DNA of 38,542 bases from NCBI GenBank assembly GCA_949285785.1, contig CASEAG010000003.1, positions 1 to 38,542 on the forward strand, in the 5' to 3' direction. This stretch comes from an uncultured Spirochaetales bacterium. Lineage in GTDB: Bacteria; Spirochaetota; Spirochaetia; Sphaerochaetales; Sphaerochaetaceae. Each line of letters opens with the position of its first letter. Within the stretch, counting starts at the first letter, position 1. The position numbers and the translations under genes are program-made. Positions 1 to 38,542 of this stretch are shown piece after piece. The notes beneath the pieces are model-generated. The model worked only from the letters and a program-made list of their open reading frames with translations. It made no database searches and was not told where the DNA came from.

Positions 1-187
1 CGGGGACCTTCTCCTGGCATCGCACGTCCGTCACCACCAGGTCATCCTGCGAGAGGACGGTGCGTATGATCAGTTCGGCGAGGGCCATGGAGTGCCTGAT
101 GGCGACGGTGAAGGGCACGTCGTCCATCAGCGTCGGGTGGGAGAGCATCCGACGCTTCATCTCCTCGAATCTTCTTTCTGCATCCAT
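1..187 (-). CDS. PD-(D/E)XK nuclease family transposase-like protein, 5' part only
   Basis: The reverse strand reads from an ATG at 187 to the window edge without a stop, giving about 62 residues that begin MDAERRFEEMKRRM and contain segments such as DDVPFTVAI and SQDDLVVTDVRCQEKV. This resembles the N-terminal part of the PD-(D/E)XK nuclease family transposase (Rpn-like) proteins that are abundant in gut spirochaetes and clostridia, where an early block like DDLFM...VLxxxDLxVxxVxxQ precedes the nuclease core. The catalytic core lies outside the window, so function cannot be confirmed. The start at 187 is preferred because a GGAGG site sits 11 bases upstream; an in-frame ATG at 205 overlaps that site. 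It is transcribed away from cysK. Confidence 0.5.
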   Translation of the reverse strand, partial: MDAERRFEEMKRRMLSHPTLMDDVPFTVAIRHSMALAELIIRTVLSQDDLVVTDVRCQEKVP

Positions 188-406
188 TCTTCCGGATTCC
201 TCCATATCTTTCTCATGCCTTGCATACACGGGAATGACGGATTCTGTGCACAAGTCGACTGGACAGATCGTCGCCATCACAGATCTGGAGGTCATGGAAA
301 GTGAATTCGATCGACATCGGCGATCGGATCTATCCGTGAGACTTTGCCTTTTCATATGGCCTATGCCTTGTGATTACATTATCCTAAGCACAGGAGGACA
401 GATTCC

Positions 407-1324
407 ATGCTCTGCGATTCCGTTCTGGATCTTGTCGGCGACACGCCATGCGTGAAGCTAAACCATATCGATACGAAAGGCGCCGAAGTGTACGTGAAGC
501 TCGAACGCTTCAACCCGCTTGGCTCTGCCAAGGACCGTGCCGCCCTCTACATGATAGAGGAGGCGGAGAGGCGTGGAGACCTCGTGCCAGGTTCGACCAT
601 CATCGAACCCACCAGCGGGAACACGGGAATCGCCCTTTCCTACATAGCGGCGGTGAAGGGCTACAGATGCATCATCGTCATGCCGGAGAGCATGAGCCGT
701 GAGAGAAGAGTCATGATGAAGGCGCTTGGCAGCGAGCTCGTGCTCACACCTGCCGCCGACGGCATGGCCGGTGCGATTGCCAGGGCCGGGCAGCTTGCAG
801 AGCAGACAGAGCGTTCCTTCATGCCGATGCAGTTCGAGAACCCGGACAACGCGCTTGCCCATTTCGAGACGACCGCCGTCGAGATCGAGAGGGACTTCGC
901 TGATCTTTCTCTGGACAAGTTCGTGGCAGGCGTCGGCAGCGGCGGCACGATATCTGGGGTGGCAAGACGTTTCAGACGTGATGGATTCCGTGCCAGAATC
1001 ATCGCGGTTGAGCCTGCCTCGTCGGCCGTGCTTTCAGGAGGGAAGGCGGGACGCCACCGGATCCAGGGGATAGGGGCGGGCTTCGTCCCGGGAAACTATG
1101 ATCCCGTGCTTGTCGACGAAGTCGTCGCGGTGAGTGATGAAGAGGCCTTCGAATATACTAGACAGCTTGCGAGGAAGGAGGGCATCTTCTGCGGCATCTC
1201 GTCCGGAGCTGCCCTTGCCGGTGCCATCCGTGGTGCAGCGAAGGGAGAGAGGATACTCGTCCTGCTGCCGGATGCGGGAGAGCGCTATCTGTCAGAGGCC
1301 TTCTGGGAAGAGGACGGGGTCTGA
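407..1324 (+). CDS. cysK: Cysteine synthase (O-acetylserine sulfhydrylase), PLP-dependent
   Basis: This 305-residue protein is a fold-type II PLP enzyme that makes L-cysteine from O-acetylserine and sulfide in the cytoplasm. The PLP lysine is K42 in GSAKDRA (family usually SVKDR). The substrate loop PTSGNTG is at 68-74 and a glycine-rich phosphate-binding GSGGT motif lies near 175. The length is usual for CysK/CysM. The start is set by AGGAGG about ten bases upstream of ATG 407. No cysE or sulfate-assimilation gene is adjacent, so it may work with a distant serine acetyltransferase. The 3' end overlaps the convergent HAD gene by 33 bases. CysK versus CysM cannot be separated by eye. Confidence 0.9.
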   Translation: MLCDSVLDLVGDTPCVKLNHIDTKGAEVYVKLERFNPLGSAKDRAALYMIEEAERRGDLVPGSTIIEPTSGNTGIALSYIAAVKGYRCIIVMPESMSRERRVMMKALGSELVLTPAADGMAGAIARAGQLAEQTERSFMPMQFENPDNALAHFETTAVEIERDFADLSLDKFVAGVGSGGTISGVARRFRRDGFRARIIAVEPASSAVLSGGKAGRHRIQGIGAGFVPGNYDPVLVDEVVAVSDEEAFEYTRQLARKEGIFCGISSGAALAGAIRGAAKGERILVLLPDAGERYLSEAFWEEDGV

Positions 1325-2044
1325 AGCCAGGTCGCCGACCTTGTCATAGACGACGTCGGCGTACTTCTCGAGCACCTCGCGTTTTCCATAGCCTGTCATG
1401 ACGGCTATCGTGTAGCCGACTCTGCCGGCCTTCGCGTATTCCATGTCCACGATCGAGTCGCCGACGATGGCGATCTTCATCGGGTCGATTCCGAAGAGCG
1501 TCGAGAACTGCCTGATGGACTCGTCGCTGGGCTTCCTGCGGCAGTTCGACTCCTTTGTGCGCAGGAAGCGTACATACCTGTCTATGCCCATGACCTCGAG
1601 GAACGCCTTGGTGTTCGCGGTGATGTCGTTGGTCACAAGACCTATCATGATCCCCTTGTCCATCAGCGACTGCATAAGCCGCTGCAGGGCGGTGAAGTCC
1701 ATGCTGCCTAGCTTGTCCAGCACCTTGCGGTTCTGGCTGTTGAGGAACTTCGTGAGCATCTGGTACATCTTCAGCGGGCTTATGTGGTTGCGAATGCAGA
1801 AGCCGAGGATCTTGAAGAAGATGCTGACTATCTTGTCATGGTTGAAGAGGAAGCCGTCGGGGTAGTTGTTGCCCTTGTCGTCGACGCCGACGATCTCGTA
1901 GATCCTCTGGCGCGCCTCGTCCTCGTTCTTCACGCTGAACGTCATGAGAATCGTATCCGTGTACTGGCGTATGACAGGGCCCCACACTTCGGCGTAGTTG
2001 AAGAGCGTTCCGTCCTTGTCGAATATGATTCCGCGGATATCCAT
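1292..2044 (-). CDS. HAD-superfamily phosphatase (phosphoglycolate phosphatase-like)
   Basis: The 250-residue product starts MDIRGIIFDKDGTLFNY, the HAD motif I with nucleophile D9 and acid/base D11. Motif II is the Thr in GLVTNDITAN, and motif III/IV is GDSIVDMEYAKAGR near the C terminus, with a helical cap between them. This is the Gph/PPase-like branch of soluble HAD phosphatases; the substrate cannot be told from sequence. The ATG at 2044 was chosen although the frame stays open to 2182, because HAD motif I normally sits within the first 15 residues. No clear Shine-Dalgarno is visible. It is divergent from the uracil-DNA glycosylase gene and runs 33 bases into the cysK 3' end. Confidence 0.8.
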   Translation of the reverse strand: MDIRGIIFDKDGTLFNYAEVWGPVIRQYTDTILMTFSVKNEDEARQRIYEIVGVDDKGNNYPDGFLFNHDKIVSIFFKILGFCIRNHISPLKMYQMLTKFLNSQNRKVLDKLGSMDFTALQRLMQSLMDKGIMIGLVTNDITANTKAFLEVMGIDRYVRFLRTKESNCRRKPSDESIRQFSTLFGIDPMKIAIVGDSIVDMEYAKAGRVGYTIAVMTGYGKREVLEKYADVVYDKVGDLASDPVLFPEGL

Positions 2045-2057
2045 GGCTTGAACAGAG

Positions 2058-2086
2058 TACACTGATCGGGCTTCTTGTGCTATAGT
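2058..2086 (+). promoter_or_regulatory. Extended -10 promoter giving a probable leaderless transcript
   Basis: TGCTATAGT (extended -10, hexamer 2081-2086) follows a weak -35 TACACT (2058-2063) with a 17-base spacer. The hexamer ends seven bases before ATG 2094, so transcription should start at or next to the ATG; there is no Shine-Dalgarno. Confidence 0.5.
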
Positions 2087-2093
2087 CTGACAC

Positions 2094-2819
2094 ATGCTGG
2101 ACAGCCTGTTCATCTCTAGGACGGATGCCTTCAGAAGGGAGGTCTCGAAGCTGGAGTTCACATTCGACGGCGTGGTGTACAACCCGCTCGACTACGCCTG
2201 GGACATGTTCCTCCGATACGAGGATCTTGCCCTGTCCGGTGACAACGGCGTCATGTTCATGGGTATGAACCCCGGACCTGACGGCATGATGCAGACCGGC
2301 GTCCCGTTCGGTGCGCGCAGCATCGTGAAAGACTATCTCGGACTTTCCGGAACCGTATCGCAGCCGGAGCATCTGCATCCGGCAAGGCCTGTCACGGGGC
2401 TGGAAGGCAGGAAGGACGAGCCCAGTGGCATGGCCTTCTGGTCCATGATCCGAAGCATCTATCCCGACTGTCACGACTTCTTCTCCTTCGCCACGGTCCA
2501 GAACTTCTGTCCGCTGGCCTTCGTCACGGGAGACAGGGGGCGGAACGTCACGCCGGACAAGCTGCCGAGGCAGGAGAGACGGGCTCTCGAGGAGGTGTGT
2601 CTGGACTATCTGGAGTTCCTCGTCGCCCATCTTCACGTCAGGACCGCCGTCGCAGTCGGCAACTACGCCTATGACCAGCTGACGAAGGTCGGATGCGGAC
2701 GTGTACTGAAGATACTCCATCCTTCTCCGATAAACCCCGCCGCACATCGCGTCTGGGCCGATGACGGCCGCCAGGTGGCCGAATACCTTGTCTCGGAGGG
2801 CGTCCTTGACCACTGTTGA
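2094..2819 (+). CDS. SMUG1-type single-strand-selective uracil-DNA glycosylase
   Basis: The 241-residue protein removes uracil (and in this family often hydroxymethyluracil or formyluracil) from DNA as the first step of base-excision repair. The SMUG1 signature GMNPGPDGMMQTGVPFG spans 57-73 and holds the catalytic Asn of GMNP; the second family motif HPSPINP begins at 209 and contributes the DNA-intercalating loop. These two motifs distinguish it from UNG (GQDPYH) and from family 4 Fe-S enzymes. Bacterial SMUG1 proteins are less common than UNG. There is no Shine-Dalgarno before ATG 2094. The gene overlaps the start of ispE by 14 bases, so the two are probably cotranscribed. Confidence 0.9.
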   Translation: MLDSLFISRTDAFRREVSKLEFTFDGVVYNPLDYAWDMFLRYEDLALSGDNGVMFMGMNPGPDGMMQTGVPFGARSIVKDYLGLSGTVSQPEHLHPARPVTGLEGRKDEPSGMAFWSMIRSIYPDCHDFFSFATVQNFCPLAFVTGDRGRNVTPDKLPRQERRALEEVCLDYLEFLVAHLHVRTAVAVGNYAYDQLTKVGCGRVLKILHPSPINPAAHRVWADDGRQVAEYLVSEGVLDHC

Positions 2820-3657
2820 ACTGAAATCCTATGCAAAGGTGAACATCGGCCTCAGGATTCTCGGCCGCAGGAGCGACGGGTTCCATGACATCGACACATA
2901 CTTCCATCTGATCGCTCTGCATGACGACATCGCACTATCGTTCGAGGAGGCGGACAGGACCGGCGTGACGATTAGTGGCAACGAGGCCTATATCCCTCCT
3001 GGCGGGATGGATCTCATGGAGAAGGCCGCAAGACTATTCTCGTCCATGACGGGAATACGCTTCCATGTCGACATCTCGATTATCAAGAGGATACCGGTCA
3101 AAGCAGGCCTTGGCGGAGGTTCGGGCAACGCCTCATGCATTCTGAAGGCGCTCAACTCGATCTGCGGCGATCCGCTATCATGCGACGGGCTGATGAAGGC
3201 GTCCCTCTGCCTGGGATCCGATGTCCCGTTCTTCACGTCAGGGCTGGTTGCGGCGCATGGCATGGGCCGCGGCGAGATACTGGAGGAGATCGAGGCGGTC
3301 GATCTTCCGCTGGTCCTGGTCCACAGGCCGGGGGAGGCCGTATCCACGAAGGAGGCCTTCATGAAGGCCGATGAAGGCGATGTCGGTTCGCTTCCTCTTC
3401 CGCCATGGACACACGATGCCTCGAAGTGGCAGGACCTGTACCCGAACGACTTCGACTTCATACAGCCCATCCTGTCGGATGAAGGCTATCTGGAGTGCGC
3501 GTCACAGGCGCTCTACCACAGCACCAGCGGCTCCGGATCGAGCCAGCTGCTCGTCGCCCGCGACGGGCGCGATGCGGAGCGTCTTTGCGACCTGCTTGGC
3601 CGCCGCTTCGGGGATCTTGAGATGGTGTCAACGGAATTTGCAAAAAATATTCACTGA
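2806..3657 (+). CDS. ispE: 4-diphosphocytidyl-2-C-methyl-D-erythritol kinase
   Basis: IspE phosphorylates CDP-ME at the 2-hydroxyl using ATP in the MEP route to isoprenoids. The 283-residue product is normal length and carries the N-terminal YAKVNIGLRILGRRSDGFH block and the GHMP kinase ATP loop KAGLGGGSGNAS at 99-110. A TTG at 2806 is chosen as start: GGAGGG at 2795-2800 lies five bases upstream and the conserved ELKSYAKVN follows four residues later. The in-frame ATG at 2761 would add 15 non-conserved residues inside the glycosylase gene. The rare TTG start and 14-base overlap suggest translational coupling. Confidence 0.92.
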   Translation: MTTVELKSYAKVNIGLRILGRRSDGFHDIDTYFHLIALHDDIALSFEEADRTGVTISGNEAYIPPGGMDLMEKAARLFSSMTGIRFHVDISIIKRIPVKAGLGGGSGNASCILKALNSICGDPLSCDGLMKASLCLGSDVPFFTSGLVAAHGMGRGEILEEIEAVDLPLVLVHRPGEAVSTKEAFMKADEGDVGSLPLPPWTHDASKWQDLYPNDFDFIQPILSDEGYLECASQALYHSTSGSGSSQLLVARDGRDAERLCDLLGRRFGDLEMVSTEFAKNIH

Positions 3658-3672
3658 AAGTCGGATTTTTGA

Positions 3673-3701
3673 TTGATAAACATGGCTGTCAGTGGTATTG
3701 T
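3673..3701 (+). promoter_or_regulatory. Sigma-70-type promoter for spoVG
   Basis: TTGATA (3673-3678), a 17-base spacer, then TATTGT (3696-3701) preceded by TGG as an extended -10. It lies 19 bases before the spoVG ATG, in the A/T-rich gap after ispE. Confidence 0.55.
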
Positions 3702-3720
3702 ATTGTCTCAAGGTAAATAT

Positions 3721-3990
3721 ATGGAAATCACTGATATAAAGATAAGGACTGTAGCGGGTGCGGATCAGCTCAAGGCGTTCGCGACCGTGGTATTCGACGA
3801 CGAGCTGGTCGTACACAACATCAAGGTGGTCTCGAACGGCGAGAAGCTCATCATAGCGATGCCTTCGCGCCAGGTGAACAACGGCGAGTACAAGGACGTC
3901 GTGCACCCGATAACCAGCACTTTCCGCAAGCAGCTTTCGGATGCCGTGATCAGCGCATATCTCGAGGAGAAGGACAGACCGAGGGTCTGA
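3721..3990 (+). CDS. spoVG: Nucleic-acid-binding regulator SpoVG
   Basis: The 89-residue protein begins MEITDIKIRTV and contains the family hallmarks VFDDELVVHNIKVV, AMPSRQVNNGEYKDVVHPI and a C-terminal SxAYLEEK. SpoVG is a small conserved protein that binds DNA and RNA and modulates gene expression in Firmicutes and spirochaetes. The open frame extends upstream to 3673, but ATG 3721 matches the conserved N terminus and has AAGGT eight bases upstream. It has its own promoter and is followed by a tRNA gene 44 bases downstream. Confidence 0.95.
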   Translation: MEITDIKIRTVAGADQLKAFATVVFDDELVVHNIKVVSNGEKLIIAMPSRQVNNGEYKDVVHPITSTFRKQLSDAVISAYLEEKDRPRV

Positions 3991-4034
3991 CTTTACATCT
4001 ACCGATTCCATCTGCTATCCTCTCACACTAGCGT

Positions 4035-4106
4035 TGGGAAGTCGCCAAGTGGTCAAGGCTCTGGTTTTTGGTGCCGGCATCGCAGGTTCGAATCCTGCCT
4101 TCCCAG
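4035..4106 (+). tRNA. tRNA-Gln (anticodon TTG)
   Basis: The 72-base gene folds as a cloverleaf: acceptor TGGGAAG/CTTCCCA (4035-4041, 4099-4105), D arm GCC...GGC, anticodon stem CTGGT/GCCGG with loop TTTTGGT (anticodon TTG, reads CAA and by wobble CAG), variable CATC, and T arm GCAGG-TTCGAAT-CCTGC. The discriminator is G. The CCA tail is not encoded, since TCCG follows, so it must be added by a nucleotidyltransferase. It sits between spoVG and rplY and may be processed from a longer transcript. Confidence 0.95.
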
Positions 4107-4128
4107 TCCGATCGTAGGCTGTTGGCCG

Positions 4129-4148
4129 GGGACGGCGTCTGCCGTCCC
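4129..4148 (+). other. Stable hairpin between tRNA-Gln and rplY
   Basis: GGGACGGC-GTCT-GCCGTCCC forms a perfect 8-bp stem with a 4-base loop 22 bases after the tRNA. No T run follows, so it is not a textbook intrinsic terminator; it may mark the 3' end or a processing site of the tRNA transcript. Confidence 0.5.
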
Positions 4149-4164
4149 ATACGGGCCCACCCGG

Positions 4165-4192
4165 TTGCATCGCCGGGGACTTTTCCTATAAC
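4165..4192 (+). promoter_or_regulatory. Candidate promoter of the rplY-pth-tilS operon
   Basis: TTGCAT (4165-4170), a 16-base spacer and TATAAC (4187-4192). Transcription from here would give a leader of about 75 bases before rplY, containing two hairpins. Confidence 0.45.
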
Positions 4193-4204
4193 ATTGTCAT
4201 CCGT

Positions 4205-4253
4205 CACGCGTATGCGTGCATTTCATCCATGGTAATTGGGTCCGAGACCCAAT
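4205..4253 (+). promoter_or_regulatory. Two-hairpin leader of rplY
   Basis: Within the predicted 5' untranslated leader, CACGC-GTAT-GCGTG (4205-4218) is followed by ATTGGGTC-CGA-GACCCAAT (4235-4253), a perfect 8-bp stem with a 3-base loop. The second ends 20 bases before ATG 4274, just upstream of AAGGAGAG. Compact paired leaders of this kind are typical of ribosomal-protein autoregulation, but control by bL25 is only inferred. Confidence 0.4.
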
Positions 4254-4273
4254 GAGAGTACAAGGAGAGAAGC

Positions 4274-4906
4274 ATGAGCGAAATGATCACACTCAATGCC
4301 AAGAACAGGACTGCCGACTTCGGCAGCGCTGGAAGCCGCCGCCTTCTCAGGGCGGGCTACATCCCTGCGGTCATCTACGGAAAGCAGGCTCCTGCACACT
4401 GTGCAGTCGTCGCCAAGGACTTCATGATGAAGAAGCACCATTTCACCGGCTCCACGATCATCAATCTCGATGTCGAGGGCCAGAACCACACTGTCTTCGT
4501 CAAGACGTTCCAGGAGAACCTTCTCAAGGGCATCGTCAACCACATCGACTTCTACGAGGTCACCGCTGGCGAGAAGGTCAGGACCCATGTCGGCATCGAG
4601 CTGGTCGGCAACCCGATCGGCGTCAGGAACGGCGGTGTCCTGGACCAGGTCCTGCATGAGGTCGACGTCGAGTGTCTGCCCAAGGATCTGCCTTCCATCA
4701 TCCAGGTCGATGTCGCGGCTCTGGATATCAACGATGCAGTCCGTGTCGCACAGATCGTCGTTCCCGAGGGCGTGAAGATCCACACACCGGAGGACGAGAC
4801 CGTCGCGACCGTCAAGGCCGTCAAGGTCGAGGAGGCTGCACCTGCAGCAGATGCGGATGCCGATGCGGCAGCAGCCACCACGGACACCAGCGCAGAGTCG
4901 AAGTGA
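4274..4906 (+). CDS. rplY: Ribosomal protein bL25, Ctc (long) form
   Basis: The 210-residue product is the two-domain Ctc/TL5 form of bL25, which binds 5S rRNA in the large subunit. The N-terminal 5S-binding domain holds the typical RRLLRAGYIPAVIYGK (RxxxGxxPAVxYG) motif near 22-37. The C-terminal beta domain follows, with LPSIIQVDV and PEGVKI motifs. An Ala/Asp-rich tail (AAPAADADADAAAA) ends the protein, as in many Ctc proteins. AAGGAGAG precedes ATG 4274. The stop overlaps the pth start (TGATG), the usual ctc-pth pairing. Confidence 0.93.
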   Translation: MSEMITLNAKNRTADFGSAGSRRLLRAGYIPAVIYGKQAPAHCAVVAKDFMMKKHHFTGSTIINLDVEGQNHTVFVKTFQENLLKGIVNHIDFYEVTAGEKVRTHVGIELVGNPIGVRNGGVLDQVLHEVDVECLPKDLPSIIQVDVAALDINDAVRVAQIVVPEGVKIHTPEDETVATVKAVKVEEAAPAADADADAAAATTDTSAESK

Positions 4907-5475
4907 TGCTTGTCGTCTTTGGTCTGGGCAACCCCGGGTCGAAGTATGAAGGCACAAGGCACAACGCCGGAGTGGAGACACTCGAGAGATTGGCAGCATC
5001 TTACCATGCAAGACTGGTGAGGCGCTGCCTTTCTTCATACAGGACCTGTGTGGTGGAATCGGCGAGAGGCGAACGTGTGCGCCTCGTCTTCCCGCTTACG
5101 TATATGAACGACTCCGGGCGTGTCGTGCCCAGACTCGTCTCGGGCGGCGACAGGGTTCTGGTCATCTGCGACCAGATGGATCTGCCTGCGGGACGACTGC
5201 GGCTAAGGGCCGGCGGCACATCCAGTGCCGGTCACAACGGCCTAAAGTCCATGATGCAGGCTCTTCCCGATGGTTTCGAGCGGCTCTACATCGGAGTCGG
5301 AAGGCCTGGCGATGGAGTCAGCGTCATCGACCACGTGCTCTCGCGTCCTGACGAGGAGGACAGGAGACTCATCGATGCAGCGGAGGCGGAGGCGGCCGAA
5401 GGCCTGCGTCTGCTTATAGAGGGCGAGGACTTTCAGAAGGTCGTTCAGCGGCTCAACTCGTTCAGGGGACGGTGA
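4906..5475 (+). CDS. pth: Peptidyl-tRNA hydrolase
   Basis: Pth releases peptides from peptidyl-tRNA that drops off the ribosome. The 189-residue protein begins MLVVFGLGNPGSKYEGTRHN. The expected catalytic residues are N9 and H19, the aspartate of the CDQMDLPAG segment and the Asn of GHNGLKS; the YMN motif of the substrate groove is also present. Length and motifs match bacterial Pth. ATG 4906 overlaps the rplY stop by one base, and the 3' end overlaps the GTG of tilS by four bases, so translation of the three genes is coupled. Confidence 0.95.
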   Translation: MLVVFGLGNPGSKYEGTRHNAGVETLERLAASYHARLVRRCLSSYRTCVVESARGERVRLVFPLTYMNDSGRVVPRLVSGGDRVLVICDQMDLPAGRLRLRAGGTSSAGHNGLKSMMQALPDGFERLYIGVGRPGDGVSVIDHVLSRPDEEDRRLIDAAEAEAAEGLRLLIEGEDFQKVVQRLNSFRGR

Positions 5476-6731
5476 AGGTCATGGACGTCATCGCCTGTGT
5501 CTCAAGAGCCATTGCCGACTTCGGCATCGCCAGAGGCGCTTCGGTCACCGTCGCGTTCTCAGGCGGATACGATTCCCTGTGCCTGCTCTCAGCACTGCAT
5601 CGGCTTGGATACGACGTCAAGGCGCTTTACGTCGACCATGGCCTCAGAAGCCGCACGGAGCTCGATGCGGAGAGGCGTCTCAACGAATCCAACTGCCGGC
5701 TGGTCGGTGTCCCGCTAGTCGTCGCAATCATCCCGGAGGGCGAGGTCGATCGTCTTGCGGTCAGGGAGGGCATCACGCTGGAGGCAGCCGCGAGGAGTCT
5801 GCGCTACCGCATTCTCGAGCGCGAGACTCTGGTGGCCACGGCGCACAACAGGGACGACCAGGTCGAGACGTTGATGATGAAGCTGATCGGTGGCGGCACG
5901 CTGATGTCCCTTTCAGGCATCAGGAGAAGAAGGGGGAATGTGATACGCCCCCTGCTGGACGTGCCGCGTGAAGACATCGTGGCGTATGTCGGCTCTCTCG
6001 GCCTGTCGGCAAGCCGGGACAGCACGAATGACACGCTCTTCTGCATGCGCAACCGTGTGCGCCATCTGCTGATGGACTCGATCAGGGAAGATACGAGGTG
6101 CACGCTCGTCTCGATCGCGGACAACCTCCAGAGTCTAGAGCAGAGGTTCCCGTCGCTTCCACTCGTGCGCCACGCAGGCTATGTGGGCGTGGACGCCAGG
6201 ACCCTGCTGAATGCACATCCCGCGGCCAGGGCCAGGACCATCTACGACATATGGTCGTCATTCGACGGCGCCAGGCTATCCGCGCCGATGCTGGAGCGCA
6301 TTCTCTCGTCCATCAGCGATGGTAGAGGGCTCTCCCAGCGGCTCTTCTCGATGAGCGTGGCCTCGGGCGAGGTTCGCTTTTACAATGCCAGGGTGACGTT
6401 CGCATCCCCCTTCGTCGATGGTGCACCGGTTGCATACGGTCTGCATCTTGGACGCAGTGTGGATATGAAGGCGCTGAGGATAGACGCAAGGCGTCTCGAG
6501 GGTGGAGCATTCCTGCGGATGGACGAGGAGGGTGATGCGATCACCTGCCATGGACGACGTGTCCTGGTCTCGTCCATGCTGGCGTCATGGAAGTGCCCGT
6601 ACGCGGTGGTGCTCCAGGACAGAGGGGGAGTCAAGGCGGTGTTCGCATCTGCATTCGGAGGCAGGGACCGCATAGACGACAGCCTCAGGAGTCCCGACTG
6701 GAGCGGAGTCGACGGCTGGGCGCTTATGTGA
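5472..6731 (+). CDS. tilS: tRNA(Ile)-lysidine synthase
   Basis: TilS modifies C34 of tRNA-Ile(CAU) to lysidine with ATP and lysine, so that it reads AUA. The PP-loop SGGYDS is at 30-35, followed by a YVDHGLR segment and the family motif TAHNRDDQVETLMMKL. The 419-residue length includes the C-terminal TilS domains. GTG 5472 overlaps the pth stop; ATG 5481, with AGGGGA about ten bases upstream, is an equally good start and would shorten the protein by three residues. Confidence 0.9.
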   Translation: MKVMDVIACVSRAIADFGIARGASVTVAFSGGYDSLCLLSALHRLGYDVKALYVDHGLRSRTELDAERRLNESNCRLVGVPLVVAIIPEGEVDRLAVREGITLEAAARSLRYRILERETLVATAHNRDDQVETLMMKLIGGGTLMSLSGIRRRRGNVIRPLLDVPREDIVAYVGSLGLSASRDSTNDTLFCMRNRVRHLLMDSIREDTRCTLVSIADNLQSLEQRFPSLPLVRHAGYVGVDARTLLNAHPAARARTIYDIWSSFDGARLSAPMLERILSSISDGRGLSQRLFSMSVASGEVRFYNARVTFASPFVDGAPVAYGLHLGRSVDMKALRIDARRLEGGAFLRMDEEGDAITCHGRRVLVSSMLASWKCPYAVVLQDRGGVKAVFASAFGGRDRIDDSLRSPDWSGVDGWALM

Positions 6732-6748
6732 CCTTGACACGTTCCGCC

Positions 6749-6777
6749 TTGCAAGGAGCCCTCTTAAATATTATATT
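6749..6777 (+). promoter_or_regulatory. Promoter upstream of ftsH
   Basis: TTGCAA (6749-6754), a 17-base spacer and TATATT (6772-6777), 32 bases before ATG 6810. The whole tilS-ftsH gap is clearly A/T-rich compared with its surroundings. Confidence 0.55.
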
Positions 6778-6809
6778 TCCTGTATTGCATTCATTAATCT
6801 GGGAATCTT

Positions 6810-8849
6810 ATGGACGAACATAGAGACGACGAAAAGAAGGACTATATAGACGGGAACAGGCCGTCCGGGACACCTGATGAAGGCCAGAGCGGCGGCGGTG
6901 ATGAAAAGGGCAGGGAGCCGTCCGGACATAAGCCTGACAAGGAAAAGGACAAGGACAGGAAGAAGGCCAACGTATACGACCAGTACAGATACTGGGGCTC
7001 TGACAACAAGGGCGGGGACTCGAAGCTGAAGATGAACGGACGCAACCGCTTCACGCTCTTCATCTTCCTCGCGCTGATCATCTCGTTCGCCTTCCTGTTC
7101 TTCAACCAAAGCGGCTCACAGCGGGCTACGGAGGTGACGTACTCCGCGTTCCTCACCGCGCTGGAGAGCGGCTCGGTCACGCAGGTGGACATCCAGGACG
7201 AGAGCATCATCGATTTCGTGACCACCAACGGCTTCTATGGAAGTGCGAGGATCCCGTACTACGACTCGACGCTTCTGGACAGCCTGACGCAGCATGGCGT
7301 CGAGATCGTGGGCTCGGTTGCAGGAGTGTCCTTCTGGGTGCTTTTGATCAACCTGCTGCCCTGGATCATATTCTTCGTGATCATGTTCTCCATGTACCGC
7401 CAGGTCGGTGCGGCCGGTGGCAACAGGATGATGGGACAGTTCGGCAAGAGCCATGCCCAGCAGTACACCCCCAAGGAGAACAAGGTCCTTTTCAAGGACG
7501 TCGCAGGCCAGAAGGAGAGCAAGTACGAGCTCCAGGAGGTCGTCGACTTTCTCAAGAATCCCCAGCGTTACGTCGAGATAGGTGCGAAGATCCCCAAGGG
7601 CGTCCTGCTCGTGGGTCCTCCGGGAACAGGAAAGACCCTGCTTGCCAGGGCGGTCGCAGGGGAGGCCGGCGTCAACTTCTTCCACACCTCCGGTTCGGAC
7701 TTCGTCGAGATGTTCGTCGGCATGGGCGCGGCACGTGTCCGCGACCTGTTCGAGACCGGTAGGAAGAACGCACCCTGCATCATATTCATCGACGAGATCG
7801 ACGCCGTGGGCCGTAGCCGCGGTTCCGGACTTGGCGGAGGCCATGACGAGAGGGAGCAGACACTGAACCAGATTCTCGTCGAGATGGACGGCTTCTCCAC
7901 GGATCCGGGTGTCATCGTCATCGCTGCGACGAACCGTCCCGACGTCCTCGATCCGGCCCTGCTTAGACCCGGCCGCTTCGACAGACAGGTCGCCGTCGAC
8001 CTTCCGGACGTGCAGGAGAGGCTCGACATCCTCCGCATCCACAGCGCCAAGGTCAAGTGCGCCGAGGACGTGGACCTGGAGAGGGTAGCCCGTGCAACAC
8101 CCGGTTCATCCGGTGCGGACCTCGCCAACCTCGTCAACGAGGCGGCGCTGTACGCCGCAAGGAGCAACCGCAAGCAGGTTGTCATGGACGACTTCGAGCA
8201 GGCCCGGGACAAGATCATTCTCGGAGTCGCCCGCCAGAGCAGGTTCATGACCGAAGAGGAGAAGAGGGCGACGGCATACCACGAGGCCGGCCATACGCTG
8301 CTCCACTACTATCTCGAGCATGTCGATCCTCTGCACAAGGTCACGATCATTCCGCACGGACAGGCGCTTGGACTCACCATCTCGCTTCCCGAGAAAGACC
8401 AGTACACGCTTCGCGAGAGTTATCTGAAGGACAGGATCGTCATCTGCATGGGAGGTTACGTCGCCGAGGACATCGTCTATGGCGAGACAACCACAGGCAC
8501 GTCCAACGACATCAAGCAGGCAACCGGAATGGCACGCCGCATGGTGACGGAGTGGGGCATGAGCGCACTGGGCTTCATCAACCTCTCCAATGAGGGCGAG
8601 CCGCTGTTCCTGGGCCGTGAGATAACACAGCACAAGGACTTCTCCGACGATACCGCCCGCAGGATCGACGAGGAGGTCGAGAAGATTCTCGACGAATGTC
8701 TTGAGAAGACCAGGAGCATCCTCACCGAGCACCGCGACCAGCTGGACAGGCTGACCGACGAGCTTTGCAGGAAGGAGACGCTGGACGACGCCGAGATCAG
8801 ACAGCTTCTCGGCTTCGAGCCCGAGCATCACGTATCGGAGCTGCACTGA
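6810..8849 (+). CDS. ftsH: ATP-dependent zinc metalloprotease FtsH, with a long charged N-terminal extension
   Basis: FtsH is a membrane-anchored AAA+ protease that degrades unassembled membrane proteins and short-lived regulators. The 679-residue sequence shows a membrane segment near 80-98 ([18 protein letters not shown]), a periplasmic region, and a second membrane segment near 170-192. The AAA module follows, with Walker A GPPGTGKT at 269-276, Walker [12 protein letters not shown] and the pore FVEMFVG. The zinc site HEAGH is at 491-495. Residues 1-75 are very hydrophilic, rich in Asp, Lys and Gly, and not part of the standard E. coli architecture. GGGA sits six bases before the ATG. The stop overlaps lepA by one base. 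Confidence 0.95.
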
Positions 8850-10666
8850 TGAGCGTGGAGACCACATACAAGCGCAACTTCTGCATCATCGCGCATATAG
8901 ACCATGGCAAGAGCACCCTGGCCGACCGCTTCATCGAGAAGGCCAGGCTCGTCACGACCCGCGGTCCCATGGGAACCCAGCTTCTTGACAACATGGACAT
9001 CGAGAAGGAGAGGGGCATCACCATCAAGAGCCAGGCCGTCACGATTCCATACCATGCGGCCGACGGGCATGACTACGAGCTCAATCTGGTCGACACCCCG
9101 GGACACGTGGACTTCACGTACGAGGTGTCCAGGGCGATATCCTCATGCGAGGGCGCCCTGCTGCTGATCGATGCCAGCCAGGGTGTCGAGGCCCAGACCC
9201 TGGCCAACATGTATCTGGCGATGGAGCACAACCTCGAGATCATCCCCGTGATCAACAAGATCGACCTGCCCAGTGCCGACATCCCGTCATGCCTGCATCA
9301 GATCGACCACGACCTCGGCCTCGATCCCGACAGCGCATGCTATGTGTCCGCCAAGACCGGACAGGGCGTCGACGACCTGTTCGAGGCCATCGTCAACCAG
9401 ATTCCTGCTCCATCAGGGAAGGACGATGATCCACTCAAGGCATTGATCTTCGACAGCCACTACGACTCGTACAGGGGCGTCATCGTCCACTGCCGTCTCT
9501 TCGATGGCACGCTCTCCGTCGGCGACGAGATTCGCTTCATGCATTCGGATGCCGTCTACAAGGTCGAGGACTGCGGGATCTTTCAGCTCCAGCTCGTCTC
9601 GACCGGTGTGCTCAGGGCAGGTGATGTGGGCTACTTCATCGCCGGCATCAAGACTATCAGCGACATCCGCGTCGGTGATACCGTCACGGGGGTGAAGAAT
9701 CCCGCCGAGGCACCGCTGGAGGGGTTCAAGGAGGTCAAGCCCGTCGTCTTCTCCTCGATCTATCCTGTGGACAGCAACGACTACGAGGAGCTTCAGGAGG
9801 CCATCGACAGGCTCAAGCTGAACGATGCCAGCCTGGTGTATGAGAAGGACAGCTCCGCCGCGCTCGGATTCGGTTTCAGATGCGGCTTCCTCGGCATGCT
9901 CCACCTGGAGGTCGTCCAGGAGAGGATAGAGAGGGAGTTCGACCTTTCGATAGTCTTCACATCCCCGTCCGTACGCTACATCGTCCACATGAAGAACGGT
10001 GAGACGATCGAGATCGACAATCCTCTGGAATACCCGGAGGTGATGAGGATCGAGAGCGTCGAGGAGCCATATATCCAGGCCAACATAATCACGCCGACGG
10101 CGTACGTGGGTCCGATCATCTCGCTGTGCCTGGAGAAGCGCGGCTACCAGACGAACATGAACTATCTGGACGAGAAGCGCGTCGAGCTGATCTACGAGAT
10201 GCCTCTTGCCGAGGTCCTGTTCGACTTCTACGACAGGCTCAAGAGCATATCGCGTGGATACGCATCCTTCGACTACGATGTCATCGGCTACAAGAAGACC
10301 GACCTGGTCCGTCTGGACATCCTTGTCAACGGCGAGAGCGTCGACGCCCTGTCCCAGCTCGTGTTCAAGGACAATGCGCAGCAGCGTGGCCGTCAGGTGT
10401 GCGAGAGGCTCAAGAACGAGATACCGCGTCAGCAGTTCAAGATCGCCATACAGGGTGCGATCGGCGGAACGATCATCTCCCGCGAGACGATCAGCGCCTA
10501 CCGCAAGGATGTCACCGCCAAGTGCTACGGCGGCGACATTTCGCGAAAGAGGAAGCTTCTGGAGAAGCAGAAGGAGGGCAAGAAGCGCATGAAGATGGTC
10601 GGCAACGTCGAGATTCCGCAGAGCGCCTTCCTCGCCGTCCTGAAGACGGAAGACGACAGGGACTGA
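8849..10666 (+). CDS. lepA: Elongation factor 4 (LepA), ribosome back-translocase GTPase
   Basis: The 605-residue protein has the G domain with AHIDHGKSTLADRF (G1), RGITIKS (G2), DTPGHVDF (G3) and NKIDLPSAD (G4), then the EF-G-like domains and the LepA-specific C terminus with YDVIGYKKTDLVRLDILVNGE and AKCYGGDISRKRKLLEKQKEGKKRMK. LepA acts on stalled or mistranslocated ribosomes. The open frame extends upstream to 8765, but ATG 8849, which overlaps the ftsH stop (TGATG), gives the conserved N terminus. Confidence 0.96.
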   Translation: MSVETTYKRNFCIIAHIDHGKSTLADRFIEKARLVTTRGPMGTQLLDNMDIEKERGITIKSQAVTIPYHAADGHDYELNLVDTPGHVDFTYEVSRAISSCEGALLLIDASQGVEAQTLANMYLAMEHNLEIIPVINKIDLPSADIPSCLHQIDHDLGLDPDSACYVSAKTGQGVDDLFEAIVNQIPAPSGKDDDPLKALIFDSHYDSYRGVIVHCRLFDGTLSVGDEIRFMHSDAVYKVEDCGIFQLQLVSTGVLRAGDVGYFIAGIKTISDIRVGDTVTGVKNPAEAPLEGFKEVKPVVFSSIYPVDSNDYEELQEAIDRLKLNDASLVYEKDSSAALGFGFRCGFLGMLHLEVVQERIEREFDLSIVFTSPSVRYIVHMKNGETIEIDNPLEYPEVMRIESVEEPYIQANIITPTAYVGPIISLCLEKRGYQTNMNYLDEKRVELIYEMPLAEVLFDFYDRLKSISRGYASFDYDVIGYKKTDLVRLDILVNGESVDALSQLVFKDNAQQRGRQVCERLKNEIPRQQFKIAIQGAIGGTIISRETISAYRKDVTAKCYGGDISRKRKLLEKQKEGKKRMKMVGNVEIPQSAFLAVLKTEDDRD

Positions 10667-10672
10667 GACGCC

Positions 10673-11542
10673 ATGCTCTACAACAGACTCTTCAATCTGC
10701 TGGACAAGGTCAGGGAGAACCCTGACCTTGCCTCGCTTTCACGCGAGCTCTCCGTTCCCGTCGGCACGCTTCGCCGCCAGCTCGAGAGCCTTGATGAGGA
10801 TGTCCCCACGAGCCTGTTCACACGACTCGATTCGTCCCGTGCGATTCTGAGCGAGACGGGACTCGTCTATGCCGAGGCCTGCAGGAAGGTCGACAGGATA
10901 CTGGTCGCGGCCGAGCTCAAGGGCGAGAGGTTCAAACGCGAGAGGGAGGGCTGCATCGTTGTAGGTGCCCTGTCGAGGAACATAGGAGGAAGACTGCGTT
11001 CGGCCAGTCCGATGAAGCTCGTTGTGCATCAGCTCGATGCATCCAGTGCAGATGCCGTGGGCGTGTTCAGACAGCTTGGACGCGATTATGATGTCGCACT
11101 GGGGATGTATGACGATGCGCTGCTGAAGAAGTGCTCGTTGAAGGCCTTCGAGCTCTCCAGCGGACCTCTGGCCGTCGCCATCCCGATGTCCAATCCGCTT
11201 TCAGGACGCCGTAGACTCGACATCGAGGACATGTACGGCGGAAGACTCTACGTACCTTGGCATGGCTTCACCAGAAAGACCGATGTGCTTGCCGCGGATC
11301 TCAGGGACTTCCATCCACGCATCGCCATAGAGGAGCGTGGTACGCTGTCGCCCACGTTCCTGTCCCGCCTTGGAGGGCAGGGGGAGTTCGTGCTCGTCTC
11401 CGCCATGCAGGACCTCGGGGCCTATGATCTCAAGGTGATCGAAGTGGACTGGGCCTACACGATCTCCTATGGCGTCCTGTATTCATCGAAGGCGGATGGG
11501 AAGGTCATCTCGTTCATCGAGTCACTGAAGTCGGAAGACTGA
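10673..11542 (+). CDS. LysR-family-like transcriptional regulator
   Basis: The 289-residue protein has an N-terminal segment organised like a LysR winged helix: LASLSRELSVPVGTLRRQLESLDEDVPTSLF (recognition-helix region) then LSETGLVYAEACRKV. The first helix is atypical, with no SxxxAA motif. The remainder resembles the two-lobed LysR effector domain only loosely. It starts six bases after the lepA stop and probably shares its transcript, an unusual partner for a LysR gene, which is normally divergent from its target. Only weak ribosome-binding sequence is present. Target genes and effector are unknown. Confidence 0.55.
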   Translation: MLYNRLFNLLDKVRENPDLASLSRELSVPVGTLRRQLESLDEDVPTSLFTRLDSSRAILSETGLVYAEACRKVDRILVAAELKGERFKREREGCIVVGALSRNIGGRLRSASPMKLVVHQLDASSADAVGVFRQLGRDYDVALGMYDDALLKKCSLKAFELSSGPLAVAIPMSNPLSGRRRLDIEDMYGGRLYVPWHGFTRKTDVLAADLRDFHPRIAIEERGTLSPTFLSRLGGQGEFVLVSAMQDLGAYDLKVIEVDWAYTISYGVLYSSKADGKVISFIESLKSED

Positions 11543-11557
11543 CCGCATTCGTCATCT

Positions 11558-11595
11558 TCAGGTTGCCCTTTTTCGAAAATGCGTGTACAACCTGA
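11558..11595. promoter_or_regulatory. Inverted repeat in the corA leader
   Basis: TCAGGTTG (11558-11565) and CAACCTGA (11588-11595) form a perfect 8-bp inverted repeat around 22 bases that include the palindrome TTTTCGAAAA (11570-11579). It could be a two-armed operator or a hairpin downstream of the LysR-like gene. Confidence 0.4.
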
Positions 11596-11626
11596 ATGAA
11601 AGCATTCCATAAAGGAGACCAAGGCT

Positions 11627-11710
11627 GTGAAGAAACAGAGCGAAGAGGCCAGTCCTCACCCTGACAGTTGCACAAACCGTAAGACAAGCGCAGCCGAGGC
11701 AGACTGTTGA
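11627..11710 (+). CDS. Possible 27-residue leader peptide before corA
   Basis: A GTG at 11627 preceded by AAAGGAG (ten bases upstream) opens a short frame that encodes VKKQSEEASPHPDS followed by CTNRKTSAAEADC, ending 30 bases before corA. The good ribosome-binding site is the only support. Short leader peptides control Mg2+ transporter genes in enterobacteria, so a regulatory role is conceivable but unproven here. Confidence 0.22.
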   Translation: MKKQSEEASPHPDSCTNRKTSAAEADC

Positions 11711-11740
11711 GCATCCGCTTTGCCCCGGCAGGAGGCAAGG

Positions 11741-12709
11741 ATGATCACGATCAGAAACAACAGCGAGAAGTATACATGGATCGATGCGCGCGACGTGAAC
11801 CGCGATGACATCACCACGCTCAGCGAGGACTACGCTATCTCCTCCGAGCTGCTTGCAGACATCCTGGACCAGGATGAGCAGAGCCGCATGGAGAAGGAGG
11901 ATGACTACCTCGCGTTCATCGTCAGGATTCCGCGCGACGAGGAGGACGAGGAGAATCCCCTCACCCGTAACGCGGTCCCTCTTGGAATCGTCCTGTACCC
12001 GGACAAGGTCATAACCATCTGCCAGGCGGACAGCGTCGTGCTCGAGGACTTCGCACGAGCCCGCTTCCGCCAGTACCCGGTGGACACCAGGGAGGGCTTC
12101 GTCCTGTCCATCCTCGGCCGTTCCGCCCTGGTCTTCATCAGGATTCTGAAGTACATAAACCGCCAGAAGGACCTGGTCGAGGAGCAGCTTCACCGGAGCG
12201 TCATGAACTACGAGCTCATCCAGCTTCTGGAAATCCAGAAGTCGCTGGTCTACCTGACCACGAGCCTGACGAGCAACGAGATGCTGCTGGAGAAGATGGT
12301 CAAGAGTCCGATCTTCAAGCTGAACAACGAGGACGAGACCGATTTCCTGGACGATGTCATAACCGACAACAAGCAGGCCATCGCCATGGCCAACATATAC
12401 TCGGACATCCTCACGGGAACGATGGACGCATTCGCCTCGGTCATCGGAAACAACATGAACGTCATCATGAAGAGGCTTACGGTGATCTCCCTAGCCCTGA
12501 TGTTCCCGACCTTCATCACCGGCTTCTTCGGCATGAACGTCCACATACCCGGCACCGACGGCCCGTGGGCCTGGCTGTTCCTGGCAGGCGCATGTCTACT
12601 TGTGGCGATCGTCGGGTCCTATGTGATATCCGACAGGCACAACCGCTCGATAATCAAGGCCAACATCGGCGAGGGGAGGAAGCGGAGACGTAGGAAGACC
12701 CCGCGCTGA
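11741..12709 (+). CDS. corA: CorA-family magnesium/divalent metal transporter
   Basis: The 322-residue protein has the cytoplasmic alpha/beta funnel domain, a long helical stretch, and two C-terminal membrane helices (LTVISLALMFPTFITGF and WAWLFLAGACLLVAIVGSYVI). The selectivity motif GMN lies between them at 264-266, followed by a basic tail. It forms a pentameric channel for Mg2+, or Co2+/Ni2+, in the inner membrane. The start at 11741 has AGGAGG five bases upstream; the frame runs back to 11720, but those residues are not conserved. Confidence 0.93.
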   Translation: MITIRNNSEKYTWIDARDVNRDDITTLSEDYAISSELLADILDQDEQSRMEKEDDYLAFIVRIPRDEEDEENPLTRNAVPLGIVLYPDKVITICQADSVVLEDFARARFRQYPVDTREGFVLSILGRSALVFIRILKYINRQKDLVEEQLHRSVMNYELIQLLEIQKSLVYLTTSLTSNEMLLEKMVKSPIFKLNNEDETDFLDDVITDNKQAIAMANIYSDILTGTMDAFASVIGNNMNVIMKRLTVISLALMFPTFITGFFGMNVHIPGTDGPWAWLFLAGACLLVAIVGSYVISDRHNRSIIKANIGEGRKRRRRKTPR

Positions 12710-12711
12710 GC

Positions 12712-12740
12712 TTGTCCACTGCCCTCGTCGGTTCTAGAAT
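12712..12740 (+). promoter_or_regulatory. Promoter placed for a leaderless S41 peptidase mRNA
   Basis: TTGTCC (12712-12717), an exact 17-base spacer and TAGAAT (12735-12740). The hexamer ends seven bases before ATG 12748 and no Shine-Dalgarno is present, so the transcript should begin at the start codon. The -35 starts two bases after the corA stop. Confidence 0.55.
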
Positions 12741-12747
12741 GGGAACC

Positions 12748-13968
12748 ATGAAGAGACCGCTTTCCATCGTACTGCTTCTCGTCGTGATCCTGTCATTCCC
12801 CTCCTGTGCCACCGCATGGAAGGTCGCTGACAGGCCATGGAGCGAGGATGCCATGTATCTGTATCTCAGCCTGAAGACGGGTCATGCGGATTTCTTCAAC
12901 GGCGTCGACGAGGATGAAGCCGACGGATACGTCGAATCGGTGGTCGAGGACATCGACCGAATGGATGCGCCGCAGGCGTATTATGCTCTGCTGTCCATCG
13001 CCGCACTTGCACACGACTCGCACACCAGCGTCGGCATGGATACGGCACTCCTGTCATGCTTCGACTTCCTGCCCGTCGTCTTCGATGTATTCGACGACGA
13101 TCTCGTCATCGTCAGCGCCACGACCGGATACGACCATCTGGTGGGATGCACCGTCAGGACCGTATGCGGCCATACGCTCGACCAGATCATCGACGCCGCC
13201 AAGCCCCTGATTCCTCATGACAACGACGTGTTCCTGCTGTCGCAGCTGAAGGACATGCATATGCTCCTCAGACAGTTCTACGAGGTCGCAGGGCTGCTTG
13301 AAGAAGGTGAGGACTTCGTCCTGGAGCTGGATGACGGACGTCTCTTCGTCCTCGATGCCATGGGCTATGAAGAGTACGCTTCATCCGGGCGGACGAATCT
13401 GATGCAGCGTCTTCCCGATACGCTGAACACGGCCTCGTATTACAATGCGATGTACCTGCCACACGAGAGCGCGCTGCTGATCAACTACCTGTCATGCACC
13501 CAGATGCCCTCCTTCCCGTTCTCCGACTTCGCCAAGGCATGCATCGACCTCATAGAGGAAAGAGGCCATGAGAAGGTCATAATAGACCTGCGGTACAACA
13601 GCGGTGGCGACAGCTCCATAATCGAGCCTCTCGTGGACGGACTGGTGGAGATCCGCCAGGAGCGTCCGCTCTCCGTATACGTCCTCATCGGCGAGGACAC
13701 CTTCTCGTCGGCGATCCTGAACGCGATCGAGCTGAAGGACAGGCTGGATGCCGTCCTCGTCGGACGACCGACAGGTGGAAGCGCCAGCCACTATGGAGAG
13801 CTCGGTCGTAATGTGCTTCCCAATTCGCGTCTTGTCTTCACCTGGTCGACGAAATGGTTCGACAACGGACTTGCCGGTCCTCTCATGCCGGACATCCCGG
13901 TGGAGAGGAGCATGGCCGACTACCGCGACGGCATCGACAGCGACCTTGCCGCCCTGGGGGTGCTGTGA
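12748..13968 (+). CDS. Lipoprotein, S41-family (C-terminal processing peptidase-like) protease
   Basis: The 406-residue protein begins with a lipoprotein signal: Lys2-Arg3, a hydrophobic core and lipobox FPSC with Cys20. The C-terminal half is an S41 core: VIIDLRYNSGGDSS, then GEDTFSSAILNAIELK with the likely nucleophile Ser, then VGRPTGGSASHYGE. No PDZ domain is obvious, which places it with the PDZ-less S41 proteins rather than classical CtpA. It probably cleaves peptides or wall-associated proteins in the periplasm. ATG 12748 is the last start before the signal sequence. The next gene follows at once, suggesting an operon. Confidence 0.82.
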   Translation: MKRPLSIVLLLVVILSFPSCATAWKVADRPWSEDAMYLYLSLKTGHADFFNGVDEDEADGYVESVVEDIDRMDAPQAYYALLSIAALAHDSHTSVGMDTALLSCFDFLPVVFDVFDDDLVIVSATTGYDHLVGCTVRTVCGHTLDQIIDAAKPLIPHDNDVFLLSQLKDMHMLLRQFYEVAGLLEEGEDFVLELDDGRLFVLDAMGYEEYASSGRTNLMQRLPDTLNTASYYNAMYLPHESALLINYLSCTQMPSFPFSDFAKACIDLIEERGHEKVIIDLRYNSGGDSSIIEPLVDGLVEIRQERPLSVYVLIGEDTFSSAILNAIELKDRLDAVLVGRPTGGSASHYGELGRNVLPNSRLVFTWSTKWFDNGLAGPLMPDIPVERSMADYRDGIDSDLAALGVL

Positions 13969-14000
13969 TGGGTATCTTCAGGAAGAGGAAGGAGAAAGCG

Positions 14001-14192
14001 ATGGGCTATGACCGCAGCAGACTTGCTCCCGCCATCAGGAAGAGCATCTGCACAGGCGAGGAGACCTTCGGCTTCATCGACATCCGTGATGGACACTTCA
14101 CCGATATCCAGCTGCTGAAAGATGAAAAGGAGAAGGCCGATGTCCTCAGGCAGTGGGCGGTCGACCCCGATGAGGTGAAGATCCTCTACTGA
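14001..14192 (+). CDS. Small conserved-looking protein of unknown function
   Basis: The 63-residue product (MGYDRSRLAPAIRKSICTGE, then ETFGFIDIRDGHFTDIQLL and so on) is soluble and mixed in charge. I do not recognise a named family. ATG 14001 has AGGAAGGAG six bases upstream. An in-frame ATG at 13968 overlaps the peptidase stop (TGATG) and would add 11 residues, mostly basic (MGIFRKRKEKA). Its position just after the S41 lipoprotein gene suggests cotranscription. Confidence 0.6.
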   Translation: MGYDRSRLAPAIRKSICTGEETFGFIDIRDGHFTDIQLLKDEKEKADVLRQWAVDPDEVKILY

Positions 14193-14277
14193 CAGGCAAT
14201 TCAGACCCGTACTAGCATCCATGGCGCTGTTGTGTTAGACTTCCTAGGTCACGAGAAAAACGACGACGAGGTACCTG

Positions 14278-15057
14278 ATGAGAAAGACGACACTCCGCAC
14301 GATTGTCCTTGCATTTCTTGCCGCCATGCTGGTGGCTGGAACACTCTACGCAGATGGCGAGGCCGGAAGCGTGAACTACTATGCGGAATGTTTCGATACG
14401 GTCGAGTACGCCACGCTTTGCAAGCACGTCTTCGACGATGCCGGACTGGATGTGGCCTTGGCCGACTACGCTGATCTCGCAGCCAACATACTCTCATACC
14501 CCTATGAGGAGTGGGTGGGCTACCTGATGGTGTCCCGTGCGGCGATGATCGTGGCCCGCTACGCACAGCAGAAGGACAACACCCCGGTCGCCGAGGCCTA
14601 CATGACGGCCGCCGACTCGTTCATCGAGACGGGACGCAGCTACGGCGCCCCCGAATCGGCCACCGGTGTGCTGGAGGCGCTGTCGAACTCGTTCTGGTAT
14701 CTGATCGACGGTTCGATATCCAAGGGACTTGCCTTCGGACGCATAGTTGGTGATCTGTGGGATGAGCATCCCGAGGATTTCCACGTTCTGCTGCTCACGG
14801 CGGACAAGTACCTGCATTCCCCTGGAATCGCAGGCGGCAACAAGAAGAAGGGGCTTGCATTATACCAGGAGGCACAGGCCGTCGCGCTCGAGAACGGATG
14901 TGCAGTCTGGGACCAGTTCTCCATCTACGCCGGTCTTGCCGTCGGATACGACAAGGCGCATGAGGACGAGCTCGCATACGAGTATGCGCTGCTTGCCCGC
15001 GAGATCTACACTGCAGACGAGATGGTGAACGAGATCATCGAGGATTACGAAAAATGA
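14278..15057 (+). CDS. Exported helical-repeat protein of unknown function
   Basis: The 259-residue protein has a Sec signal peptide (MRKTTLRTIVLAFLAAMLVA) with likely cleavage after TLYA. The mature part is mostly helical, with repeated Ala/Tyr-rich helices (YMTAADSFIETGRSYG; GLALYQEAQAVALENG; ELAYEYALLAREIY) reminiscent of TPR-like repeats but without an exact TPR consensus. It probably acts in the periplasm as a scaffold. GAGG lies eight bases before the ATG. Its stop overlaps the glycosyltransferase start (ATGA), so the two are translationally coupled. Confidence 0.65.
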   Translation: MRKTTLRTIVLAFLAAMLVAGTLYADGEAGSVNYYAECFDTVEYATLCKHVFDDAGLDVALADYADLAANILSYPYEEWVGYLMVSRAAMIVARYAQQKDNTPVAEAYMTAADSFIETGRSYGAPESATGVLEALSNSFWYLIDGSISKGLAFGRIVGDLWDEHPEDFHVLLLTADKYLHSPGIAGGNKKKGLALYQEAQAVALENGCAVWDQFSIYAGLAVGYDKAHEDELAYEYALLAREIYTADEMVNEIIEDYEK

Positions 15058-16193
15058 AGATACTGCTTGTACTTGATCAGTTCGACGGTGCAAACAACGG
15101 AAACACGAACTCCGCAAGGAGACTGAGGGATACATTGATCAGACACGGCCACGAGGTGCGTGTCGCCGCCCAAGGCGAGTCCAGAGAAGGGGAGAAGTAC
15201 GGCTTCCCTCTCTACCATCTGCCTGTCTTCGACAAGCTCGTCACGGCACAGGGCTTCACGTTCGCAAGCCGCGACGATAAGACGATGAAGGAGGCCGTCG
15301 CATGGGCCGATGTCATCCACGTCATGATGCCGTTCGCGCTCAGCAGAAGCGCCGTCTTCGAGGCCAGAAGACAGGGCAAGCCCGTGACAGGCGCCTTCCA
15401 TGTACAGCCGGAGAACATCTGGTATTCGGTCCATCTGGGCAACTTCAAGCCGATCATCGACTTCACCTATTTCGGCTTCAGGAAGTACATCTTCCAGTAT
15501 CTGCATCACATCCACTGCCCGAGCAACATGATCCGCAGCCAGCTGGAGAAGCACAGGTACAAGGCCGACTTCAGGGTCATCAGCAATGGCATAGAACCCG
15601 ACATCGTTTATCACAAGAACCCCAAGGATCCCGAGTTCGAGGGCAAGATTCTCATAGTCATGAGCGGTCGCTATTCCGGAGAGAAGAGACAGGACGTCCT
15701 CATCGACGCCGTGAAGAAGTCCAAGTACAAGGATAGGATCGTCCTATACCTTGCAGGTCAGGGACCGATGAAGGCCCATTACGAGAAGCTGTGCGCGGAT
15801 CTGCCCAACAAGGCCGTGATGAAGTTCCTCACGAAGGCCGAACTGCAGAGGCTCTTCGGCATGGCGGATCTTTATGTCCATACCTCGGATGCCGAGATCG
15901 AGGCGATGGGCTGCATGGAGGCCTTTGCATCCGGTCTCGTGCCCGTGATCTCGAACAGCACGAACCGCTCGGCCACTCCGCAGTTCGCGCTCGACGAGCG
16001 CAGTCTCTTCAAGCCCGGAGACAGCAGCGATCTGGCAGAGAAGATCGACTGGTGGATCGAGCACGAGGATGAGCGCAAGCGCATGGAGCATCTGTACGCC
16101 GAGGAGGCCGACAGGTTCCGTCTGGACGACTGCGTCGACAAGATGGAGCAGATGTTCCGCGACGAGATCGCGAGGGTCGCGGCACAAGGCTGA
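15054..16193 (+). CDS. GT4-family glycosyltransferase
   Basis: The 379-residue protein is a GT-B retaining glycosyltransferase. The N-terminal domain begins MKILLVLDQFDGANNGNTNSARRL, and the C-terminal nucleotide-sugar domain has VMSGRYSGEKRQDVLIDA and the E-x7-E motif in EIEAMGCMEAFASGLVPVI. Several residues (HVMMPFALSRSA, FHVQPENI) resemble diacylglycerol glucosyltransferases that build membrane glycolipids, a plausible role in a spirochaete; the acceptor is not proven. It overlaps the upstream exported-protein gene by four bases and ends in front of a strong terminator. Confidence 0.8.
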   Translation: MKILLVLDQFDGANNGNTNSARRLRDTLIRHGHEVRVAAQGESREGEKYGFPLYHLPVFDKLVTAQGFTFASRDDKTMKEAVAWADVIHVMMPFALSRSAVFEARRQGKPVTGAFHVQPENIWYSVHLGNFKPIIDFTYFGFRKYIFQYLHHIHCPSNMIRSQLEKHRYKADFRVISNGIEPDIVYHKNPKDPEFEGKILIVMSGRYSGEKRQDVLIDAVKKSKYKDRIVLYLAGQGPMKAHYEKLCADLPNKAVMKFLTKAELQRLFGMADLYVHTSDAEIEAMGCMEAFASGLVPVISNSTNRSATPQFALDERSLFKPGDSSDLAEKIDWWIEHEDERKRMEHLYAEEADRFRLDDCVDKMEQMFRDEIARVAAQG

Positions 16194-16222
16194 AAAACAG
16201 ATGCCATCATGCAATGTATGAA

Positions 16223-16265
16223 GAAAGGCGATGTACCCGTGCAGGTGACCATCGCCTTTCTCTTT
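16223..16265. terminator. Bidirectional intrinsic terminator
   Basis: GAAAGGCGATG (16223-16233) pairs perfectly with CATCGCCTTTC (16250-16260) as an 11-bp stem. It is followed on the plus strand by TCTTTCTC and on the minus strand by TTCATAC. It separates the glycosyltransferase gene from the convergent U32 gene. Confidence 0.8.
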
Positions 16266-16266
16266 C

Positions 16267-17496
16267 TCAGTTGATCGTCTTGATCTTCGATTCGCTTCTG
16301 ATGATGTAGCCGCGTCTGATCGGTTTGTCCGTCTTGAGGAAGCCGACCTTTCCATGGTCAAGCTTCTCAAGAGGGTTTCCATCCGCGTCCACCAGGGTGA
16401 AGCCATCGTCCTCGATCCTGTATACGTCGCTGCCGATGTATTCCACGGGAGTGCCGGTACGGATCTGGTTCTTCACGTCGACCTCCCATAGCCCGTCCCC
16501 GACCTGGCGGCCGACAGAGCCGAGGAAAATGTACTCCCTCCTGTAGCCGTAGCTAGTTGGGCGGTCGATGTCGTTCACATCCACCGCATCATGGCCGTAG
16601 AAGAACCCCGTGGAGTATTCCCTGTGGGAAACGTTGAACAGATCGTCCCTGTACAGCTTCCAGTCGGCAGCCCCGTCCAGGGCCTTCCTGTAGGCCCTCG
16701 TCACCAGCGCTATATAGTAGATGGACTTCATCCTGCCTTCGATCTTGAGCGAGGAAAGCCCTGCATCGACCAGATCGTCCAGATGGTCGATCATGCAAAG
16801 GTCCTTGGATGAGAGGATCGTCGTGTAGCCATCGCTCTCCTCTATGGGGTAGTAGACGCCGGGCCGCTCCTCCTCCTCGAGCGCATAGTGCATCCTGTAG
16901 TTCCAGCGGCAGGTATGGGAGCAGTCGCCCTGGTTGCCGCTGCGTCCGGCGAGGAAGCTGGACAGCAGACAGCGACCCGAGTAGCTCATGCACATCGCAC
17001 CATGGACGAAGGCCTCGAGCTCGAGCTCGGGGACGGCGTCCTTGATTCTGCGTATGTCGTCAAGCGTCGCCTCACGGCCCAGTATGACCCTTTTGAAACC
17101 CATGTCATGATAGACCTTGGCCGCGCGGCTGTTGATGCAGCTGGCCTGGGTGGACAGGTGCAGCTCCTTGTCGGGAAGATACCTTTGGAACAGGGGGACC
17201 AGTCCCAGGTCCGAGATTATGAAGGCGTCGAAGGGGCTGTCCGCCAGAGTCGGCAGCAGGTCCTCCACATCGCGTATCTGGCTCTCGCTGAAGAGGATGT
17301 TCATGGTGCAGTACAGCCTTCTGCCGTACTGCTCCTTGATCCTCTTCACCTCCTCGAGCTGGTCGGATGTGAAGTTGTCCGCGTTCTTCCTCAGCGAATA
17401 GGACGTGAGGCCCATGTAGGCCGCATCCGCACCGAAGTCGAATGCGGTCACGAGCTTTTCCATGTTGCCGGCAGGGGCCAGGAGTTCGATCGGCAT
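16267..17496 (-). CDS. Peptidase U32 family protein (TrhP/YegQ-like tRNA hydroxylation protein)
   Basis: The 409-residue protein starts MPIELLAPAGNMEKLVTAF, the U32 N-terminal signature. It carries a Cys cluster, MCMSYSGRCLL followed by GDCSHTCRW, that in TrhP binds an Fe-S cluster. TrhP is needed with prephenate for 5-hydroxyuridine at tRNA position 34; other U32 members (UbiU/UbiV, RlhA) have different partners and shorter or longer C termini. The C-terminal beta-barrel region (YIFLGSVGRQV...GTPVEYIG) fits TrhP. It lies 11 bases after lon, so they form an operon. Confidence 0.85.
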   Translation of the reverse strand: MPIELLAPAGNMEKLVTAFDFGADAAYMGLTSYSLRKNADNFTSDQLEEVKRIKEQYGRRLYCTMNILFSESQIRDVEDLLPTLADSPFDAFIISDLGLVPLFQRYLPDKELHLSTQASCINSRAAKVYHDMGFKRVILGREATLDDIRRIKDAVPELELEAFVHGAMCMSYSGRCLLSSFLAGRSGNQGDCSHTCRWNYRMHYALEEEERPGVYYPIEESDGYTTILSSKDLCMIDHLDDLVDAGLSSLKIEGRMKSIYYIALVTRAYRKALDGAADWKLYRDDLFNVSHREYSTGFFYGHDAVDVNDIDRPTSYGYRREYIFLGSVGRQVGDGLWEVDVKNQIRTGTPVEYIGSDVYRIEDDGFTLVDADGNPLEKLDHGKVGFLKTDKPIRRGYIIRSESKIKTIN

Positions 17497-17507
17497 GGCA
17501 GGACTCC

Positions 17508-19994
17508 TCAGGCGAGGACCGAACGGAGGTCCTCGACCAGCCTTGCATAGCTGTCGCCCTGTCCGGCCTTGGCTTCTGCGGCCTTCCTCTCAAGCGCCGC
17601 CTTGTACTCATCCTCGCTCATCAGGACGGTCTTGTCGGTGGGGAAGGCAAGGCGTATGACCTCGTCCATCTCGCCAACGGGATGGAACGTGACGCCTTCC
17701 TTCACATCATCGGTCAGCTCGTCCATGTCGCGCCTGTTGCGCTCGGGGATGATTATGTCCTTCACGCCGTTGCGCTTGGCGGCAAGCACCTTCTCCCTGA
17801 GGCCTCCGATCGGCATGACCTTCCCGGTGAGCGTCAGCTCTCCTGTCATGGCCAGATGGTCCTTGATGACCTGTCCTGTAAGAAGCGAATAGAGGGCGCA
17901 TGTGAGCGTGATGCCTGCAGACGGCCCGTCCTTCGGCGTCGCGCCTTCAGGCACGTGCAGGTGCACGTTGTTCTGCTCGAACCAGCCACGGTCGATCCCC
18001 CGTCTCTCGGCGGTCCTCTTGAGGTATGTCCAGGCGATGGACACGGACTCCTTCATGACGTCGCCAAGCTGGCCCGTGATCTTCAGCTCGCCCTTGCCGG
18101 GGTAGTTCTCCGCCTCGATCAGGAGGGTGTCGCCACCCATGCTGGTCCAGGCCAGGCCCAGGGCGGTGCCGACCTTGTCGGCCCGGATGATGTCGTCCTC
18201 CGGGAACACCGGCTTGCCCAGGTACTTCTCGATAAGGGCCTGGTCGACCACGACGGGCTTCTCCTTGTCGGGGTTCTCCAGCATCTCCAGGAGAATCTTC
18301 CTGTTGATCTTGTCCAGGCTCTTCTCGAGGTTCCTGACTCCGGCCTCGCGGGCGTACTGGTTTGCTATGGATAGCAGGGCCTTGGAGGAGTACTTGACGT
18401 CCCCCTTGTCGATGCCTGTGCGCTCATAGCTCTTGGGCAGCAGGTACTTTCTGGCGATGTTGAGCTTCTCGTTCGACGTGTAGCCTGACAGTTCGATGAC
18501 CTCCATCCTGTCCAGAAGCGGGCCTGGAATCGTCTCCAGCGTGTTCGCGGTGACGATGAACAGGACCTGCGACACGTCGAACGGGATGTCGAGATAACGG
18601 TCGCGGAACTCCTTGTTCTGCTCGCTGTCCAGAGCCTCGAGAAGGGCGGATGCCGGATCCCCGTTGTAGCTCTGGCCCATCTTGTCTATCTCGTCGATCA
18701 GGAACACGGGGCTCTTGGTCTTGACGATCTTCAGGCCCTGGATGATCTTGCCGGGCAGTGCGCCGACATAGGTCCTCCTGTGGCCCTTGATCTCGGCTTC
18801 GTCCTTCATTCCTCCCACGGAGAAGCGGTAGTACTTCTTTCCAAGCGCCCTGGCGATGGAGCGGCCCACGCTGGTCTTTCCGACTCCGGGAGGTCCAACC
18901 AGGCAGAGGATGGCACCCTTTGTGTCCTGCTTCTTCTTGCGGATGGCGAGGAACTCCAGGATCCTCTCCTTGACCTCCTTCATTCCGTAGTGGTCCTTCT
19001 CCAGGATTCTGCGGGCCTTCTGGATGTCGAAGTCCTTGAAGCCCTCGTCCTTCCAAGGGAGGGCGACTATTGTCTGCAGATAGTTCAGACTGGTGGAGTA
19101 GTCCGGGGAATTGGGCTCGAGACTGGTGAAGTGGGCGAACTCGTTCTCGACGGTCTCCTTGGCCTCGCCCTCCAGGCCAAGCGCCTTCAGTTCCTCGCGC
19201 AGCTTATCGACCATGTTGACGCTCTTGCCGTCAAGTCCCAGCTGCTTCTGGATCTGCTTCATCTCCTCGCGCAGGAAGTAGTCCCTCTGGTTCTTCTCAA
19301 GCCTCTTGTTGATCGTGGTCTGGATGTCGGCCTGGATCTCTGCTATGCGCCTCTCCTGGGAGATGTAGAAGAGAACCTCCTCGATCCTCTTCCTGACATC
19401 CAGGGTCTCGAGGATTTTCTGCAGCTTCTCGCCCTCGATCGGCAGAATCGAGGCGACATAGTCGGCGAAGCGTCCAGGGTTCTCGATGTTGACCATGTTC
19501 AGCCTGTTCTCGTCGGTGAACATCGGCGTCTTGGCGTTGATCTTCGTGAACTCGTTGTTCAGGTTCCTCACCCAGGCCTTGAGCTGGTCGTTGTCGTCGA
19601 CCTTGTCCTCCAGGTAGGTGACCCTCGCGGCCGTGTAGCTGGTGGTGCTGAAGAAGCTCTCCACCCTGAAGCGCGAGAGCGTCGAGACGAAGATGTTCAG
19701 TCCGCCGTCTGGCATCTTGAGCGTCTTGAGTATCTTGCACGACGTACCCACAGGGTAGAACCTGTCGGCGGCGTTGACGAACGATTCGTTCTCCTTGTGC
19801 GGCTTCTCGAGGATGGCACCGAAGATGCCTCCCTTCATGAGTGCCTGGTTGACTATCGTGATGTCGTTCTCGCCTGTGATGTACAGCGGGGCGAACATGC
19901 CGGGAAACAGCGGCTTCGTGCCAAGCGGTAGAATCAGGAGGTTGAACGGGAGCTCACCCGGCTCCTCGATCGTGAATGTATTGTCGTTTTCCAT
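17508..19994 (-). CDS. lon: ATP-dependent Lon protease
   Basis: The 828-residue protein is full-length LonA: an N-terminal substrate-binding domain (LPLGTKPLFPGMFAPLYI), a coiled-coil linker, the AAA+ domain with Walker A GPPGVGKT at 367-374 and Walker B VFLIDEIDKM, and the protease domain with the Ser-Lys dyad S692 (KDGPSAG) and K735. It degrades misfolded and regulatory proteins in the cytoplasm. AGAGAGG lies before the ATG. The promoter is discussed separately. Lon and the U32 gene downstream are close enough to be cotranscribed. Confidence 0.96.
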   Translation of the reverse strand: MENDNTFTIEEPGELPFNLLILPLGTKPLFPGMFAPLYITGENDITIVNQALMKGGIFGAILEKPHKENESFVNAADRFYPVGTSCKILKTLKMPDGGLNIFVSTLSRFRVESFFSTTSYTAARVTYLEDKVDDNDQLKAWVRNLNNEFTKINAKTPMFTDENRLNMVNIENPGRFADYVASILPIEGEKLQKILETLDVRKRIEEVLFYISQERRIAEIQADIQTTINKRLEKNQRDYFLREEMKQIQKQLGLDGKSVNMVDKLREELKALGLEGEAKETVENEFAHFTSLEPNSPDYSTSLNYLQTIVALPWKDEGFKDFDIQKARRILEKDHYGMKEVKERILEFLAIRKKKQDTKGAILCLVGPPGVGKTSVGRSIARALGKKYYRFSVGGMKDEAEIKGHRRTYVGALPGKIIQGLKIVKTKSPVFLIDEIDKMGQSYNGDPASALLEALDSEQNKEFRDRYLDIPFDVSQVLFIVTANTLETIPGPLLDRMEVIELSGYTSNEKLNIARKYLLPKSYERTGIDKGDVKYSSKALLSIANQYAREAGVRNLEKSLDKINRKILLEMLENPDKEKPVVVDQALIEKYLGKPVFPEDDIIRADKVGTALGLAWTSMGGDTLLIEAENYPGKGELKITGQLGDVMKESVSIAWTYLKRTAERRGIDRGWFEQNNVHLHVPEGATPKDGPSAGITLTCALYSLLTGQVIKDHLAMTGELTLTGKVMPIGGLREKVLAAKRNGVKDIIIPERNRRDMDELTDDVKEGVTFHPVGEMDEVIRLAFPTDKTVLMSEDEYKAALERKAAEAKAGQGDSYARLVEDLRSVLA

Positions 19995-20011
19995 AAGTTA
20001 TGTTCCTCTCT

Positions 20012-20039
20012 CTTATATGCCCAACAAAAGATAAGTGAA
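20012..20039 (-). promoter_or_regulatory. lon: Candidate lon promoter
   Basis: On the minus strand, TTCACT (20034-20039), a 16-base spacer and TATAAG (20012-20017). The -35 is weak. No CIRCE element was seen. Confidence 0.35.
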
Positions 20040-20328
20040 AAAGGGGAAATAGGAAAGGCGTAATGAACAATGACTTCGTGGGGTGACATCTCCAGCCTTA
20101 GAACGATTCTCATCTTCTGTGCAGGAACTCCGGTTGTCGTTTCGGCATCCCATGTTTTTGCGGATGGATAGCCGATGTTTTGCAGATGAATATCAAAACG
20201 TGCACAATCGAAGTGAGGAGGACGGTGATTGCCGGATACGCGGCATCTGATGGGGTACGCTCCTGATGCATCGACTGCTTTTCACCAGGTAGTGGAACAG
20301 GTCGTTCGAAAAGGTTGCATCTTTCGAG
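20040..20328. other. Non-coding gap between lon and the AcnX genes
   Basis: The stretch has no reading frame with a credible start and ribosome-binding site and is locally richer in A/T than the flanking genes. The one longer frame, on the minus strand, runs into the AcnX coding region and is antisense. Apart from the flanking promoters I see nothing in it. Confidence 0.5.
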
Positions 20329-20358
20329 TTCATCACATCCACCGGTACGTGCTATCAT
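20329..20358 (+). promoter_or_regulatory. Candidate promoter of the AcnX operon
   Basis: TTCATC (20329-20334), an 18-base spacer and TATCAT (20353-20358), 24 bases upstream of ATG 20383. Confidence 0.35.
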
Positions 20359-20382
20359 GCCATCAGGAGATGACAACAAGCC

Positions 20383-21651
20383 ATGGAACTCACCAAGAGA
20401 CAACAGGACATCCTCGATGGAAAAGAGGGGGATGTGAAGGCGAAGGTCATGAAGACCCTCGTCATGTATGGAGAGACGTTCGGCTCGACCAGGATGGTCG
20501 ACATCACCGGAAGGTACGGACATCTGGTGACCAGCTTCGGACTGTCGGTCATGAAGCCCGTATACGATCTCATGGACACGCTCATAGACGCCGGTGCCGT
20601 CTCGAGCCAGAAGTTCTCGGTCGATCCGAGGCCGCTCGAGTCGTGCGTACCTGCCAATCTGATACAGAAGATCTTCTTCCGTGTCATGTACTCCAAGCAG
20701 GACGACTATGACAGGCAGCTGAAGAGGCTGGGCATCATGAGCGACGATGCATACACCTGCACCTGCTACATGGACGAGGTCGGCAACACTCCGAAGGAAG
20801 GTGACATCCTGTCCTGGGCGGAGAGCTCGGCCGTCGTGTATGCCAACAGCATCCTGGGTGCCAGATGCAACCGCAACAGCGGCATCCTGGACCTCTTCGG
20901 TTCAATCGTCGGCTGTGTGCCGTACTTCGGCCTTCTCACCGACGATGGCAGGAAGGCCGATTGGCTGATAGAGGTCAGGACGACGAAGAGGCCGGAGGCC
21001 CAGCTGCTCGGCTCTGCAATCGGCATGAAGGTCATGGAGGCCGTGCCATACGTCATCGGCATGGACAGGTGGTTCACAGGTCTCGACGACGAGGCGAAGG
21101 CCTACTTCAAGGACTTCGGAGCCGCCACGGCATCGAACGGTGCCGTGGGTCTGTACCACATCGAGAACCTCACGCCGGAGGCGGTGAAGCAGGGCAGGAG
21201 CCTGCTGAGGGAGGGCTACAGGACCTTCGTCATAGACGATGCTGTGCTGGAGGAGACCGAAAAGAACTATCCGATGATCTGGAAGGATGCATCGGCAAGG
21301 CCGAAGCTCGCCTTCATCGGCTGTCCGCATCTGTCACCGGCGCAGCTCGAGTCTTGGAGCGACAGAATCGACTCGGCACTTTGTGAAAGAGGGCTGAAGA
21401 AGGTCGCGGTGCCTGTAGTCATGACGGCGGCACCTGCCGTGATGGAGGCCTTCAAGAAGACGGACAGGGCCCGTCGACTGCTTTCACAGGGCGTCATTCT
21501 AAGCCACATCTGTCCGCTGATGTACATGAACAACCCGCAGTGCGCATCGATGCCTGTGATCACATGCTCGAACAAGCTGAGGACATACACCTCTGCGCGC
21601 TACTACAAGGAGGACGATCTGCTCAGGATCGTCACGGGAGGTGAGAGATGA
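20383..21651 (+). CDS. Aconitase X catalytic (large) subunit, DUF521
   Basis: The 422-residue protein matches the AcnX catalytic domain, with an N terminus LTKRQQDILDGKEGDVKAKVMKT and the core SWAESSAVVYANSILGARCNRNSG. AcnX proteins are Fe-S dehydratases; characterised members are cis-3-hydroxy-L-proline dehydratase in bacteria and phosphomevalonate dehydratase in archaea. Candidate cluster cysteines lie in YTCTCYM, GARCNRN and the C-terminal ICPLMYMNNPQCASMPVITC. The substrate-loop region, usually a PTTLN-like stretch, reads VSSQKFSVDPRP here, so the substrate cannot be assigned. AGGAG lies 13 bases before the ATG. The stop overlaps the small-subunit ATG (four bases). Confidence 0.85.
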   Translation: MELTKRQQDILDGKEGDVKAKVMKTLVMYGETFGSTRMVDITGRYGHLVTSFGLSVMKPVYDLMDTLIDAGAVSSQKFSVDPRPLESCVPANLIQKIFFRVMYSKQDDYDRQLKRLGIMSDDAYTCTCYMDEVGNTPKEGDILSWAESSAVVYANSILGARCNRNSGILDLFGSIVGCVPYFGLLTDDGRKADWLIEVRTTKRPEAQLLGSAIGMKVMEAVPYVIGMDRWFTGLDDEAKAYFKDFGAATASNGAVGLYHIENLTPEAVKQGRSLLREGYRTFVIDDAVLEETEKNYPMIWKDASARPKLAFIGCPHLSPAQLESWSDRIDSALCERGLKKVAVPVVMTAAPAVMEAFKKTDRARRLLSQGVILSHICPLMYMNNPQCASMPVITCSNKLRTYTSARYYKEDDLLRIVTGGER

Positions 21652-22097
21652 GTACACGTGTCTTCAAGGGAAGGGTTGTCGTGAAGGGCCGCGTCACGGC
21701 CGAGGCGCTGGTCTCCAAGGGAGGCTTCAACACGCTTGCAAGCTACCAGCATTCGCTGATGTTCGGCGACAAGAGCGGAAAGTGCTCCGACCAGAACAAC
21801 GTGGATCTCTACAAGAGGCCGATGGCCGGCAAGGCGCTGTGCATGCCACAGACGATCGGATCGACCACCGGAGGTCTGGTGCTCTACTGCGCATCGGCCA
21901 TGTCGCGTCAGCCGGCATGCCTGCTGTTTGCCAAGGAGATCGATTCTCTTGCCGCCGCAGGGGCGATTCTTGCCGACGTGTGGACCGACAACTCGATGCC
22001 CACCGTGGACGGCCTTGGTGAGGAGTTCCTTTCCTACGTCCAGACCGGCGACAGGATAACGGTCGATGAGGACGGAACGGTCACCGTCGAAAGATGA
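21648..22097 (+). CDS. Aconitase X swivel (small) subunit, DUF126
   Basis: The 149-residue protein is the AcnX swivelling domain encoded separately from the catalytic subunit. It carries the typical GRVVVKGRVTAEALVSKGGF start and the active-site segment CMPQTIGSTTGGLVLYCASA. It closes the active site with the large subunit. The small gene overlaps the large one by four bases (ATGA), so expression is stoichiometrically coupled. A good terminator follows at once. No transporter or regulator is adjacent on this side. Confidence 0.87.
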   Translation: MSTRVFKGRVVVKGRVTAEALVSKGGFNTLASYQHSLMFGDKSGKCSDQNNVDLYKRPMAGKALCMPQTIGSTTGGLVLYCASAMSRQPACLLFAKEIDSLAAAGAILADVWTDNSMPTVDGLGEEFLSYVQTGDRITVDEDGTVTVER

Positions 22098-22120
22098 CAT
22101 CGATCTGGTTCTGATACGTG

Positions 22121-22158
22121 GGGCTTTTGCACGGAAAAGCGTGCAAACAGCCCTTTTG
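22121..22158 (+). terminator. Intrinsic terminator after the AcnX genes
   Basis: GGGCTTTTGCACG (22121-22133) pairs with CGTGCAAACAGCCC (22140-22153), a 13-bp stem with one bulged C and loop GAAAAG, followed by TTTT. Confidence 0.8.
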
Positions 22159-22225
22159 TATTGCACCTGAAGGCTGACGGGCTCGAGTACGGGAAGGATT
22201 TCTCAGAATTAGTGCACAGGATACA

Positions 22226-22254
22226 GAAACGGGGTCGCAACGCGATCCCGTTTC
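22226..22254 (+). promoter_or_regulatory. Hairpin upstream of the transposase promoter
   Basis: GAAACGGGGTCG (22226-22237) pairs with CGATCCCGTTTC (22243-22254) in a 12-bp stem with one G-T pair and loop CAACG. No T run follows. It could fold in read-through RNA from the AcnX side or be a transposase-binding palindrome. Confidence 0.45.
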
Positions 22255-22255
22255 A

Positions 22256-22291
22256 CCTATAATTGCATATGCCAAAAAGAATTATAGGAGG
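22256..22291 (+). promoter_or_regulatory. Transposase promoter and Shine-Dalgarno-masking inverted repeat
   Basis: CCTATAATT (22256-22264) and AATTATAGG (22280-22288) form a perfect 9-bp inverted repeat around 15 bases. The left arm contains a consensus -10 TATAAT (22258-22263); the right arm covers the first three bases of the Shine-Dalgarno AGGAGG (22286-22291), which lies eight bases before ATG 22300. A transcript started by this -10 (near 22270) would lack the left arm. Confidence 0.55.
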
Positions 22292-22299
22292 CACGCATC

Positions 22300-23904
22300 A
22301 TGTGCGAACCACAACTGGATGATACACTCGGAGACGTTCTTGAGCAAGAGTATTTCCCCTTCATGTACGACAGGCGGCTGAAGCTCACCGCACAGGAGAA
22401 GGCGCTCAAGGTGCTGTTCGACGGGCTTGACTACAGCCTGTTCGACGCCTCGCTGTCAAGGGATGCGAAGATACCTCCCCGCAGGATGTGCCTTGCAATC
22501 ATCTACGCCTTCATGAACGGCGTGTACACCTACAGGCCCATGGAGACGTTCTTCCAGAGGAACGCATTCGTCATCTCGCTGTTCGGTCTTGATGCGAGCG
22601 TGGACCATTCGACCATCAGCCGCTTCTTCACGAGGAACCTGGAAGCCTTCCATGGTCTTTTCTACCAGCTGGTCGTCAGGCTTGATGAGCAGGGGGAGCT
22701 TGGCAGGCGTACGGTCTTCCAGGACGGAACGAAGGTCGAGTCAAGAGCGGGCAGGTATACGTTCGAATGGAGGAGCGCATTGGAGAGGAACAGCGACAGA
22801 TGCATCAGGAGGATGGTCGCTCTGCTGCAGATTGCCAAGGGGATGAAGCTCATCGACGATGATGTCGAGATAGGAGAGGACAATGCGGTGTCTCTTCTCC
22901 AGGGGCTTCTCGAGACCCTGTCCATGATGGATCTCGAGCGGGATGCACCACGAGGCAGGGGGCACCGGCTCGACAAGGTGGTGAAGCTGGAGGAGAGGGC
23001 AAAGGAGGAGATGGCGAAGCTGGTCGGGATGGACAATGCCATCGCCGGCATCGGCGACGGGAGGAGGAGCTGGTCGAAGACCGACAACGATGCGACCTTC
23101 ATGAGGATGAAGGACGACCGCATGAGGAACGGGCAGCTCAAGCCGGCCTACAACATCCAGAACGCGGTCGATTCCGGCTATGTCATCGCATGCATCGCCA
23201 GCAGTGACCGCAACGACTACGACACCATGGAGCCGATGCTCAGGGAGATCGAGGAGAACCTCCCATGGTCGTATCCCCAGTACTGTGCAGACAGCGGATA
23301 CGACAGCCTCGGGAACCATGTGCTCCTCGAGCAGAAGGGGATCGAGGACTTCATCAAGCCCCAGGACTGGGAGATCGGAATGAGGAGGCAGTACATCAAC
23401 GACATCGGCCGCTACCAGAACATGAAGTACGATGAACGGAAGGACGAATTCACATGTGCAAACGGCAGGAGACTGGTCTTCGTCAAGGCCACGGACAACA
23501 GGGAGCACGGCACCGTCTCAAGACACTATGCATGCAGGCGGGGATGCGTCACATGTCCGCTTCGCAGGCAGTGCATGAAGACGAGCAGGAAGAAGTACAA
23601 GGAGTTCTCCGTCGTCATGGAGCACTGGCAGTACAACAAGGGCTGCCACGAGAGGCTCAGGTCGGACAGGGGCATCGAGGTGAGGCTGAACCGCTCGATC
23701 ATGGTCGAGGGCAGTTTCGCCCAGATGAAGAGCAACATGGGATTCGACCGCTTCAGGCACTTCTCGCAGAAGAAGATACTGACCATCTGGATGCTGCTTG
23801 CGATGGCGATGAACACTCTCCACTTCGCATCCAGACGCTTTGGACAGACCGTCTCCATTTCTCCACAATGGTTCTCCCCTCCGCCGGAAGACGCCTCGGC
23901 CTGA
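22300..23904 (+). CDS. IS1182-family transposase
   Basis: The 534-residue protein has the IS1182 layout: an N-terminal DUF772-type domain (ISRFFTRNLEAF), then the DDE nuclease with D in FQDGTKVES, D in YCADSGYDS and E in MVEGSFAQMKSNMGF. A Cys-rich insertion (ACRRGCVTCPLRRQC) precedes the last motif. The frame is intact with all three acidic residues, so the enzyme may be active. AGGAGG lies eight bases before ATG 22300. Base composition is like the chromosome, so the element is at home in this genus or long resident. Confidence 0.93.
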   Translation: MCEPQLDDTLGDVLEQEYFPFMYDRRLKLTAQEKALKVLFDGLDYSLFDASLSRDAKIPPRRMCLAIIYAFMNGVYTYRPMETFFQRNAFVISLFGLDASVDHSTISRFFTRNLEAFHGLFYQLVVRLDEQGELGRRTVFQDGTKVESRAGRYTFEWRSALERNSDRCIRRMVALLQIAKGMKLIDDDVEIGEDNAVSLLQGLLETLSMMDLERDAPRGRGHRLDKVVKLEERAKEEMAKLVGMDNAIAGIGDGRRSWSKTDNDATFMRMKDDRMRNGQLKPAYNIQNAVDSGYVIACIASSDRNDYDTMEPMLREIEENLPWSYPQYCADSGYDSLGNHVLLEQKGIEDFIKPQDWEIGMRRQYINDIGRYQNMKYDERKDEFTCANGRRLVFVKATDNREHGTVSRHYACRRGCVTCPLRRQCMKTSRKKYKEFSVVMEHWQYNKGCHERLRSDRGIEVRLNRSIMVEGSFAQMKSNMGFDRFRHFSQKKILTIWMLLAMAMNTLHFASRRFGQTVSISPQWFSPPPEDASA

Positions 23905-24026
23905 GCTGACAGGCACAAGCGCTTCAACCACAACCATGGAACACCGGACGCGACCATTGCCTCAGGCAGAGGTCAGCCTGGCTGCATACCCCTGACAGGG
24001 AAAAAGTCAAAATGGCCGACAGATTT

Positions 24027-24063
24027 CATAGCCGGAACGTCGTTGACCTTCGTTCCGGCTATG
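24027..24063. terminator. Strong hairpin downstream of the oxidoreductase gene
   Basis: CATAGCCGGAACG (24027-24039) and CGTTCCGGCTATG (24051-24063) form a perfect 13-bp stem with an 11-base loop, 68 bases after the stop of the minus-strand gene. No clear T run follows on either strand, so termination is likely but not textbook. Confidence 0.5.
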
Positions 24064-24131
24064 TTCCACATCTTTCTGATGAGCGGGACTGCTTCACAAT
24101 TGATTCGTGCAACAGCCCCCCGTCGTTTCTG

Positions 24132-26183
24132 TCAGATCTTCATCGCGACCTCGTATGCCCGCCAAATGACGGAGCGGAGGTTGCCGACCTTCAGGCAGTC
24201 CCCGACGAGGTGTACCCTGCCGGAGCCCTTCGTCAGCGGGGTGGGGACGTATCCTACGCTGCTGATCACGCTGTCGCATGGGATGTCGACGGAGCTTCCA
24301 TCCTTGATGCGGATTGTGACCGAGCCGTCTTCGACCTTCTCCAATGTCGATTCCAGATGCACCTTCGTCCCGTTGAGCGCGAACCACTCCCTGAGGTAGG
24401 AACTGTTGGCCAGGCACACTCCCTTCTGGCTGATGAGGTCGTCCTTCATCTCGACTATCGTGACATCCTTGCCCTGCAGAGCAAGCTCGTAGGCGACCTC
24501 GCAGCCGGTCAGGCCTCCGCCGACCACGACGACACGTTCGCCCACAGGCGTGCCGGTGAGGTAGTCGCAGGCCTCGATCGTCTTGTCGAAGCCGGGAACG
24601 GGAAGAGCTCTGGCCTTTGCCCCCGTGGCTATGACGACCTCATCCTCCTTCAATGAGGATGTGTCCTTGACTTCGCTCGAGAGCCTCACGTCGACACCGA
24701 GCCTGTCCATCTGCCTGACATACCATGCAAGCAGGTCCCTCAGCTTGCCCTTGTAGGACTCCGCGCTTGCGGCGATGAATGTTCCGCCGAGCCTGTCAGC
24801 CTTCTCATATATGACCGGCCTGTGTCCGCGCAGTGCAAGCACCCTGGCACACTCCATGCCTCCGATTCCGCCGCCGACGATGGCCACGGTCTTCGGCCTG
24901 GCGGTCTTCACTATCCTGTGCTTCTTCCACTGCATGGTCTCTGCGTTGACCGCACAGCGTGCCAGATGGAGGCTGTCCATGAGGCCCTGGTCGTTTGGTA
25001 CGCCCTTGTAATGGCACATGTTGAAGCAGCCGTTGTGGCAAAGGATGCACGGGCGGATATCCTCCTCGTGTCCCTCCATGAGCTTCGTGACCCAGCTCTG
25101 GTCTGCGAGGAACTGGCGGGCGAAGCCTGCACCGTCAAGTCTTCCGGCCGCGATCTCGTTTGCAGCGACATACGGATCCAGGCGTCCTGCGGCGACCACC
25201 GGGATGTCGACGAACTTCCTGATGTGCTCCACATCCTCCAGGTTGCAGTTCTCGGGCATGTAGATTGGCGGGTGGGCCCAGTACCAGGCGTCGTATGTTC
25301 CGTTGTCGCAGTTGAGCATGTCGTAGCCGGCGTCCTGGAGCAGCTTCGCCGCCTTCTCGGACTCGGCCATGTCGCGTCCGACCTCGACGTAGTCCTCGCC
25401 GGGAAGGGCGCCCTGTCTCATGCCCTTCGTCTTCGACACCACACTGTAGCGCAGCGAGACCGGGTAGTCGTCTCCGCAGGCCTTCTTGATGGCCTGGACG
25501 ATCTCGACGGCGAAGCGGTAGCGGTTCTCCATGCTGCCGCCGTATTCGTCGCTGCGCCTGTTGACGTAGGGCAACGTGAACTGGTCGAGAAGGTAGCCTT
25601 CATGCACCGCGTGGATCTCGACGCCGTCGACACCGGCGTCCTGGAGCATCTTCGAGCTGAGGGCGAACGACTCTACCATCTGGCGTATCTCGTCCTTCGT
25701 CATCTCGCGGGAGGGCACCTTCTCGGACCAGCGGTTGGGTGAGGGGCTGGCCGATGCCGTGATCCTGTCCAGGTCCATCACGGGTTTGGAGAGGGTTCTG
25801 ATGACGGGTGTGGTGTACAGCATCTCCATCATGCTGCTGATCGTGAAGGAACGGCCGAAGCCTGCGGTGAGCTGCACGAAGAGCTTGGCTCCCGTCTGAT
25901 GGAAGGACGGCATCCACGCCGCAAGGTCGCGGTACATCTTCCTGTTCCTGTGCAGCCACTGGCCGAACATCGGGTTGTAAATCGGCTGACAGCCGGGAAG
26001 CACGAGCCCGACGTTGTTCTTCGCCACCTCCATGATGAAGCGTGCTCCATCCTTGTCGAAGTGGTTCTTCTCCATCCAGCCAAAGAGGTCGGTACCTCCC
26101 ATGCTGGTCATCACTATCCTGTTTCTGATTTCGCAGTTTCCGATCTTCCACGGCGTGAAGAGCGGTTCAAGTCTCTTGTCCAT
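24132..26183 (-). CDS. FMN/Fe-S/FAD oxidoreductase of the 2,4-dienoyl-CoA reductase/BaiCD type
   Basis: The 683-residue protein joins an old-yellow-enzyme TIM barrel (LEPLFTPWKIGNCEIRNRIVM; HAVHEGYLLDQF; RRSDEYGGSMENR) to a Fe-S linker (CILCHNGCFNMC) and a C-terminal FAD/NAD domain (VAIVGGGIGGMECARVLALRG; VVVVGGGLTGCEVAYELAL). This is the layout of FadH, trimethylamine dehydrogenase and BaiCD/BaiH, which reduce or oxidise enoyl-type substrates; the real substrate is not evident. The start at 26183 gives the conserved N terminus, with no Shine-Dalgarno; the frame continues to 26249. It is divergent from the codB-like operon. Confidence 0.85.
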   Translation of the reverse strand: MDKRLEPLFTPWKIGNCEIRNRIVMTSMGGTDLFGWMEKNHFDKDGARFIMEVAKNNVGLVLPGCQPIYNPMFGQWLHRNRKMYRDLAAWMPSFHQTGAKLFVQLTAGFGRSFTISSMMEMLYTTPVIRTLSKPVMDLDRITASASPSPNRWSEKVPSREMTKDEIRQMVESFALSSKMLQDAGVDGVEIHAVHEGYLLDQFTLPYVNRRSDEYGGSMENRYRFAVEIVQAIKKACGDDYPVSLRYSVVSKTKGMRQGALPGEDYVEVGRDMAESEKAAKLLQDAGYDMLNCDNGTYDAWYWAHPPIYMPENCNLEDVEHIRKFVDIPVVAAGRLDPYVAANEIAAGRLDGAGFARQFLADQSWVTKLMEGHEEDIRPCILCHNGCFNMCHYKGVPNDQGLMDSLHLARCAVNAETMQWKKHRIVKTARPKTVAIVGGGIGGMECARVLALRGHRPVIYEKADRLGGTFIAASAESYKGKLRDLLAWYVRQMDRLGVDVRLSSEVKDTSSLKEDEVVIATGAKARALPVPGFDKTIEACDYLTGTPVGERVVVVGGGLTGCEVAYELALQGKDVTIVEMKDDLISQKGVCLANSSYLREWFALNGTKVHLESTLEKVEDGSVTIRIKDGSSVDIPCDSVISSVGYVPTPLTKGSGRVHLVGDCLKVGNLRSVIWRAYEVAMKI

Positions 26184-26190
26184 GAGTGGA

Positions 26191-26219
26191 ATCTTAAACC
26201 ATGAGACGGAATAACGCAA
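26191..26219 (-). promoter_or_regulatory. Promoter placed for a leaderless oxidoreductase mRNA
   Basis: On the minus strand, TTGCGT (26214-26219), a 17-base spacer and TAAGAT (26191-26196). The hexamer ends seven bases before the ATG, with no Shine-Dalgarno between. Confidence 0.4.
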
Positions 26220-26241
26220 AATGAAAGAATATGCATTCATC

Positions 26242-26296
26242 TTGTCCAAATGGACAATGATCGGAGTGCTTGATTGTCGTCATGTCCAATGCATTG
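26242..26296. promoter_or_regulatory. Palindromic operator region between the divergent genes
   Basis: TTGTCCAAATGGACAA (26242-26257) is a perfect 6-4-6 inverted repeat. A further half site TGTCCAA (26283-26289) overlaps the palindrome CAATGCATTG (26287-26296). They lie just upstream of the -10 TATAGA (26311-26316) of the permease operon, which lacks a good -35, as for an activator-dependent promoter. PucR binding is inferred from context. Confidence 0.45.
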
Positions 26297-26347
26297 CACC
26301 TGCAGATGAATATAGAATCCTGACCATGAAGCCTGAGGAGGTGGCTT

Positions 26348-27595
26348 ATGAGCGGGAATTACGAGATAAGGGATGATGAGAGACAGAGCTGGCTGTCTCT
26401 TGCAATGATCTGGACAGGGAGCATGATCTGCATACCCTGTCTGATGATCGGTGGTGTGCTGGGGACGGGGCTGTCACTGGTACAGGTCGTGCTGGCGGTC
26501 CTTGTCGGCTATGGGATAGTGTGTGCCTACATGTGCCTTGTTGGGATGGAGAGCTGCGACACGGGGCTGCCGACGGTCTCGATGGCTTCCGGTGTGCTCG
26601 GAACGAAAGGTGCCCAGTTCATTATCAGCCTCATGCTTGCAATTGCATGCATCGGGTGGTTCGGAATACAGAGCGCCGTATGCGGAGAATCGTTCTCCAC
26701 AATGGTGTCATCGATGTCCGGCATTGACATACCTGTCTGGGCTTCCAGCATATTCTGGGGAATAGTCATGCTGCTGACCGCCGCATACGGATACAAAGGG
26801 TTGAAGATACTCAACTATGTAGCGGTGCCTGCTCTTGTAATCGTTCTGGCATATGCCATGATCCTGGCGTTCCTCTCAGGTGGTCTGGAGGCGGTCGTCT
26901 CGTTCCAGCCGACCAGCAGGATGGGATTCATCCCTGCCGTCAGCATGGTCGTCGCCTCGTTCGCCCTCGGCGGAGTCATAAGCGGAGATTATTCGCGCTA
27001 TGCGAAGAGCAGGGGCGATGTCGTCCGCAGCACGCTGCTTGGCGTCTTCCCATCTGGCATGGTGATGATGCTGATCGGTTCGATACTGTCCATCGTGACC
27101 GGTCAGTATGATGTGTCGCTCGTGCTTGCGGCGGTGGGCGTCCCGGCTCTCGGTCTTGTGGCCCTCGTGCTTGCCACCTGGACGACGAACGTCACGAATG
27201 CATACAGCGGAGGTCTTTCGATGTCGAACCTGTTCGGGTTCGGCGAGGACAGGTTCAGAATCACGACTGTCATCGCGGGCGCAATCGGAACCGTACTGGC
27301 TGCAGTCGGCCTTCTCAGCCGGTTCGAGGCATTTCTGAACATCCTGTCCGCCCTCATTCCGCCGATTGCGGGGGTCATGATCGGATCCTACTGGATAGTC
27401 GGGAAGGGAAGACGGGAGAACCTCGTCGAGAAGGAGGGCTGGTACTGGCCTGGTATCGTTGCTTTCGCCATTGGTGCCGTGGTCGCATACATCACGGGAA
27501 ACGTTGCCCCGGTCCTGATAGGTCCGGTGAATGGAATAGTCGTTTCGATGCTTCTCATAGTCGTTTTCGAGAAGGCAGGGAGTGTGAAGAGATGA
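26348..27595 (+). CDS. NCS1-family (CodB-like) nucleobase/hydantoin permease
   Basis: The 415-residue integral membrane protein shows about twelve hydrophobic segments and NCS1/CodB features: an N-terminal DDERQSWLSLAMIWTGSMICIPCLMIG and a central SFALGGVISGDYSRYAKSRGD. NCS1 carriers import cytosine, purines, allantoin or hydantoins with H+ or Na+. The partners here (DUF917, hydantoinase-like, PucR) favour a hydantoin- or purine-derived substrate over cytosine. AGGAGG is six bases before ATG 26348. The stop overlaps the next gene by four bases. Confidence 0.87.
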   Translation: MSGNYEIRDDERQSWLSLAMIWTGSMICIPCLMIGGVLGTGLSLVQVVLAVLVGYGIVCAYMCLVGMESCDTGLPTVSMASGVLGTKGAQFIISLMLAIACIGWFGIQSAVCGESFSTMVSSMSGIDIPVWASSIFWGIVMLLTAAYGYKGLKILNYVAVPALVIVLAYAMILAFLSGGLEAVVSFQPTSRMGFIPAVSMVVASFALGGVISGDYSRYAKSRGDVVRSTLLGVFPSGMVMMLIGSILSIVTGQYDVSLVLAAVGVPALGLVALVLATWTTNVTNAYSGGLSMSNLFGFGEDRFRITTVIAGAIGTVLAAVGLLSRFEAFLNILSALIPPIAGVMIGSYWIVGKGRRENLVEKEGWYWPGIVAFAIGAVVAYITGNVAPVLIGPVNGIVVSMLLIVVFEKAGSVKR

Positions 27596-28677
27596 GGAAG
27601 ATAGGTGAAAGGGAGATCGATGACATCGCACTCGGTGCGGCATTGCTTGGAGCTGGAGGAGGCGGGGATCCGTATATCGGACGTCTGATTGCGCTCAATG
27701 CGGTGAAGGACTGCGGTCCGGTGACGCTGATGGATCCGGATGAGGTCCCAGATGACGCATTCATAGTCCCGATAGCGATGATGGGTGCACCCACCGTCCT
27801 TTGTGAGAAGGCCATCAACGGTGGCGAATACAGGACTCTTGCAAAGATGGTGGAATCGTATTTCGGCAGGAAGATATTCGCCTTCATGCCCATTGAGGCG
27901 GGAGGTGTCAACAGCATGCTGCCCATCGCCGCGGCGGCAAGACTCGGCCTGCCCCTGGTCGACGTGGACGGCATGGGACGCGCCTTTCCGGAGCTGCAGA
28001 TGGTGACCTTCACGATTGGTGGAATGAGTGCCACTCCCATGGCTCTCACCGACGAGAAAGGCAACAGCTGCATCTTCAACACCATAACGAACAAGTGGAC
28101 CGAGGAGCTTGCCAGGAGTGTGACGATGTCATGCGGCGGATCCGTCTCGGTCTGCCTGTACACGATGAGCGGAAAGGAGATGAAGACTTACGGTGTCAGG
28201 AACATCGTCACACGGAGCGAAGTGCTCGGAAGAGCCCTCAGGACGATCAAGGAGACGAGTCAGGACAGCACTGAGGAACGCTTTCTGGAAATCACGAACG
28301 GGCTGCGCCTTTTCAAAGGCAAGATCGTGGACGTGAAGAGGGAGGTGCGAGGTGCCTTCAACTTCGGCACGGTGGTCCTTGAAGGGATTGGAGACGACAA
28401 GGGCCACAGGGCTGCCGTGGAGTTCCAGAACGAGAACCTGTGTGCAATGGTCGATTCGAGAATCATCGCCACCGTCCCGGATCTCATCTGTCTGGTTGAT
28501 TGCAATTCCTTCACTCCTGTCCCGACAGATGCATTGAAGTATGGAAAGAGGGTACTCGTAGTCGGACTGAAGTGCTTCGAACGCTGGAGGACCGAAGAGG
28601 GGCTGGCCCTGGTGGGGCCCCGCTATTTCGGTCTCGATACCGACTATATTCCGCTTGAGGAGAGGTGCAGGACATGA
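27592..28677 (+). CDS. DUF917 / S-methyl-thiohydantoin desulfurase-like protein
   Basis: The 361-residue protein has the DUF917 N-terminal signature DDIALGAALLGAGGGGDPYIGR and the core FMPIEAGGVNSMLPIAAAARLGLPLVDVDGMGRAFPE. A characterised member of this domain family is an S-methyl thiohydantoin desulfurase of ergothioneine breakdown; other members are uncharacterised and often sit beside or fused to hydantoinase/oxoprolinase subunits, as here. It overlaps the genes on both sides by four bases, so the three are coupled. Its exact reaction here is inferred only as acting on a hydantoin-like ring. Confidence 0.82.
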   Translation: MRKIGEREIDDIALGAALLGAGGGGDPYIGRLIALNAVKDCGPVTLMDPDEVPDDAFIVPIAMMGAPTVLCEKAINGGEYRTLAKMVESYFGRKIFAFMPIEAGGVNSMLPIAAAARLGLPLVDVDGMGRAFPELQMVTFTIGGMSATPMALTDEKGNSCIFNTITNKWTEELARSVTMSCGGSVSVCLYTMSGKEMKTYGVRNIVTRSEVLGRALRTIKETSQDSTEERFLEITNGLRLFKGKIVDVKREVRGAFNFGTVVLEGIGDDKGHRAAVEFQNENLCAMVDSRIIATVPDLICLVDCNSFTPVPTDALKYGKRVLVVGLKCFERWRTEEGLALVGPRYFGLDTDYIPLEERCRT

Positions 28678-30227
28678 AATACAGAATGGGAATAGATGTA
28701 GGCGGCACAAACACCGATGCAGTGATTCTCGACGAGAAGCGCAATGTCGTGGCCGAGACCAAGGTCCCGACAAGCGGTGATGTATACACCGGCATAATGG
28801 AGGCCGTAAGGACGGTACTCAGACTCTCTGGAATCGATGCACTCGACGTGGACAAGGCCATGCTTGGAACGACCCAGTGCACTAATGCCATTGTTGAGAG
28901 AAAGAGCTTGGCCCAGGTTGCCCTGGTCAGACTTGGTGCTCCTGCGACCACCGGCATAGATCCGATGACGGACTGGCCTATGGAACTCAAACAGGTGTGC
29001 CGTCACTGGACGGTCATAGGCGGTGGCTACGAATACGACGGAAAGGTCCTAAGCGAACTTGATGAGGATGCACTCAGAGACTTTCTGGAATCCGTGAAAG
29101 GCAAGGTCGATGCACTTGCGGTCTCCGGCGTGTTCTCGACACTGCGCGACGACCAGGAGAAGAGGGTGAGGGAGATCGCCACCCAGGTGCTCGGGGTGGA
29201 TGTGCACATCTCGCTGTCGAGCGAGATCGGCTCTATGGGACTTGTCGAACGTGAGAACGCGACCATCCTCAACGCCGCTCTCCACAAGGTGGCGCGTGCC
29301 TTCACCCAGGGCTTTGCAAAGAGCCTGAAGGACGAAGGGCTCGAGAACGTGCGCCTGTATCTCTCACAGAACGATGGAACGCTCATGAGCATCGAAGACG
29401 CCCTCAGATGGCCGGTGCTTACAATAGCCTGCGGACCTACAAACAGCATAAGGGGCGCGAGCTATCTGTCGGACCTCCAGAACGCCATCATCGTGGACGT
29501 CGGAGGGACCACGACCGACATCGGTGCGCTCCAGAACGGCTTCCCGAGGGAAAGCGGAGTGGCTGTGACCATCGGAGGTGTGAGAACCAACTTCCGCATG
29601 CCGGACGTGATCTCGATAGGTCTTGGGGGTGGTAGCATCGTCCGCCGTCATGAGGATGGAAGCGTCACTGTCGGTCCTGACAGCGTCGGATACAGGATTA
29701 CATCGAAGGCGTTGGTGTTCGGTGGCGATACTCTCACGGCGACCGATATCGCCGTGTTCCTCGGCATGGCCGACGTCGGCGACAGGAGCCTGGTCGCTTC
29801 GCTGGACAGGCAGCTTGCCCTCGATGCAATGGATGTGATCAGAGAGATGATCGAGGATGCAATCGATTCCATGAAGCTCTCTGCCGATGATGTGGACGTG
29901 GTTCTGACAGGAGGTGGCTCGATCATCGTCCCGCAACGCATCGCGGGTGCACGCAAGGTCGTCATGCCTGCCCACTTCGGCTGTGCAAACGCCATAGGAA
30001 GCGCGATGAGCAAGGTCAGCGGCTATTACGAGAAGCTTGTCAGCTACGATGAGATCGAACGCGAGAAGGCGTTGCAACTGGCATCGAACGAGGCGATTCT
30101 CGAAGCGTCCCGCTCCGGCGCACTGATGGACAGCGTCGAGATAGTCGAGCTGGAGGACGTGCCTTTGCAGTATTATCCCGGCAATATGGTCCGGATCAGG
30201 ATAAAGGCGGCAGGGGAGTTAGTCTGA
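28674..30227 (+). CDS. Hydantoinase/oxoprolinase-family protein (HyuA-like)
   Basis: The 517-residue protein begins MKYRMGIDVGGTNTDAVIL, the phosphate-1 loop of the acetate/sugar-kinase-Hsp70-actin fold used by HyuA. It has the second nucleotide-binding block VDVGGTTTDIGALQNG and a C-terminal VVLTGGGSI. These enzymes open hydantoin or 5-oxoproline rings with ATP. It is the short HyuA type, with no HyuB gene nearby, as is common in DUF917-linked clusters. ATG 28674 is preferred (GAGGAGAGG eight bases upstream); GTG 28665 is also in frame. The end overlaps the convergent pucR-like gene by nine bases. Confidence 0.87.
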   Translation: MKYRMGIDVGGTNTDAVILDEKRNVVAETKVPTSGDVYTGIMEAVRTVLRLSGIDALDVDKAMLGTTQCTNAIVERKSLAQVALVRLGAPATTGIDPMTDWPMELKQVCRHWTVIGGGYEYDGKVLSELDEDALRDFLESVKGKVDALAVSGVFSTLRDDQEKRVREIATQVLGVDVHISLSSEIGSMGLVERENATILNAALHKVARAFTQGFAKSLKDEGLENVRLYLSQNDGTLMSIEDALRWPVLTIACGPTNSIRGASYLSDLQNAIIVDVGGTTTDIGALQNGFPRESGVAVTIGGVRTNFRMPDVISIGLGGGSIVRRHEDGSVTVGPDSVGYRITSKALVFGGDTLTATDIAVFLGMADVGDRSLVASLDRQLALDAMDVIREMIEDAIDSMKLSADDVDVVLTGGGSIIVPQRIAGARKVVMPAHFGCANAIGSAMSKVSGYYEKLVSYDEIEREKALQLASNEAILEASRSGALMDSVEIVELEDVPLQYYPGNMVRIRIKAAGELV

Positions 30228-31751
30228 CTGCAGTCTCAGAATCCTCGTAAGCATGAGGGCCCTGTAGAGCAGAACGCTCAGCGGGGCCCTCGTCACGTCA
30301 TCGCCCAGCAGATTCGAGATTCTCCTTATGCGGTACTTCACCGTGTTGTTGTGGACATCGAGGATCTTTGATGTCTGCAGTGTGCTCATGCCTGCATCCA
30401 GAGCCCAGACCTCCAGAGTCCTGACAAGGTCCTCGTGGTCGCTCTGTCTTGTCAGAGGATCGAGAAGCGATAGGATGTCCCTGATCTCGTCCTCTCCTTT
30501 CCCGATCGCCTTCATGCAGTAGTCGATCATCCTGATGTGTGCATGTGACAGGACATCCCGAGCGAATGTCAGATGGGCCGGCATCGCCGATGCAGAGGCC
30601 TCGAGATAGGCTCTCCTCACATCTCCGGTGTCTTTCAGATTGTAGATCGTGACGAGGATGCGGTCATCGCCAGTCAGAGCATCGGCGATCGCCTGTATTA
30701 TGTCCGGGCCCATCGACGAGGCGAGGAAGAGGACGACGTAGTCCTCGTACTCGTCCATCACAGGTCTCGTGACGAATGCGGAGATCCTGGACATGGAATC
30801 GTCCAGAATGTTCACTCCCGCCTTCTTCGGTCTGACCATGAACATCGTGTCCAGACTCCCGACATCTATGCTGAACAGGTCCGCCAGCCGTCTCATCTTC
30901 AGGCTCTCGTCCTGGAGTATGGCCTTCACCAGCTGGCTTATCACGGCCTTGCCATGGTCGGGCGACCATATCGCGAGAAACAGATGCACCGTCTCGCGCA
31001 CGGTCTCCACCTGTTCATCTGAAAGAGGAATCCCGTTCTCCCTCAGCATGGTCAGGACTAGTTTGCCTCTGGTCGGGGACTCGAGGAATGTGCGCCTGAT
31101 GGCCCATGCGTGGTCGAGCGAACCGTTCTCGAACATGGTCCTTACATCATCTTCCCTGCCATGTGGATATGTGGAGATGTTCAGGACTCTGCCATCGCGG
31201 TCGCCCAGGATGAATCCTGCCCTGAGCCGGTCACGTAACATCTTCAGCACAGTCGTGACAGTCCTCTCGTCTGAGCGAAGGCGGCTCATCTCCTCGAGGA
31301 TCTCGACGATAAGCCCGTCCTGCCGTTCCTCCTTCATGATCGCCTCGCTGATGTCGCTGATTGCATCGCTGTAGCGCAGATACTTCAGGCTTGGCATCCT
31401 GATCATCGCAAAGTCATTCTCGTCGGCAAGCCTGATCAGCCTCTGGTCTATTTCCGGCATCAAAATGCCTACGTAGTACAGTATCAGTCCGACCTCTCCA
31501 GCCTTGATGAGCCGCTGGACGGCCTTGATCTGCGCGTCAGGGTCGTCGGCGATCGATGCGAATGCGGTTATGACGATCTCGTTTCCTTCGAAGCTTATAG
31601 CCTCGAACAGGGCGTTCTGGACATCATCCGGATTCGAGTATTCCAGTACGGAGACGGATGAGACGGTCCTGTCAAGCGCGCCGGCTCCAGCGACGAGTTC
31701 GGCACCTCTCATCGATGGAAGTTCCAGTATTTTTTTTATCGATAGGCTCAT
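30219..31751 (-). CDS. PucR-family transcriptional regulator
   Basis: The 510-residue protein has an N-terminal PucR domain (IKKILELPSMRGAELVAGAGALDRTVSSVSVLEY), a GGDEF-like/GAF-type middle and the C-terminal PucR helix-turn-helix (ALDAGMSTLQTSKILDVHNNTVKYRIRRI). PucR proteins usually activate purine, allantoin or other N-heterocycle catabolism genes on effector binding. It faces the permease-DUF917-hydantoinase operon, which it likely controls. The start at 31751 has no Shine-Dalgarno and may be leaderless. Confidence 0.87.
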   Translation of the reverse strand: MSLSIKKILELPSMRGAELVAGAGALDRTVSSVSVLEYSNPDDVQNALFEAISFEGNEIVITAFASIADDPDAQIKAVQRLIKAGEVGLILYYVGILMPEIDQRLIRLADENDFAMIRMPSLKYLRYSDAISDISEAIMKEERQDGLIVEILEEMSRLRSDERTVTTVLKMLRDRLRAGFILGDRDGRVLNISTYPHGREDDVRTMFENGSLDHAWAIRRTFLESPTRGKLVLTMLRENGIPLSDEQVETVRETVHLFLAIWSPDHGKAVISQLVKAILQDESLKMRRLADLFSIDVGSLDTMFMVRPKKAGVNILDDSMSRISAFVTRPVMDEYEDYVVLFLASSMGPDIIQAIADALTGDDRILVTIYNLKDTGDVRRAYLEASASAMPAHLTFARDVLSHAHIRMIDYCMKAIGKGEDEIRDILSLLDPLTRQSDHEDLVRTLEVWALDAGMSTLQTSKILDVHNNTVKYRIRRISNLLGDDVTRAPLSVLLYRALMLTRILRLQSD

Positions 31752-31757
31752 GGAAAA

Positions 31758-31786
31758 ATTCTAATCCAATCATGCAATTGAATGAA
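31758..31786 (-). promoter_or_regulatory. Promoter placed for a leaderless pucR-like mRNA
   Basis: On the minus strand, TTCATT (31781-31786), a 17-base spacer and TAGAAT (31758-31763). The hexamer ends six bases before the ATG at 31751. Confidence 0.42.
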
Positions 31787-31842
31787 GAAGTGCATACATG
31801 TGCCGTAGGATTTTCAATCCGGGTTCTGTCAGGAAGTTAAGC

Positions 31843-31872
31843 TGCACATTTGTTTTCTGCGCATGCTACAAT
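31843..31872 (+). promoter_or_regulatory. Extended -10 promoter for a leaderless TIGR04076-like gene
   Basis: TGCACA (31843-31848), an 18-base spacer and TACAAT (31867-31872) preceded by TGC as an extended -10. The hexamer ends six bases before ATG 31879, and no Shine-Dalgarno is present. Confidence 0.5.
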
Positions 31873-31878
31873 GTCTTC

Positions 31879-32202
31879 ATGTACAAGGTAGGAATCAAGG
31901 TGATCCGTGTCGATCACCACCAGGATCTTGCAATGGAATACCTGTCCGATGGAGACACAGTCGGTCCATGCCCTATGCATTCTGTTGGCGATGTCTTCAT
32001 ATACACCGGAGACAATGAGAAGCCCGAGGGGTTGTGCCCTGCCGCCTGGCTTGATATCTGCCGTGCCGTTACGGCGATTTCGAATGGAGCATCGTACACT
32101 CCATGGAACAGGAGGGAGGGACAGACCATAGGATGCTGCGGTGACGGCATCCGTCCCGTTTCGTTCGAAATCACCAGAATCGATGATGATTTCTCCTCAT
32201 GA
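31879..32202 (+). CDS. TIGR04076-family small protein of unknown function
   Basis: The 107-residue protein MYKVGIKVIRVDHHQDLAME shows the family landmarks: PCPMHSVGDVF, the KPEGLCPAAWLDICRAV segment and the C-terminal GCCGDGIRPVSFEITRI. Members are small Cys-containing proteins of unknown role, sometimes near redox or flavin genes. ATG 31879 fits the family N terminus; the frame is open upstream to 31798, but that stretch is the promoter. It is followed after 22 bases by a hydrolase gene and is divergent from pucR. Confidence 0.72.
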   Translation: MYKVGIKVIRVDHHQDLAMEYLSDGDTVGPCPMHSVGDVFIYTGDNEKPEGLCPAAWLDICRAVTAISNGASYTPWNRREGQTIGCCGDGIRPVSFEITRIDDDFSS

Positions 32203-32224
32203 AAAGAAGAGAGGTTCCGACGCC

Positions 32225-32794
32225 ATGAGAAAAGCCGTCTTCTTTCCCGGTACGGGATACACATGCAGGGAGGCCCTGTTCCTGCGTCTGCAATCCCTTT
32301 TGGAGGCTCGTGGCTGGACTGTCGTCCCGCTCGAGTGGTCCTCGATTCCATTCACACCGATAGAGACTGTGGAAGAGGCTGGAGCCATCGCTCTCGGCTT
32401 TGCCATATGCTCTCTCGAAGGTGAAGACCTTGACGGATGCGACGAGGTGCTCTTCGTCTCCAAGAGCCTGGGCTGCATCAGTGCGCTGAAGTATTCCGAC
32501 CTTATGTCAATCGCCGCCAGGCATGTCCTGCTTACACCTACGCCGGATGCCCTTGCCCTGATCTCGCCATCGACCGATGTCGAATGTGCCGTCATCGGAG
32601 ACACAGATCCGTTGATGAGGAGCGCCGATCTCGTGTCATATGGCCGGAATCATAGCTTTCCCGTCATGGTAGTGGATGGGGTGGGGCACAGCCTCAAGAC
32701 CGGCGATGGAGAATCAACGGACCGCATCACGGGAGAGATCGTGTCGTTCGTCATCGACAGCCTTGAAGCATGTGATTTGAGGCAATGGGAATGA
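32225..32794 (+). CDS. Small alpha/beta hydrolase
   Basis: The 189-residue protein has an N-terminal strand MRKAVFFPGTGYTCREALF, the nucleophile elbow VSKSLGCISA (a GxSxG variant, SKSLG), an acid in GDTDPLM and a histidine in DGVGHSLKTGD, in the right order for an alpha/beta hydrolase (Tex30/KANL3-like small type). The substrate is unknown. ATG 32225 has AGAGAGG 11 bases upstream; the frame extends back to 32141, but those residues overlap the previous gene. It overlaps the next gene by four bases. Confidence 0.7.
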   Translation: MRKAVFFPGTGYTCREALFLRLQSLLEARGWTVVPLEWSSIPFTPIETVEEAGAIALGFAICSLEGEDLDGCDEVLFVSKSLGCISALKYSDLMSIAARHVLLTPTPDALALISPSTDVECAVIGDTDPLMRSADLVSYGRNHSFPVMVVDGVGHSLKTGDGESTDRITGEIVSFVIDSLEACDLRQWE

Positions 32795-33276
32795 AGGGTT
32801 TCAGGACCGGATGCATCCGGATGATGGAGAACATTTGGAACGATATAGGGGAGGGAAGACACATGGTGCTCTCCACATCCCGGTCGGATGGGTTTGTCTC
32901 ATCCCGCATGATGAGCGTCGTCGCCCTGGATGGACATCTGTATTTCCAGACGTTCTCGTCATCGCGCAAGCACCTGCAGCTGAAGGAGAATCCCCATGTG
33001 GCCCTCTGTTTCGGCGACACCCAGATCGAAGGCAGGGCCGAGCAGGTCGGGCGGCCAATGGATCATGATGCCTTTTGCAATGCATTCAAGCGACTATATC
33101 CATCTGCATTCGAAAAGTACACCGCTCTTGAAAGCGAGAGGTTGTACAAGGTCTCGGTCACCAGGGTCGAACGCTGGAGATATATTGATGACAGACCCTT
33201 TCTCGAGATCGCCGATCTGCCCCGGGGAACGTATTCCCTCAAGGAGCAGGAGCACATCGGCAGAGCTGACGCATGA
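32791..33276 (+). CDS. Pyridoxamine 5'-phosphate oxidase-family (FMN-binding split barrel) protein
   Basis: The 161-residue protein has the split-barrel start VLSTSRSDGFVSSRMMSVVALDGHLYFQTF, followed by KHLQLKENPHVALCFGDTQIEGRAEQVG, typical of PNPOx-like and flavin/heme/F420-binding small proteins. It probably binds FMN and reduces a small cofactor or a toxic compound; classical PNP oxidase is less likely. ATG 32791 overlaps the hydrolase stop (ATGA) and has GAGG eight bases upstream. It ends in front of a hairpin. Confidence 0.75.
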   Translation: MKGFRTGCIRMMENIWNDIGEGRHMVLSTSRSDGFVSSRMMSVVALDGHLYFQTFSSSRKHLQLKENPHVALCFGDTQIEGRAEQVGRPMDHDAFCNAFKRLYPSAFEKYTALESERLYKVSVTRVERWRYIDDRPFLEIADLPRGTYSLKEQEHIGRADA

Positions 33277-33290
33277 GGCCGCTCTGCCGA
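33257..33290 (+). terminator. Hairpin spanning the PNPOx-like stop codon
   Basis: TCGGCAGAGC (33257-33266) pairs with GCTCTGCCGA (33281-33290) in a perfect 10-bp stem around 14 bases containing the stop. A weak T stretch (CTGATCTTTAG) follows. Confidence 0.45.
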
Positions 33291-33316
33291 CTGATCTTTA
33301 GTCGCTGATCGTGCTC

Positions 33317-34189
33317 TCAGTCCAGGAGACCCATCTGTGTGAATCTTTCTTCCATGTACGCCGCCTTCACATGGTCCTGTACGCTCTCTCTCCAGGGGTA
33401 GGCTATACCGTACATCTCCGCGTTGCGTCGAAGCTGGGGCAGGAGCTTCCTCATCATCGTCTCGCTGTCCATGGCAATGTCGACCAGCTCCTGTGTCTGC
33501 TCCCTGGTCAGGTCGGCGGAAGGATCCTGTGCCCATCCGGGCAGCGTCGACATCGATTTCAGCACGCCTTTCTCAAGCGGAATCGATGTGCCTTCGACTG
33601 ATATGCAGCCATCCTCCCACATGTCGTACAGCTCCCTGAGCGAGTAGTATTCGAATATCTGTCTGTCCATCAGCTCCTGCGGTACATAGTCGACCCAGAT
33701 GTTCCTGAACTCGAGCATGTCGTCGATAGACTCGAAACCGAGGTGTGATGCGAGATCCTCGTAGACGGGATCGGCGAGGAACCACCCGGCGCCGCTTCCT
33801 GCCGTGAAGCCCAGAAGCTGTCTCGTCTCCAGCGGTGTGAGATTCCTGGCGCCCTTGGCCCTGAGCTCGAAAAAGCGGCTCTCGCTGGTGTCGTCCATAC
33901 GGAACATGAGTCTGGCCATAGCCTCGTCGTAGGTGGCCATGGGCAGGGACCAGTCCACATCGGCCACCTGCGGCTCCAGATCGGCATACAGTTCCCTTGC
34001 CTTGGCAGGCCATCTCCACCAGGTCAGGCGGAAGGCGACCTGGCTGTCCATCAGCGCCTTGTACTGCATCATCTCCCCCTGGACGGAGGCAGGTGATGAT
34101 GAAAGCATCATCATGGCCGATATCGCGACAAATGCAGAAAGGACGAACACCACCGTCAGGACGATTGTCGATCTTCTTGCTCTTCTCAT
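33317..34189 (-). CDS. Membrane-anchored protein of unknown function, downstream of padR/HAAS
   Basis: The 290-residue protein starts MRRARRSTIVLTVVFVLSAF, a positively charged end then one membrane helix (about 8-30). The rest is a soluble, Trp/Leu/Glu-rich domain (FRLTWWRWPAKARELYADLE; GTSIPLEKGVLKSMSTLPGW) that I do not recognise. In similar operons this place often holds a DUF4097 beta-roll protein, which this is not. Its start overlaps the HAAS stop by four bases, so the three genes are coupled. Confidence 0.65.
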   Translation of the reverse strand: MRRARRSTIVLTVVFVLSAFVAISAMMMLSSSPASVQGEMMQYKALMDSQVAFRLTWWRWPAKARELYADLEPQVADVDWSLPMATYDEAMARLMFRMDDTSESRFFELRAKGARNLTPLETRQLLGFTAGSGAGWFLADPVYEDLASHLGFESIDDMLEFRNIWVDYVPQELMDRQIFEYYSLRELYDMWEDGCISVEGTSIPLEKGVLKSMSTLPGWAQDPSADLTREQTQELVDIAMDSETMMRKLLPQLRRNAEMYGIAYPWRESVQDHVKAAYMEERFTQMGLLD

Positions 34190-34689
34190 GTCCTCTTCCT
34201 CCCTTCATCGATGAACGCTGCAAGATAGGGCAGGTGCCTGAGCGTCATTATCACGACGATGACAAGCGCGATCATCATGGCCGTGTAGGCAAGCATGTAT
34301 GGCATCAGAAGGGTGCCGAGCTTCATGTATGTGCCTATCCTCATCGCAAGGATCACGACCGCCAGTGCCGATACAAGCGTGACGACTACCATCAGCAGGA
34401 TGTCCAGGACGGCAAGGATGCATCCCTTTCCACCATCTGACAGCATTCTGCCCAGTAGGCGGGCACCACGCCTGATGCTGTGGCGTGCGCTGTAAAGCGA
34501 GACCTCCATCTCCTCTTCAAGCAGCCTATGCACCACGTCTTCAGGCCTGCCGATCCTCTCGACCAGTATGCCGAACTCCTCTTCGTCGAAGAGTTCGATG
34601 TAATAGGCATAGGCATCATCCGCATCCGCCTTGGCGAGGTTCACGTCCAACAGCTTTCTGAGCTGTTCAAGATAGTCCTTCTTCCTCAT
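34186..34689 (-). CDS. DUF1700/HAAS-domain membrane protein
   Basis: The 167-residue protein starts MRKKDYLEQLRKLLDVNLAK, a HAAS-type helical domain with YYIELFDEEE and IGRPEDVVHRLLEEE. Two or three membrane helices follow (CILAVLDILLMVVVTLVSALAVVIL and LMPYMLAYTAMMIALVIVVIM), with a short basic tail. DUF1700 proteins are usually encoded next to PadR regulators and are thought to work with them at the envelope. GGAGG is six bases before the ATG at 34689, which overlaps the padR stop. Confidence 0.82.
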   Translation of the reverse strand: MRKKDYLEQLRKLLDVNLAKADADDAYAYYIELFDEEEFGILVERIGRPEDVVHRLLEEEMEVSLYSARHSIRRGARLLGRMLSDGGKGCILAVLDILLMVVVTLVSALAVVILAMRIGTYMKLGTLLMPYMLAYTAMMIALVIVVIMTLRHLPYLAAFIDEGRKRT

Positions 34690-35003
34690 GTCCCTACCTC
34701 CTTGCCGATGAGATCGTCCACCAGAGCCTTGTACCGCTCCCATTCCCGACGCATGTCGGCAAGCTGTAGTCGGCCTTCCTCTGTCAGCTTGTAGAATTTC
34801 CTGTTCCTTCCGTTCGCCTCGCGGTTGTAGGAGGCCAGCAGTCCGTCCTTCTCGAGACGGCGGAGGACCGGGTACAAGGTCGATTCGCTGCATTCCACCT
34901 TGTCCTGCAGGCGCTGTGTGATGATGTAGCCGTAGGCCGGGCCGTCGCCAAGCAGCGACAAGACGCAGGCTTCGAGCAGGGTGGCGGTGATCTGAAACTT
35001 CAT
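34686..35003 (-). CDS. PadR-family transcriptional regulator
   Basis: The 105-residue protein has the PadR winged helix: LEACVLSLLGDGPAYGYIITQRLQDKV, then CSESTLYPVLRRLEKDGLLASYNREANGRNRKFYKLTEEGR, and a short C-terminal helix for dimerisation. PadR proteins repress their own operon and respond to small molecules or envelope stress. The frame ends in ATGA with the HAAS gene. A near-consensus promoter lies upstream, with a palindrome in its spacer. Confidence 0.92.
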   Translation of the reverse strand: MKFQITATLLEACVLSLLGDGPAYGYIITQRLQDKVECSESTLYPVLRRLEKDGLLASYNREANGRNRKFYKLTEEGRLQLADMRREWERYKALVDDLIGKEVGT

Positions 35004-35023
35004 TTTCTTCTACCTCGATTAGA

Positions 35024-35052
35024 ATACTATATGCGATATAATATGGTGTCAA
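35024..35052 (-). promoter_or_regulatory. padR operon promoter with operator palindrome
   Basis: On the minus strand, consensus -35 TTGACA (35047-35052), a 17-base spacer and TAGTAT (35024-35029). The palindrome TATATGCGATATA (35028-35040) lies between them, a natural site for autorepression by PadR. Confidence 0.6.
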
Positions 35053-35135
35053 GAATAATATTTGGATTATAGACTGCCTGGTATCAGGAGAAGGGTGTGT
35101 CTTGCCGGGATGATCAAAGGGCGGGGCGGATGTGA

Positions 35136-35375
35136 TCAGCCGTTCTCAAGGAGGAACGAAGGAACCTCGCTTCCATCGTTCTCATGGCCGTTGTAGTACT
35201 CGACGTCGGCTTCGGTCATCTCGTAGCCATGCTCGCGGGCGAAGGGGATGAGCACTTCTCTTGTGATGTCTCTTGCATCTCCTTGCCAGGACATGATGCG
35301 CCTGTCCAGCTCCTCGCGTACCGAGTCGTCAGAGTCAACGTAGATGAGGAATGCATCCATGAGATTGTCGGCCAT
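35136..35375 (-). CDS. Small Nif11-like protein
   Basis: The 79-residue protein (MADNLMDAFLIYVDSDDSVR and so on) resembles the Nif11 leader domain: LMDAFLIYVDSDDSVREEL, then ITREVLIPFAREHGYEMTEADVEYY. Nif11-like peptides are leaders of ribosomally made natural products, but many stand-alone copies exist. The tail SEVPSFLLENG has no Cys, Ser/Thr run or Gly-Gly cleavage motif, and no modification enzyme is seen nearby. AGGAG is eight bases before the ATG at 35375. The family call is tentative. Confidence 0.5.
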   Translation of the reverse strand: MADNLMDAFLIYVDSDDSVREELDRRIMSWQGDARDITREVLIPFAREHGYEMTEADVEYYNGHENDGSEVPSFLLENG

Positions 35376-35526
35376 AGTGGTACTCCTGGTTCTAATGTAG
35401 ACCCCGATGGATGATTTGGAAAGGTCCTGATGCCGCTTGGATCAGGTTTTCCTCCGGTTGTCTGATTTGTGGACTGTCGGTCTTGGAGCTGATGATGAAG
35501 GAACAGGTCACGGACAAGAGACGGTG
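35376..35526. other. Gap without a recognisable gene
   Basis: Between the Nif11-like gene and the repeat block I see no credible gene. A weak CCTGAT...ATCAGG hairpin followed by TTTT is the only structure noticed. A short plus-strand frame (35437-35634) runs through the repeats and is not supported. Confidence 0.4.
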
Positions 35527-35617
35527 ATGCACTGGTCCAGTCGGCGGAGTTCCATTAGTCAAATCGGCGGAATTCCATTAGTCAAGTTGGCGGCAAAATT
35601 TGTCGACTCCAGTGCAT
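35527..35617. repeat. 23-base tandem repeat inside a 9-bp inverted repeat
   Basis: ATGCACTGG (35527-35535) and its inverse CCAGTGCAT (35609-35617) enclose two near-identical 23-base units (35541-35563 and 35564-35586, each beginning TCGGCGGARTTCCATT). A diverged third (35587-35609) begins TTGGCGGCAAAATTTG. Such GGCGG-containing short repeats in series resemble the terminal repeats of IS21-family elements, so this may be a solo or excised IS end. No IstA/IstB gene lies nearby. Confidence 0.55.
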
Positions 35618-35725
35618 ATTTCAGTGATGTGTGAAGTAAAATGGAGTGGTGGTCATGTCCCTCATTGCGGGATTCTGTTATATTCCCTTGGGTATGCAGA
35701 GAATGTGAAATGGAATGGGTAGGCA

Positions 35726-35902
35726 TGGGATGACTATATCTTCTTCCGTGACCATATGAATGCCCATCCAGACATGGCTGCTGAATATGAAAAGCTGAAG
35801 AAACGGTTAGCCTCTGCTTTCCCGGACAACCGCAGGGCCTATACGGATGGGAAGGCCGGATTCATCGAAAAGATTATCGCTGAAGCCGGAGAACGCTTCT
35901 GA
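35726..35902 (+). pseudogene. GrpB-family (UPF0157) C-terminal remnant
   Basis: The reading from 35726 gives about 58 residues, WDDYIFFRDHMNAHPDMAAE and onward to EKLKKRLASAFPDNRRAYTD then GKAGFIEKIIAEAGERF, which match the C-terminal part of GrpB/UPF0157 proteins (FRDYLxAHPE...YxxLK...AYxxGK). A TAG stop lies in frame at 35720-35722, and the N-terminal two thirds are missing. The remnant is close to the repeat block and is probably a decayed copy. Confidence 0.65.
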
Positions 35903-35943
35903 CACGGCGTGTGAAGCATGAAGAAACGATTACCTGCATCGTA

Positions 35944-36275
35944 ATGAATGACGATTGGATTAAGCGGTTTGTGTCGAGTTCGGAAACAATGATGACACCT
36001 GGACATGGTGCTATCTCGATGCGCGTGAGGCGCTGACGAAAGCCAAGGAGCTTCTGATGAAGCTGGAACCGGAAGAGAGGTTTGTTGTCGGCACTGCCTA
36101 TTGCGGTCAGAATCTGAGGACCGGAGAGATTCTTGAACTTGTCCCATCTGAAGATGATCTGGAAATCGGCGGGGTTAAGTACGGGGATTACAAAGAGGAA
36201 CTCCTCAGAATCGTGCCGGCTGATTTCAGCAGCTGGCCTGAAGGGTCTCCTGAACATATCTTCGGTGATGTGTGA
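35944..36275 (+). pseudogene. Frameshifted small gene of unknown function
   Basis: An ATG at 35944 reads MNDDWIKRFV, then the frame must change near 35973-35976 to continue as EFGNNDDTWTWCYLDAREAL and TKAKELLMKLEPEERFVVGT up to the stop at 36275. A single missing base would join them into a protein of about 110 residues. Without the shift, only 36057-36275 (72 residues) is open with an ATG. The family is not recognised. A base-call error in the source sequence is the alternative. Confidence 0.5.
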
Positions 36276-36282
36276 TGGAAAG

Positions 36283-36306
36283 AGGCGGAGTAGAGATGCT
36301 CCGCCT
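36283..36306 (-). terminator. Terminator for the LysR-type gene
   Basis: AGGCGGAG/CTCCGCCT make an 8-bp stem (36283-36290 with 36299-36306). The minus-strand side is followed by CTTTCC, 26 bases after the gene stop. Confidence 0.5.
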
Positions 36307-36331
36307 CATGAAAAGCGCATATACGCCAGTT

Positions 36332-37195
36332 TTATACAGTATAAGTATGCCTTGATCTGAATTCCGCCCTGAAATGCTTTGCAAGGTAAGAAAGTGTTGT
36401 CAAATCGACTGATCTGGTTGATATATAGAATTCCTCATGTGCCTCTGCATCTGATATCGGGATAGTGACTTTTCCCTCAATCGGGACAGAAATGAGGTCT
36501 GTCGCGAATGATGGGATTGTTGATTTCATCACCAGTTCCTCAAACGCATCCCGGTCGCTCTGAATGAGGAATTTAGATAAAGGCATCTTCCTTTTCGGTA
36601 ATTCTCTCCATGAGCCTATGTTCTCGTAAAGAAGCATATTCTCTCCATTAAGATCACTGAATGAAAGGGCTTTACGTCCTGCAAGCCGATGGTTGGATGG
36701 CAGCAGGAACATGAGGTTCTCCTCTCCGAGCCTTGCGGTGGCAAAGCCGGAGATGGATAATGGCTTATTGGTTATCACATAGCGGTATGTGCCGCTTCTC
36801 AGTCCATCTTCAAGAATCCTATGATCCTTCATCTCTCCTGCAATGGTCTTTTCCGTCTCAATGGAGGATAGCATCGAGATGACACTCCAGAGCGGCGCAG
36901 GTGCAACGGAGCCTACAAGGATTATCTTCTTCCTCCTGTCGAACTCCCTTATCTCCTCTGTGGCTTTCCGTACAGCTGCGGTTATCTCTGCCGCTTTTGA
37001 GGCGGCAAGCCTGCCAGTATCATTAAGCTCTATCGTATTGCTTGTCCTCTGGAATATCGGAACACCGATATCCGCCTCAAGGAGTTTCATTGAGCGTGAC
37101 ATCGCTGGCTGAGAGACGCCGACGCTCTCCGCCGCCTTCGATATTGATCCATATTCTGCAAGTGCTGCAAGTTCTTCAAGCTGATAAAGTTCCAT
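36332..37195 (-). CDS. LysR-family transcriptional regulator
   Basis: The 287-residue protein begins MELYQLEELAALAEYGSISK, with the classic LysR helix-turn-helix SISKAAESVGVSQPAMSRSMKLLEADIGVPIFQRTSNTIELNDTG, followed by the effector domain. It is divergent from an aldo-keto reductase gene, the usual layout for a regulator and its target. GGAGGT lies six bases before the ATG; the frame is open to 37276, but those residues are not part of the domain. The codons use more A/T than in the genes left of 35 kb. Confidence 0.9.
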   Translation of the reverse strand: MELYQLEELAALAEYGSISKAAESVGVSQPAMSRSMKLLEADIGVPIFQRTSNTIELNDTGRLAASKAAEITAAVRKATEEIREFDRRKKIILVGSVAPAPLWSVISMLSSIETEKTIAGEMKDHRILEDGLRSGTYRYVITNKPLSISGFATARLGEENLMFLLPSNHRLAGRKALSFSDLNGENMLLYENIGSWRELPKRKMPLSKFLIQSDRDAFEELVMKSTIPSFATDLISVPIEGKVTIPISDAEAHEEFYISTRSVDLTTLSYLAKHFRAEFRSRHTYTV

Positions 37196-37205
37196 AGCAC
37201 CTCCG

Positions 37206-37232
37206 CTATAACAATAGATTATACCAGTATAG
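37206..37232. promoter_or_regulatory. Operator region between lysR and the AKR gene
   Basis: CTATA...TATAG arms (37206-37210 and 37228-37232) enclose a short palindrome TATACCAGTATA (37220-37231), a plausible LysR binding site upstream of both divergent genes. Confidence 0.35.
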
Positions 37233-37289
37233 GAAATTTGTCCTGTATTTTCTGGAGTTTTGAAATTATCGTTCAAGCATAGGAGATAA

Positions 37290-38174
<885 letters not shown>

Positions 38175-38184
38175 GGATGCGGAT

Positions 38185-38542
38185 ATGAAAAGTTTTTCAG
38201 CATTATTACTGGTTTTTGCGTTTTCTGCAGCAGCTCTTTTTGCTGATGGGCTGAGGCTGGCAGATCAGGGAGTATTTTCAGCTGGCGGTATTGTCATAGA
38301 GAATGATGGTGTATTCGATCCTATCAATGGGCAGTACAGCCCAGATGGTCAGCTACTGCACGCAGATCATGCGAATGTCTTCTATCAGATTCCTGAGAAT
38401 TCAAATGGGCATTCGATGGTATTCCTTCATGGCTATGGTCAGTCAAGGATGGGATGGATGGGAACACCAGATGGAAGAGATGGATGGAATGACTACTTCC
38501 TTAACAAAGGCTACAGCACATATCTTGTTGATCAGCCACGTC
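38185..38542 (+). CDS. Exported alpha/beta hydrolase, 5' part only
   Basis: The frame from ATG 38185 to the window edge is open. It gives 119 residues, with a Sec signal peptide (MKSFSALLLVFAFSAAALFA, cleavage after LFA) and an alpha/beta-hydrolase oxyanion region, MVFLHGYGQSRMGW. The later segment YLVDQPR is the strand after the oxyanion loop. The nucleophile and rest lie beyond the window. GAGGA is nine bases upstream. With the AKR gene it likely forms one transcript under the LysR control region. Confidence 0.75.
   Translation, partial: MKSFSALLLVFAFSAAALFADGLRLADQGVFSAGGIVIENDGVFDPINGQYSPDGQLLHADHANVFYQIPENSNGHSMVFLHGYGQSRMGWMGTPDGRDGWNDYFLNKGYSTYLVDQPR

Follow-up and report, generated by a model that had tools for sequence, protein, structure and literature searches.

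Five genes in a 38,542-nucleotide stretch of DNA from an uncultured Spirochaetales bacterium (contig CASEAG010000003.1; hereafter, the window), together with a larger set of genes in the same genome, appear to carry sigma-70-type promoters that are fused to the start codon and would give rise to leaderless mRNAs. We put the probability of this reading at about 0.93. Following established knowledge of leaderless mRNAs, RNA polymerase would read a -10 element of the form TANNNT, in many cases preceded by TG and by a weak -35 element at 17 to 18 bp, and the usual distance from the -10 element to the start would make the A of the start codon the first transcribed base, so that the 5' end of the mRNA would be the AUG itself. 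The ribosome would bind this 5' AUG directly and translate without Shine-Dalgarno (SD) pairing, and such genes would coexist with a larger SD-led set.

Predicted promoters and start codons of the five window genes

As the initial annotation described, each of the five candidate leaderless genes has a -10 hexamer that ends 6 or 7 bases upstream of its ATG, and none of the five has an SD match of at least 4 bases at a spacing of 4 to 12 bases from the start, which is the SD criterion used here. The SMUG1-like gene of the uracil-DNA glycosylase superfamily (2094 to 2819, plus strand; PF03167) is preceded by TATAGT (2081 to 2086, plus strand), located 7 bases before ATG 2094 and extended by an upstream TGC. 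The S41-type peptidase gene (12748 to 13968, plus strand; Pfam PF03572), whose product has a lipoprotein-like signal sequence, carries TAGAAT (12735 to 12740, plus strand) 7 bases before ATG 12748. On the minus strand, TAAGAT (26191 to 26196) is found 7 bases before ATG 26183 of an old-yellow-enzyme/FMN and pyridine-nucleotide oxidoreductase gene (24132 to 26183; PF00724 and PF07992), and TAGAAT (31758 to 31763) is found 6 bases before ATG 31751 of a gene for a PucR-family regulator (30219 to 31751; PF07905 and PF13556). The gene for a TIGR04076 family protein (31879 to 32202, plus strand; NCBIfam TIGR04076, 85.4 bits) has TACAAT (31867 to 31872, plus strand), again an extended -10 element with TGC, 6 bases before ATG 31879.

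A -35-like hexamer at 17 to 18 bases had been proposed for each of the five, and this holds for some of them. TTGTCC of the S41 gene (12712 to 12717, plus strand; 17-bp spacer) and TGCACA of the TIGR04076 gene (18-bp spacer) each agree with TTGACA at four of six positions, whereas the hexamers of the SMUG1-like, oxidoreductase, and pucR genes are weak, with three of six, and unremarkable singly. The window has 28 further called genes, of which 17 have an SD match of at least 4 bases and 11 have one of at least 5 bases, so the earlier description of most of them as having AGGAGG-type sites is roughly right. The transposase gene at 22300 to 23904 (PF13751, PF01609, and PF05598) has a clear AGGAGG site.

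The S41 gene follows a CorA gene on the same strand at a distance of 38 bp and is thus no obvious first gene of a transcript. A second ATG, at 12739, overlaps the -10 box of the S41 gene; position 12748 is favored as the start because, in comparison with G011, a near relative of the window genome, the sequence between the two ATGs has differences that would change amino acids. Transcription of this gene would accordingly be expected to begin at the A of ATG 12748.

Distribution of the hexamer upstream of start codons

The assembly from which the window is taken comprises 2.05 Mb in 40 contigs, and a 625-kb sample, approximately 30% of the genome, was used for the spacing analysis. In this sample, 530 genes were called, with starts chosen solely from the codon score and the type of start codon, and the upstream bases of 529 of them were profiled for TANNNT at spacings of 0 to 59. 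The 306 genes that are first of their transcript include 165 SD-less genes and 141 with an SD site, and leaderless-type sites were selected by TANNNT and spacing alone, with dinucleotide shuffles of the upstream regions giving the chance level at 6 to 7 bases before the start.

A genome scan against shuffled upstream regions, as the initial annotation had proposed, is strongly positive. TANNNT occurs 6 to 7 bases before the start of 51 of the 306 first genes in the sample, compared with 7.2 ± 2.6 in the shuffles, so that approximately 7 of the 51 sites are chance matches. The excess is almost confined to SD-less genes (48 of 165, versus 3 of 141 with an SD site), in which 18 matches fall at spacing 6 and 30 at spacing 7, with mostly about 2 at each of the other spacings and 0 to 4 at each of the distant ones. 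No peak at 6 to 7 was found among the 141 SD-bearing first genes of the sample. The expectation that leaderless initiation would belong mainly to first genes is supported as well, since genes closely behind a same-strand gene have the hexamer at this position in only 7 of 223 cases.

Five examples picked by eye from approximately 33 genes might simply be chance matches, given that TANNNT is a loose motif, found by chance in approximately 2.4% of first genes in each shuffle. About one match would be expected in the window, however, and five were found; the excess holds elsewhere in the genome as well, and diverged orthologues retain the register (see below). We consider chance matching scarcely credible.

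If other ATGs close by that have a pyrimidine at -1 are also admitted, 66 of the 529 genes match at 6 to 7, versus 7 to 16 at spacings of 10 or more, which corresponds to approximately 10% of genes at 6 to 7 and slightly more with neighboring spacings. Genome-wide, TANNNT is about twofold more frequent than background at spacings of 8 to 9. Over the whole genome, TANAAT-N5,6-YATG is present 66 times, versus 17 times with 10 bases of extra spacing and 5 times when reversed. Judged from these counts, the leaderless share of the genes of this spirochaete is probably approximately 10 to 12%, mostly first genes of transcripts.

Sequence features around the start codon

Several features that played no part in the selection are those of a promoter. 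A C or T occupies position -1 in 50 of the 51 leaderless-type genes, compared with 58% of the other first genes, and the start codon is ATG in 49 of the 51. A pyrimidine at -1 is as expected if the A of the start codon is the transcription start, with a pyrimidine at -1 and a purine at +1. TG one base 5' of the -10 hexamer, i.e., an extended -10 element, and TT at the -35 position are both enriched in the leaderless-type set, and a -35 hexamer with at least four of six matches to TTGACA at 16 to 18 bp is found in 20 of 48 leaderless-type genes, versus 6.0 in shuffles. By Pfam, no functional theme is evident in the leaderless set, which alone was scanned; nearly all of the 124 families found in its 65 proteins are singletons.

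An upstream AT-rich bias of SD-less genes is known from several bacterial groups, in which it has been ascribed to leaderless promoters or to S1 sites (PMC5397173). The hexamers could thus be AT-rich ribosome-binding features, such as U-rich or S1 sites, on mRNAs with ordinary leaders, and not promoters at all. A spaced hexamer with a peak only two bases wide, a -35 element at 17 to 18 bp, the TG, and C or T at -1 are nevertheless what a promoter, rather than a diffuse U-rich tract, would show, and we regard the ribosome-binding explanation as very improbable.

The promoters could also be real while translation begins at a downstream, SD-led, in-frame codon, in which case the mRNAs would have short leaders and the starts would be misassigned. 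Codon-score start calls can err singly, and other ATGs were in fact called for two of the five window genes, although such gene-calling errors work against the signal. Downstream in-frame SD-led starts are no more frequent in the leaderless class (2 of 48) than in the SD genes used as a control (6 of 102), which indicates that the leaderless-type ATGs are not simply miscalled upstream of SD-led ones. In addition, the orthologues of both the PucR regulator and the oxidoreductase align from the same first residue. Misassigned starts are therefore a highly unlikely explanation of the set, and initiation at the promoter-fused ATG remains the preferred reading.

Conservation of the register in orthologues

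Orthologues of the five window genes were drawn from both the genus and the family. Within the genus, 24 of the 36 orthologues keep the register, i.e., TANNNT 6 to 7 bases before the corresponding start, compared with a mean of 1.7 and a maximum of 7 in shuffles; these counts leave out the genome itself and G011, and the 36 orthologues are not independent because the species are related. The last 50 upstream bases of the genus orthologues are 12 to 56% identical to those of this genome, which means that the register persists despite divergence of the surrounding sequence. Together with the excess at 6 to 7 bases, this conservation supports the earlier suggestion that the lineage uses leaderless initiation for a subset of its genes. 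Upstream regions of leaderless genes were also profiled position by position for conservation against G011, but only four pairs could be used, too few for the profile to be retained.

Conservation differs among the five genes. The pucR register is kept in all seven genus orthologues examined from other species and also in G020, outside the genus, and that of the SMUG1-like gene is kept in seven of eight. The oxidoreductase orthologues are of the leaderless type in G001, G008, G009, and G012 and of the SD type in G002, G005, and G010, and the TIGR04076 register is present in G001, G002, G005, and G012, with an SD-type orthologue in G009. For the S41 gene, the orthologues of nine other genus species comprise two of the leaderless type, six of the SD type, and one of neither type; the evidence that this gene is leaderless therefore comes from this genome, G011, and the two diverged orthologues of G005 and G007, in all of which the -10 register is found. 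An SD site is present in 10 of the 12 orthologues that have no leaderless register, which suggests that the leaderless and SD modes replace one another. At some SMUG1-like or TIGR04076 orthologue loci (L126, L127, and L166 to L168, in G004, G015, G012, G001, and G009), one in-frame stop or split matches were reported in the reading frame.

Divergent gene pairs and candidate near-leaderless starts

The SMUG1-like gene is divergent from a gene for a HAD-family hydrolase (1292 to 2044, minus strand), with 49 bp between the two starts and -10-like boxes on both sides. The box of the HAD gene, TACTCT, lies 9 bases before its ATG, which makes it a candidate near-leaderless gene. This arrangement is found in all 10 genus members examined, with 45 to 50 bp between the starts, and the HAD box, as read by eye, lies 6 or 9 bases before the start in genus members. 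In the sample of the genome itself (L002 to L036), 7 of 82 divergent pairs have -10-like boxes 5 to 9 bases before both SD-less starts; all seven have less than 200 bp between the starts, and six have less than 130 bp. Elsewhere in the window, TAATCT ends 9 bases before the ATG of an ftsH-like gene at 6810, which has no SD match of at least 4 bases, and this is possibly another near-leaderless start.

Occurrence in other genomes and relation to known systems

The ratio of the whole-genome pattern to its shifted control is 1.59 in the genus (16 genomes) and 1.34 in the family (21 genomes), and it is weakly raised, to 1.14, in the rest of the class (24 genomes). A clear excess in single genomes is seen in G008, G024, G028, and G047, among others. 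Many AT-rich genomes have no excess of the pattern at this sensitivity; pattern counts in such genomes have a high background, and they may still contain leaderless genes. For G011, 400 kb was sampled, and 23 of its 178 first genes match, versus 4.0 in shuffles; the counts in 100-kb samples of other genomes are suggestive yet small.

TANNNT approximately 12 bp upstream is a known mark of leaderless genes in many bacteria (Zheng et al. 2011, PMC3160421), and the motif, its position, and its association with SD-less genes are alike here. In that study, leaderless genes were predicted in 6 of 18 spirochaete genomes, at a mean of 3.9% of genes (range, 1.8 to 6.9%); the share of approximately 10 to 12% estimated here lies above this range, although the methods differ. 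The lineage of this genome does not appear to be named in that study. In Deinococcus-Thermus, which is another phylum, a -10 region adjacent to the open reading frame, as here, gives leaderless mRNA and has been functionally tested (PMC12340547), and the leaderless share is approximately 39% of genes (PMC3160421). A literature search found no paper joining "leaderless" and "Sphaerochaeta".

Leptospira belongs to the same phylum but is only distantly related. In Leptospira interrogans, likewise a spirochaete, dRNA-seq mapped the start of transcription precisely onto the start codon of 170 to 184 genes (PMC5243855); the leaderless starts are experimental there and sequence based here. Since the mechanism is published, has been predicted in spirochaetes, and has been mapped in Leptospira, the present case extends a known kind of initiation, with good support, to a new lineage.

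For the family as a whole, leaderless initiation is likely to be a standing second mode that serves at least one-tenth of the genes, with genes switching between leaderless and SD-led states within the genus and back-to-back leaderless promoters filling divergent spacers of approximately 50 bp. The finding adds a lineage with a sizeable leaderless set to a phylum for which published in silico estimates are low, and it helps start-codon annotation in the spirochaete phylum. A genus in which the same genes appear to switch between leaderless and SD-led initiation would be useful for studying the evolution of initiation modes.
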